DNA of 43,420 nt, from NCBI GenBank assembly GCA_949293165.1, contig CASFCW010000008.1, positions 1-43,420 of the forward strand, given 5' to 3'. Numbering within the stretch: the first letter of the stretch is position 1; the number at the start of each line of letters is the position of its first letter. The notes under the pieces are model-generated. The model did no database searches, was not told where the DNA came from, and worked only from the letters and a program-made list of their open reading frames with translations. A program made the position numbers and the translations under genes. Shown piece by piece: positions 1 to 43,420 of the stretch. Origin of the DNA: an uncultured bacterium. Its GTDB lineage: Bacteria; Bacillota; Clostridia; Oscillospirales; Oscillospiraceae.

Positions 1-260
1 TCCGCGGGGAGCAGAAGTCATGGCAAGCCATGACTTATCCCCGCTCTCCCCCCGGTCCCCCATAGGAGGTGGAATGACCTGGGTAGGAGGACAGTAGGTT
101 CCGCTCAAAAGACAAGAGCCTTTGTGCGGGGGTTTGAGGGTGGAAATTAGGGGACCTATCTTTCGTGCTGGATTGCGGAGTTATATCCAAACCTCAGGCG
201 GCGAGGGCGAAACGCAGTTTCGCAGGAAGTTCTTTGCTTACTTTCTTTCCAAGAAAGTAA
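1..260 (+). repeat. Composite repeat copy A (truncated by the window edge)
   Basis: Positions 1-65 match the long block of the composite repeat seen at 7958-8330 (plus) and 3771-4167 (minus), including the hairpin with 8-bp arms at 17-24 and 27-34. After 65 the sequence departs from the other copies. A short unit follows at about 158-260. It has the internal 7-bp hairpin at 207-213/217-223 (GCGAAAC, GTTTCGC) and a terminal palindrome at 238-247/251-260. The last codons and stop of the MATE gene lie in that palindrome. No convincing gene is present in 1-237. Confidence 0.75.
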
Positions 261-1596
261 GGGGGCGGTAGACGGTGAAATACATGGTGATGAAGCAGGC
301 CAGGCCGCCCACCAGCTGAGAGACAGCCTCCGCCACAAACACGCCGGTGGTCCCCATCCAGATGGGCAGGATGACGGTGAGGGGGGCGTTGATGATGGCC
401 TTCCGCAGCAGGGAGAAGAACACAGCCTTCCTGGAGTGGCCCAGGCTGACAAAGACGGACTGGCCGGCCATCTGGAGAGACATGGGGATAAACAGGCAGA
501 AATAAATCCGCAGGGCGGGGATGCCGTGCTCCAGCACGTCGGCGCCGTCGTTAAACACCCGGATCAGCAAGCCGGGAGCCAGCATAGCCAGCAGCCAGAA
601 GGCGGCGGAGTAGAGCACCGTCACGCCCACGCTGAACCGGATGGACTCCTTCACCCGGCCATACTCCCCGGCCCCGTAGTTGTAGCCGGTCACCGGCTGG
701 GCGCCGTTGGTCAGGCCGTGGACGGGCATGGAGAATACCTCCCGGAGGGAGTTGATGATGGTCATGATGCCCACGTACAGGTCGCCGCCATAGCTCTGGA
801 GGGTGGCGTTGCACACCACCTGCACCAGGCTGTTGGTCATATTCATGAAGAAGCCGGACAGGCCCAGGCTGATGATCCGCTTCACCCGCCGGCTGTGGAG
901 GGCCAGGCAGTCCCGGCGGAGGCGGAGGATGGCCCGCCGCCCGGTGAGAAACCGCAGCACCCACACCGCCGACACGCCCTGGGAAATCACCGTGGCCAGT
1001 GCGGCGCCCCGCACCCCCATATTCATAAGAAAAATGAAAATGGGGTCAAGGATAATATTCAGCGCCGCCCCGATAACCACCGTCACCATCCCCACCCGGC
1101 CGAAGCCCTGGGAATTGATGAAGGGATTCATCCCCAGGCTAATCATCACAAACAGGGTGCCGCAGAGATAGATGGTCATGTACTGGTCGGCATAGACAAA
1201 GGTGTCCGTGCTGGCCCCGAACAGATACAGGATAGGCTCCTTGAGCAGGAGGAAGAAGGCGGTGGCCGCCGCACCCAGGATGAGCAGCAGGGTGAAGGCG
1301 TTGCCCATGACCCGCTCCGCCTCCTCATTGTCCCCGTGCCCCCGGCTGATGGAGCACAGGGGGGCGCCGCCGGTGCCGCACAGGTTGGCAAGCCCCATGA
1401 TGATGGACACGATGGGGATGGTGACGCCGATGCCCGTCAAAGCCAGGTGGCTGGTGCCGGGCAGACGGCCCAGATAGATCCGGTCCACCACGCTGTACAG
1501 CACATTCACCAGCTGGGCCGCCGTCATGGGCAGGGCCAGCGCCATAATGTTGCGGGAAATACTCCCCTTGGAAAAATCGTTCTGCGTCTGGGCCAT
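238..1596 (-). CDS. MATE family drug/sodium antiporter
   Basis: This 452-residue polytopic membrane protein is of the MATE family, which exports cationic drugs or metabolites in exchange for Na+ or H+. The N-terminus (SISRNIMALALPMTAAQLVN) and the following motif VDRIYLGRLPG are typical of the DinF/NorM-like branch. About 12 hydrophobic segments run through the protein, a normal length for the family. The start at 1596 is chosen because GAGGAGG stands just upstream. A longer in-frame start at 1671 would add 25 residues unlike the family. The last seven codons (TFLERK plus stop) come from the terminal palindrome of the repeat at 158-260. The substrate cannot be read from sequence. The gene appears monocistronic. 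Confidence 0.9.
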   Translation of the reverse strand: MAQTQNDFSKGSISRNIMALALPMTAAQLVNVLYSVVDRIYLGRLPGTSHLALTGIGVTIPIVSIIMGLANLCGTGGAPLCSISRGHGDNEEAERVMGNAFTLLLILGAAATAFFLLLKEPILYLFGASTDTFVYADQYMTIYLCGTLFVMISLGMNPFINSQGFGRVGMVTVVIGAALNIILDPIFIFLMNMGVRGAALATVISQGVSAVWVLRFLTGRRAILRLRRDCLALHSRRVKRIISLGLSGFFMNMTNSLVQVVCNATLQSYGGDLYVGIMTIINSLREVFSMPVHGLTNGAQPVTGYNYGAGEYGRVKESIRFSVGVTVLYSAAFWLLAMLAPGLLIRVFNDGADVLEHGIPALRIYFCLFIPMSLQMAGQSVFVSLGHSRKAVFFSLLRKAIINAPLTVILPIWMGTTGVFVAEAVSQLVGGLACFITMYFTVYRPLTFLERK

Positions 1597-1750
1597 GGGC
1601 CCGCCTCCTCTTTCCACCCTATTTTCTCCCGCCGGCGGCGGGGGAGAGCTGCAATTTCTGTCACTCAACATTTCATTTTAACACAAATTTTACAAAAGGG
1701 AAAGAGCGGAGAGTGGAGATATGGCGCTTGCTTTCGTTCAAGAAAGTAGT

Positions 1751-1782
1751 AAGACCGCCGGCGCAGACGCGCCGGCGGTCTT
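1751..1782 (-). terminator. Hairpin terminator after rpmF
   Basis: Perfect 14-bp arms (1751-1764 and 1769-1782) surround a 4-nt loop, 15 bases beyond the rpmF stop. The minus-strand tail is only moderately T-rich. Just beyond it, at 1731-1750, is a degenerate remnant of the repeat-family palindrome. Confidence 0.75.
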
Positions 1783-1796
1783 GTTTCACAGGCAAA

Positions 1797-1982
1797 TTAC
1801 TGGGCCTCCACCTTGCCGAAAGAACGGCCGTTGTAGGTCAGGCAATTTTTGCACATCCGGTGGGGCAGCCGATAGGCACCGCACTTGGGACAGGTCACGA
1901 TACCGGGAGTCTCCAGCTTCCAGTGGGAGCTGCGCCGCTTATCGCGCCGGGCCTTGGACACTTTTCTCTTAGGAACCGCCAT
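1797..1982 (-). CDS. rpmF: 50S ribosomal protein L32
   Basis: This 61-residue protein begins [20 protein letters not shown], the standard L32 N-terminus. It carries the zinc-ribbon cysteines CPKC and CKNC (C33, C36 and the pair after HRM), so it is the zinc-binding (C+) form. It is a structural protein of the large ribosomal subunit. AAGGAGG precedes the start at 1982. An upstream in-frame ATG at 2012 would add a tail that L32 lacks. It lies 48 nt after the yceD stop, the conserved yceD-rpmF pairing, and is probably transcribed from the promoter at 2586-2614. Confidence 0.97.
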
Positions 1983-2030
1983 TGGTGACACCTCCTTCGG
2001 TTTCTGTGCCATAGGGCACGTCTGGACTAC

Positions 2031-2534
2031 TCAGCTTTGCTGATCCAACAGCTGCGAAAGCGCCGCCAATCGTGGATCCACTTCGGGTCTGCACCCGCAG
2101 GGGCCGAGGTTCAGATCGGCACCACACCTGGCGCATAGCCCTTTGCAGTCTTCTGAGCAAAGGTTCTTTGTATCCATCGCGAGGATGAACGTCGTGTTGA
2201 CCACCTCGTCCAAATCCAGCTCGCCGTTGTCCAAAAGAAAGTAATCCGCCTCACTGTCCTCGTCCTCCAGCTCCGTGGCCAGAGGGCTGTCCAGGGAGAC
2301 CACCTTCTCCCGGGAAAACGCTTTCCCGCAGCGGTCACACACCAGATCCAGCTCCGAGCGGGCCGTTCCGTTTAGGACCAGAGCGCCGGCGTGGTTGACC
2401 ACCCGCCCCTGAACCAAAACAGGCCGCACAATCGGCTTTCTCCCATAAAATTCCAGGCCGGACAGATCCGCCTGGAATTCGAAGGGCTGCTCCGCGTCGG
2501 GTACGTGAATGATCTTCCGTAAATCCAGGCGCAT
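2031..2534 (-). CDS. yceD: YceD/DUF177 family protein
   Basis: This 167-residue protein belongs to the YceD (DUF177) family, which sits next to rpmF in most bacteria. The family is linked to 23S rRNA accumulation in plants and E. coli, and its biochemical role is not settled. The sequence starts MRLDLRKIIHVPD, has a CDRCGKAFSREK motif mid-protein and ends with a cysteine cluster (CSEDCKGLCARCGADLNLGP) that probably binds a metal. The start at 2534 follows GGGAGGG. The first gene of a two-gene operon with rpmF, it has a near-consensus promoter. Confidence 0.9.
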   Translation of the reverse strand: MRLDLRKIIHVPDAEQPFEFQADLSGLEFYGRKPIVRPVLVQGRVVNHAGALVLNGTARSELDLVCDRCGKAFSREKVVSLDSPLATELEDEDSEADYFLLDNGELDLDEVVNTTFILAMDTKNLCSEDCKGLCARCGADLNLGPCGCRPEVDPRLAALSQLLDQQS

Positions 2535-2585
2535 GGCGATCCCTCCCGGGGTTTGACCCCTTACTCGCATAATGGTACGGGGAAT

Positions 2586-2614
2586 ATTATATAGAATGAC
2601 CGGGGAAATGTCAA
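2586..2614 (-). promoter_or_regulatory. Vegetative promoter of yceD-rpmF
   Basis: Read on the minus strand, TTGACA (2614-2609) and TATAAT (2591-2586) are separated by exactly 17 bases. Both hexamers match the sigma-A consensus, consistent with a ribosomal protein operon. Confidence 0.9.
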
Positions 2615-2628
2615 ACCTTTTTTTGTGG

Positions 2629-2657
2629 TTGACAAATATAATTTTTTATGGTGGAAT
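2629..2657 (+). promoter_or_regulatory. Probable promoter of the RluA-type gene
   Basis: TTGACA at 2629-2634 is followed after 17 bases by TGGAAT at 2652-2657. A better -10 (TATAAT, 2637-2642) lies nearby but has only a weak -35. The site is back to back with the yceD promoter: the two TTGACA boxes are 14 bases apart on opposite strands. Confidence 0.5.
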
Positions 2658-2701
2658 TTGAGGGAAATCCCACAGGATGGACAAAGGGGAGGGGCGGCCA
2701 C

Positions 2702-3679
2702 ATGAAGGAATTCACCATTGGGAAAAACGACGCGGGCCAGCGGCTGGACCGCTGGCTGGGAAAGACCCTGCCTCTGCTGCCGGCGCCTTTGGCCCAGAAG
2801 TACATCCGGCTGAAGCGGGTGAAGCTCAACGGCAAGGGGGCCAAGCGGGACACCCGCCTGGCGGTGGGCGACGTGCTGCAATTATATATCAACGACGAGT
2901 TTTTTGACAAGCCCACCCCGGAAAACGCCTTCCTGTCCCTGTACCAGCCCAGGCTGAACATCCTCTATGAGGATGAGCACATCATGCTGCTGGACAAGCG
3001 GCCGGGGATGGTGGTCCATCCCGACGAGACCGAGCGGGTCAACACCCTGCTGACCCACATCCAGGCCTACCTCTATCAAAAGAGGGAGTGGTCGCCCTAT
3101 TGGGAAAACTCCTTCGCCCCCGCCCTGTGCAACCGGATTGACCGGAACACCGGCGGCATCGTCATCGCCGCCAAGACCGCCGAGGCCCTGCGGGTGATGA
3201 ATCAGAAAATCAAGGACCGGGAGCTGGAGAAATACTATCTCTGTGTGGTGCACGGCCCCATGCCCAAGGGGGAGGGGCGGCTGGAGCACTTCCTATTAAA
3301 GGATGAGGGGAAGAAGCAGGTCTCCGTATACAACAAGCCGGTGCCCGGCGGCAAGACCGCCGTCACCCTGTACCGCACCCTGGTCAGCGGGGAGAAGCTG
3401 TCCCTGGTGGAGTGCGAGCTCATCACCGGCCGCACCCATCAGATCCGGGCCCAGTTCGCCCACATCGGACACCCCCTCCTGGGGGACGGCAAGTACGGCA
3501 GCCAGCGCAAAGACAAGGATTACGGCCGCCACGGCCAGGCCCTCTATTCCTACAAGCTCACCTTCCGCTTTACCACCCCCGCCGGGCCGCTGGAGCAGCT
3601 CAACGGCCGCTCCTGGCAGGTGGAGGAGGTGGACTTCGTCAACGAATACTTTCCACACTACTTTCTTGAAGGAAAGTAG
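2702..3679 (+). CDS. RluA-family 23S/tRNA pseudouridine synthase
   Basis: This 325-residue protein has an N-terminal S4-like RNA-binding region (GQRLDRWLGK, then KYIRLKRVKLNG) followed by the catalytic domain. The active-site motif is RIDRNTGG, with the catalytic aspartate inside it. LLDKRPGMVVHPDE and GRTHQIRAQFAHIGHPLLGD are RluA/RsuA signatures. The enzyme converts uridine to pseudouridine in rRNA or tRNA, but the target cannot be assigned. The start at 2702 follows GGGGAGGGG. A 54-nt longer frame has no Shine-Dalgarno. The last codons (YFLEGK plus stop) lie in the palindrome of the repeat unit at 3658-3770, so the C-terminus appears capped by the repeat. Confidence 0.92.
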   Translation: MKEFTIGKNDAGQRLDRWLGKTLPLLPAPLAQKYIRLKRVKLNGKGAKRDTRLAVGDVLQLYINDEFFDKPTPENAFLSLYQPRLNILYEDEHIMLLDKRPGMVVHPDETERVNTLLTHIQAYLYQKREWSPYWENSFAPALCNRIDRNTGGIVIAAKTAEALRVMNQKIKDRELEKYYLCVVHGPMPKGEGRLEHFLLKDEGKKQVSVYNKPVPGGKTAVTLYRTLVSGEKLSLVECELITGRTHQIRAQFAHIGHPLLGDGKYGSQRKDKDYGRHGQALYSYKLTFRFTTPAGPLEQLNGRSWQVEEVDFVNEYFPHYFLEGK

Positions 3680-4312
3680 GCAAAGAACGTTCGCGGAAAG
3701 CTGCGCTTTCCTTCTCGCTGCCTGGGGTTTGGATTGGGTTCTACACCTCAGTACGAAAGAGAATCCCCCGTCGTTTCCTCCCCCCCTTGTACAGACCGGC
3801 GCTGCTTGCGCTCCTTCCTTTTGATGGCAGACATATTCATCAAGGAAGCAGCCCGGCGGATATTCGCCGTAGAAGGGCAAGCCAATGGTTATAGCCAAAG
3901 GTTACGGAAAGAAGAGCGCCTGGGAGGCGCGGGCGGGAGAAGGGCCGGACAACACAGCTGAGCCGCCCCGCCGGGGAAATTTGCAGAAGGACTCTTGGAT
4001 AAGCCACGGTACAGGCTTGTTCGACTGCCCATGGGGGACCGGGGGGAGAGCGGGGATAAGTCATGGCTTGCCATGACTTCTGCTCCCCGCGGACCCCCGG
4101 CACGTTTTTGGTTCCTTTTGTCGTGTAACAAAAGGAACCCGCCCGCAGGCGGAACCCGCAGGCGGAACCTACTTTCTTGAAAGAAAGTAGGCAAAGAACG
4201 TTCGCGGAAAGCTGCGCTTTCCTTCTCGCCGCCTGAGAATGAGATTTAATTCCTCACCCCAGCACGAAAGGCAATCGTCTGGTGCGGGCTGCTGGGGACA
4301 GCGGCCCCTACA
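3658..4312 (-). repeat. Composite repeat, left inverted arm (copy B-L-C)
   Basis: On the minus strand this arm reads unit C (4280-4168), long block L (4167-3771), unit B (3770-3658). The same order is found on the plus strand at 7815-8440, so the two form a long inverted repeat. Units B and C each carry a 7-bp hairpin GGAAAGC/GCTTTCC (3695-3711 and 4206-4222) and a terminal palindrome (3658-3679; 4168-4191, perfect 11-bp arms). L contains a hairpin with 8-bp arms at 4060-4077 and one with 12-bp arms near 4110-4140. A GC-rich hairpin at 4288-4312 matches 7818-7843. I see no supportable gene here. Confidence 0.85.
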
Positions 4313-4344
4313 AAGGAACGGTGCACCCAGCCGCCGTGTGTAGA

Positions 4345-4393
4345 GGACGGTGTCCTCACCGTCCCGACCCCGCTTTCTTGTCAGAAAGCGGGG
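4345..4393. repeat. Two hairpins abutting the cysE promoter
   Basis: A hairpin with 8-bp arms (4345-4352/4357-4364) is followed by a perfect 11-bp palindrome CCCCGCTTTCT/AGAAAGCGGGG (4368-4378/4383-4393). The second resembles the repeat-family terminal palindrome with its outer arm changed on both sides. It ends directly against the -35 box at 4394. Confidence 0.6.
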
Positions 4394-4425
4394 TTGACAC
4401 GTGGGGGCGGGGATGATAATATAAT
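4394..4425 (+). promoter_or_regulatory. Promoter of the cysE-cysS T-box leader
   Basis: TTGACA lies at 4394-4399. The -10 is in the AT-rich run at 4415-4425, with GATAAT at a 15-base spacing and TATAAT at 20 as the choices. Transcription would start around 4431, just before the T-box stem I. Confidence 0.7.
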
Positions 4426-4430
4426 GGCTT

Positions 4431-4660
4431 GTAGGCACTGTGAACGGAAAAGTAGCGTTTCGCTCAAGAACAGAGAGGGCCCCTCACCGGCTGCAAGGGG
4501 GCCTGCGGCGGCGGGATGTGAAGTGCGTCCGGGAGTGCGGAGGGTAATGCCTCCCGCATGGGCCCCGATACCGGCCTGAAAAGTGAGAAATGAGAGTGGA
4601 ACCGCGATGTCTCATCGCCTCTTATGCCTGCGGAAGGGCGTAAGGGGCGTTTTCCTTTCC
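4431..4660 (+). promoter_or_regulatory. T-box leader, cysteine-specific (transcriptional)
   Basis: The T-box core TGGAACCGCG is at 4597-4606, flanked by ATGAGA and TCTCAT arms that form the antiterminator. A competing terminator follows: CGCCTCTTATGCC (4616-4628) pairs with GGCGTAAGGGGCG, allowing G-U pairs, and TTTTCCTTT follows. Stem I features are AGTA (4451-4454), the AG-rich bulge AGAGAGGG (4472-4479) and a likely specifier TGC at 4524-4526 (cysteine codon) after GAAG. Uncharged tRNA-Cys should favour readthrough into cysE-cysS. The specifier position is read by eye. Confidence 0.88.
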
Positions 4661-4691
4661 CTTCCGCGGGGGAAAAGGAGGGAAACGACAC

Positions 4692-5360
4692 ATGTTCAAA
4701 AATCTCAACGAGACGCTGGAGGCTTACCAGCGCCGCGACCCCGCCGCCCGGAGCAAGCTGGAGATCCTGCTGCTGTACCAGGGCGTCCACGCCACCCTGT
4801 ACCACCGGCTGGCCCACTGGCTGTACTGCCGCAACCGGCGGTTTTTGGCCCGGTGGGTGAGCCAGTGGAGCCGGTTCTGGACGGGCATCGAGATCCACCC
4901 CGGGGCCAAGATCGGCCGCCGGTTCGTCATCGACCACGGCATGGGCATTGTCATCGGCGAGACCGCCGAGGTGGGGGACGACTGCCTGCTCTACCACGGG
5001 GTTACCCTGGGCGGCACCGGCAAGGACCACGGCAAGCGCCACCCCACCATTGGGAATAATGTACTCATCGGCTGCGGCGCCAAGATCCTGGGGCCCTTCC
5101 AGGTGGGGGACGGGGCCCGCATCGCCGCCAACTCCGTGGTGCTCAGCGAGGTGCCCCCCCAAGCCACCGCCGTGGGCATCCCCGCCCAGATCGTCCGCAT
5201 CGCCGGCAAAGCCACCCACTACGCCGACGAGGTGGATCAGACCAGCGTGGAAAACCCCACCCTGGAGCGGCTGGAATCCATCTCCGCCCGGCTGGACCTG
5301 GTGGAGCGGCTGCTGGACGAGCAATACAAGAAAAACCACCCTTCCCTGAAGGACAACTGA
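4692..5360 (+). CDS. cysE: Serine O-acetyltransferase
   Basis: This 222-residue enzyme acetylates L-serine with acetyl-CoA, the first step of cysteine synthesis. After an N-terminal helical part come the left-handed beta-helix hexapeptide repeats: [40 protein letters not shown], then [15 protein letters not shown]. The DHG and YHG histidines are the conserved acid-base residues. It is the short form found in Firmicutes. AGGAGG lies upstream of the start at 4692. Its stop is 16 nt before cysS, so both genes share the T-box control that senses tRNA-Cys charging. No cysK is visible in the window. Confidence 0.96.
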
Positions 5361-5376
5361 TAAGGAGGCATATCCT

Positions 5377-6828
5377 ATGCTGCTGTATAATTCCGCTACC
5401 CACAAGAAAGAGGAGTTCCAGACCCACACCCCCGGCAAGGTGGAGATGTATACCTGCGGGCCCACCGTGTACCACTTCGCCCACATCGGCAACCTGCGCT
5501 CCTACATCATGGAGGACGTGCTGGAGAAGTTCCTCCGCTGGTCCGGCTATGAGGTCAACCGGGTCATGAACATCACCGACGTGGGCCACCTCAGCTCCGA
5601 CGCCGACACCGGCGAGGACAAGATGCTCAAAGGCGCCAAGCGGGAGCACAAGACCGTCATGGAGATCGCCCAGTACTACACCGACGCCTTCTTCGACGAC
5701 TGCCGGAAGCTGAACATCAAGCGCCCCGACGTGGTGGAGCCCGCCACCCGCCGCATTGACGACTATATCCGTATTATCTCCGGCCTGCTGGACAAGGGCT
5801 ACGCCTACCAGGCCGGCGGCAACGTCTACTTCGACACCTCCAAGCTGGAGCGGTACTATGTCTTTAACGACCACAACGAGGAGGATCTGGCCGTGGGCGT
5901 CCGGGAGGGCGTGGAGGAGGACGCCAACAAGCGGAACAAAAACGACTTCGTCCTCTGGTTTACCAAGTCCAAGTTCGAGGACCAGGCCCTGAAGTGGGAC
6001 TCCCCCTGGGGCGTGGGCTATCCCGGCTGGCACATCGAGTGCTCCGGCATCTCCATGAAGTACAACGGGGAGTACCTGGATCTCCACTGCGGCGGCATCG
6101 ACAACGCCTTCCCCCACCACACCAACGAAATCGCCCAGTCCGAGTCCTTCCTGGGCCACCCCTGGTGCAAGCAGTGGTTCCACGTCCATCACCTGAACAC
6201 CAACAGCGGCAAGATGTCCAAGTCCAAGGGGGAGTTTTTGACCGTCTCCCTCCTGGAGGAGAAGGGCTATGACCCCCTGGCCTACCGCTTCTTCTGCCTG
6301 CAAAGCCACTACCGCAAGGGCCTGGTGTTCTCCTGGGAGAACCTGGACAACGCCCAGGGGGCCTACAACAAGCTCATCGCCAAAATCGCCGCCCTGGACC
6401 CCAAGGACGGGGAGGTGGATGAGGCGGTGCTGGCCCAGTACAAGGAGAAGTTTGCCCAGCAGGTGGGCAACGACCTGAATACCTCCATGGCCGTCACCGC
6501 CCTGTACGACGCCCTGAAGGCCAAGACCAACGGCGCCACCAAGCTGGCCATCCTGGACAGCTTCGACCAGGTGCTGTCCCTGTCCCTGCTGGACAAGGCC
6601 GCCAAGGCCCGGGAGGAGCAGGCCAAGGTGAAGGCCGTCCAGTCCGCCGGCGGCTACACCGTCACCGGCCAGGGCGACCCGGAGATCGACGCCCTGGTGC
6701 TGGCCCGGGGCGAGGCCAAGAAGGCCAGGAACTTCGCCGAGGCCGACCGCATCCGGGATCAGCTCAAGGCCATGGGCGTGGAGGTCACCGACGTGCCCGG
6801 CGGCGCCGCCTGGACCCGACTTTCTTAA
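5377..6828 (+). CDS. cysS: Cysteinyl-tRNA synthetase
   Basis: This 483-residue class I aminoacyl-tRNA synthetase charges tRNA-Cys with cysteine. It has the zinc ligand C27 in MYTCGPTVY, the HIGH motif as HIGN (36-39), further zinc ligands around C222 and H247 (WHIECSG, FPHHTNE) and KMSKS at 279-283. Length is normal for the family. AAGGAGG precedes the ATG. The gene ends TRLS with a stop made of half of the repeat-family palindrome (ACTTTCTTAAAG), as several neighbours do. It is co-transcribed with cysE. Confidence 0.97.
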   Translation: MLLYNSATHKKEEFQTHTPGKVEMYTCGPTVYHFAHIGNLRSYIMEDVLEKFLRWSGYEVNRVMNITDVGHLSSDADTGEDKMLKGAKREHKTVMEIAQYYTDAFFDDCRKLNIKRPDVVEPATRRIDDYIRIISGLLDKGYAYQAGGNVYFDTSKLERYYVFNDHNEEDLAVGVREGVEEDANKRNKNDFVLWFTKSKFEDQALKWDSPWGVGYPGWHIECSGISMKYNGEYLDLHCGGIDNAFPHHTNEIAQSESFLGHPWCKQWFHVHHLNTNSGKMSKSKGEFLTVSLLEEKGYDPLAYRFFCLQSHYRKGLVFSWENLDNAQGAYNKLIAKIAALDPKDGEVDEAVLAQYKEKFAQQVGNDLNTSMAVTALYDALKAKTNGATKLAILDSFDQVLSLSLLDKAAKAREEQAKVKAVQSAGGYTVTGQGDPEIDALVLARGEAKKARNFAEADRIRDQLKAMGVEVTDVPGGAAWTRLS

Positions 6829-6906
6829 AGAGAACAGAAAAAATGCGGATCGGATGTCTGAACATGCCGGGTGACCACATCAAACGGCGGCAGGCAACCA
6901 ACAATT

Positions 6907-6951
6907 GCCTGCAATGTAAACTGCATGTGGTTTACATTGCAGGCTTTATTT
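6907..6951 (+). terminator. Terminator after cysS (perfect 15-bp inverted repeat)
   Basis: Arms GCCTGCAATGTAAAC (6907-6921) and its complement (6930-6944) enclose 8 bases, followed by TTTATTTTTT. This is an intrinsic terminator for cysE-cysS. It also lies 28 bases upstream of the Xre-type gene, so a second role as its operator is possible. Confidence 0.8.
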
Positions 6952-6972
6952 TTTAAAATGGGGGTACATCAG

Positions 6973-7386
6973 ATGCAGTTGGCGGAGAAACTGGCGGCTC
7001 TGAGAAAGAACAAGGGCATCTCTCAGTTGGAGTTGGCGGAGATGGTGGGGGTTTCCCGGCAGGCGGTGTCAAGATGGGAGTCATCCACTTCCATGCCATC
7101 CACTGAAAATTTGAGAGTGTTGGCGGAACTGTATCATGTTTCCCTGGAGTATCTGCTTGACGATACAATCCAGGAGACGGGGCAGAAGAAGCCTGAGGAG
7201 CCCAAAGAAGAATCTGTCCCCCGCAGGACAAGGATCGTCATAGGCATTGTGCTGGCGGTTCTTGTTGTGGCTTTGGTGTTGGCCTTCGCCGCTTCAAAAG
7301 CAGAGAACAAGGTCCACGCCATAAAGGACTTAGAAAAGAGTGAAATTGAAACGACTGGTGAGGTAAGCATTGATTTTGCGTGGTGA
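6973..7386 (+). CDS. Membrane-anchored Xre-family transcriptional regulator
   Basis: This 137-residue protein has an N-terminal Cro/C1-type helix-turn-helix (about residues 5-58; ISQLELAEMVGVSRQAVSRW is the classic recognition region). A charged linker follows, then one transmembrane helix (about 92-113, IVIGIVLAVLVVALVLAF) and a short outer tail. HTH-plus-TM proteins of this layout are common in Clostridia, usually beside the membrane proteins they control. The start at 6973 fits the domain and has GGGGG upstream. Alternatives at 6958 and 6871 would add residues outside the HTH. The next gene is 25 nt downstream and probably co-expressed. Target genes are unknown. Confidence 0.85.
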   Translation: MQLAEKLAALRKNKGISQLELAEMVGVSRQAVSRWESSTSMPSTENLRVLAELYHVSLEYLLDDTIQETGQKKPEEPKEESVPRRTRIVIGIVLAVLVVALVLAFAASKAENKVHAIKDLEKSEIETTGEVSIDFAW

Positions 7387-7411
7387 TTCTTTTTGAGAGG
7401 AGCGGGTAGCG

Positions 7412-7636
7412 GTGAAAATAAGGAGTCGTTTTAGCCAATTGCCTGTGGCGCTTTTCTGCGTTGCCTTTCTCATTGCCGTTCTGTCCTTTTTGTGGATGGT
7501 GTGGTGTTGGTTTCAGTGGTATACGCCGGAGTATTTCTTCTACGAAGCGATTCCGTTTGCAATCGTCTGCGGAGGAGCTCTGATCGCCGCGGCAATCCTG
7601 GGCAGAGATATGATGAGACAATCCGATCAAAAGTAA
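7412..7636 (+). CDS. Small two-helix membrane protein, unknown
   Basis: This 74-residue protein starts with GTG at 7412 behind GAGAGGAG. Two hydrophobic helices are visible (about residues 10-33 and 45-64), separated by a short aromatic loop (CWFQWYTPEYFFYE), and the tail is polar. I do not recognise the family. Its position directly after the membrane-anchored Xre regulator, with a shared terminator at 7717, suggests a two-gene unit. Lower GC than neighbouring genes is visible. Confidence 0.65.
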   Translation: MKIRSRFSQLPVALFCVAFLIAVLSFLWMVWCWFQWYTPEYFFYEAIPFAIVCGGALIAAAILGRDMMRQSDQK

Positions 7637-7716
7637 CTGGAATACCGGTATCCACCGGTTTGTCCTCCCCCCAGTTCCAGAGATAGGGTGTGTTTTCTGG
7701 TTTTCAAACGCAGCAG

Positions 7717-7766
7717 ACCACCCGTTTCCATGCACTTGGTTTTTGTGCATGGGGGCGGGTGGTTTT
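7717..7766 (+). terminator. Terminator after the small membrane protein gene
   Basis: ACCACCCG...CCATGCAC (7717-7734) pairs with GTGCATGG...CGGGTGGT (7745-7763) with small internal mismatches, followed by TTTTG. Confidence 0.75.
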
Positions 7767-7814
7767 GTAATTTCGGAATGAAAAGCCAAGAGTTTGCATG
7801 TCATGCAGTCTATG

Positions 7815-8440
7815 TGTAGGGGCCGCTGGGGACAGCGGCCCGTATGATACGATTTTCTTTCGTGCTGAGGTGGGGAATCAAATCTTACTCCCAGGCGGCG
7901 CGGGCGAAACGAAGTTTCGCAGAAAATTCTTTGCCTGCTTTCTTCTAAGAAAGTAGGTTCCGCCTGCGGGCGGGTTCCTTTTGTTACACGACAAAAGGAA
8001 CCAAAAGCGTGCCGGGGGTCCGCGGGGAGCAGAAGTCATGGCAAGCCATGACTTATCCCCGCTCTCCCCCCGGTCCCCCACGGGCAGTCGAACAAGCCTG
8101 TACCGGGGCTTATCCAAGGAGCCTTGCGCAAATTTGCCCGGCGGGGCGGCTCCGCTGTGTCGTCCGTCCCTTCTCCCGCCCGCGCCTCCCAGGCGCTCAT
8201 TTTCCGGTAGGCTTTGGCCCGCCCTTCTGCGGTAAAATCCGCCGGGCTGCTTCCTTGATGAATATTTCTGCCATCAAAAGGAAGAAGCGCAAGCAGCGCC
8301 AGTTTTACGCATGAGGGAAAGAGAGTGCGGGGAATTCTCTTTCGTGCTATGGTGTGGAATTAAATTTAAACTGTAGGCGGAGCGAGGCGAAACGAAGTTT
8401 CGCAGGAAGTTCTTTGCCTACTTTCTTTCAAGAAAGTAGG
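7815..8440 (+). repeat. Composite repeat, right inverted arm (copy D1-L-D2)
   Basis: Order on the plus strand is a GC-rich hairpin (7818-7843), unit D1 (about 7848-7957), long block L (7958-8330) and unit D2 (about 8331-8440). It mirrors 3658-4312. Internal hairpins GCGAAAC/GTTTCGC lie at 7904-7920 and 8387-8403. Terminal palindromes lie at 7934-7957 and 8417-8440. L contains perfect hairpins at 7973-7984/7991-8002 and 8035-8042/8045-8052. Short open frames here are also found in the other copy, but they lack ribosome sites. I treat 7815-8440 as non-coding. Confidence 0.85.
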
Positions 8441-8477
8441 GAGCGCAAGCAGCGCCGGATTGTGCAGGGGGGAGGGA

Positions 8478-8596
8478 ATTGCGGGGAATTCTCTTTCGTG
8501 CTGCGGCGTGGAATTAAATTTAAACTGTAGGCGGCGAGAAGGAAAGCGGAGCTTTCCGCGAAAATTCTTTGCCTACTTTCTTTTCAAGAAAGTAGG
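8478..8596 (+). repeat. Additional repeat unit D3
   Basis: This is a tandem third unit after D2, in the same orientation. Its internal hairpin has the other arm type, GGAAAGC (8541-8547) and GCTTTCC (8551-8557). The terminal palindrome CCTACTTTCTT/AAGAAAGTAGG (8572-8582/8586-8596) holds the stop codon of the DnaC-like gene. Confidence 0.85.
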
Positions 8597-9423
8597 CGGT
8601 GGTTGGGGCGGCCGGTGAAATCCAGGTAAAAGCCACGGCTGCGCTCATAGATCCGGGAGCCCAGGGCCTCGTCCAGCTCCAGCAGGCCGTTGATATTCCA
8701 CTGGGAGGAGAGGAGGGTGACGCAGCTGGGCCGGTTATACCGGGCGTTGAGCAGCTCGAAGGCCAGATTCACGTCCCCCGGCGTGGGAGCCTGGTCCCGG
8801 CCGGTTTTGAACAGGTCGTCGATGTAGAGCACATCCACCGTCTTGAGGGGCTCCACCAGGGCCTGATAGGCCTCCGGCTGGTTGACCAGGGCCTTTGCCC
8901 GCACGGTCAGATCCCGCCACACGGCGTAGCGCACCTCCCGGCCGCCCTCCATCAGCCGGGCGCACAGCCCCACGCACAGGTGGGTCTTGCCCGTGCCCGG
9001 CCCCCCCGCCAGGTAAAACCACCCCTCCGGCCCCGAGGCCAGCCATCCCCGGGCCAGGGCCAGCGCCTGGCTCTGCCACGGGCTGTCCCGCCGCCAGCTG
9101 TCCAGGGTGTACCGCCGGGCCAGCTCCGCCAGCCCGCTGCGGGCCAGGCTCTGCATGCTCCGCCGCCGGGCCATGCACCGGCACTCCCGGGTCCGGCAGC
9201 TGCCGTCCGGCTCCAGCACCATGAAATACCCCCGGTTCAGGCACTCCGGGCAGTCGTACCCCTCCAGCTTCCCCCGCTGCTGGTTGGCGTACTGCACCCG
9301 CCGCTTCTCCCAGTCCTTGTACCCCGTCCAGGGCGGAAGGGAGATTCCACCGGCCTCCTCCAGGCGGCGCCGGAACGGGTTGCTGATTGGGGGCTGAAGC
9401 CCCCGTCCATCCTGCTTTTCCAT
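8584..9423 (-). CDS. DnaC/DnaI-like helicase loader ATPase
   Basis: This 279-residue AAA+ protein resembles DnaC/IstB-type loaders that bring the replicative helicase onto DNA. The N-terminal third has a cysteine cluster (C58, C61, C76, C81, C83; DCPECLNRGYF and CRTRECRC), which looks like a zinc-binding module as in DnaI-type loaders. Walker A is GGPGTGKTH (about 140-148), and Walker B is in VDVLYIDDLFK. SSQWNINGLLELDEALGSRI matches sensor/arginine-finger sequence. The start at 9423 has GGAAAGGAG upstream. The final LLS plus stop come from the repeat palindrome. It follows a DnaD-like gene, giving a helicase-loading pair. Confidence 0.85.
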   Translation of the reverse strand: MEKQDGRGLQPPISNPFRRRLEEAGGISLPPWTGYKDWEKRRVQYANQQRGKLEGYDCPECLNRGYFMVLEPDGSCRTRECRCMARRRSMQSLARSGLAELARRYTLDSWRRDSPWQSQALALARGWLASGPEGWFYLAGGPGTGKTHLCVGLCARLMEGGREVRYAVWRDLTVRAKALVNQPEAYQALVEPLKTVDVLYIDDLFKTGRDQAPTPGDVNLAFELLNARYNRPSCVTLLSSQWNINGLLELDEALGSRIYERSRGFYLDFTGRPNHRLLS

Positions 9424-10096
9424 ACTCCTTGCTCCTTTCCTCCGGCCTGTCCCAGTCCGCCAGACAGGTTGCCCCACGGGCAATCCGCCGCTCCAGGATG
9501 GCCTGAATGTAACGAAATTTAGGCACCCCCTGCTCCACCGCCAGCTCCATGGCCCGGACGCAGCTGTCCACCCCCAGACGGCGGACGCAGTCGGCCAGCC
9601 CAGGGGGCAGGGGAGCAGGCAGGCTCCGGCCCAGCACCCGCCGGCACGCCGCCTCCAGCGCCGCCAGGTCAATCCCATCCCCCGCGCGAACATCCACCCC
9701 GCCAGGCAAACCGCCGCCGCCCCAGCCCTTGCCCCGGCCGCGGCCTTTCTCTTGGTCTTGGTCATCGTCTTGGTCTTGGTCTTTGTCTTTGTCTTTGTCT
9801 TGGTCTTGGTCTTGGTCTTGCATGCATTCGCATGGACTTGCATCCTCCCGCCCCTGCCACCGGGCCCGGGCCGAGCGGCTGCGCTTGTCCGAAATCTCCC
9901 GATAGGCCGCCTTGTCCCGGTCAATTTGCAGCCGTAAAGCCGGAAATACCCCCCGGGCCATCCCCCGCAGAGGCTGCGCCTCCCCCGTCTGGGCGTATTG
10001 CAGCACCGCGTCCAGCAAATCCCCCTTCTCCTCCTGGGTCAGCTCCTCCACCAGCACCGCCCAGTCGTAGTACATCTTCACGTATTTCATGGCCAT
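8735..10096 (-). CDS. DnaD-like replisome organiser; frame runs on over the loader gene
   Basis: The start at 10096 follows AAGGAGG. Residues 1-85 (KYVKMYYDWAVLVEELTQEE, AYREISDKRSRSARARW) match the N-terminal domain of phage-type replisome organisers. A low-complexity linker of alternating Asp-Gln/Asp-Lys follows. A DnaD-like helical domain comes next (AACRRVLGRSLPAPLPPGL to FRYIQAILERRIARG). Recognisable sequence ends around position 9440. No stop follows: the frame stays open to 8735, overlapping the DnaC-like gene by 689 nt in another frame. The functional protein is probably about 220 residues. The remaining 453-residue reading may reflect a lost stop or a frameshift. Confidence 0.65.
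   Translation of the reverse strand: MAMKYVKMYYDWAVLVEELTQEEKGDLLDAVLQYAQTGEAQPLRGMARGVFPALRLQIDRDKAAYREISDKRSRSARARWQGREDASPCECMQDQDQDQDKDKDKDQDQDDDQDQEKGRGRGKGWGGGGLPGGVDVRAGDGIDLAALEAACRRVLGRSLPAPLPPGLADCVRRLGVDSCVRAMELAVEQGVPKFRYIQAILERRIARGATCLADWDRPEERSKEYGKAGWTGASAPNQQPVPAPPGGGRWNLPSALDGVQGLGEAAGAVRQPAAGEAGGVRLPGVPEPGVFHGAGAGRQLPDPGVPVHGPAAEHAEPGPQRAGGAGPAVHPGQLAAGQPVAEPGAGPGPGMAGLGAGGVVLPGGGAGHGQDPPVRGAVRPADGGRPGGALRRVAGSDRAGKGPGQPAGGLSGPGGAPQDGGCALHRRPVQNRPGPGSHAGGRESGLRAAQRPV
9751..9820 (-). repeat. Hexanucleotide tandem repeat in the DnaD-like gene
   Basis: On the coding strand CAAGAC and AAAGAC units repeat about 11 times with one interruption, encoding alternating Gln-Asp and Lys-Asp. 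The 6-base unit keeps the frame when copies are gained or lost, so only linker length should vary. Confidence 0.85.
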
Positions 10097-10126
10097 CCCC
10101 ACGCCCTCCTTCATCCCTCTACTTCT

Positions 10127-10177
10127 ATTATAGAACATCTGTTCAAAATCCGCAAGAGAAATATAGAACAAAATTTC
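10127..10177 (-). promoter_or_regulatory. Promoter of the DnaD/DnaC-like pair with LexA-type box
   Basis: On the minus strand TTGCGG (10155-10150) and TATAAT (10132-10127) are 17 bases apart. The spacer contains GAACAGATGTTC (10144-10133), a match to the Gram-positive LexA/DinR core GAAC-RNRY-GTTC. A weaker relative (GAAATTTTGTTC, 10177-10166) lies upstream of the -35. LexA bound in the spacer would block the promoter and release it on DNA damage. Confidence 0.7.
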
Positions 10178-10207
10178 TATGCCCTTGGAAGGTACGGAAG
10201 GTTTTCC

Positions 10208-10237
10208 TTGCCAAGGAGGGCGGAACTGTGATATAAT
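10208..10237 (+). promoter_or_regulatory. Promoter of the structured RNA and tRNA-Ser
   Basis: TTGCCA (10208-10213), 18 bases, TATAAT (10232-10237), with TGA in front as an extended -10. Start of transcription is expected near 10243. Confidence 0.75.
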
Positions 10238-10242
10238 CCCTT

Positions 10243-10436
10243 AGCAATCCGCGGCGGCGCTCAGGCGGCCGCGCCGGGCGGCACGCGGGTCAAATCGCGT
10301 CCGGAATCTGGAGACATATCGAGGCGGGCGTAACGGGGCTGACGCGGGCGCGCCATCTGTGGAGGGATGGAAAAGCCGCACATCCGTGCGCCGAAAAGGG
10401 AATAGCGGGTTGTAAACCGGGCGGCCGGTTTTCAAT
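10243..10436 (+). ncRNA. Unidentified structured RNA, about 190 nt
   Basis: The segment has its own promoter and ends in an intrinsic terminator: TTGTAAACCGG (10410-10420), a GCGG loop, CCGGTTTTCAA (10425-10435). There is no ribosome site or plausible frame. The 5' end GCAATCCGC (10244-10252) can pair over 9 bp with GCGGGTTGT (10405-10413). Inside that, CGGCGC (10255-10260) pairs with GCGCCG (10388-10393), so the ends close on each other. Size and closed-end shape resemble 6S RNA. The SRP RNA signature, expected next to tRNA-Ser, is absent. I cannot assign a family. Confidence 0.6.
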
Positions 10437-10440
10437 ACAT

Positions 10441-10532
10441 GGAGGTGTACCCAAGTGGTTGAAGGGTCCGGATTCGAAATCCGGTAGGTCGGCTTCGCCG
10501 GCGCAAGAGTTCGAATCTCTTCACCTCCGCCA
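10441..10532 (+). tRNA. tRNA-Ser (anticodon CGA), CCA encoded
   Basis: The 7-bp acceptor stem pairs GGAGGTG with CACCTCC. The anticodon arm is CCGGA-TTCGAAA-TCCGG, giving CGA, which reads UCG. A long class II variable arm follows (TAGGTCGGCTTCGCCGGCG region), then the T arm with AGTTCGAATCT. G73 precedes an encoded CCA at 10530-10532. It sits just after the structured RNA terminator and probably shares its promoter. Confidence 0.97.
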
Positions 10533-10536
10533 AAGT

Positions 10537-10566
10537 GGAGCATCCGTCTGGATGCTCCATTTTTTG
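10537..10566 (+). terminator. Terminator of tRNA-Ser
   Basis: GGAGCATCC (10537-10545), 4-nt loop, GGATGCTCC (10550-10558), then ATTTTTTG. Confidence 0.92.
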
Positions 10567-10571
10567 TACAA

Positions 10572-10598
10572 AGAAAACCACCCGCTGGGCGGGTGGTT
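10572..10598 (-). terminator. Terminator for the histidine kinase operon
   Basis: Arms of 10 bp (10576-10585 and 10589-10598) with a 3-nt loop. On the minus strand the hairpin is followed by a T-rich tail (TTCTTTG). The IS200-type remnant lies between it and the kinase stop. Confidence 0.75.
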
Positions 10599-10623
10599 CA
10601 AAAAAGCCTGAGGCGATAAAAAA

Positions 10624-10746
10624 CCCTTTGCTGTCATTAGGGGCGCGGTCTGCCAACTGCACAAACGACAGCAAAGGGAGGACATCCAGATGGGACGGAA
10701 TGACATCAATGGTTTATCCCATACCCGGTGGAACTGCAAATATTAT
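10624..10746 (+). mobile_element. IS200/IS605-type left-end remnant with truncated tnpA
   Basis: An inverted repeat CCCTTTGCTGTC (10624-10635) / GACAGCAAAGGG (10667-10678) with a 31-nt loop is followed by AAGGGAGG and an ATG at 10690. The frame reads MGRNDINGLSHTRWNCKYY and then leaves the family. The LSHTRWNCKY part is the hallmark N-terminus of Y1 transposases (TnpA of IS200/IS605), and subterminal hairpins mark the ends of such elements. Only about 19 codons remain; the catalytic HUH motif and tyrosine are absent, so the element is dead. It lies between the tRNA and the kinase gene. Confidence 0.7.
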
Positions 10747-10759
10747 ACCGGATTACTGT

Positions 10760-12559
10760 TCAGCCATCTGGCTGGGCCAGAGGAAGCCACAGGGTAAAGG
10801 CCACGCCGCCGGGCCGGTTTTCCGCCTGGCAGCCGCCGTTGTGGGCCTTCATGGCCGCCATGACGATGGCCAGCCCCAGGCCGGTGCCGCCGCTGTCCCG
10901 GCTGCGGGATTTGTCCCCCCGGTAGAAGGGCTCAAACAGGTGGGGCAGGTCCTGGGGAGCTACCGGCTGGCCGTCGTTGTATACGGTCAGGCGGGCGGTG
11001 TCCTCTGCCTGGGCCAGGGACAGCCGGATGGTGCCTCCGGGGGTGCAGTGGCGCAGGGCGTTGGACAGCAGGTTCTCCGCCGCCCCCTTCAGCCGTTCCC
11101 GGTCTCCCTCCACCCAAACCTCCGGCAGCTGGGTGACCAAATCAATGGATTTTTGCTCCATGGGCAGGGCCAGAGGGGCCGCCGCCTCCCGGAGGAGGGC
11201 GGGCAGCTCCACCATCTCCAGGCGGAGGGGGATGCCGGACTCCAGACGGGACAGCTCCAGCAGGCTGCTCACCAGGGCGGCCATGCGGTCGCTTTCCTCC
11301 ATGACCACGTCCAGATACTGCCCCCGTTTTTCCGGGTCAATATCCTCCCGCAGGGCCTCGGCATGGGCTCGGAGCACCGCCAGGGGGGTTTTCAGCTCGT
11401 GGGCGGCGGCCCGGGTGAAGCCCCGCTCCCGCTCCAGCTGGCCGGCCAGCTGGTCCTGGGCGGCGTTGAAGGCGGCGGCCAGGGTGTTCAGCTCGGTAAT
11501 GGGGCCGTGGGTGGAGCAGCGGCCCGCCTCCGCCTCCCGGCACAGCTCCTCCGCGGGGAGGCGCACCTTCTTGGACAGGTGGGAGGCCAGCACCAGAGCG
11601 GCGGCCGCCGTCAGCAGAAGGAGAAGCAGATAGGAAATGCCATTGGCGCGCAGCAGATAGGGCATGGACTGGTACTGAAAGGCGCAGTACCGGGCGGTCA
11701 TGCTGTCCCCGCCGCCCATACCGAAAAGGAAGGCTTCGCCGGTACGCACCACCCGATCCTCCCCCGCCAGCTCCCGGTCCAGGATGGCCTGGGCCTCCCG
11801 GTAGTTGGCCAGACGGCGTTCCATGTCAACATAGCCGCTGCGGCCGTCGCTCCAATAGGAGGGGAGCAGGACGCTTCGGAGCTTGAAAAAGGTGAAATCC
11901 ATGGTGATGGTCTCCTGGCCGGAGGGGGCGGTCTCCACCACGGTTTCCATACTGCCGTCGGGGTGAATCAGCTGAATGTTCTCTGCGGCGATGGCATAGC
12001 CCGGCAGCTCCACGCCGGTGACCCGGACAAAGGTGCCGTCGGGGGGATTTTCCGTAAATCCCTCCGTGTCCTTGGGGTAGACGCTGTACTCCCAGCCCTC
12101 CCGGTGGGCGATGATCCACCGGGCCAGATCCAGCTGGCCCTGGTCGTCCAGCCCCTGGTCCAGGTAGAAGTGCCACCGCTGGCCCACGTCAATCCCGTCC
12201 TGGTGGCCGTAGCCCCAGGCCAGCTGGCTGCGGATTACCGTGCCCTGGCTGTCCCGGATGACGGTGGCCGCTCCCCCGTCCATATAGTCCACCAGGCCCA
12301 GGGTTCCGCTGCTGATGTTCAGGGTCAGGATGTGCCCTGCCTCCGCCCCCAGGCCCCGTTCCAAATTGTCCTGATAATACTTCCACTGTTCTTCCACGCT
12401 CTCCTGAGCGGTTTGCCGGCTGCTGCCCACCCGGAGCTCCAGCTGGTCCCTGGCGCCCAGATAGAGCAGGATGACGATGCCCAGCCACAGCAGGGTAAAG
12501 GTGACCAGCAGGGGCACCGCCAGCCGCCAGCGCAGACGGATTGCCTTCGGGGTTTTCAC
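10760..12559 (-). CDS. Sensor histidine kinase (two-component system)
   Basis: This 599-residue membrane kinase has TM1 at about 11-33, a large extracytoplasmic sensor region (about 35-305), TM2 at about 308-326, and a HAMP-like stretch to about 365. HisKA has the phosphorylated histidine at 387 (AAAHELKTPLAVLRAHAEAL). The ATPase domain has an N-box NLLSNALRH (about 496-504) and a G-box GGTGLGLAIV (about 557). The roughly 270-residue sensor has no family I recognise. Translation starts with GTG at 12559 behind GGAGG, 3 nt after the response regulator stop, so the two are translated together. The signal is unknown. Confidence 0.93.
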   Translation of the reverse strand: MKTPKAIRLRWRLAVPLLVTFTLLWLGIVILLYLGARDQLELRVGSSRQTAQESVEEQWKYYQDNLERGLGAEAGHILTLNISSGTLGLVDYMDGGAATVIRDSQGTVIRSQLAWGYGHQDGIDVGQRWHFYLDQGLDDQGQLDLARWIIAHREGWEYSVYPKDTEGFTENPPDGTFVRVTGVELPGYAIAAENIQLIHPDGSMETVVETAPSGQETITMDFTFFKLRSVLLPSYWSDGRSGYVDMERRLANYREAQAILDRELAGEDRVVRTGEAFLFGMGGGDSMTARYCAFQYQSMPYLLRANGISYLLLLLLTAAAALVLASHLSKKVRLPAEELCREAEAGRCSTHGPITELNTLAAAFNAAQDQLAGQLERERGFTRAAAHELKTPLAVLRAHAEALREDIDPEKRGQYLDVVMEESDRMAALVSSLLELSRLESGIPLRLEMVELPALLREAAAPLALPMEQKSIDLVTQLPEVWVEGDRERLKGAAENLLSNALRHCTPGGTIRLSLAQAEDTARLTVYNDGQPVAPQDLPHLFEPFYRGDKSRSRDSGGTGLGLAIVMAAMKAHNGGCQAENRPGGVAFTLWLPLAQPDG

Positions 12560-12562
12560 GCG

Positions 12563-13231
12563 TTACACCTCCTCCAGTCGATAGCCTGCCTTATACACGG
12601 TCTTGATTTGTTTTCCCGCCTCCCCCAGGGCGGCGCGGAGGCTGCGGATGCGGACGTCCACTGCCCGGTCCTCTCCCTCAAAGTCCAGGCCCCACACCCT
12701 GTCCAGCAGCTGGGCCCGGGAGAGCACCTGGCCCCGGTTGCGGAGCAGGCAGAGAAGCAGGTCGTACTCCCGGGGGGAGAGGGTTACCTCTTTGCCCCCC
12801 GCGCGGCAGCTCCGCCGGGCGGGGTCTGCCTCTATGGCCCCCCAGGCCAGCAGCCCGGGGCGCCCGCTGCCCCGGCTGCGGCGGATGAGGGCCTGGGTTT
12901 TGGCCAGCAGCACCGCCAGGGAGAAGGGCTTTGTCACATAGTCGTCACAGCCCAGCTGGTAGCCCCGGAGCATGTCCTCCTCGCCGCCCAGGGCGGTAAG
13001 AAAGAGGATGGGGACGCCGCTGCGCTCCCGCACCGCCCGGCACACGCCGAAGCCGTCCAGCCCGGGCATGAGCACATCCAGAAGAATGGCGTCATAATCG
13101 TGCTCCTCCAGCAGCTCCAAAGCCTCCCGGCCGTCCCTGGCCAGGTGGCAGTCCATGCCGTGGGCCGTGAAGTAGTCCCGCACAATGTCCCGGATGCGGG
13201 CCTCGTCCTCCACCAGCAGAATCTGTTCCAT
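12563..13231 (-). CDS. OmpR/PhoB-family response regulator
   Basis: This 222-residue protein has a receiver domain (ILLVEDEARIRDIV; phospho-acceptor D52 in LLDVLMPGLDG; conserved lysine in VTKPFS) and a winged-helix DNA-binding domain (VTLSPREYDLLLCLLRNRGQ, RAVDVRIRSLRAAL). It is phosphorylated by the downstream kinase and binds tandem DNA sites. A direct repeat just upstream (13267-13287) is a candidate autoregulatory site. The D,D-carboxypeptidase gene is divergent 194 bp away, a plausible target. Confidence 0.95.
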   Translation of the reverse strand: MEQILLVEDEARIRDIVRDYFTAHGMDCHLARDGREALELLEEHDYDAILLDVLMPGLDGFGVCRAVRERSGVPILFLTALGGEEDMLRGYQLGCDDYVTKPFSLAVLLAKTQALIRRSRGSGRPGLLAWGAIEADPARRSCRAGGKEVTLSPREYDLLLCLLRNRGQVLSRAQLLDRVWGLDFEGEDRAVDVRIRSLRAALGEAGKQIKTVYKAGYRLEEV

Positions 13232-13266
13232 GGGCCCTCCCCTCCTTTCACCCTGAATGTATCATG

Positions 13267-13287
13267 GGAATATGTCGGAATTATGTC
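13267..13287. promoter_or_regulatory. Tandem direct repeat, candidate response regulator site
   Basis: GGAATATGTC (13267-13276) is followed immediately by GGAATTATGTC (13277-13287). Head-to-tail repeats one helical turn apart are what OmpR-family regulators bind. The site lies between the regulator and the carboxypeptidase gene. Confidence 0.5.
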
Positions 13288-13365
13288 AGACCCATTGTAC
13301 CCCGTCCGCCGGCTGGGCGCAATGCGGAACAGGGCGGGACAGGAGAGGAAATTTTGGGGAAAAAC

Positions 13366-13395
13366 TTGAAATGGGAGGAATGTATGGAATATAAT
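13366..13395 (+). promoter_or_regulatory. Promoter of the D,D-carboxypeptidase gene
   Basis: TTGAAA (13366-13371), 18 bases, TATAAT (13390-13395), 30 bases before the start codon. Confidence 0.75.
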
Positions 13396-13425
13396 GGGCT
13401 TACGTTTGAAAGGAGCGGGTAAAAC

Positions 13426-14940
13426 ATGGGGATGATATGGAAAACCGTATCCCGCCGGATGGCGGGATTCTGGCTGGCGGCGGTACTGCTGGCCGGGCTG
13501 CTGCCTGTGACGGCGTGGGCCCTGCCCACAGCGCCCTGGGTGGCTGCCACCGGGGCTGTGGTGCTGGATGTGAATACCGGCGAGGTGTATTATGAGAAAA
13601 ACGGCTCGACAGCCCGCCCGGTGGCCAGCATGACCAAGCTGATGAGCATGTACCTGGTGTTTGAGGAAATCGACGCCGGCCGGCTCACCCTGGACAGCCA
13701 GATTGCCCCCAGCCCGCTGGCGGTGCAGATCTCCAACAACTGGGCGTATTCCGGGCTGGAACGGCTGCGGGCGGACAGGACCTACTCCGTGCGAGACCTG
13801 ATTTCCGTCATCATGACCCGCTCGGCCAACGGTTCTGTGGTGGCGCTGGCGGAGCACATCGCGGGGAATGAGGCGGCCTTTGTCCAGCGGATGAACGAAA
13901 AGGCGGCCAGCTGGGGGATGAAGGCAACCTTTGCCGACTGCACGGGCTTTACCGATCAGGGCAACTCGGTTACGCCCCTGGAGATGGCGGAGATTGCCCG
14001 CCGCCTGCTGGTGGATCACCCGGAGGTGCTGGAGTATTCCTCCCGGAAATCCTGCGTATTCCAGGGGACAACCTACTACACCACCAACACCCTGATGCGC
14101 TATGGCCAGGTGGAGGGCATTGACGGGCTGAAAACCGGGTGCACGGATGGGGCCGGCTACTGCTTCACCGGCACGGCCCAGCGGGACGGAGCCAGGATTT
14201 TGGCTGTCGCCATGAACTCCACCTCCTACGCAAACCGTATGTCCGACGTCCAGACCCTGCTGGAGTATGGGTTCCGCTGCCGGGCGGAGCGGGAGAAGCA
14301 GTGGGAAAGCCAGCTGCAGCGCCTGTCCCTGCGCCTGAGCGCCCAGGGGGACCTGCTGTGGCCCTACGTGGAAAACACCGTGTCGCTCCAGGTGACGGGG
14401 GGAGACATTTCCTTGCCGGTGACCGCCACCTGGAAGGTGGATGGAGAGGTGGCACAGGTGCAGGAAAACCTGTGGCTCCGCACGGGGGAGGAGATTCATC
14501 TGACCCTGTGCCCGGAGTACCGGACGGACGCGGCGTGGGTTTCCGTTACCCTGGAGCTGCCCAGCGGCACCTCCCGCAGCGTCAGCCGGAGCATAGAGGT
14601 CTCCCGGGAGAAGCTGGACTTCCAGGGGAATCTGGGCATGACCGATGTGACCCTTTATGAGGGCAGCATGTCCTTCACCATCCCCGCGCAGGTGAAGTGC
14701 GTGCAGGGGCTGTCTGTTACCATCCCTGTGGGCTGGTATCTGGACGGGCAGGTCATCCCCGGGTTCCGTGGGGACGGCTTCCGCCTCAGCCCCCAGGGCA
14801 GCAGCGCGTACACCCTGAACACCCAAAACCTTGCCCCTGGGGAGCATGTGCTGGAGTTCCGCTGCAACGACAGCCAGTGGCCGGGAATGGAGTGCGTTTC
14901 ACTGACCCTGAATGTCCATGTGCTGGAGCGGGCAGCCTGA
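13426..14940 (+). CDS. Secreted D-alanyl-D-alanine carboxypeptidase (PBP5/DacF type)
   Basis: This 504-residue serine peptidase trims the terminal D-Ala of peptidoglycan pentapeptides. It has a signal peptide (about 1-33, cut near AWA-LP) and S11-family motifs SMTK (S68-K71), SAN (133-135) and KTG (236-238). The catalytic domain ends near residue 285. The remaining roughly 220 residues are two beta-rich repeats resembling bacterial surface Ig-like modules. This C-terminal part is much longer than the usual DacF tail, and no membrane anchor helix is obvious. AAAGGAGCGGG precedes the ATG. It is divergent from a two-component system that may control it. Confidence 0.92.
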   Translation: MGMIWKTVSRRMAGFWLAAVLLAGLLPVTAWALPTAPWVAATGAVVLDVNTGEVYYEKNGSTARPVASMTKLMSMYLVFEEIDAGRLTLDSQIAPSPLAVQISNNWAYSGLERLRADRTYSVRDLISVIMTRSANGSVVALAEHIAGNEAAFVQRMNEKAASWGMKATFADCTGFTDQGNSVTPLEMAEIARRLLVDHPEVLEYSSRKSCVFQGTTYYTTNTLMRYGQVEGIDGLKTGCTDGAGYCFTGTAQRDGARILAVAMNSTSYANRMSDVQTLLEYGFRCRAEREKQWESQLQRLSLRLSAQGDLLWPYVENTVSLQVTGGDISLPVTATWKVDGEVAQVQENLWLRTGEEIHLTLCPEYRTDAAWVSVTLELPSGTSRSVSRSIEVSREKLDFQGNLGMTDVTLYEGSMSFTIPAQVKCVQGLSVTIPVGWYLDGQVIPGFRGDGFRLSPQGSSAYTLNTQNLAPGEHVLEFRCNDSQWPGMECVSLTLNVHVLERAA

Positions 14941-14950
14941 GCACAGAAAG

Positions 14951-14992
14951 GCGCCGCGCCTGGGAAGTCTCCTTCCCAGGCGCGGCGCTTTA
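14951..14992. terminator. Bidirectional terminator between dac and rimM
   Basis: Perfect 17-bp arms (14951-14967, 14972-14988) with a 4-nt loop are followed by TTTAT on the plus strand and CTTTCTGTG on the minus strand. It separates two convergent genes. Confidence 0.88.
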
Positions 14993-15000
14993 TGATTGGG

Positions 15001-15498
15001 TTACAGGCCTTCCAGCATATGCACCCGCATGATGTTGTTGTCCAGGTCGACCCCTTCCACAAACTGGGGGACGGCGGGAATCAGAATCTCCCGGGGGCCC
15101 CCCCGCACCACGTACACATTGTTGGCCGGCAGGGTGAGCACATCGGCAATCTGCCCCAGCACCTGGCCGGTGGCGGCGTCCCGCACCTCCATCCCCATCA
15201 GGTCGGCCAGGAAAAAGGTGCCTTCGGGGAGGTTGGCGTCCTTGCGGTCGATGTAGAGCACCGCGTTGCGCATGGCCAGGGCGCCGTTGACATCGGTGAC
15301 GCCTTCAAACTTGATGATGGCCATGTTCTTGTGTACTCTGGCCCGCTCCACCCGGATGGGCCAATGGCCTTTGTCCACGTACATGGTCTTGAACCGGCAC
15401 AGAAACTCCGGGGAGTCCGCCCAGGGCTGCACCCGGACCTCTCCCATCAGGCCGTGGACGTTGGTTACCTTGCCCACCTCCAGATACTGCTCCTTCAC
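15001..15498 (-). CDS. rimM: Ribosome maturation factor RimM
   Basis: This 165-residue protein assists assembly of the 30S head and binds ribosomal protein S19. The N-terminal RimM domain begins EQYLEVGKVTNVHGLMGEVR. The PRC-barrel C-terminal part includes FLADLMGMEVRDAATGQVLG and ends at HMLEGL. It starts with GTG at 15498 behind GAGGTG. It is last in the ylxM-ffh-rpsP-khpA block, but a strong intrinsic terminator precedes it, so its expression may depend on readthrough. The usual next genes trmD and rplS are not here. Confidence 0.95.
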   Translation of the reverse strand: MKEQYLEVGKVTNVHGLMGEVRVQPWADSPEFLCRFKTMYVDKGHWPIRVERARVHKNMAIIKFEGVTDVNGALAMRNAVLYIDRKDANLPEGTFFLADLMGMEVRDAATGQVLGQIADVLTLPANNVYVVRGGPREILIPAVPQFVEGVDLDNNIMRVHMLEGL

Positions 15499-15523
15499 AG
15501 GGAATACACCTCACAATCCATAC

Positions 15524-15559
15524 AAAAAATCTCCTGCGCCGATGAACGGTGGCAGGAGA
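15524..15559 (-). terminator. Intrinsic terminator between khpA and rimM
   Basis: On the minus strand TCTCCTGC (15559-15552) pairs with GCAGGAGA (15537-15530) and six T follow (15529-15524). It sits inside the operon, 26 bases before rimM. Confidence 0.8.
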
Positions 15560-15571
15560 CTCTTGTGAACA

Positions 15572-15802
15572 TCAGTCGACGATCTCCACCGTGACCCGCT
15601 TGCCGGTGCGCTGGGCAACGGAACGGATCAGCGTGCGGATCTCTCTGGCAATGCGGCCCTGGCGGCCGATTACCTTGCCCGTGTCCTCCGGGGCCACACG
15701 AAGCTCCAGAACCGTCTGGCCGTCATACTCCGTCTGGGTGACAGTCACCTGCTCGGGATGTTCCACCAGGTTCTGGGCCACGTAGGTCAGAAGCTCTTTC
15801 AT
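15572..15802 (-). CDS. khpA: KH-domain RNA-binding protein KhpA
   Basis: This 76-residue single-domain KH protein (YlqC/KhpA family) has the RNA-binding GxxG loop in GKVIGRQGR (42-50). KhpA pairs with KhpB/Jag in Gram-positives and influences cell division and sRNA-mRNA contacts. Length is typical. It lies 18 nt after rpsP, the conserved rpsP-khpA-rimM order, and is followed by an internal terminator. Confidence 0.95.
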   Translation of the reverse strand: MKELLTYVAQNLVEHPEQVTVTQTEYDGQTVLELRVAPEDTGKVIGRQGRIAREIRTLIRSVAQRTGKRVTVEIVD

Positions 15803-15820
15803 ACGGTCAGACCTCCAGCC

Positions 15821-16060
15821 TTAGATTGCGCCAGACTTCTTCAGCAGATCACGGACGGTGTCAGTGGGCTGAGCGCCGGTCTTGATCCAGGCCTGGGCGC
15901 GATCCACGTCCACCTTCAGCTCGGCGGGGTTGACGGTGGGGTTGTAGGTGCCGATCTCCTCGATGAAACGACCGTCACGGGGATAGCGGGAGTCAGCCAC
16001 AACGATGCGATAGAAGGGAGCCTTCTTGGCGCCCATGCGACGCAGTCTGATTTTAACCAT
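15821..16060 (-). CDS. rpsP: 30S ribosomal protein S16
   Basis: This 79-residue protein starts [20 protein letters not shown] and contains [14 protein letters not shown], both diagnostic of S16, which stabilises the 30S body. GGAGGTG precedes the start. It is the third gene of the ylxM-ffh operon, 69 nt after ffh. Confidence 0.98.
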
Positions 16061-16129
16061 GATGATTCACCTCCAAAATCGTTTTGATCTATCTGGAAAA
16101 CACACAGGGGTGTTTTACCCAAAGGGAAC

Positions 16130-17509
16130 TCAGAAGGGGAGCCCGGGCATCCCGCCCCCCATTCCGGGGAAGCCGCCCTTCCTGCCCATCATCTTCCGCA
16201 TCCCCCGGGGCAGCTTGCCGCCGGAGAACTGACGGGTGATGGTTTGCAGCATCTCGAACTGCTTCAGCAGCCGGTTTACGTCCACAACCTGGGTGCCGGA
16301 GCCGGCGGCAATCCGCTTTTTCCGGCTGGAGTTGAGCACCGAGGGGTTCTCCCGCTCGTAGGGGGTCATGGACTGGATAATGGCCTCCATCTGCTTGAAC
16401 ATGCTGCCGTCCAGGGACGCCCCCTCCAAATCGGAGGCCTTGAGGCCCGGGATCATGCCCACCAGGTCGCTGATGGAACCCATCCCCTTCAGCTGAACCA
16501 TCTGATCGTAAAAATCAGAGAGGGTGAACTTGTTCTTCCGGAGCTTTTCCTGCAGCTCCATGGCCTTCTGCTTGTCGAAGTTCTCCTCCGCCTTTTCGAT
16601 GAGGGAGAGCACGTCGCCCATGCCCAGAATCCGGCTGGCCATCCGGTCGGGGTGGAACACCTCGATCTGGTCCAGCTTTTCTCCCATGCCGGCAAACTTG
16701 ATGGGCTTCCCGGTTACCGCCCGGATGGACAGGGCCGCGCCGCCCCGGGCGTCGCCGTCCAGCTTGGTCAGCACCACGCCGTCGATGTCCAGGGCGTCGT
16801 CAAAGGCCTTGGCGGCGTTGACCGCGTCCTGGCCGATCATGGCGTCCACCACCAGGAGGATCTCCGTGGGCTCCACAGCGGCCTTGATGTTCCGCAGCTC
16901 GTCCATCAGCTCCTCGTCCACGTGGAGCCGGCCGGCGGTGTCCAGAAAGACGATGTCGTTCCCGTGCTGCCTGGCGTGCTCCACAGCGGCCCTGGCAATG
17001 TCCACCGGGTTGGCCTGGCCCATCTGAAAGACGGGGATATCCAGCTGCTGCCCAACGACCTCCAGCTGGTGGATGGCGGCGGGGCGGTAGATGTCGCAGG
17101 CGGCCAGCAGAGGCCGCTTGCCCTCCTTGCGCTTCATCAGCCCGGCCAGCTTGGCGCAGTTGGTGGTTTTGCCCGCGCCCTGCAGGCCCACCATCATCAC
17201 CACCGTGGGCGGCTTGGAGGCGATGGTCAGCTTGGCGCTGGCGCCGCCCATCAGCTCGGTCAGCTCCTGGTTGACGATCTTGACGATCATCTGGGCGGGG
17301 GAGAGGGCCTCCAGCACGTCGGCGCCTACCGCCTTCTCCGTCACCTGGGCCACAAACTGCTTGACCACCTTGTAGCTGACGTCGGCCTCCAGCAGCGCCA
17401 GGCGGATCTCACGCATGGCCTCCTTTACGTCGGCCTCGCTGAGCCGTCCCTTGCCCCGCAGCTTTTTGAAGGCGGCGGACAGCTTTTCGGTCAATCCTTC
17501 AAACGCCAT
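16130..17509 (-). CDS. ffh: Signal recognition particle GTPase Ffh
   Basis: This 459-residue protein targets ribosomes making membrane proteins to the membrane with SRP RNA and FtsY. The N domain starts AFEGLTEKLSAAFKKLRGKG. The G domain has GLQGAGKTT (108-116), DTAGRLHVDEELM and TKLDGDARGGAAL. The methionine-rich M domain ends GMRKMMGRKGGFPGMGGG. Length is standard. Its start is 3 nt after the ylxM stop, indicating coupled translation. Confidence 0.98.
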   Translation of the reverse strand: MAFEGLTEKLSAAFKKLRGKGRLSEADVKEAMREIRLALLEADVSYKVVKQFVAQVTEKAVGADVLEALSPAQMIVKIVNQELTELMGGASAKLTIASKPPTVVMMVGLQGAGKTTNCAKLAGLMKRKEGKRPLLAACDIYRPAAIHQLEVVGQQLDIPVFQMGQANPVDIARAAVEHARQHGNDIVFLDTAGRLHVDEELMDELRNIKAAVEPTEILLVVDAMIGQDAVNAAKAFDDALDIDGVVLTKLDGDARGGAALSIRAVTGKPIKFAGMGEKLDQIEVFHPDRMASRILGMGDVLSLIEKAEENFDKQKAMELQEKLRKNKFTLSDFYDQMVQLKGMGSISDLVGMIPGLKASDLEGASLDGSMFKQMEAIIQSMTPYERENPSVLNSSRKKRIAAGSGTQVVDVNRLLKQFEMLQTITRQFSGGKLPRGMRKMMGRKGGFPGMGGGMPGLPF

Positions 17510-17512
17510 GCC

Positions 17513-17878
17513 TTACTCCCTTTCCATCTGCTCGGAGAGCTGGATGATCCGCTGGGTCATGGCCTGGATCACCGGGTCCTGGTACTCCTGGTTGCGGCGG
17601 TCAATCTCACGGGCGGCCTCCGCCACGGCCTGGAGCTCCTTCTGCATGGCGTGGAACCGCTTGATCAGGCCGGTTTTGTCCTCCAAATCGGTGAGGATGG
17701 CCTCCGCCCGGACGATCACGTCCCGCACCCCCTGGCGGGTGATGCCGTTGTTTTCCGCGATCTCGGCCAGGGAGAGATCCTCATTGTAGTAGAGGTCGTA
17801 AAATTCCTTCTGCCGGTCGGTCAGCACATCCCCGTAAAAATCGAAGAGCAGGGCCATCCGGTACGCCTGACTTTTCAC
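17513..17878 (-). CDS. ylxM: YlxM/p13-like DNA-binding protein (UPF0122)
   Basis: This 121-residue protein has a sigma-70 region 4-like helix-turn-helix (LTDRQKEFYDLYYNEDLSLA, then EIAENNGITRQGVRDVI) and a coiled C-terminus. YlxM is found beside ffh in Firmicutes and modulates SRP in streptococci. It starts with GTG at 17878 behind CAGGAGGGG. It is the first gene of the operon. Confidence 0.95.
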   Translation of the reverse strand: MKSQAYRMALLFDFYGDVLTDRQKEFYDLYYNEDLSLAEIAENNGITRQGVRDVIVRAEAILTDLEDKTGLIKRFHAMQKELQAVAEAAREIDRRNQEYQDPVIQAMTQRIIQLSEQMERE

Positions 17879-17900
17879 GCTACCCCTCCTGACTGAGCTG

Positions 17901-17958
17901 TGTAAAGCCCATAAACTTTACAAACCGTATCTTACCACATCCACATGCCCGTTGTCAA
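17901..17958 (-). promoter_or_regulatory. Promoter of the ylxM-ffh-rpsP-khpA operon with inverted repeat
   Basis: On the minus strand TTGACA (17958-17953), 18 bases, TAAGAT (17934-17929). Around the expected transcription start lies TGTAAAG-N8-CTTTACA (17922-17901), an inverted repeat of unknown use. Confidence 0.75.
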
Positions 17959-18055
17959 TCTAAATTTTCCCCCTTTTTTCCGTCTGGGATTGGTATATTC
18001 CCACACATGGGCGTCCATTCTCTCTGGGGGGAGGGTAAAATTTCCGCCCCCAACC

Positions 18056-18089
18056 TTTACATTCCCGGTAAAACCTAGTATGATACTAG
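18056..18089 (+). promoter_or_regulatory. Promoter of ymfF-ymfH-lgt-folD with palindromic operator
   Basis: TTTACA (18056-18061), 17 bases, TATGAT (18079-18084). A perfect palindrome CTAGTATGATACTAG (18075-18089) covers the -10, a good position for a repressor. The cognate regulator is not in view. Confidence 0.7.
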
Positions 18090-18146
18090 AATAGTCGAAC
18101 AGGCGGGCGCGGGGCCGCGCCCGGCCTGTGGGAAAGGAATGATCCC

Positions 18147-19430
18147 ATGTCCCAGGTGACACGGCGGGAGCTGGCCCAGGGGGTCTGGCTGCGAACCGTA
18201 CACACGAATAAATTCAAAAGCTCTTATCTCAGCGTCACCCTCCTGGCGCCCCTGAAGGAGGAGACGGCGGCGGAAAACGCCCTGATCCCCTATGTGCTGC
18301 GGCGGGGGACCGCGTCCAGCCCCGATTTGGAATCCCTCTCCGCCCGGCTGGACAGCTGCTATGGCGGCAGCGTGGAGCCGGTGGTGCGGAAAAAGGGGGA
18401 GACCCAGTGCCTGGGGTTTGTGGCCGCGTTTCTGGATGACGCCTATACCCTGGAGGGGGAGTCGGTGCTGGAGCAGGCCGTCCCCCTGGTGGGGGAGCTG
18501 CTGCTGGACCCGGTGACGGAGGGGGGCCGGTTCCGCTCCGCCTATGTCAAGGGAGAGCGGGACAATATGATTGACCGCATCCGCGGCCAGATCAACGACA
18601 AGCGCCGCTACGCCCTGATGCGCCTGGGCAGCCTGATGTGCCGGGGGGAGGACTACGGGGTGGACCGCCTGGGGGATGAGGCCCGCGCGGCGGCCGCCAC
18701 CCCGGACAGCCTGTGGCGGCGGTACCAGGAGCTGCTGGGCTCGGCCTGGATTGAGGTGTACTACTGCGGCTCCGCCCAGCCGGAGCGGGTGGAGGGGCTG
18801 GTGCGCCAGGCGCTGGCCCCCCTGCTGGGGCAGGGGCAGCGGAGCTTCCCCGCCTGCCAGGTGCGGGCCCACGGGGCCCAGCCGCCCAGGTATGAGGTGG
18901 AGCGGCTGGACGTGACCCAGGGCAAGCTGGCGTTGGGATTCCGGACCGGGGGGCTGACCTGCTGGTCGCCGGAGTTCCCGGCCCTGCTGCTGTGCAACGC
19001 CGTTTTCGGCGGCAGCACCCTGTCCAAGCTGTTTCTCAACGTGCGGGAGAGGCTGTCCCTGTGCTACTACGCCAGCTCCATGCTGGAGAAGATGAAGGGC
19101 ATTGTCCTGGTGTCCTCCGGGATTGAGTTTGACAAGGTGGACACCGCCCGGGACGAGATCCTGGCCCAGCTGGACGCCATCCGGGCGGGACAGGTGGAGG
19201 AAGGGGAGCTGGAGGGCGCCAGGCGGAGCCTGGTCAGCGCCTACCGGGCGACCATGGACAGCCAGAGCCAGCTGGAGGAGTATTGGCTGGGCCAGGCCGC
19301 CGCCGGCATGGAGCAGGAACCGGAGCGGCTGGCCGCCCTGCTGGAGGGGGTCACCCTGGAGCAGGTGCGCCAGGCCGCGCAACGGCTGGAGCTGGATACC
19401 GTGTACTTTTTGACCGGTCTGGAGGAGTGA
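18147..19430 (+). CDS. ymfF: M16-like protein YmfF (YfmF), non-catalytic partner
   Basis: This 427-residue protein has the M16 peptidase fold (SSYLSVTLLAPLKEE at the N-terminus; YYCGSAQPERVEGL; FLNVRERLSLCYYASSMLEK later) but lacks HxxEH, as YmfF proteins do. In Bacillus the YmfF/YmfH pair is associated with 5-aminopentanol modification of elongation factor P. The pairing is established, the chemistry of these two proteins is not. The ATG at 18147 follows GGAAAGGA. It is the first gene of a four-gene operon. Confidence 0.88.
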   Translation: MSQVTRRELAQGVWLRTVHTNKFKSSYLSVTLLAPLKEETAAENALIPYVLRRGTASSPDLESLSARLDSCYGGSVEPVVRKKGETQCLGFVAAFLDDAYTLEGESVLEQAVPLVGELLLDPVTEGGRFRSAYVKGERDNMIDRIRGQINDKRRYALMRLGSLMCRGEDYGVDRLGDEARAAAATPDSLWRRYQELLGSAWIEVYYCGSAQPERVEGLVRQALAPLLGQGQRSFPACQVRAHGAQPPRYEVERLDVTQGKLALGFRTGGLTCWSPEFPALLLCNAVFGGSTLSKLFLNVRERLSLCYYASSMLEKMKGIVLVSSGIEFDKVDTARDEILAQLDAIRAGQVEEGELEGARRSLVSAYRATMDSQSQLEEYWLGQAAAGMEQEPERLAALLEGVTLEQVRQAAQRLELDTVYFLTGLEE

Positions 19431-19432
19431 CC

Positions 19433-20713
19433 ATGGAGCGATTGGAATTTCCCCGGGTAGGGGAGGAGATGTACCGCCAGGTGCTGGACAATGGGCTGAC
19501 GGTATTTGTCTTTCCCAAGCCGGAGTACCAGAAGTGCTACGCCTTTTTTGCCGCCTGCTACGGCGGGATGGACCTGCGGTTTGAACAGGACGGGGTGAAG
19601 CGGGAGACCCCGGCGGGGGTGGCCCACTTCCTGGAGCACAAGATGTTCGACACCCCCCAGGGCAACGCCCTGCAGACCCTGGCGGAGGGGGGCGCGTCCC
19701 CCAACGCCTTCACCAGCAACGATATTACGGGGTACTATTTTGAGTCCACGGACCATTTTGAGGACAACCTCCGGGTGCTGCTGTCCTTCGTCTCTGTGCC
19801 CTATTTTACCCAGGAGAGCGTGGACAAGGAGCAGGGCATCATCGGCCAGGAGATCGGCATGATTGAGGACAACCCGGACTGGAAGGTGATGGCCAACCTT
19901 TTGGCCGCCCTGTACCGGTCCCACCCCATCCGGGTGAGCGTGGCCGGGTCGGTGGAGTCCATCTCCCACATTACGGCGGACACCCTGTACGCCTGCCACC
20001 GGGCGTTTTACCGCCCGGCCAACATGGTTTTGTGCGTGGCGGGGAATGTGGACCCCCAGCGGGTGGCCGCCATCGCGGCAGAGGTGCTGCCCAGCGAGGG
20101 GGGGAGCCCAGCCGCGGCGGATCAGGGCCAGCCGGAGCCGGAGGGGGCGGGGCAGACCTATGTGGAGCAGGCTATGGCGGTGGCCGGGCCGGTGTTTCAG
20201 ATCGGCGTGAAGGGGGACGTCCCGCCCTACGGAGGGGAGGGGCTGAAGCTGGAGCTGCTGGGCGACCTGGCCTGTGAGATGCTGCTGGGCAGTTCCACGC
20301 CCCTGTACGCCAGGCTGTACCGCAGGGGCCTGATTAACCGCGGCTTCACCTACGGCTGCCAGATCACCCGGGGGGCGTCCTTCCTGGCCGCGGGAGGGGA
20401 GTCCAAAGACCCCAAGGCGGTGCGCCGCGCCGTGTTGGAGGAGGCGGAGCGCGTCCGCCGGGAGGGCCTGGACGAGGCCCTGTGGCAGCGGGTGAAAAAG
20501 GGGGTGTACGGCGCCCGGGTGCGGGGGCTGAACACCTTTGAAAACCTGTGTGTCGGGCAGGCGCAGAGCTTTTTCGGCGGGGGGAACCTGCTGGACTTCC
20601 CCCAGTGGTTTGCGGAGATCAGCCGGCAGGATGTGGAGGCGCTGATTGCCCGCTGGGTGACGGAGGAACGGACCGCCCTGTCGGTCATCAGGCCCAAGGA
20701 GGTGACGGCATGA
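19433..20713 (+). CDS. ymfH: M16 zinc peptidase-like protein YmfH (YfmH)
   Basis: This 426-residue protein carries the M16 zinc motif HFLEH (65-69) and glutamates about 70-75 residues later (GQEIGMIEDNPDW), so unlike its neighbour it should bind zinc. GGMDLRFEQ and ASPNAFTSNDITGYYF are typical of the family. It probably forms a heterodimer with YmfF. The start at 19433 is 2 nt after the ymfF stop, with GGAGG in the end of ymfF. It overlaps lgt by 4 nt (ATGA). Confidence 0.9.
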   Translation: MERLEFPRVGEEMYRQVLDNGLTVFVFPKPEYQKCYAFFAACYGGMDLRFEQDGVKRETPAGVAHFLEHKMFDTPQGNALQTLAEGGASPNAFTSNDITGYYFESTDHFEDNLRVLLSFVSVPYFTQESVDKEQGIIGQEIGMIEDNPDWKVMANLLAALYRSHPIRVSVAGSVESISHITADTLYACHRAFYRPANMVLCVAGNVDPQRVAAIAAEVLPSEGGSPAAADQGQPEPEGAGQTYVEQAMAVAGPVFQIGVKGDVPPYGGEGLKLELLGDLACEMLLGSSTPLYARLYRRGLINRGFTYGCQITRGASFLAAGGESKDPKAVRRAVLEEAERVRREGLDEALWQRVKKGVYGARVRGLNTFENLCVGQAQSFFGGGNLLDFPQWFAEISRQDVEALIARWVTEERTALSVIRPKEVTA

Positions 20714-21645
20714 ATGTGGTTTCCTTTCCCGGCCTGGGGCTGGAATTCAGCCTGAACCGGGTGGCGGTGGAGATCCTGGGCCGGCCCATCTATTGGTACG
20801 GCATTATCATCGCCTGCGGGATGCTGCTGGCGGTTTACCTGTGCGCCCGCTGGGCGCCCCGGTTCGGCATCCCCTCCGACAGCGTGACCGATTTGATGCT
20901 GTTTGCCGTCCCTGCCGCCCTGGTGGCCATCCGGGTGTACTACGTGGTGTTTAACCTGGAGCTGTACCGCCGGGCGGACGGCTCGCTGGACTGGGCCGCC
21001 ATCCTCCGCTACAGTGACGGCGGGCTGGCCATTTACGGCGCCATCATCTCCTCCGCCATTGTATTGCTGCTGTTCTGCCGGCGGAAAAAGCTGAGCTTCC
21101 TGGCCTACGCCGACCTGGGCGTCCACGGCCTGTTTATCGGCCAGCTCATCGGCCGGTGGGGCAACTTTATGAATGTGGAGGCCTACGGCGGGGTGACCGC
21201 CCTGCCCTGGCGGATGTGTTCTGAATCCATCGCCGGGGAGCTGCTGGCCCAGGGCTATGTGGACCAGCAGGGCTACCAGGCGGTGCTGGACGGCACCCTG
21301 GGGGTGCACCCCACCTTCTTTTACGAGTCGGCCTGGAATTTCGTGGGGCTGCTGCTGGTTTACTGGATGGGCCGGAAGGGGCGGAAATATGACGGGCAGT
21401 GCTTTTTGTTCTACCTGGCCTGGTACGGCCTGGGCAGGGCCTGGATTGAGGGCCTGCGGACGGACAGCCTGTATTTCTTCGGCCTGGAGCTGTTCGGCAT
21501 CCCCATCCGGGTGTCCCAGATGGTGGCGGTGCTCTGCTTCCTGGCCGCGGGGGCGGTGATGGTTTACCAGCACACCCGGCCCCACGATCCGGCGGATCTG
21601 TTTGTCAACCGGCGGAAGGAATCCCAGACAGAGGAGGAGCGTTGA
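20710..21645 (+). CDS. lgt: Prolipoprotein diacylglyceryl transferase
   Basis: This 311-residue membrane enzyme transfers diacylglycerol from phosphatidylglycerol to the lipobox cysteine of prolipoproteins. Seven or so hydrophobic segments are visible. The Lgt signature is present as GRWGNFMNVEAYGG (148-161), with YWYGIIIACGM near the N-terminus and HPTFFYESAWN later. The start at 20710 overlaps the ymfH stop (ATGA), indicating translational coupling. The TctC lipoprotein encoded at 40930 would be a substrate. Confidence 0.95.
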   Translation: MNVVSFPGLGLEFSLNRVAVEILGRPIYWYGIIIACGMLLAVYLCARWAPRFGIPSDSVTDLMLFAVPAALVAIRVYYVVFNLELYRRADGSLDWAAILRYSDGGLAIYGAIISSAIVLLLFCRRKKLSFLAYADLGVHGLFIGQLIGRWGNFMNVEAYGGVTALPWRMCSESIAGELLAQGYVDQQGYQAVLDGTLGVHPTFFYESAWNFVGLLLVYWMGRKGRKYDGQCFLFYLAWYGLGRAWIEGLRTDSLYFFGLELFGIPIRVSQMVAVLCFLAAGAVMVYQHTRPHDPADLFVNRRKESQTEEER

Positions 21646-21648
21646 CCC

Positions 21649-22491
21649 ATGGCAGTCATCATGGACGGAAAGGCCCTGGCGGCCAAGGTAAAAGAGGAAG
21701 TCCGGGCGGAGGCTGCCGCTATGGCGGAGAAGCCGGGCCTGGCGGTGGTGCTGGTGGGGGACAACCCCGCCGCCCAGGTATACGCCGCGGGGAAGAAGCG
21801 GGACTGCCAGCAGTGCGGCATCTACAGCGAGGAGTACCTGCTGCCCGGGACGGTGGGGCAGGAGGAGCTGATACAGCTGCTGGAGGAGCTGAACCAGCGG
21901 AGGAATGTGGATGGAATCCTGATCCAGCTGCCCCTCCCCGCCCATCTGGATGAGCGGGCCATCCTCCAGGCTGTGGCCCCGGATAAGGATGTGGACTGCT
22001 TCCACCCCTGGAATATGGGGCGGCTGGTGGAGGGCAACGCCGCTGTGGCTCCCTGCACCCCCGGCGGTGTGATGCGGTTTTTGCAGGAGTACGGCGTGGA
22101 CCCCAAGGGGAAGCTGTGTACGGTGGTGGGCCGGTCCAACATCGTGGGCAAGCCCATGGCACTGCTGCTGACGCAGGCCCACGGAACGGTTACCATCTGC
22201 CATACCAAAACCCCGGATTTGAAGGCCTGCTGCCTGGGGGCGGATATCCTGGTGGCCGCTGTGGGCCGGCCCGGCCTGATTACCGGGGACATGGTCAAGG
22301 AGGGGGCCGTGGTCATTGACGTGGGCACCACCCGGGATAAGGACGGCGTCCTGCGGGGGGATGTGGATTTCCCCTCTGTGGAGCCCAAGGCCTCTTACAT
22401 CACCCCCGTGCCCGGCGGGGTGGGCCCGGTGACCCGGGCCATCCTCCTGGAGAATGTGCTCCGGGCGGCCAGGAGCCGGGGAAAGAAGTAA
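21649..22491 (+). CDS. folD: Methylenetetrahydrofolate dehydrogenase/cyclohydrolase
   Basis: This 280-residue bifunctional FolD interconverts 5,10-methylene-, methenyl- and 10-formyl-tetrahydrofolate with NADP. Signatures are QVYAAGKKRDCQQCGI (catalytic lysine; the usual YVxxK is YAAGK here), LPLPAHLDERAILQAVAPDK, VVGRSNIVGKPMA (cofactor loop) and PVPGGVGPVT near the end. It begins 3 nt after lgt, with GGAGGAG upstream, and ends the operon at a strong terminator. Confidence 0.96.
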   Translation: MAVIMDGKALAAKVKEEVRAEAAAMAEKPGLAVVLVGDNPAAQVYAAGKKRDCQQCGIYSEEYLLPGTVGQEELIQLLEELNQRRNVDGILIQLPLPAHLDERAILQAVAPDKDVDCFHPWNMGRLVEGNAAVAPCTPGGVMRFLQEYGVDPKGKLCTVVGRSNIVGKPMALLLTQAHGTVTICHTKTPDLKACCLGADILVAAVGRPGLITGDMVKEGAVVIDVGTTRDKDGVLRGDVDFPSVEPKASYITPVPGGVGPVTRAILLENVLRAARSRGKK

Positions 22492-22538
22492 AAATCCCGC
22501 CGTGGATGGGGACGGAACCCATCCACGGCGGGATTTTT
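22491..22538. terminator. Bidirectional terminator between folD and the SLH gene
   Basis: 20-bp arms (22491-22510 and 22518-22537) around a 7-nt loop, with a T run on the plus strand and the complementary A run on the other side. The two flanking genes converge. Confidence 0.92.
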
Positions 22539-22546
22539 GATTGCCC

Positions 22547-24847
22547 TTAGCCCACAGAGATCACACGCACCTGCTGTCCCACAGGGTCGATGTAAACGTC
22601 GGGCCGGCTGGAAAAGGCGATGGCGGCCCTCAGCCGGTCGTAGCCGTTGTCCTCCTGGTACCAGGTGCGGGAGGAGGCGCGGTAGCACTCCACCGTATCG
22701 GGGACCAGGTAGGTCCGGCCCTGGTGGGAGAGGTAGTACCGTCCGTCCTTCTGGAAGAACTGGGAGGAGGAGACATCCTTCAGCTGGGTGAGCTGGATGA
22801 CAGAGGCGGCCTTGGCCGTCCCGTCCAGGGTTTCGCTGCTCTTGACCACACCGCCGAAGCCGCCGTCCTTGAAGTCGTAGCCGGTGATGTAGGGGCCGGA
22901 GGAGGTGCGGGCGGTGACGGTGACCGTCCTGTTCTTGGACACCGATCCTGTGTCGGCGGTAAGGATGCCGTAGGTATAGGCGTTGCCGGTGATGGAGTTG
23001 AACACGATGACATCCACCATGCCGGAGGAGTTGGTGTGGTAGCTGACAACCTGGTCGGCGGGGACAGAGACGCTCCCCAGGTCGGCCAGGGAGGTGGGGG
23101 CCTGCGTGCCCTCCCAGAACTGCTCGCAGACCCGCACGGTGGGCAGGACGGTGAGGGAGCCCAGCTTCATGGCGGCGGGGTCAAAGCTGCCCGGTGCGGA
23201 GGCGCCGGACAGGCGGGTGGTGACCAGGGAGTCCTTGGAGCCGCCGGAAATCTGCACCACCTGGCCCACGCTGCCCGTCTCCTTGCTGCTGCTTCTCAGC
23301 TCCAGGGTCCCGCCGTTGGGCAGGAACAGGTTGGCGGTGGTGCTGCTGGTGGTGTAGCCCACGGCGGTGGCATTGGCGTTGGCGGTGCCCGCCTTGACGA
23401 TGTCGGCCACCGCGCCGTCGGCGGTGAGCAGCAGGGTGACGGAGTCGCCGATCTTCAAATCACCGGTGTGGTACCAGGCGGAGTCCAGCACGGGGAACTC
23501 GTGCCCCAGCACCGTGATGGACAGGGGGGAGGAGGCGTTGGGGGAGGGGGTTTCATACACGCAGTTCATCCGCAGGTCGGAGGCAAAGAGGGTGTTGGTC
23601 AGGCTGTCATAGGTAACCACGTCGTTGGGCCGCAGGTCGGACAGGGAGATTTTCTGCTGGCCCTTGAGGATGGTGTACCCCTCCGTGCCGCCGGTGAGGG
23701 TATAGAAGTCAGAGGGCTTGGCGCTGCCCTGCACCACGACGGCGTCCGTGGCGGTGACGGCGGAGCCTGCGGCGCTGGAGTAGATGGCCACCACCTTGCC
23801 CCGCAGCAGGAACAGGGTCAGGCGGCTGCTGGAGGACAGGGAGGTGTAGGCCTCGGAGTACGCGGTGCCCTGGGAGGAGGCGCCGGAATACACCGGGGTG
23901 TCGGGGGAGATGGTGTAGCGCTTGCCCGCCATGTCCACCAGGTAGCTGGGGGAGGCGTTCTCCCGCAGGGTGATGGTCTGGGAATCGCTGTCGTCAGGCA
24001 CGAAGGTGACAAGCTCCCCCTTGTCATTGACCACCAGGTCGCCCCGGTGGCCCACCAGGGCGGTGGGGACGACGCCGTCGTTGGCGGGCAGATAGGTGCC
24101 GTCGGAGGTGCGGATGGCCCCCATGGCGGAGCCGTCATCCGTCTGGGTGTTGACGGCCAGGAGGATGACGTCCTCCTTCACCTGCCCCAGGCCGGTATAG
24201 TAGGCCTTGCCGGAGCCGGTGGCGCAGCTCAGGGCGTTGACCAGCAGCTGGGCGGCCTGGGCCCGGTTGAGCACGGCGTTGGGGGAGAGGGAGAGCCCGT
24301 CGGTCAGGCCGATGGAGGCGGCGATGTTCAGATAGCTGTCCGGCCACAGGGCCCCAATCTGCTCGGAGGAGTAGCTGAGCACCCGGATGAGGATGGTGAC
24401 CGCCTGGGCGAAGGTGATCTCCTGGTCGGGGAGGAAGCGCCCGTCCCCCACGCCGGAGATCAGGGGAGAGGCGGCGGCGCCCTCCTCCCCGCCGCCGCCC
24501 AGGCTAAGGGAGGCGGCCAGGTTGATGTAGCCTCTGGCCCAATGGGTGGACGTGACATCGGAGAAGATGGTGCGGGTGGTGTGCAGGGGTACCTGGTCCG
24601 CCAGGCCCATGAAATTCACCGCCATGGTGCAGAACTGCGCCCGGGTCAGGGTGAGGTTGGGCTGGAACTGGTTGCCTCCCGTACCCGCAACCACGCCCAT
24701 CAGGCGCAGGATGTCGCCCTGCAGGGCCAGGGTGGGGTCGGAGATGTCGGAGAAGGAGGAGTCCCCGTTGGCCGCGCCCGCGGGCAGCGCCAGGCCGGCG
24801 GCCATAGCGGCGGCCAGCAGGCCGGAAAGCATGGATTTATAGTTCAT
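22547..24847 (-). CDS. Secreted S-layer homology (SLH) domain protein
   Basis: This 766-residue exported protein has a signal peptide (1-26, ending PAGAA) and three N-terminal SLH repeats (about 28-82, 90-160, 160-215). FSDVTSTHWARGYINLAASL and LTRAQFCTMAVNFMG are typical. SLH modules bind pyruvylated wall polymer. The remaining 550 residues are Ser/Thr/Gly-rich and beta-like; I do not recognise them. It is the last gene of a four-gene operon, 19 nt after a MacB-like permease. Co-expression with that exporter suggests export, signalling or envelope maintenance, which is inference. Confidence 0.85.
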   Translation of the reverse strand: MNYKSMLSGLLAAAMAAGLALPAGAANGDSSFSDISDPTLALQGDILRLMGVVAGTGGNQFQPNLTLTRAQFCTMAVNFMGLADQVPLHTTRTIFSDVTSTHWARGYINLAASLSLGGGGEEGAAASPLISGVGDGRFLPDQEITFAQAVTILIRVLSYSSEQIGALWPDSYLNIAASIGLTDGLSLSPNAVLNRAQAAQLLVNALSCATGSGKAYYTGLGQVKEDVILLAVNTQTDDGSAMGAIRTSDGTYLPANDGVVPTALVGHRGDLVVNDKGELVTFVPDDSDSQTITLRENASPSYLVDMAGKRYTISPDTPVYSGASSQGTAYSEAYTSLSSSSRLTLFLLRGKVVAIYSSAAGSAVTATDAVVVQGSAKPSDFYTLTGGTEGYTILKGQQKISLSDLRPNDVVTYDSLTNTLFASDLRMNCVYETPSPNASSPLSITVLGHEFPVLDSAWYHTGDLKIGDSVTLLLTADGAVADIVKAGTANANATAVGYTTSSTTANLFLPNGGTLELRSSSKETGSVGQVVQISGGSKDSLVTTRLSGASAPGSFDPAAMKLGSLTVLPTVRVCEQFWEGTQAPTSLADLGSVSVPADQVVSYHTNSSGMVDVIVFNSITGNAYTYGILTADTGSVSKNRTVTVTARTSSGPYITGYDFKDGGFGGVVKSSETLDGTAKAASVIQLTQLKDVSSSQFFQKDGRYYLSHQGRTYLVPDTVECYRASSRTWYQEDNGYDRLRAAIAFSSRPDVYIDPVGQQVRVISVG

Positions 24848-24866
24848 AGCATTTGTCTCCTCTTAC

Positions 24867-26174
24867 TTAGTCTGCCCGCAGGGCCACCACCGGCTGGAGG
24901 CCGGAGGCCTTGATGGCGGGATACATACCGAAGATGATGCCCAGAGCCACAGAAATCAGGGCGGCGCCGGCGGTAATGCCGGGGCTGGGGATGAGAATGG
25001 TGTTGAAGGACAGCTTGCCCAGGATCAGCGTGCCCACATAGCCCACGCCGATGCCGAACAGGCCGCCGATGCCGCAGATCATGGCCGCCTCAATGAGGAA
25101 CTGGACGATGATGCTGCTGCGCTCGGCGCCGATGGCCTTCCGGATGCCGATTTCCCTGGTGCGTTCGGTGACGGTGACCAGCATGATGTTCATGATGCCG
25201 ATGCCGCCCACCAGCAGGGAGATGGCGGCGATGCCGCCCAGGAACCGCTGCTGCATGGCGGTGGCGTCGCCCTGCTGCTCCTTGTAAACGTCGTCCGAGT
25301 TGACGCCAAAGCTGCCGCTGTTGGAGTCGATGATGCCGCTGAGGAACGTCTTTAGGGAGGTAATCACCGGGCGGAGGTCCTCGGAGGAGCGCACCTTGAC
25401 CACATACTGGTCGATGGGCTGGTTGTCGTTGAAATACCGGGTCATGGTGGAGGGGAGCAGGATCATCTGGTCCATCTGGCTGATGACCTGGTCCACCCAG
25501 CTGTTGGTGTCCTCCGGGTTGGCGGGGGCCGCGGAGGGGTCGCCCTTGTAGGCGTACACCCCCACCACCCGGAAGGGCAGGCCGTTGATGGTGATGGTCT
25601 GGTCCACCGGGTTGGCGAAGTTGAACAGGTATTCCGCCGTGGCCGCCCCCAGCACACAGACCTGGTTGCCGTTTTTCACGTCCAGGTAGCTGAGGTCCCG
25701 GCCGTTGGCGATGGTATAGTCGTTGCACATGCCGTACTGCTCGTTGCCCAGGTAGATGGAGGGGTAGTTGTTCTCCCCGCCCATGCCTACCGCGGTGCCG
25801 CCGACGATCACCGCGCTGCCGGAGCTGTGGTCCGCGGGAGCCAGGGTTTTGGAGCCGTACTTAATGGTGGGCCGGGAATACACACTCCCGTTGGGGGAGA
25901 AGCCCACCACCTGGTCGCTGAGCTTGAGGCAGTAGTCATACAGGGACTGGCTGACATCGTTGGAGCCGTTCCAGGTATAGGCGTAGACCGTGATCTTGTT
26001 GGTGCCCATGCTGGAATACAGCTTTTCCATGGCCAGGTTCTGGCCCTGGGCGTAGGACACCAGCACAATCACCGCGGCCAGACCGATGATGATGCCCAGC
26101 ATGGTCAGGGCCGACCGGGCCTTGTTGGCAAAGATTGATTTGGCGGCCATTTTTACCGCCTGGCCGATTTTCAC
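24867..26174 (-). CDS. MacB/FtsX-like ABC transporter permease
   Basis: This 435-residue protein has one N-terminal TM helix (about 20-42, SALTMLGIIIGLAAVIVLVS), an extracytoplasmic MacB-type domain (about 45-305) and three C-terminal TM helices in an FtsX core (MNIMLVTVTERTREIGIRKA is diagnostic). Such permeases use ATP hydrolysis to drive extrusion of peptides, antibiotics or lipids. It starts with GTG at 26174, overlapping the ATPase stop by 4 nt. It works with the two genes upstream. Confidence 0.93.
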   Translation of the reverse strand: MKIGQAVKMAAKSIFANKARSALTMLGIIIGLAAVIVLVSYAQGQNLAMEKLYSSMGTNKITVYAYTWNGSNDVSQSLYDYCLKLSDQVVGFSPNGSVYSRPTIKYGSKTLAPADHSSGSAVIVGGTAVGMGGENNYPSIYLGNEQYGMCNDYTIANGRDLSYLDVKNGNQVCVLGAATAEYLFNFANPVDQTITINGLPFRVVGVYAYKGDPSAAPANPEDTNSWVDQVISQMDQMILLPSTMTRYFNDNQPIDQYVVKVRSSEDLRPVITSLKTFLSGIIDSNSGSFGVNSDDVYKEQQGDATAMQQRFLGGIAAISLLVGGIGIMNIMLVTVTERTREIGIRKAIGAERSSIIVQFLIEAAMICGIGGLFGIGVGYVGTLILGKLSFNTILIPSPGITAGAALISVALGIIFGMYPAIKASGLQPVVALRAD

Positions 26175-26866
26175 AGGCCCACCTCCTCTCGGGTTCCGTC
26201 TGCCACAATCCGCCCGTCGGAAATCCGGACGATCCGCCGGGCGGCGGCGGCAATCCCCGTGTCGTGGGTAATCAGGATAATGGTGGTGCCCTCCTGGTTC
26301 AGGGTGTGCAGGATCTCCAGCACGTGACGTCCGGTTTTGGAGTCCAGGGCGCCGGTGGGCTCGTCCGCCATGATGATGGGGGGATGGGTGGCGATGGCGC
26401 GGGCGATGGCCACCCGCTGCTGCTGGCCGCCGGACATTTCGGAGGGCTTGTGCTTCCAGCGGTCCGCCATGCTCACCCGCTCCAGGGCCTGGAGCACCAT
26501 CTCCTCCCGCTGGAACATGGACACGCCCTGGTAGATCAGGGGCAGCTCCACATTTTCATAGGCGGTGAGGGCGGGGATCAGGTTGTAGCCCTGGAAGATG
26601 AAGCCGATCTCCCGGTTGCGGATGTGGGCCAGCTGGCGGTCGGAGCGGTCGGTGACGTCGGTGCCGTTGAGGATGTAGGTCCCATAGGTGGCCACATCCA
26701 GGCAGCCCAGAATGTTCATCAGGGTGGATTTGCCGGAGCCGGAGGCGCCGATGATGGCCACAAATTCCCCCTGGTCGATTTGCAGGGACACGCCGTCCAG
26801 GGCCCGGACCTCGCTCTCCTTGCCCTCGTTGTAGATCTTATAGACGTCCTTGATTTCTATGAGCAT
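26171..26866 (-). CDS. MacB/LolD-type ABC transporter ATP-binding protein
   Basis: This 231-residue ATPase has Walker [10 protein letters not shown] (40-48), Q-loop [20 protein letters not shown], signature MSGGQQQR (145-152) and Walker [13 protein letters not shown]. This is the MacB/LolD/FtsE class that pairs with FtsX-fold permeases. The start at 26866 follows GGGAGGG, 12 nt after the adaptor stop. It overlaps the permease gene by 4 nt (GTGA). Confidence 0.95.
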
Positions 26867-26878
26867 AGCGCCCTCCCA

Positions 26879-28573
26879 TCAGCCCCAGGCGGACTCGACA
26901 ATGTAAGCCTGGAACACGGTCTCGCCGCCGGACAGCCCTTCCTTGATCTCCACGTTGTAGTTGTCGGACAGGCCGGTGGTGACGGGCACGGGATAGAAGC
27001 CCTCCTCCGGCGTGGGGTATTTGGGGGTCTCCCACTCCTCCACGGGGGGGACCTCAAAGTCGATGGCGTTGTCCGGCTTGGAGTCGGCCTGGATGAACAC
27101 CACGGTGTAGGGGTTGCCCTCTGTATCGCTGATGTAGGTGACCGCGCTGGAGGGCACCACGATGCAGTTGTCCGACTGGCTGGTGACGAAGGAGTAATCC
27201 AGCCAGGTGCCCTCGTACAGCGTGCCCATGGAGTTGTCCACCTCCAGGCTGACGGGGTACTTGGTCATGCCGTTCCCGCTCTCCGCGTGGCTCATATCAA
27301 TGGAAATTACCGTGCCGTAGAAGGTGTTCTGGTTGTAGTCCCGCAGCTCCACCATGAGGCCGGGCTGGATGAAGGAGATGTTGCGGTCGTCCACGGTGAT
27401 GCCCACCAGCATGGTGGTGGTGTTGGAAATCATGACGGCGGTGTCGCCGCTTTTCACCTCCTGGCCCTCGGTGAGCGTACAGGCGGTGATGGTGCCGTCA
27501 ATGGGGGCCACGGCATTGAAGTTCGCCAGGGCCTTCTGGGCCTCCTCCACCTTGAGGGCGGCCTCGTCAATTTCCTTCTGCTTGGCGCGGATGTCGGCGT
27601 CGATGGTGTCGGAGCCCATGGTAATCAGGACTTCGCCGGCGGACACGTTGGCGTAGTTGAGGAGATTGCCCTTGGACAGCAGGGGGCCGGCGGCCTTGGT
27701 GACGATCTCCCGCACCTCATAATACCGGGTCTTGCCGTTCTGGTAGGGGTAGATGGGGGTGCCGTCGGCGGAGGTCAGGGTGGCGGAGGCGTCCATGCCG
27801 GCGGTGAGTGTGTTGGGGTTGTCGAACACAATGACCACCTCAAAGTGGACGGCGCCTTCAGGGGATATGTAGCTGACCTTGTTGATCTGGTCCACCGTGC
27901 CGGTGAACTGGCCCATGACCGCCGGGATGGTGACGGAGACGGACTGGCCCTTGTGGATGTCGTTTTCATAGGCATAGCTGAAATACAGGGACAGCTTCAG
28001 CTTCTTGTCGTTGACCAGGGTGGCCACGGGAGAGCCCTTGGCCACGTCCTGATCGGGGGAGAACTCCTTTACATCCGTCAGCTTGCCGGCAAAGGGGGCG
28101 CGGACGGTGAGGTTGTTGGACTCCTCCATCAGGTCGGCCAGGTCCTTCTGCAGGGAGGCCAGGCGCTCCTGGGCCGCGGTGGCCTCATCCTGGGCGGCGG
28201 CGCTGTAGATCCGGTACAGGGGATCGCCGGCGGCAACCGTCTGGCCGGCGGTGACATAGACCTCCTGCACCGTGCCGGCGGCGGACAGGGTGATGGCCGC
28301 CGTCTCCTTGGCCTTCGCGGTGCCGTTGCCGGAGGCGGAGCTCTGGATGGAGCCCATCTCCGCCACAGCCAGCTGCAGCTGGGTATGGACGGCCTCTCTC
28401 TTGTTCAAAAACCGGTACAGGCCGAAGCCTCCGGCAGCCAGGGCAGCCACAACCACCAGGCTGACAACGGTGCGCCGGATCTTGGCCGGCGTCCAGGCTG
28501 GCTTGCGCTTGGCGGGGCCGGAAGGGGGGCTGGGGGGCGTCTGACTGGTCTGGGGTGCCACAATTTCTGACAT
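26879..28573 (-). CDS. MacA/HlyD-like efflux adaptor protein
   Basis: This 564-residue membrane-fusion protein has a cytoplasmic Pro-rich N-terminus, one TM helix (about 35-54) and an extracytoplasmic body. The body has two lipoyl-like segments (AAGTVQEVYVTAGQTVAAGD; NAVAPIDGTITACTLTEGQE), a short helical hairpin (QDEATAAQERLASLQKDLAD) and beta-barrel repeats. It is longer than the usual 380-450 residues of MacA relatives; the barrel region appears duplicated. The start at 28573 has AGGAGG upstream. It is the first gene of the exporter operon. In Gram-positives such adaptors work with the MacB pair without an outer membrane channel. Confidence 0.9.
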   Translation of the reverse strand: MSEIVAPQTSQTPPSPPSGPAKRKPAWTPAKIRRTVVSLVVVAALAAGGFGLYRFLNKREAVHTQLQLAVAEMGSIQSSASGNGTAKAKETAAITLSAAGTVQEVYVTAGQTVAAGDPLYRIYSAAAQDEATAAQERLASLQKDLADLMEESNNLTVRAPFAGKLTDVKEFSPDQDVAKGSPVATLVNDKKLKLSLYFSYAYENDIHKGQSVSVTIPAVMGQFTGTVDQINKVSYISPEGAVHFEVVIVFDNPNTLTAGMDASATLTSADGTPIYPYQNGKTRYYEVREIVTKAAGPLLSKGNLLNYANVSAGEVLITMGSDTIDADIRAKQKEIDEAALKVEEAQKALANFNAVAPIDGTITACTLTEGQEVKSGDTAVMISNTTTMLVGITVDDRNISFIQPGLMVELRDYNQNTFYGTVISIDMSHAESGNGMTKYPVSLEVDNSMGTLYEGTWLDYSFVTSQSDNCIVVPSSAVTYISDTEGNPYTVVFIQADSKPDNAIDFEVPPVEEWETPKYPTPEEGFYPVPVTTGLSDNYNVEIKEGLSGGETVFQAYIVESAWG

Positions 28574-28616
28574 GATGGGTTCCTCCTGTTGGATAGTCAT
28601 TAGGTTCCATACTGTC

Positions 28617-28645
28617 ATTATATCGGCATAATACCAGGAAAACAA
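28617..28645 (-). promoter_or_regulatory. Promoter of the MacAB-SLH operon
   Basis: On the minus strand TTGTTT (28645-28640), 17 bases, TATAAT (28622-28617), about 45 bases before the adaptor start. Confidence 0.72.
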
Positions 28646-28695
28646 TTACAAGCCCGTTACAAATCATTAAAAATACCTTAAGGAATACCAAAATT

Positions 28696-28726
28696 CAGGG
28701 CCGTCTCACATAAAAGACGGCCCTGA
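28696..28726. terminator. Terminator after cls
   Basis: Perfect 11-bp arms (28696-28706, 28715-28725) around 8 nt. Minus-strand tail AATTTTGG. It isolates cls from the exporter promoter. Confidence 0.82.
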
Positions 28727-28760
28727 AAAGGGAAAATCTGGTCGAATTCTGACCCTTTGG

Positions 28761-30290
28761 CTACATCAGGGGGGCAAACAGGCGAAGAATGTTCCGGTAC
28801 AGGACCAGCAGGGGGTTCAGGTGCTGCCATTTCCGCAGGGAGATGGGCTGGCTTTGGGCGATGGTGTTCTCAATGTCCCGCCGGATATCCTGGATGCAGG
28901 GGGCGTCGCACAGCCAGACGCCGTCCTCAAAGTGGAGAAACAGGCTCCGGTAGTCCAGGTTCACCGTACCCACGGTGGCGAAGCGGTCGTCCACCACAAA
29001 GTTTTTGGCGTGGAGAAAGCCGGGGGTATACTCGTAAATCTCCACGCCCGCTTCCAGCAGCGGGGGATAGTGGGCCCTGGTGACCTCAAAGACATACCGC
29101 TTGTCCGGAATATGGGGGGTGAGGATGCACACCCGCACGCCGGACTTGGCCGCGTTGCACAGGGCGGTGTTGGTGGCCACGTCAATAATCAGGTAGGGGG
29201 TGGTGATATAGATATACTTCCTGGCCTTGCCAATCATGTTCAGGTAGACGGTTTGGCCCACGGCCTCGTGGTCCAGGGGGGTGTCGGTATAGGGCTGGAC
29301 GTAGCCGCACCAGGGGCGGACAGGGGAGGGGGCGGGGCGGAACAGGGAGAAGTCCTCCTCCCACCCGCAGCAGTAGTCCCACATGGACAGGAACATCACC
29401 GTCATGGACCACACCGCGTCCCCGTCCAGGCGGATGACGCTGTCCTTCCAATGGCCGTACTTGACCTTCTGGTTGATATACTCGTCGGCCAGGTTGATGC
29501 CGCCGGTAAAGCCTACCTCCCCGTCAATAATCATCAGCTTCCGGTGGTCCCGGTTGTTCATCCGCAGGGAGAGGATGGGCTTGAAGCGGTTGAAGGCCCG
29601 GCACTGGATGCCCCTGGCCTGCATTTCCTCCTGGTAGTTCTGGGGCAGGGTGAACATGCAGCCCATATCGTCGTAAATCAGCCGCACCTCCACCCCCTGG
29701 GCGGCCTTTTCCTCCAGGACGGCCAGGATGGAGTCCCACAGGATGCCGGGCTCGATGATGAAGTATTCCAGGAAGATATATTCCTTGGCCTGGCGGAGGG
29801 CGTCCAGCATGGCCGGGAAGGCGTGGTCCCCCAGGGAGTAGTATTCCGTCTCCGTATTGGTGTAGGCCGGGCAGGCGGCAAACCGCTCCAGATACCTGGC
29901 CTGGCTGGCGGCGTCCTCCCCCAGGGGGATCAGGTCATCCCATTTGAAATCCTCCCACAGGCTGCCGCGGAACTGCTGGTCAATCTTCTGCATCCGCCGC
30001 ACGGTGCGCTTGGACATTTTGTTGCCGCCCACCAGCAGGTAGAAGATCCCGCCGAACACGGGGAAGGGGAGCACCAGCAGCAGCCAGGCGATTTTATAGC
30101 CCGGCTCAATGCGGCTGCCCAGAATCAGCATGGAGGCCACTACGCTGATGGCGATACAGCACCAGTAAAACCCCGAGGTAAATTCGCTGAACAGCTGGAC
30201 CATAACCAGCAGGGCGACAATCTGCGCCAGCAGGGACAGCGCTACCAGGACGGAGCGGTGCAGCAGCAGATACAGGAGCTTTTGGAGCAT
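28761..30290 (-). CDS. cls: Cardiolipin synthase (phospholipase D family)
   Basis: This 509-residue membrane enzyme condenses phosphatidylglycerol into cardiolipin. Three N-terminal hydrophobic segments (about 8-32, 36-58, 66-88) precede two PLD domains. The two HKD motifs are NNRDHRKLMIIDGEVGFTGG and FLHAKNFVVDDRFATVGT, both complete. AGGAGG precedes the start at 30290. It lies 11 nt after the phosphoesterase gene and is probably co-transcribed with it. Confidence 0.95.
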   Translation of the reverse strand: MLQKLLYLLLHRSVLVALSLLAQIVALLVMVQLFSEFTSGFYWCCIAISVVASMLILGSRIEPGYKIAWLLLVLPFPVFGGIFYLLVGGNKMSKRTVRRMQKIDQQFRGSLWEDFKWDDLIPLGEDAASQARYLERFAACPAYTNTETEYYSLGDHAFPAMLDALRQAKEYIFLEYFIIEPGILWDSILAVLEEKAAQGVEVRLIYDDMGCMFTLPQNYQEEMQARGIQCRAFNRFKPILSLRMNNRDHRKLMIIDGEVGFTGGINLADEYINQKVKYGHWKDSVIRLDGDAVWSMTVMFLSMWDYCCGWEEDFSLFRPAPSPVRPWCGYVQPYTDTPLDHEAVGQTVYLNMIGKARKYIYITTPYLIIDVATNTALCNAAKSGVRVCILTPHIPDKRYVFEVTRAHYPPLLEAGVEIYEYTPGFLHAKNFVVDDRFATVGTVNLDYRSLFLHFEDGVWLCDAPCIQDIRRDIENTIAQSQPISLRKWQHLNPLLVLYRNILRLFAPLM

Positions 30291-30301
30291 AACGGTACCT
30301 C

Positions 30302-30760
30302 CTAGGGCATGGAAAAGAGGGTGGGGACGATCTGCCGGCCGTCGATTTCCAGCAGGGCGTAGCTGTGCCGGGCGGAGCCGGGATTCAGAACCAGAATCCC
30401 GTCCTCCGTGGTCAGACAGTCTGCCCGGTGGGTGTGACCGAACAGAAGCACGTCCGCTCCGGCCGCCCTGGCCTGGGCGACGGCGCCGCCGTACCCGCTT
30501 TTCACGCCCCAGAGATGGCCGTGGGAGAGGAGGAAGGTGTGGCCCTCCAGGGAAAACTGGCGGACAGCGGGTTCCGGCGTCCAGCCGTCACAGTTGCCCG
30601 GGACCAGAACCATGGGCAGCAGGGGGTAGATCCGGGCCAGCTCCTCCCCGTCGCTGAGCAGGTCGCCCAGGTGGATGACCTGCTGGGGCTGATGGGTCTC
30701 GATGGCCTCGATCATGCCGGGGGTGTAGCGGTGGGAGTCGGAAAAAACAAGAACCTTCAA
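30302..30760 (-). CDS. YfcE/MJ0936-type metallophosphoesterase
   Basis: This protein of about 152 residues has the calcineurin-like motifs FSDSHR (metal ligands D and H), HLGDLLSDGEE, VPGNCD (in place of GNHD/GNCD), LSHGHLWG and FGHTHRAD. The family hydrolyses phosphodiesters; the substrate is unknown. The proposed start is TTG at 30760, giving MKVLVFSDSH as in relatives, with AAAGG 8 nt upstream. GTG at 30769 is possible but would overlap that ribosome site. It is upstream of cls on the same strand. Confidence 0.88.
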   Translation of the reverse strand: MKVLVFSDSHRYTPGMIEAIETHQPQQVIHLGDLLSDGEELARIYPLLPMVLVPGNCDGWTPEPAVRQFSLEGHTFLLSHGHLWGVKSGYGGAVAQARAAGADVLLFGHTHRADCLTTEDGILVLNPGSARHSYALLEIDGRQIVPTLFSMP

Positions 30761-30824
30761 AGCGGTCACCTTTCTTCTTGAGACGCATAGAATGGACTGA
30801 AGTATGAGGAAGGGGGGGAGGATC

Positions 30825-31055
30825 ATGGCGCGGCAGGACAGCCCGGTCTCCCGGGAAACGCTGGAACGCCTGTCCAAATCCAAGGAGGCGGCCAGGCTGA
30901 TGGAGCTGCTTGGGCGGCAGGGCGAGGTGCAGACGGCGGCTCAGGCGGCGGCCCGGGGGGACACCGCCCCGCTGATGAAAATGCTCCGCACGGTGATGGA
31001 CAGCCCGGAAGGGGCAAAGCTGACCCAGCGGATTCGGGAACAGGCGGAGCGGTAG
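30825..31055 (+). CDS. Small acidic-helical protein, unknown (cassette gene 1)
   Basis: This 76-residue soluble protein is predicted all-helical (ETLERLSKSKEAARLMELLG, then a Ala/Gln-rich turn and MLRTVMDSPEGAKLTQRIRE). No signal peptide or TM helix is seen. GGGGGGGAGG precedes the start. It is the first of three closely spaced plus-strand genes (30825-31741) divergent from the phosphoesterase. I do not recognise a family with a known function. Confidence 0.7.
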   Translation: MARQDSPVSRETLERLSKSKEAARLMELLGRQGEVQTAAQAAARGDTAPLMKMLRTVMDSPEGAKLTQRIREQAER

Positions 31056-31071
31056 GAAAGGGGGCAGAACG

Positions 31072-31437
31072 GTGGGAGATCTGGAGGAAAAGCTGAATGC
31101 GGTGCTGTCCGACCCCGGCGCCATGGAGCAGATCATGGCCCTGGCCCAGAGCCTGGGGGGCGGGGCCTCCGGAGCTCCCGCCGGGGAGCCTGAGCCGGAA
31201 GGGAAGGAGGACCCCTTCGGGGGGCTGGACCCTGAACTGCTTCAAATGGGGATGCGGCTGCTGGGGGAGTACCAGGGGGAGAATGCCGGCGTCACCCTGT
31301 TGGAGGCGCTGCGCCCCTTCCTCCGGCCGGAGCGGCAGGCCAAGGTGGACCGGGCGGTCCGGGCCGCCCGGCTGGGCCGGGCCGTGCGCGCCGCCATGGC
31401 CGCCATGAAGGAGCGGGAGGGACGGGAGCATGTATAA
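31072..31437 (+). CDS. Small helical protein, unknown (cassette gene 2)
   Basis: This 121-residue protein starts with GTG at 31072 behind AAAGGGGG. The N-terminus (GDLEEKLNAVLSDPGAMEQI) is followed by a Gly/Pro linker and a second helical half (LRPFLRPERQAKVDRAVRAA, then basic and Arg-rich). The repeated short DPxxMxxxM-like helices resemble gene 1. It overlaps gene 3 by 8 nt. From memory, similar small proteins recur in this order in Clostridia, but I cannot name a function. Confidence 0.7.
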   Translation: MGDLEEKLNAVLSDPGAMEQIMALAQSLGGGASGAPAGEPEPEGKEDPFGGLDPELLQMGMRLLGEYQGENAGVTLLEALRPFLRPERQAKVDRAVRAARLGRAVRAAMAAMKEREGREHV

Positions 31438-31741
31438 CCGCTACATACCGGACTGGGAGGGGCAGGCCGCCCAGGGGCCGGAATTCCGCCGGGCCGCCCC
31501 GGGAGGGAGGCCCGGCCGCCCCCCATCCCGGCCTGCGGGTTTATCCGGCCTGGCCGCCCTGCTGTCCCGGGAGGGGCTGGGCGGCCTGCTCCGCTCCCTG
31601 GGGTGGGAGCGGCTGGACGGGGGGGACCTTCTCCTGCTGCTGATCCTGCTGCTCATCCTGACGGAGGGGGAGGACCTGGAGCCCGCCGCTGCCCTGGGGC
31701 TGGTGGTGCTGATGGTGCTCATGGACGGCGGGGACGGGTAA
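31430..31741 (+). CDS. Small membrane protein, unknown (cassette gene 3)
   Basis: This 103-residue protein begins MYNRYIPDWEG and continues with a Gly/Pro/Arg-rich disordered region. It ends with two short hydrophobic helices (LLLLLILLLILTEGED and AALGLVVLMVLMD). Translation is coupled to gene 2 by an 8-nt overlap. The soluble-soluble-membrane order suggests that gene 3 recruits the others to the membrane, which is inference. A role in sporulation is possible in this lineage but not shown by the sequence. Confidence 0.7.
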   Translation: MYNRYIPDWEGQAAQGPEFRRAAPGGRPGRPPSRPAGLSGLAALLSREGLGGLLRSLGWERLDGGDLLLLLILLLILTEGEDLEPAAALGLVVLMVLMDGGDG

Positions 31742-31746
31742 ACAAA

Positions 31747-31777
31747 TCCGGAGGGACGGCTCAGCCATCCCTCCGGA
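31747..31777 (-). terminator. Terminator of the trpS-tagO-wecB operon
   Basis: 10-bp arms (31747-31756, 31768-31777) around 11 nt. The minus-strand tail is TTTGTTTA. It lies between the cassette and the last gene of the minus-strand operon. Confidence 0.75.
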
Positions 31778-31804
31778 CAGCGGCCGCGCATGGGGCAGAC
31801 CGGG

Positions 31805-32545
31805 TCACGTGGAAAAAAGCGTGCTGCCATCCGGCAGGTCAAAGGAGGTATCGGAGGGACAGGGGACGGTAATGCCGCCGACAGAGGACAGGCGGTACAC
31901 CACCTGCCCCCCCTGTTCCCGCTGGGCGGCCATCAGGAGGCCCTGGCCTACGCTGATCCAGAACCGCTCAACGCTGTTTGCGCCCCGCTGGACGGCGGCA
32001 TACACGCAGGCTGTGCCGTCCTTCATCTCATACCCGGCCTCCAGAATATCCGACGGGTGGGCGTCCAGAAGGGACTCGTAAGTGGGGATGATTTGGGCCA
32101 GGTCGTCCCCGGCGGCGTCCACCGGCGCCTGAAGCAGCTGGGAGGAACCCTCATACCAGCTGTACAGCGCCTGGCCGTCGGACAGGCGGTTTTCCACCGC
32201 GCCGCTTTGGTCGTCCAGGCGGGCGTAGGTATAGCCCTGGTGGTGCCACACCTGGACGGAGGTGGCGCTGCCCCCGCCGCTCCACAGGTATTCCACCGTC
32301 AGCTCCCGGTAGTAGCTGTCCGGCCGGGCGATGGTCTCCACAATGGCCTGCACCGTCTCCGGTGTGGCCGCCACCAGCCAGTAGTGCCCAAAGGCCGATT
32401 CCCCCTGCTGGGCATCGTCCGGGTCAGCCAGGGAGACTGATGGGATGCTGTGGAGAAAAACGGTTCGGCTGAAGCTGGCGAGGAGGGCGACCATCACCAG
32501 GGCGATGATGCTGAGGGTGATGGTCAGCCGGTTTTTCTTGTCCAA
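31805..32545 (-). CDS. Membrane-anchored extracytoplasmic protein, unknown
   Basis: This 246-residue protein starts with TTG at 32545 behind GGAGGTG. A short N-terminal TM helix (about 7-26, LTITLSIIALVMVALLASF) anchors a soluble outer part. The rest is mixed alpha/beta, with repeated Tyr-rich strands (YYRELTVEYLWSGG, YTYARLDDQSG) resembling lipoprotein-carrier folds. I would not name a family. It is the last gene after trpS, tagO and wecB, 37 nt from wecB, hinting at a role at the cell envelope. Confidence 0.75.
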   Translation of the reverse strand: MDKKNRLTITLSIIALVMVALLASFSRTVFLHSIPSVSLADPDDAQQGESAFGHYWLVAATPETVQAIVETIARPDSYYRELTVEYLWSGGGSATSVQVWHHQGYTYARLDDQSGAVENRLSDGQALYSWYEGSSQLLQAPVDAAGDDLAQIIPTYESLLDAHPSDILEAGYEMKDGTACVYAAVQRGANSVERFWISVGQGLLMAAQREQGGQVVYRLSSVGGITVPCPSDTSFDLPDGSTLFST

Positions 32546-32582
32546 GGCGCACCTCCAGACGGAAAATCAAACAAGGACCGCG

Positions 32583-33731
32583 TCAGCCGCCGAAGGGGAC
32601 GGGGGCGTCCGGGCTGAGGCCGAAGTGATACTCAATGGCCTGGGCAATCCGGCGGCAGGCCCGGCCGTCCCCATAGGGGTTGACGGCGTGGGCCATGGCG
32701 TGGTAGGCCCCTTCGTCGGTGAGCAGCCGGCTGGCCTGGGAGAAGATTTCCTCCTCGTCCACACCGGCCAGGCGGACCGTGCCTGCCGCCACGGCCTCGG
32801 GGCGCTCTGTCTCCCTGCGGAGCACCAGCACAGGCTTCCCCAGGGCGGGAGCCTCCTCCTGAAGCCCGCCGGAATCGGTCATAACCAGGTAGCTCCGGGC
32901 CATCAGATTGTGCATCTCATCCACCGACAGGGGCGCAATCAGGTGGATTCGGGGGTGGTTGTCCAGGAAACGGTGGGCGGCCTCCTGCACCACAGGGGAG
33001 AGATGGACGGGGTACACCAGCTCCACCTGGGGGAAGGCGTCGGCAATCCGCCGCAGGGCCGTCATGATCCGCTCCATGGGCTGGCCGTAGTTTTCCCGGC
33101 GGTGGCAGGTGACCAGAATCACCCGCTTCCCCTGGTAGTCCAGGGAATTCAAAGTGCTGTCTGAAAAGGTGTAATCCTTTACAACTGTTGTCTGAAGGGC
33201 GTCAATCACAGTGTTGCCGGTGATATACACGCCCTGGGTGATGTTCTCCCGGGCCAGATTGTCCCGGTTGGTGACGGTGGGGCAGAAGTGCAGGTCGGCA
33301 ATGGCCCCCACCATCTTCCGGTTCATCTCCTCCGGGAAGGGGGACCACTTGTCGTAGGTGCGGAGGCCGGCCTCCACATGGCCCACGGGGATTTGGTGGT
33401 AAAAGGCGGCCAGCGCGCCGGCGAAGGTGGTGGAGGTGTCCCCGTGGACCAGCACCAGATCCGGCTTTGCCTCCTCCAGCACCTGGTCCATGCCGGTGAG
33501 GCAACGGCTGGTGATGGAGGACAGGCTCTGGCGGGGCTGCATGATGTTCAAATCAAAATCCGGATTCAGGCCGAAGATGTTCAGCACGGAGTCCAGCATC
33601 TCCCGGTGCTGGGCGGTGACGCAGCACAGGGGCCGGATGCCCGGGTGCCGGGCCAGCTCCAGGGCCAGGGGGGCCATCTTAATGGCCTCCGGACGGGTGC
33701 CGAAGATGGTCATGACGGTGATTGGCTTCAT
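32583..33731 (-). CDS. wecB: UDP-GlcNAc 2-epimerase (non-hydrolysing)
   Basis: This 382-residue enzyme (WecB/MnaA) converts UDP-GlcNAc to UDP-ManNAc for wall polymer linkage units. The N-terminal IFGTRPEAIKMAPLAL, then VHGDTSTTFAGAL and HVEAGLRTYDKWSPFPEE, then MTDSGGLQEEAPALGKPVLV are the family signatures. The start overlaps the tagO stop (ATGA). With TagO it supplies the first lipid-linked steps of teichoic-acid-like polymer assembly. Confidence 0.95.
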   Translation of the reverse strand: MKPITVMTIFGTRPEAIKMAPLALELARHPGIRPLCCVTAQHREMLDSVLNIFGLNPDFDLNIMQPRQSLSSITSRCLTGMDQVLEEAKPDLVLVHGDTSTTFAGALAAFYHQIPVGHVEAGLRTYDKWSPFPEEMNRKMVGAIADLHFCPTVTNRDNLARENITQGVYITGNTVIDALQTTVVKDYTFSDSTLNSLDYQGKRVILVTCHRRENYGQPMERIMTALRRIADAFPQVELVYPVHLSPVVQEAAHRFLDNHPRIHLIAPLSVDEMHNLMARSYLVMTDSGGLQEEAPALGKPVLVLRRETERPEAVAAGTVRLAGVDEEEIFSQASRLLTDEGAYHAMAHAVNPYGDGRACRRIAQAIEYHFGLSPDAPVPFGG

Positions 33732-34894
33732 TTGTCTGATCTCTCCTCTTCTCCGAAAAAGTGGTCGTTGCCCGCCACGTCCCTGGGGGGGTCCTGGAGC
33801 TTTCTGGGTCTCGCGCCGGAGGAGGGAGGCGGCTGGGGCCCCTCCTCATGGTCGCCGGCGCGGTTGAGGTAGAGGGTGGCGTACAGGCCGCCCACCAGGC
33901 ACACCGTCAGGAAAAACAGCATTGCCTTTACCGCGGTGGTGGTGGTCAGCAGCACGGCGGACAGGCCCAATATGGCGCTGATGATATACAGCACCGCCAC
34001 CGCCTGCTTTTGGCTGAATCCCATATCAATCAGGCGGTGATGGATGTGCCCCCGGTCAGGGGCCATGGGGCTCTGCCCCTTGGATACCCGGCGGAAAATG
34101 GCAAAGCAGGTGTCGAAGATGGGCAGGCCCACCACCAGGAAGGGGACGGCGAAGGAGATGATGGCGTAGGACTTGAACAGGCCGTTGATGGACACCGTGG
34201 CCAGGATAAAGCCCAGGAAGGTGGAGCCGGTATCCCCCATGAAGATGCGGGCGGGGTTCAGGTTGTAGGGCAGGAAGCCGATGCAGGCCCCCGCCAGGGC
34301 CGCCATGAGCAGGGCCACATCGGGCTCCGCCACCGCCAGGGCGATCACCAGCATGGTCATGGAGCTGATGGTGGAAACGCCGCAGGCCAGGCCGTCCAAC
34401 CCGTCAATCAGGTTGACGGCGTTGGTGATGGCTACAATCCAGATAACAGAGAAGGGGACGGACAGCCAGCCCAGCTCCCAGTAGGGCTCGGCGCTGAAAA
34501 TATTGGGGTTGGAGAGGATGTCGATTTTATTGCCCATCAGCACGGCGATCAGGGCGGCCACAATCTGGATGAGGAACTTGGGCTTGGCGGGCAGGGCAAA
34601 GATGTCGTCAAAGATGCCCAGCACCACAATGACGACCGAGCCCAGAAGCATGCCCCGCAGGGCCGGGTCCAGGGGCTGAAAGATCAGGGTGGACAGGAGA
34701 AAGCCGAAGAAAATGGCCAGGCCGCCCATCCGGGGGATGGGGTGGTGGTGCATTCTCCGGTTGTCCTTGGGCACGTCCACCGCGCCGATGCGGAAGGCCA
34801 GGGTGCGCACCACAGGGGTGGAGATAAAGGAGATCAGTGCCGCCACAATCAAAGCGGCGGCCACCATACCCAGCACAGACAGTTGAACGGACAT
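33728..34894 (-). CDS. tagO: Undecaprenyl-phosphate GlcNAc-1-P transferase (TagO/WecA)
   Basis: This 388-residue polytopic enzyme transfers GlcNAc-1-phosphate from UDP-GlcNAc to undecaprenyl phosphate. Family motifs are VPKDNRRMHHHPIPRMGGLA, NAVNLIDGLDGLACG (catalytic aspartates), FMGDTGSTFLG and PDRGHIHHRLIDMGFS. About 10-11 TM helices are visible, followed by a short Pro-rich cytoplasmic tail. GGAGCG lies upstream of 34894. It is coupled to wecB by a 4-nt overlap and 14 nt from trpS. Confidence 0.95.
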   Translation of the reverse strand: MSVQLSVLGMVAAALIVAALISFISTPVVRTLAFRIGAVDVPKDNRRMHHHPIPRMGGLAIFFGFLLSTLIFQPLDPALRGMLLGSVVIVVLGIFDDIFALPAKPKFLIQIVAALIAVLMGNKIDILSNPNIFSAEPYWELGWLSVPFSVIWIVAITNAVNLIDGLDGLACGVSTISSMTMLVIALAVAEPDVALLMAALAGACIGFLPYNLNPARIFMGDTGSTFLGFILATVSINGLFKSYAIISFAVPFLVVGLPIFDTCFAIFRRVSKGQSPMAPDRGHIHHRLIDMGFSQKQAVAVLYIISAILGLSAVLLTTTTAVKAMLFFLTVCLVGGLYATLYLNRAGDHEEGPQPPPSSGARPRKLQDPPRDVAGNDHFFGEEERSDK

Positions 34895-34908
34895 GAGACG
34901 CTCCTTTG

Positions 34909-35904
34909 TTACCGGGCCACCAGGCCGATCTTTTTATATACCTTCCGCAGCGTCTTGTTGGCGGTGTAGGAGGCCTTTTCCGCGCCGGATTTATAGACGC
35001 TCTCCAGATAGGCCTTGTCCGCCAGAATCCGGGAGGCCTCCTCCCGGATGGGGCGCAGGTGCTCAATGACCGCCTCGCCCACGCGGGGCTTGAACTGCCC
35101 GTAGCCGCAGCCGTCAAACTCCGCCTCAATCCGCTCGTAGCTCTCACCGGTGACGGCGGAGTAGATGGACATGAGGTTGGCCACGCCGGGCTTGTGCTCC
35201 GGGTCGTAGCGGACGCAGCGCTCCGTGTCGCTGTCGGTAATGGCCCGCTTGAACTTCCGCTGGATGTCCTCCGGCTTTTCCATCAGGAACACGCAGCCCT
35301 CCGGCATGGATTTGCTCATCTTGCTGTCGGGGGCGTTGAGGGACATGACCCGGGCGCCGGTTTCGGGGATGTAGGGCTCAGGCACCTTGAACACATCCCC
35401 GTAAATGTGGTTGAACCGCTGGGCCACGTTCCGGGTCAGCTCCACGTGCTGCTTCTGGTCATGGCCCACAGGCACCAGGTCGGGCTGGTAGAGCAGAATG
35501 TCCGCCGCCATCAGGGAGGGGTAGGTGAACAGGCCGCCGTTGACGTTGTCGGCGTGCTTGGCGGCCTTATCCTTGAATTGGGTCATCCGGCTCAGCTCGC
35601 CGAACATGGTGTAGCAGTTCAGAATCCAGCCCAGCTCCGCGTGGGCGGGGACGTGGGATTGGATGAACAGGGTGTTCTTTTCCGGGTCCAGGCCGCAGGC
35701 GATGTACTGGGCCAGCTGCTCCAGGGTGCGGCGGCGCAGGTCCGCCGGCACCTGGCGGACGGTGATGGTGTGCAGGTCGGCCATAAAGTAGTAGCAGTCA
35801 AACTCCTCAGCCCGACTGCCCCAGTTCTTAATTGCTCCCAGATAGTTGCCCAGATGCAGGTCTCCGCTGGGCTGGATGCCGGAGAGCATAACTTTCTTTT
35901 CCAT
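34909..35904 (-). CDS. trpS: Tryptophanyl-tRNA synthetase
   Basis: This 331-residue class I synthetase charges tRNA-Trp. The HIGH motif is HLGN (17-20, in SGIQPSGDLHLGNYLGAIKN) and KMSKS is in DSKMSKSMPEG. SIYSAVTGESYE and KTLRKVYKKIGL close the C-terminus. It starts at 35904 with a weak AAAGG upstream. No T-box was found in the 120-base upstream region, only a standard promoter. It is the first gene of the operon with tagO, wecB and the unknown at 31805. Confidence 0.96.
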   Translation of the reverse strand: MEKKVMLSGIQPSGDLHLGNYLGAIKNWGSRAEEFDCYYFMADLHTITVRQVPADLRRRTLEQLAQYIACGLDPEKNTLFIQSHVPAHAELGWILNCYTMFGELSRMTQFKDKAAKHADNVNGGLFTYPSLMAADILLYQPDLVPVGHDQKQHVELTRNVAQRFNHIYGDVFKVPEPYIPETGARVMSLNAPDSKMSKSMPEGCVFLMEKPEDIQRKFKRAITDSDTERCVRYDPEHKPGVANLMSIYSAVTGESYERIEAEFDGCGYGQFKPRVGEAVIEHLRPIREEASRILADKAYLESVYKSGAEKASYTANKTLRKVYKKIGLVAR

Positions 35905-35952
35905 TTGTCGAACACAACCTTTGCGGGAAAATTTCTACAAGAATACCCAGAT

Positions 35953-35981
35953 ATCATATCACAACCTCCCTCCCCTTGCAA
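35953..35981 (-). promoter_or_regulatory. Promoter of trpS-tagO-wecB
   Basis: On the minus strand TTGCAA (35981-35976), 17 bases, TATGAT (35958-35953). Confidence 0.75.
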
Positions 35982-35988
35982 TACAAAT

Positions 35989-36020
35989 CCGCCCCCGCGC
36001 CGGAAAAGGAACGGGGGCGG
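35989..36020 (-). terminator. Hairpin after sigG
   Basis: CCGCCCCCG (35989-35997) pairs with CGGGGGCGG (36012-36020), then ATTTGTATT on the minus strand. The T tail is weak, so it may be leaky into trpS. Confidence 0.5.
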
Positions 36021-36023
36021 AAG

Positions 36024-36794
36024 CTAAAGCTCCTTTCGGATCTGGCCCAGGGCGTGCTTTTCCAGCCTGGACACCTGGGCCTGGGAGATGCCGATTTCCC
36101 GGGACACCTCCATCTGGGTCTTGCTCTGGTAAAACCGCATGGCGAGGATTTTCTGTTCCCTGGGGGTGAGCTTGGACAGGGCCTGGTTCAGGGCGATATG
36201 CTCCACCCAGCGCTCGTCGCTGTTTTTGGGGTCCCGGACCTGGTCCATGACGCATACGGTGTCCCCGCTGTCGGAGTATATGGGCTCGTAAAGGGAGACC
36301 GGCTCCACAATGGCGTCCAGGGCCATGACCACCTCCTCCCGCTTGACCCCAATCATGGCGGCCAGCTCCTCCACGGTGGGCTCCTTCTGGTGCTGGGCCA
36401 GGTAGGCCTCCTTGGCCTGGAGCACCCGGTAGGCCGTGTCCCGCATGGCCCGGGACACCCGCATGGCGCTGTTGTCCCGGAGATACCGGCGGATCTCGCC
36501 TACAATCATGGGCACGCCGTAGGTGGAAAAGCGCACGTTCAGGTCGGTGTTGAAATTGTCAATGGCCTTCATCAGCCCGATGCAGCCCACCTGAAATAAA
36601 TCATCCACGTTTTCTCCCCGGTTGGAAAACCGGTGGATGACGGAAAGCACCAGCCGCAGGTTTCCCGCGATAAGCTCCTCCCTGGCCTGCTTGTCTCCCG
36701 CCCTGGCCCGGAGCAGAAGGGCGCGGGTCTCCTCACTTTTCAGCACTTTCAGCCTTGCGGTGTTGACGCCGCACAGCTCCACCTTGTTCTGCAT
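36024..36794 (-). CDS. sigG: Sporulation sigma factor SigG
   Basis: This 256-residue sigma-70 family protein directs late forespore transcription. The N-terminus NKVELCGVNTARLKVL is the SigG-specific segment. Region 2 includes NLRLVLSVIHRFSNRGEN and FSTYGVPMIVGEIRRYLRD. Region 4 has LTPREQKILAMRFYQSKTQM and EVSREIGISQAQVSRLE. The start at 36794 follows AGGAGG. The anti-sigma-sensitive N-terminus is intact. The spoIIGA-sigE pair that often precedes sigG is not here, and a forespore-type promoter is seen directly upstream. Confidence 0.95.
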   Translation of the reverse strand: MQNKVELCGVNTARLKVLKSEETRALLLRARAGDKQAREELIAGNLRLVLSVIHRFSNRGENVDDLFQVGCIGLMKAIDNFNTDLNVRFSTYGVPMIVGEIRRYLRDNSAMRVSRAMRDTAYRVLQAKEAYLAQHQKEPTVEELAAMIGVKREEVVMALDAIVEPVSLYEPIYSDSGDTVCVMDQVRDPKNSDERWVEHIALNQALSKLTPREQKILAMRFYQSKTQMEVSREIGISQAQVSRLEKHALGQIRKEL

Positions 36795-36827
36795 GGGCAC
36801 GCAAACCTCCTGCCTGGAAGATAAAAT

Positions 36828-36856
36828 CAGTATTTCCCAGGGCAGGGGAATCATGC
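36828..36856 (-). promoter_or_regulatory. Candidate sigma-F/sigma-G promoter of sigG
   Basis: On the minus strand GCATG (36856-36852), 14 bases, then GGAAATACTG (36837-36828). This fits the forespore pattern GYATA plus GGNRANANT only roughly. No sigma-A promoter is visible here. Confidence 0.5.
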
Positions 36857-36944
36857 GCGATCAGGGCGGGGGATATTTTTTTCCGTGGGACAGGGTTCGA
36901 TGGATTTTCCAGGCGGGTTTGTCCTTCCCTTTCCAGGGGGGGTG

Positions 36945-37028
36945 TGATATAATAGCCCCACAGCGATTATTATACCTGGAATTTAGGGCCCTTCTGTGCC
37001 GGTTTCCCGCCGCTTTGCGGTGCGCAAA
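36945..37028 (+). promoter_or_regulatory. Extended -10 promoter and palindrome before the aldolase gene
   Basis: TGA-TATAAT (36945-36953) forms an extended -10 with a poor -35. In the roughly 150-nt leader lies a perfect 15-bp palindrome TTTGCGGTGCGCAAA (37014-37028), suitable for a dimeric repressor. The remaining leader to 37113 shows no frame. Confidence 0.5.
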
Positions 37029-37113
37029 CCATCATGGGGCTTGCGGCGATGGCATAATAAGGCGCGGAAGAGTCCAGTCAACCGGATGAAAGGAACAGAA
37101 AGGATGGTCGCAT

Positions 37114-37746
37114 ATGCCTACCATGAGAGAGTTGTCCCAGGATCACAAGATCTGCGCGATTTTGCGGAATGTCCCCGATGAAGTCGTGGTGGATTACGCC
37201 AAGGCCTGCGTGGAGGGCGGGGTGAGCCAGTTCGAGGTGGCCATGAACACCCCCACCGCCCCCTGGCAGATTGCCCGGCTGCGGGAATATTTCGGCGGCA
37301 GCGCCATTGTGGGCGCGGGGACGGTCGTCACCCCCCAGCGGTGCAGGCAGGCCCATGAGGCGGGGGCCCAGTTTTTCCTCACCCCCTCGGCGGCGGTCTG
37401 CACCCTGGAATACTGCCGGAAAAGCGGAATCCCCCTGCTGCCCGGCGTTATGACGCCCAGCGACGTGGGCCTGTGCCTGGAGTATGGGTTCGACCTGATG
37501 AAGCTGTTCCCCGCCGGGGATCTGCCCGCCGGCTATATCAAGAGCCTGAAGGGCCCCTTTGACGGCACCGACTATGTGGCGGTGGGCGGCGTGACGCCGG
37601 ACAACATCCGCACCTTCTTCCAGAATGGATTCGTGGGCGTGGGCATCGGCAGCAACCTGTTCCCCAAGGAGTATGCCGCCCAGCGCCGGTGGGATCTGGC
37701 CGCCCAGGCGGTGGCCAAGCTGGTGGAAGCCGCTTCCGGCGTGTAA
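37114..37746 (+). CDS. eda: KDPG/KDPGal-type aldolase (Eda/DgoA family)
   Basis: This 210-residue class I aldolase cleaves 2-keto-3-deoxy-6-phospho-gluconate or -galactonate into pyruvate and glyceraldehyde 3-phosphate. The Schiff-base lysine is in DLMKLFPAG. Catalytic glutamate and phosphate loops are in QFEVAMNTP, VGAGTVVTPQRC and YVAVGGVTPDNI. Overall length and motifs match Eda/KdgA; the adjacent DgoK-like kinase favours the galactonate route. AAAGG lies 12 nt upstream of the start. The kinase follows by 14 nt. Confidence 0.92.
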   Translation: MPTMRELSQDHKICAILRNVPDEVVVDYAKACVEGGVSQFEVAMNTPTAPWQIARLREYFGGSAIVGAGTVVTPQRCRQAHEAGAQFFLTPSAAVCTLEYCRKSGIPLLPGVMTPSDVGLCLEYGFDLMKLFPAGDLPAGYIKSLKGPFDGTDYVAVGGVTPDNIRTFFQNGFVGVGIGSNLFPKEYAAQRRWDLAAQAVAKLVEAASGV

Positions 37747-37760
37747 GGGGGGCTGCCGCG

Positions 37761-38780
37761 ATGGAGAAGAAACAGTATCTGCTGACCGTTGACGGGGGGA
37801 CCACCAATACCAGAGCCGCCCTCTGGACCACAGAGGGGGAGCTGCTGGACCGCTGCGGCGCCAGCGTGGGCGTGCGGGACACCGCCATGGACGGCGGGGA
37901 CAACAGCCGCCTGTGCCAGGCGGTTCGGGACTGCCTGGCCGGCCTGGTGGAGCGGGGCGGCATCGGCTGGGACCAGGTGAAGGCCATCCTGGCCTCCGGC
38001 ATGATTACATCCAATGTGGGGCTGACGGAGATCCCCCATCTTCCCGCCCCGGCCGGCGTGGACGAGCTGGCCCGGGGGGCGGTTGCGGTGGACCTGCCCC
38101 AGGCAGCCCCCATGCCCATCCACTTCATCCCCGGGGTGAAGAACACCGCCTCCGCCATCGACCTGGACAACTTTGAGTCCATGGACATGATGCGGGGCGA
38201 GGAGGTGGAGGCCGTCGCCCTGATCCAGCGCTGCCGCGCGGGCAGGCCCATGCTGCTGGTGCTGCCCGGCAGCCACAGCAAGTTTGTGGGGGTCAACGCC
38301 CAGGGGCAGATCACCGGGTGCCTCACCTCCATCACCGGCGAGCTGCTGTCGGTGATTACCAACGACACCATCCTGGCCGACGCGGTGGAGCGCTCCTTCG
38401 TGGACGAGGCCCACTATAACCGGGAGATGATGCTGCTGGGTTACGAGACGGCCCGGCGGGTGGGCCTGGGACGGGCCTGCTTCTCCGGACGGGTGATGAA
38501 GCTCTTTGCCGGGCAGGATCACTTCGCGGTCGCCAACTACCTGCTGGGCTGCGTGCTGGAAAACGACCTGAAGGCCCTCCAGGGCAGCCAGGCCATCCGG
38601 CCCGGCGCCGACACCCATGTGGTGATTGCCGGGAAGCAGCCCCTGTCCCGGGCGATCTATGACCTGCTGGTAAACAGCGGGCGGTTTGCCCACGTGGAGG
38701 AGGTCCGCCTGGAGGCGGGGACCTCTCTCAGCGGCCAGGGCTGCCTGCTGGTGGCCCGGAGCATGGGCCTGATCCCCTGA
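37761..38780 (+). CDS. dgoK: 2-dehydro-3-deoxygalactonokinase
   Basis: This 339-residue kinase of the actin/hexokinase fold (DgoK family) phosphorylates 2-keto-3-deoxygalactonate. The phosphate loop is VDGGTTNTRAALW at the N-terminus, followed by VRDTAMDGGD, ASGMITSNVGLTEIPHL, MRGEEVEAVALIQ and PGSHSKFVGV, all family motifs. The start at 37761 follows AAGGGGGG. With the aldolase it converts 2-keto-3-deoxygalactonate to pyruvate and triose phosphate. The sugar-acid dehydratase that makes this substrate is not in the window. Confidence 0.93.
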   Translation: MEKKQYLLTVDGGTTNTRAALWTTEGELLDRCGASVGVRDTAMDGGDNSRLCQAVRDCLAGLVERGGIGWDQVKAILASGMITSNVGLTEIPHLPAPAGVDELARGAVAVDLPQAAPMPIHFIPGVKNTASAIDLDNFESMDMMRGEEVEAVALIQRCRAGRPMLLVLPGSHSKFVGVNAQGQITGCLTSITGELLSVITNDTILADAVERSFVDEAHYNREMMLLGYETARRVGLGRACFSGRVMKLFAGQDHFAVANYLLGCVLENDLKALQGSQAIRPGADTHVVIAGKQPLSRAIYDLLVNSGRFAHVEEVRLEAGTSLSGQGCLLVARSMGLIP

Positions 38781-38790
38781 ACCACAAAAA

Positions 38791-38826
38791 AAGGCCCGGA
38801 ATCCAATCGGATTCCGGGCCTTTTTT
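38791..38826. terminator. Bidirectional terminator between dgoK and tctA
   Basis: 14-bp arms (38791-38804 and 38809-38822) with a 4-nt loop, preceded by an A run and followed by TTTTTT. Two converging operons end here. Confidence 0.93.
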
Positions 38827-38844
38827 GCTTCTGGGGGAAGGCGC

Positions 38845-40338
38845 TTACTTGGCAGCCTTCTTCTTCTTTCCGCCGATGAACTCCTTAATCATGCCGCCGA
38901 ACAGGGTGACAAAGATCAGGATGATAAAGAACCAGCAGATGGGGGTCTGGAAGAACACCACGGGATCGCCGCCGGACTTCAGCAGGGCGGTACGGAAGTT
39001 CTTCTCGGCCATGGGGCCAAGGATCAGGCCCAGGATGGCGGGGCTGGTGGGGACCTTCAGCTTGCCCAGGAAGTAGCCCACGATACCGGCAATCAGCATG
39101 ACCCACACGTCAAACAGGCTGTTCTTCATGGCGAAGGAGCCGATGATGCAGAGCACGAAGATGGCGGGGGTGAGGATAACCTTGGGGACGCTGAGCACCT
39201 TGGTGAACAGGCGGATGCCGGCAAAGCCGAAGATGCACATCAGGGTGTTGGCAATGAACATGCCCAGGAAGATGGTGTAAACCAGCACCTTGTTGGTCTG
39301 GAAGAGCATGGGGCCGGGGGTCAGGCCCTGGATGGTCAGGGCGCCGATCATGATGGCGGTAACAGCGTCGCCGGGGACGCCCAGGGTCAGCATGGGGATC
39401 ATGGCGCCGCCGGTCACGCCGTTGTTGCCGCCCTCGGGACCGGAGATGGCTTCCACGGAGCCGGTGCCGAACTTCTCAGGCTCCTTGGCGATGCTGCGGG
39501 CCACGTTGTAGCCCACGAAGGAGCCGATATCCGCGCCGGCGCCGGGGATGATGCCGATGAAGGTACCGATCAGGCCGGTGACAGGGGCGATGCGGACGAT
39601 CTTCTTCAGATCTTCCTTCTTGGGCAGGATGTTGGTGATCTTGGCCTGGATCTCTTCCTCGCTGAAGATGTCCTCGATGTTCTCAAAGGCCTGGCTCATG
39701 GCGAACAGGCCGATCATGATGGGGATGTAGCTGATGCCGCCCATGAAGTTGTAGTCGCCTTCAGGGGAGAAGCGGATGTAGCTGGTGACGCTGTCGATGC
39801 CCACGGTGGCAACCAGGATACCCAGGCAGCCGCAGATCAGGCCCTTCTCAATGTCGTCGCCGGAGATGTTGCCGATGATGCACAGACCGAACACGGCCAG
39901 CAGGAAGAACTCAGCGGAGCTGAACTGCAGGGCCAGCTTGGCCAGCTGGGGGCTGATCAGCCACAGGCAGGCCACGGAAACCAGGCCGCCCATGTAGCTG
40001 GCCAGGGTGGCGGTGCCCAGGGCCCGGCCGGCCTCGCCCTTCTGGGCCATGGCGTAGCCGTCAATGGCGGTGGCGGCGGAAGCGGGGGTGCCGGGGGTGT
40101 GCAGCAGCACGGCGGAAATGGAGCCGCCGTAGATGGCGCCGCAGTAGATGCCCAGCAGCATCAGGATGCCCTGGGCGGCGTCCATGCCGAAGGTCATGGG
40201 CAGCAGCAGGGCCACGCCCATGGTGGCGGTCAGGCCGGGGAGGGCGCCGATGCAGATACCGGCCAGCACGCCGGCGGCCATGTACAGAAAGACCATGGGG
40301 GTCAGACTGGTCTGGAAAATTTCAATCAATAAATCCAT
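38845..40338 (-). CDS. tctA: Tripartite carboxylate transporter large permease TctA
   Basis: This 497-residue protein has about 11-12 TM helices and TctA signatures: GALPGLTATMGVALLLPMTF, GIIPGAGADIGSFVGYNVAR and ISGPEGGNNGVTGGAMIPML. It transports organic acids with TctB, driven by the cation gradient, using substrate delivered by TctC. A lysine-rich tail ends the protein. It is the last gene of tctCBA. Confidence 0.95.
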   Translation of the reverse strand: MDLLIEIFQTSLTPMVFLYMAAGVLAGICIGALPGLTATMGVALLLPMTFGMDAAQGILMLLGIYCGAIYGGSISAVLLHTPGTPASAATAIDGYAMAQKGEAGRALGTATLASYMGGLVSVACLWLISPQLAKLALQFSSAEFFLLAVFGLCIIGNISGDDIEKGLICGCLGILVATVGIDSVTSYIRFSPEGDYNFMGGISYIPIMIGLFAMSQAFENIEDIFSEEEIQAKITNILPKKEDLKKIVRIAPVTGLIGTFIGIIPGAGADIGSFVGYNVARSIAKEPEKFGTGSVEAISGPEGGNNGVTGGAMIPMLTLGVPGDAVTAIMIGALTIQGLTPGPMLFQTNKVLVYTIFLGMFIANTLMCIFGFAGIRLFTKVLSVPKVILTPAIFVLCIIGSFAMKNSLFDVWVMLIAGIVGYFLGKLKVPTSPAILGLILGPMAEKNFRTALLKSGGDPVVFFQTPICWFFIILIFVTLFGGMIKEFIGGKKKKAAK

Positions 40339-40356
40339 AAATCATGGCCTCCCTTC

Positions 40357-40824
40357 TTAAATCACAAAGATGCCGAAGGAGTCCACGGGGACATTCAGCA
40401 GGAACTTGAACGCGCCGTACACGACCATGGTGATGGCGGCGGAAATAATCAAGGTAATGATGGGATTCTTCTTGGCGAACCACTGGATCAGGATAAACTC
40501 CAGCACGGTGGTGGCGATGATGAAGCCGATAAACTCCAGGACCAGGACGTAGACCACCAGTATAGCCATGGTGATATACACCCGGCGGGTGCCGGTGGAC
40601 CAGAGCTCGATCTTGGTATCCTGCTCCGGCTTCATGCGGAGGGTGCGGTAAACCAGAATGGCGGTGCAGGCCAGCAGCACAACGCTGATGGCGATGGGCC
40701 ACAGGCCGGGTCCGGGAACGCCGGTACCATAGTCGGCGGCGGAGGGATAGCCGGAGGCCACCACAATGATACCGATCCCGAGAACCGCGCACAACGCGGC
40801 GAGGATCAGGTTGCCTTTTTTCAT
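40357..40824 (-). CDS. tctB: Tripartite carboxylate transporter small permease TctB
   Basis: This 155-residue protein has four TM helices (starting GNLILAALCAVLGIGIIVVA) and GTGVPGPGLWPIAISVVLLA, which matches the TctB pattern. It forms the membrane complex with TctA. The start at 40824 follows GAAAGGGAG. It lies 18 nt before tctA and about 105 nt after tctC, with a stable hairpin in the gap. Confidence 0.9.
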   Translation of the reverse strand: MKKGNLILAALCAVLGIGIIVVASGYPSAADYGTGVPGPGLWPIAISVVLLACTAILVYRTLRMKPEQDTKIELWSTGTRRVYITMAILVVYVLVLEFIGFIIATTVLEFILIQWFAKKNPIITLIISAAITMVVYGAFKFLLNVPVDSFGIFVI

Positions 40825-40868
40825 ATGCCTTTTCTCCCTTTCCTTAGCTGTGAGACGGATGATAAGCA

Positions 40869-40898
40869 GGGGGGAGCGGGGCAATCTCCGCTCCCCCC
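40869..40898 (-). other. Stem-loop between tctC and tctB
   Basis: Perfect 11-bp GC-rich arms (40869-40879, 40888-40898) with no T tail. Such hairpins protect the mRNA of highly expressed binding proteins and reduce downstream permease expression, which is inferred here. Confidence 0.65.
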
Positions 40899-40929
40899 AA
40901 ACATAACGGTATTACCTGGGGTTGGAAAA

Positions 40930-41943
40930 TCAGGCGGCGACCTTCAGGCCCAGCTCGTCCACCAGCTCGGTGTACAGAGCCAGCTGATCGGCGATCATAG
41001 CCTCGAACTCCTTGCCGTCCAGGATCTCAATGACGTTGTTGGTGTTGTCCATGAACTCCACGAAGGCATCGGAAGCGCAGGCCTCGGAGAAGATGCGGTA
41101 CAGCTCGTCCACGACCTCATCGGGAGTGGAAGCGGGCACGCCCAGACCACGCCAGGTACCCAGCACCACGTCGTAGCCGCACTCAATGCAGGTGGGCACG
41201 TCGGGGATGGCCTCCAGACGGTCGTTGGCCATAACAGCCAGAACCTTCAGGTCGCCGGACTCCACGAAGGAGTTAACCTCAGCGTAGGAAACGGCGACAG
41301 CGTCAATGTGGCCGCCCAGCAGGTCGGTGATGGCGCCGTTGGCACCGTCATAACCAACATGCTTGAAGGTGGTGCCGGCCTCCTTGGCCAGACCGGCGGC
41401 AGCCAGGTGCCAGATGGCGCCCAGGCCGGAGTTACCCACCTGGACCTCGTTGGTCTTGGAGTACTCGATGAAGTCCTCCAGGGTGTTGAAGCGGTCGTCG
41501 TCAGCCTTCACGGTGATGGCGGAGGCGGCGGAGTTGACCATCATGATGGGCTTGAACATGGAGTAAGTAAGACCGGCGTTGTTGCCCATGGCCTCCAGGG
41601 TAGCCAGCTCAACGGTGATCATGGTGATGATGGAGCCGTCGTTCTTGGCGTTGGCGCCGTAGAGCATGCCGGTGGCGCCGCCGGCGCCGGAGCGGTTCTC
41701 AACAGTGATGTTCTTAAAGGAGCCCTTGGCAGCGTCGGCCAGGCCGCGCATCACGGCGTCGGTGCCGCCGCCGGCATCATAGGGCACCACGCAGGTGACG
41801 CTGGTGTTGGAGAAGTCCACGGCGGAAGCGTTGCTGCCGTCCTGGGAGCCGTTGGAGCTGGTGCTGCTGGGGGTGCTGTTGTTGCAGGCGGCCAGGCTGA
41901 GCGTCATGGCGCCGGCAAGGATGAGAGATGCGAGCTTTTTCAT
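40930..41943 (-). CDS. tctC: TctC/Bug-family solute-binding lipoprotein
   Basis: This 337-residue extracytoplasmic binding protein begins with a lipoprotein signal ending LSLAACNN, so the lipid-anchored cysteine is about residue 19. A Ser/Asn-rich linker follows. The Bug fold shows VTCVVPYDAGGGTDAVMRGL, where Asp and Gly bind carboxylates, and ENRSGAGGATGMLYGANAKN. It delivers an organic acid to TctAB. The sugar-acid enzymes nearby suggest a sugar acid, but Bug specificity cannot be read. GGAAGAGG precedes the start. Confidence 0.94.
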   Translation of the reverse strand: MKKLASLILAGAMTLSLAACNNSTPSSTSSNGSQDGSNASAVDFSNTSVTCVVPYDAGGGTDAVMRGLADAAKGSFKNITVENRSGAGGATGMLYGANAKNDGSIITMITVELATLEAMGNNAGLTYSMFKPIMMVNSAASAITVKADDDRFNTLEDFIEYSKTNEVQVGNSGLGAIWHLAAAGLAKEAGTTFKHVGYDGANGAITDLLGGHIDAVAVSYAEVNSFVESGDLKVLAVMANDRLEAIPDVPTCIECGYDVVLGTWRGLGVPASTPDEVVDELYRIFSEACASDAFVEFMDNTNNVIEILDGKEFEAMIADQLALYTELVDELGLKVAA

Positions 41944-41976
41944 TTTGAACCTCTTCCTTCATTCAGATTTTTCGGC

Positions 41977-41993
41977 TGATACGGACCGTATCA
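41977..41993. promoter_or_regulatory. Palindromic operator candidate in the tctC leader
   Basis: TGATACGGACCGTATCA is a perfect 17-bp palindrome about 50 bases downstream of the expected tctC start of transcription. The divergent IclR gene is the obvious candidate regulator. Confidence 0.65.
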
Positions 41994-42045
41994 TCCGCAG
42001 CAGCCTCAGGAGGGCAGGACACGCCTGCTTCTCCCGTGCATAATC

Positions 42046-42074
42046 ATCTTAATAAAATATGAATAAAATGTCAA
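42046..42074 (-). promoter_or_regulatory. Promoter of tctCBA
   Basis: On the minus strand TTGACA (42074-42069), 17 bases, TAAGAT (42051-42046). Confidence 0.82.
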
Positions 42075-42393
42075 CAAATTTATCCGAAGTTTTCCCTGAC
42101 TGATTGCACAAAAAAACTGCATTAAAAATGTCAATGCTGACGAAAGTAAAATTTAGAGCAATTATATTTTCTGTTTTTTTGCATTCCATTCTGTTTGTGA
42201 AAGAATTTCCAGCGATTTTACAGTATCTTAGTGGCTGTTTTTTTGAATAACGGTACTGCATTTCATATTATGAACTCCATACAATGAATATATATACATA
42301 ATACTATATATAACGAATAAATATTCATATAATACGGCGGATGGGAAAAATGGTGGGTCCGGCGCCGGGGAGGGGGCCCCGGTGCGGAGGGAA
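42075..42393. other. AT-rich divergent intergenic region
   Basis: A stretch of about 260 bases (42075-42335) is far more AT-rich than the rest of the window, with A/T runs and ATATATA motifs. It is followed by a GC-rich block with the near-palindrome CCGGCGCCGG (42359-42368). I see no gene, only possible upstream binding or bendable DNA between tctC and the IclR gene. Confidence 0.6.
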
Positions 42394-42423
42394 TTGACGC
42401 CCTTCCCAGGGCTGTGATATGGT
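42394..42423 (+). promoter_or_regulatory. Promoter of the IclR regulator
   Basis: TTGACG (42394-42399), 18 bases, TATGGT (42418-42423). Confidence 0.65.
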
Positions 42424-42459
42424 ACCTACAGAAAGGACTTGAAGAAGGGATGTGAGAGG

Positions 42460-43254
42460 ATGGCAGGCAGCAAGCCGCCGGTTCAGTCCATCGACCGGGC
42501 TCTCGCGCTGATCGAGATATTATCCAGACAGCCCAAGGGGCTTCCCCTGGGGGAGCTGGCCGACGCCGCCGGGCTGCATGTCAGCACGGTCCACCGGCTT
42601 TTGGGCGCTTTGTCGGCGTGGGGATACGTGGAGAAGGATGGGGAGACGGGGCGGTACAGGCTGACCGCCCGCCTGTTTGAGGTGGGCAGCCGGGTCATGG
42701 GCGGCAGGAACCTGCTGTCTGTGTCCCGCCCATTCCTGGAGCGGCTGGCCGACCGGACGGGGGAAACGGTCCATCTGGTGGCCCGCCACCGGGACGAGGT
42801 GGTGTATTTGTGGAAGGAGAGCCCCGAACAGGGGGTGGTATGCATGTCCTTCCATGTGGGAATGCACAACCCCATGTACTGCACCGGGGTGGGGAAAAGC
42901 ATCCTGGCCTACCTCCCCCAGTGGGAGCGGGAGGGAATTTGGCGGCGCTGCCGGCCGGTACCCCGTACGGAGCACACCATCTGTTCCTACACGGAAATGG
43001 AAAAGGAGCTGGAGCGGGTACGGGAAGCGGGATGGGCCGTGGACCAGGAGGAAAATGAGCCGGGGGTTGTGTGCGTGGCCGCCCCGGTGTTTGACTTTTC
43101 CGGTACGCCGGTGGGGGCGGTAAGCGTCTCCGGCCCGGCCCGGGAGCTGGACACGGCCCGCCGGGAGGCGCTGGCCGGGATGGTGACAGCCTGTACCCGG
43201 GAGATTTCCGGGCTCCTGGGCGCGGAGGAAGCGGACGGCAGCGGTTTTCCTTGA
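42460..43254 (+). CDS. IclR-family transcriptional regulator
   Basis: This 264-residue protein has an N-terminal winged helix (about 10-70; VQSIDRALALIEILSRQPKG and LADAAGLHVSTVHRLLGALS) and the IclR effector-binding domain (LADRTGETVHLVARHRDEVV, TGVGKSILAYLP, EENEPGVVCVAAPVFD). IclR regulators often control aromatic or sugar-acid catabolism (KdgR, IclR). The start at 42460 has AAGGGA 9 nt upstream; TTG at 42439 is in frame but poorly placed. It is divergent from tctCBA and directly before the iron alcohol dehydrogenase gene, whose -35 overlaps the stop codon. Confidence 0.93.
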   Translation: MAGSKPPVQSIDRALALIEILSRQPKGLPLGELADAAGLHVSTVHRLLGALSAWGYVEKDGETGRYRLTARLFEVGSRVMGGRNLLSVSRPFLERLADRTGETVHLVARHRDEVVYLWKESPEQGVVCMSFHVGMHNPMYCTGVGKSILAYLPQWEREGIWRRCRPVPRTEHTICSYTEMEKELERVREAGWAVDQEENEPGVVCVAAPVFDFSGTPVGAVSVSGPARELDTARREALAGMVTACTREISGLLGAEEADGSGFP

Positions 43255-43326
43255 CAGGGCATTTTCCGGCGGATATAATGGGACCATGGATATCACAATA
43301 TGATAAGAATTTTCACAATATGAAAA
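43251..43326 (+). promoter_or_regulatory. Strong promoter with two tandem operators before the Fe-ADH gene
   Basis: TTGACA (43251-43256), 17 bases, TATAAT (43274-43279): both hexamers are consensus. Just downstream are two spaced palindromes sharing CACAATATG: TATCA-CAATA-TGATA (43291-43305) and TTTTCA-CAATA-TGAAAA (43310-43326), about 20 bp centre to centre. A repressor bound here would block a promoter that is otherwise maximal. Confidence 0.8.
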
Positions 43327-43339
43327 TGGAGGGAGTTTT

Positions 43340-43420
43340 ATGGAATCCTTTGACTTCTACTCACCCACCCGGATGATTTTTGGGCGGGGGACCGAGGAGC
43401 AGGTGGGCGCCCAGGTGAAG
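43340..43420 (+). CDS. Iron-containing alcohol dehydrogenase (5' end only)
   Basis: The first 27 codons before the window edge read MESFDFYSPTRMIFGRGTEE, then QVGAQVK. FYSPTRMIFGRGT is the conserved N-terminus of the iron-dependent (group III) alcohol dehydrogenase family. GGAGGG precedes the ATG at 43340. The substrate is unknown; association with the IclR-TctCBA locus suggests a reductase for a sugar acid or a fermentation aldehyde. Confidence 0.8.
   Translation, partial: MESFDFYSPTRMIFGRGTEEQVGAQVK

Follow-up and report, generated by a model that had tools for sequence, protein, structure and literature searches.

We lean, if only slightly, towards reading a set of repeats in an uncultured Oscillospiraceae bacterium as interspersed, probably non-autonomous mobile elements with a folded single strand as their working end. 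The window that we analyzed, 43,420 nucleotides of contig CASFCW010000008.1 (assembly GCA_949293165.1), carries six units of one repeat family (family A) and two copies of a sister family (family B) (Table 1). Across copies of family A, two predicted hairpins (hp1 and hp2) and a putative third strand covary, and from this comparison evolution seems to keep the fold and not the sequence.

An earlier note on this DNA listed six units of about 110 bp, and we found all of them, from 159–263 (+) through 8492–8598 (+); its listing stated no strand, although two of the six (those starting at 3654 and 4165) lie on the minus strand. The two arm types it described, GCGAAAC/GTTTCGC and GGAAAGC/GCTTTCC, occur in three units each, as it had stated. 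From 5′ to 3′, a family A module consists of hp1, a purine-rich spacer, a pyrimidine tract of the form T(n)CT(m), and hp2. The 7-bp hp1 is capped by a C-GNA-G or C-GNNA-G loop, and the hp2 arms read ..CT(m)CT(n) and A(n)GA(m)G... The 3′-terminal hairpin, the third-strand match, and the family B repeats at 4099–4139 (+) and 7973–8013 (−) were absent from that note.

Table 1. Positions of repeat units and their parts within the window
Feature	Coordinates	Strand	Details
Family A unit 1	159..263	+	5′ extension, hp1, pyrimidine linker, hp2
Unit 1 hp1	207..223	+	GCGAAAC GCA GTTTCGC
Unit 1 third-strand tract	230..235	+	TTCTTT; parallel match to hp2 AAGAAA
Unit 1 hp2	237..261	+	CTTACTTTCTT TCC AAGAAAGTAAG; MatE ORF end falls within
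Family A unit 2	3654..3760	−	
Unit 2 hp1	3695..3711	−	GGAAAGC GCA GCTTTCC
Unit 2 third-strand tract	3682..3687	−	
Unit 2 hp2	3658..3679	−	Pseudouridine synthase ORF end falls within
Family B pseudoknot core	4099..4139	+	S1 GGCACG, L1 TTTTTGG, hp2 TTCCTTTTGT, loop CGTGTA, ACAAAAGGAACC
Family A unit 3	4165..4271	−	
Unit 3 hp1	4206..4222	−	GGAAAGC GCA GCTTTCC
Unit 3 third-strand tract	4193..4198	−	
Unit 3 hp2	4168..4191	−	CCTACTTTCT TTCA AGAAAGTAGG
Family A unit 4	7856..7960	+	Single G.T pair in hp2
Unit 4 hp1	7904..7920	+	GCGAAAC GAA GTTTCGC
Unit 4 third-strand tract	7927..7932	+	
Family B pseudoknot core, inverted copy	7973..8013	−	
Family A unit 5	8338..8443	+	
Unit 5 hp1	8387..8403	+	GCGAAAC GAA GTTTCGC
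Unit 5 third-strand tract	8410..8415	+	
Unit 5 hp2	8417..8440	+	CCTACTTTCT TTCA AGAAAGTAGG
Family A unit 6	8492..8598	+	
Unit 6 hp1	8541..8557	+	GGAAAGC GGA GCTTTCC
Unit 6 third-strand tract	8565..8570	+	
Unit 6 hp2	8571..8597	+	IstB-like ORF end falls within

The unit is repeated far above chance, since an 18-base anchor allowing up to two mismatches matched 74 times in the 2.19-Mb draft genome and its reversed pattern twice. Among copies with at least four of the seven pairs, hp1 is perfect in 247 of 259 and occurs in 11 fully paired arm types, with detection itself having required perfect hp2 stems and, in most tests, hp1 stems or the loop motif. Filtering also dropped 11 of 75 anchors as lacking hp1, and in another set hp1 was present in 259 of 319 non-B candidates. 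The mismatches, over 259 hairpins of seven pairs, comprise six G.T and five A.C, with no strand bias. A first MAFFT alignment (51/52 copies from genome G000) misregisters the two hairpin types, so that the RNAalifold result understates hp1; a further alignment (R1) held 22 copies, and covariation counts on a 36-row alignment (A4) were left unused as a test, its rows having been chosen from perfect-stem modules.

The earlier note had counted three compensated substitutions between its two arm types and concluded that structure is under selection. Both arms do change together, but the change can also be read as one flipped and one inserted pair, because the distance from unit start to 3′ anchor is 71, 71, and 72 nt in the three GCGAAAC units and 73 nt in each GGAAAGC unit. 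For that conclusion, six copies with two arm types offer weak evidence; its support comes from the breadth of types. A stronger signal than the 7-bp hairpin comes from a second covarying hairpin at the end of the unit, together with a pyrimidine tract that mirrors its purine arm.

This tract, lying between the hairpins, copies the purine arm of hp2 in parallel, with T opposite A and C opposite G. Matches were found in 125 of 141 distinct tract–arm combinations, against a shuffled mean of 57.8 (SD 3.9, maximum 72 in 1000 shuffles). We rejected antiparallel (44 combinations versus 27.3 shuffled) and direct-repeat (73 versus 55.0) models as weaker than the parallel match, though both somewhat exceed their own shuffles; pairing of the tract with the preceding purine spacer, judged by eye, failed in many copies. 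With the 5′ ends of both runs aligned as a fixed register, 230 of 253 family A modules are perfect, compared with 30% when tracts are swapped, and 24 of 41 tract–arm types are perfect, compared with 14% under random re-pairing of types. Outside G000, 102 of 118 combinations match; within the 22 genomes that hold several tract types, tract and arm of the same module agree in 108 of 119 cases, and an arm agrees with another module's tract in 116 of 602; and in G100, whose genome belongs to another family, all 11 retrieved copies show the match. Every combination is matched in only 40 of 54 genomes. Among 19 orthologous pairs with differing tracts, both members match their own arm in 10, and the other nine all involve four mismatched modules.

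A parallel match of this kind is what the base triples of a putative Hoogsteen triplex would require. Even in the absence of selection, mutational palindrome correction could maintain the pairing of hairpin arms, but a parallel, mirror-type match lies beyond its reach. By eye, CTCG loops of family A hp2 showed no partner in the spacer. By length, the tracts (mostly 6–9 nt) and the hp2 loops (3–6 nt in five perfect-stem window units) fit the ITxF layout of intrastrand-triplex repeats, in which three stems of 6–15 nt with loops of 1–6 nt share one purine strand.

In family B, a tract similar to that of family A appears as loop 1 of a predicted H-type pseudoknot. In such a fold the hairpin loop pairs with the linker segment on the 5′ side of the pyrimidine tract; this pairing, at 4 bp or more, is present in 63 of 95 family B copies, compared with 14% after swapping. 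A register aligned at the 5′ ends fails (15 of 93 perfect versus 11% swapped); a register tied to where the A run ends was a second choice, made after that result had been seen. At the first position past the A run, the linker has a C opposite 59 of 60 Gs of the arm and opposite 4 of 34 other arm bases, but at the second position no more than 52 of 94 copies show T-A or C-G. Telomerase RNA is an example of a U-rich triplex pseudoknot, and family B resembles it in its predicted order of S1, then a U-rich loop 1 that would run in parallel with the A-rich strand of S2, then S2; unlike telomerase RNA, it is a multi-copy repeat scattered through bacterial genomes. The hp1 types, the hp2 types, the mirror match, and the family B pseudoknot together support selection on what is probably a folded single strand.

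The repeats are abundant and patchy. The source draft genome holds 85–96 matches to the module model, the model matched in 47 of 61 genomes of the genus (0–85 matches per genome), and in a sample of 390 further genomes of the class two carry it, with at least 13 and at least 7 matches. Neighboring modules form inverted pairs with hp2 outward in 70 of 122 cases, a count in which identical stretches were kept once and some neighbors are therefore absent. At one locus, L165, an insertion of about 190 bp with such an outward pair is present in G036 and G030, and the site is empty in G028. By eye, this insertion falls within the last codons of a gene, and no clear target-site duplication was seen. 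ERIC/IRU elements and MITEs are intergenic non-coding repeats of 100–500 bp with inverted symmetry, which the present repeats resemble in description, being short, intergenic, and inverted. Of the features of MITEs, we saw the inverted pairs and one clear insertion, the ends lacking sequence conservation and no duplication being convincing by eye; unlike those elements, the termini here are not conserved inverted repeats but modules that vary in sequence and keep a fixed fold.

The search for a mobilizing gene identified none. REP/BIME sequences, mobilized by RAYT, and the ends of IS200/IS605 carry subterminal hairpins that serve as recognition structures in single-stranded DNA, and they too combine short hairpins with dispersed, non-autonomous copies. 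A Y1 transposase (PF01797) is present in G012 (77 module matches) and G077 (82), and none was detected in the possibly incomplete drafts of G000 (85), G060 (77), and G010 (42). We rejected Y1/RAYT mobilization for the present genomes, PF01797 being missing from G000 and not tracking copy number. The modules further differ from REP and IS200/IS605 in tending to inverted, not direct, order. Among 402 ORFs in 83 intervals between paired modules, with clusters judged by eye, there was no recurrent transposase; the intervals hold repeat interiors and ordinary genes, and one HTH regulator recurs in four loci.

In the mobile reading, the plus strand of a module would be the folding strand, and the family A tract would occupy the major groove of hp2 in parallel orientation, forming T.A-T and C+.G-C triples. 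Two back-to-back modules with hp2 outward may serve as the termini of a small mobile unit. Whatever moves or tolerates this unit would recognize fold rather than sequence, and so many sequence types could coexist.

An alternative that we hold to be unlikely, yet serious, is a structured RNA, in which the transcribed plus strand folds into a hairpin with a triplex or pseudoknot that acts as a 3′-end stabilizer, a processing block, or a regulator in read-through or independent transcripts, with spread secondary. H-type pseudoknots with a U-rich loop 1 are typical RNA folds, family B being predicted to form one, and its non-Watson-Crick loop pairs are often plus-strand G.U (in loops TCGT, CGTGTA, and GCCGTG) with no A.C by eye. 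The G000 5′ extension likewise shows 107 G.T versus 28 A.C among the cells listed for nine pairs of columns. As RNA, all six window units fold below the mean of their own dinucleotide shuffles (z −2.2 to −4.4), with the 7-bp hairpin displaced by other pairings in the minimum-energy folds of three of them (159, 8338, and 8492). Against this reading, hp1 is almost without G.T, as counted above; in four of 11 G100 copies, judged by eye, a terminator-like hairpin immediately precedes the plus strand, so that little RNA would be expected there; and a range of 0 to 85 copies among congeners speaks against a needed function. Rfam gave no match to the modules at its curated gathering score, returning only tRNA from window positions 1–10600 and only T-box from seven loci with A and B modules. 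The scarcity of G.T in hp1 fits an intrastrand triplex or cruciform acting at the DNA level in replication or recombination, as does the C-GNA-G loop, a classic and very stable DNA mini-hairpin loop. There would be no mobile unit; template switching would keep arms matched, and the triplex would stall forks and cause rearrangement. Known bacterial intrastrand-triplex repeats, also found in inverted pairs of two types, are tied to instability (PMC4666352). We judge this distinctly improbable: template switching cannot produce the mirror match, so that selection on the triplex is still needed, and the ~190-bp insertion opposite an empty site is left unexplained.

Exchange of blocks, which the DNA-level reading would accommodate, also bears on passive copying, in which two or a few hairpin types would each have had a single origin and multiplied through duplication and recombination, without structural selection. 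The earlier note had set simple recombination of whole units against its own conclusion. Whole-hairpin exchange does occur: units 8338 and 8492 have nearly identical 5′ halves and different hairpin types, and between G027 (L163) and JACJJE (L215) a whole module is swapped at an orthologous site with flanks about 97% identical. Because modules can be replaced as blocks at such sites, some of the covariation reflects the swapping of types that already existed. Yet the breadth of matched types, from eleven perfect hp1 types to the tract–arm types perfect well beyond re-pairing, supports selection, and three separated segments would not stay in step by copying alone, which makes passive copying very hard to credit. 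Ordinary transcription terminators at gene 3′ ends are scarcely credible at all. In 90 of 252 family A modules the hp2 side does have an ORF 3′ end within 400 nt, and in 22 of these the stop codon adjoins the module; in G143 a terminator-like hairpin occupies the place of hp1 (by eye). However, the hp2 side faces an ORF 5′ end in 47 of the 252, and around 115 of them that distance holds no long ORF on this side; on both strands of the six window units, we saw by eye no G/C-rich stem followed by a U run and no long U tract after hp1 or hp2; and the third-strand match plays no part in termination.

The earlier note knew of no described element with this layout. The exact layout indeed turned up in neither the Rfam nor the literature searches, but the kind has already been described: the nearest paper, PMC4666352, presents the PIT/BoxC/TMECO repeats of enterobacteria as dispersed potential intrastrand-triplex repeats. 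These share with the present repeats many dispersed intergenic copies, a strand whose double folding gives two segments a purine strand in common, big copy-number swings between close relatives, and two motif types in inverted pairs. TMECO is G/C-rich, of the purine motif, and highly conserved in sequence, whereas our repeats are A/T-rich, of the pyrimidine motif, and covary in three strands; their third strand lies on the 5′ side of the hairpin and has a GNA-loop hairpin before it. By inspection, the T/A-rich modules do not show the TMECO/BoxC consensus CCCTCNCCC..GGGNGAGGG..GGGNGAGGG (PMC4666352), and we rejected membership; the main text of that paper lacks words beginning clostridi-, faecalibacterium, oscillibacter, ruminococc-, or pseudoknot. 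The BOX, RUP, and SPRITE repeats of pneumococcus are likewise small, interspersed, highly structured, and patchy among relatives, and are read as parasitic; the abstract describing them (PMC3049150) mentions no triplex or third-strand match. The nearest known kind is the bacterial intrastrand-triplex repeat, from which these repeats are set apart by three-strand covariation.

More tentatively, and with greater doubt than for the mobile reading itself, the repeats might form a new class of mobile element. Its ends would be recognized by shape, either a GNA hairpin plus a base-triple hairpin or a triplex pseudoknot, in almost any sequence if the three strands match; A and B ends would be combinable on one element, and modules would be swapped as cassettes at fixed sites, often by stop codons. 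To our knowledge, the case for natural triplexes in bacterial repeats has so far rested mainly on conserved sequence and oligonucleotide folding. The joint change of three strands here, across many genomes and in many types, adds comparative evidence for selection on base triples in living cells. The natural types may serve as a ready mutational series for in vivo folding, as RNA or single-stranded DNA, and the same series could probe whether fold-only recognition drives a mobile repeat.

The core of the family A unit consists of hairpin 1 (hp1), a spacer, a pyrimidine tract and a closing hairpin 2 (hp2), whose arms covary (CTAC/GTAG, TTCC/GGAA, CCCGC/GCGGG, CATAC/GTATG and others); of the unit, same-genus relatives share nothing beyond this core. 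The tract, T(n)CT(m), is the same-direction, letter-by-letter complement of the hp2 purine arm, A(n)GA(m), as in the tract/loop-arm pairs CTTTTTT/GAAAAAA, CTCTTTT/GAGAAAA, TTCTTTC/AAGAAAG, TTCTTTCT/AAGAAAGA and TTTTTTCTTTT/AAAAAAGAAAA. With the 5' ends of both runs aligned, tract and arm matched perfectly in 230 of 253 modules, versus 30% when the tract came from another module. Distinct tract-arm combinations matched in 125 of 141 cases (shuffled mean 57.8, maximum 72 in 1000), while an antiparallel model accounted for 44 (shuffled mean 27.3) and a direct model for 73 (shuffled mean 55.0). Outside the draft genome that holds the window (G000), 102 of 118 combinations matched; in the 22 genomes where two or more tract types occur, the module's own arm was matched in 108 of 119 cases and another module's tract fitted in 116 of 602. 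Every combination matched in 40 of 54 genomes. At the level of sequence, base triples of the types T.A-T and C+.G-C require such a parallel match, which does not arise from Watson-Crick pairing or from the copying of a palindrome. We hold with good confidence that the single-strand fold, including the tract as its candidate third strand, is under selection.

Features located in the window
Feature	Positions	Strand	Remark
Family A units	158-260, 3658-3770, 4168-4280, 7848-7957, 8331-8440, 8478-8596	minus in 2 of 6	
Composite blocks	3658-4191, 7960-8598		inverted repeats I1, I2; hold composites of paired units in mirror orientation (by eye)
Family B copy	4099-4139	+	
Family B copy	7973-8013	-	
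22-nt palindrome, AAGTCATGGC..GCCATGACTT	15-36, 4058-4079, 8033-8054		in family B half-unit
ORF end inside hp2	238-261		MatE transporter
ORF end inside hp2	3658-3679		pseudouridine synthase
ORF end inside hp2	8584-8597		IstB-like ATPase
T-box leader-like match	4431-4625	+	55.9 bits, under the Rfam gathering score of 93

All six units described in the earlier note are present in the window, which is one entire contig (C8) of a 2.19-Mb, 127-contig draft. Throughout G000, an 18-base anchor with up to 2 mismatches gave 74 matches, versus 2 for the reversed pattern. A covariance model built on 22 copies (R1) returned 96 matches there at E <= 0.001, the weakest of them degenerate; a later, genus-wide core model (R2) returned 85 at E <= 0.0001. 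Some G000 units carry CTCTTCACTCTT-type short repeats in place of their 5' half (for example L033 2374-2509, L037 6061-6205 and L049 456-804), which makes the 5' extension modular.

At the anchor, which lies 3' of hp1, the hairpin was present in 64 of 75 cases in G000 (11 anchors were dropped). Its arms were GGAAAGC/GCTTTCC in 33, GCGAAAC/GTTTCGC in 22, GCGAAGC/GCTTCGC in 4, GGAAAAC/GTTTTCC in 2 and imperfect in 3. The loop, left free in the search, was GNA or GNNA in 62 of the 64, the exceptions being ACA and CGA. Of the 319 non-B candidates collected across genomes, 259 had hp1, recognised by 4 or more of its 7 pairs and by a loop motif at the expected spacing, the motif itself being part of detection; 247 of these were fully paired, in 11 arm types. 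The two window types had been read as differing by three compensated changes. Up to the anchor, however, GCGAAAC units are 1-2 nt shorter than GGAAAGC units, so a flipped pair plus an inserted pair, instead of three substitutions, may be what separates the types.

Scanning also turned up a sister repeat, family B, in which the stretch preceding the tract is complementary to the hairpin loop (GGCACG/CGTG, GGCGG/CCGCC, GCGA/TCGC, CGCA/TGCG, GTCAC/GTGAC, TGTC/GACA). This pairing reached at least 4 bp in 63 of 95 copies, versus 14% with swapped segments, and family B is predicted to form an H-type pseudoknot whose loop 1 is the pyrimidine tract. At the first position past the A run, the linker base is C in 59 of the 60 cases in which the arm base is G and in 4 of the 34 in which it is another base; one position further, T-A or C-G occurs in only 52 of 94, and the putative triplex part is less regular than that of family A. 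Variants of the 22-nt palindrome, such as GGACTGGGCC..GGCCCAGGTCC, occur in other copies. Another genome, G012, contains BB composites of ~550-650 bp (L095, L096, L112, L113, L114), in which, by eye, the interior between inverted B modules is conserved, hairpin-rich and apparently non-coding and has approximate inverted symmetry. Rfam searches of L095 and L096 gave no match except a T-box in L095.

Evidence on whether RNA or single-stranded DNA folds points both ways. Loop wobbles in family B are G.U on the plus strand (by eye), which points to that strand as the one that folds. A bias towards G.U, seen in family B and likewise in the 5' extension of the G000 units, favours RNA-like behaviour. 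DNA would fit hp1, where G.T is nearly absent, the few mismatches show no strand bias and the loop is GNA, a loop stable in DNA hairpins.

In 90 of 252 family A modules, a long ORF has its 3' end no more than 400 nt away on the hp2 side (stop codon directly abutting in 22, inside the element in 16); the hp2 side faces an ORF 5' end in 47 and neither end in 115. Where window ORFs end inside hp2, the unit supplies the stop codon. Downstream of the T-box-like match are a hexapeptide transferase gene (probably cysE) and one for cysteinyl-tRNA synthetase.

R2 matched 47 of 61 genomes of the genus (0 to 85 per genome) and 3 of 391 in a class sample: G000, G100 (at least 13) and G143 (at least 7), these counts being lower bounds with 14 candidates scored per genome. 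G100 and G143 belong to families other than that of G000. The tract fits the arm in 11 of 11 copies fetched from G100, and the core occurs, among the matches listed, in Pseudoflavonifractor, Lawsonibacter, Colidextribacter, 'Candidatus Pelethomonas' and Clostridium sp. MD294. By eye, a terminator-like hairpin replaces hp1 in the AT-rich G143 (L274, L277, L286), with a tract of that kind and hp2 coming after it; in G100 (L276, L279, L285, L288), hp2 is succeeded by another, smaller tract-hairpin, as if the unit had been duplicated in tandem.

The nearest published kind, as far as the consulted part of its description goes, is the bacterial intrastrand-triplex repeat (PMC4666352), whose two motif types likewise occur together as inverted pairs. 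On the same basis, the present family has another composition and another order of strands, possesses an additional hairpin and a pseudoknot and, chiefly, stands apart by its three-strand covariation.

Merging left 400 modules (252 of family A, 95 of family B and 53 others), among which 122 pairs of neighbours lay no more than 1.5 kb apart. Of these pairs, 70 were minus-plus, an arrangement in which hp2 points outward at either end; the remainder comprised 25 plus-plus, 16 minus-minus and 11 plus-minus pairs, 9 of the plus-minus ones being at most 20 nt apart, with units abutting end to end. G036 and G030 share a ~190-bp insertion with an outward pair that G028 lacks (L165); by eye, it lies inside a gene's last codons, with the former 3' end left behind it. 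Presence of Y1_Tnp, a candidate mobiliser, does not track repeat copy number across the genomes compared. Orthologous sites gave 32 pairs of modules, 22 of which differ at hp2, 12 at the arms of hp1 and 19 at the tract; both tracts fit their own arms in 10 of the 19, and the other 9 involve four modules with a mismatch. L163 (G027) and L215 (JACJJE) have ~97% identical flanks around whole modules of different type, suggesting that a block was exchanged while its site stayed fixed. Together, these differences indicate that modules can turn over as blocks. With moderate confidence, we regard the units as interspersed repeats that are, or once were, mobile.
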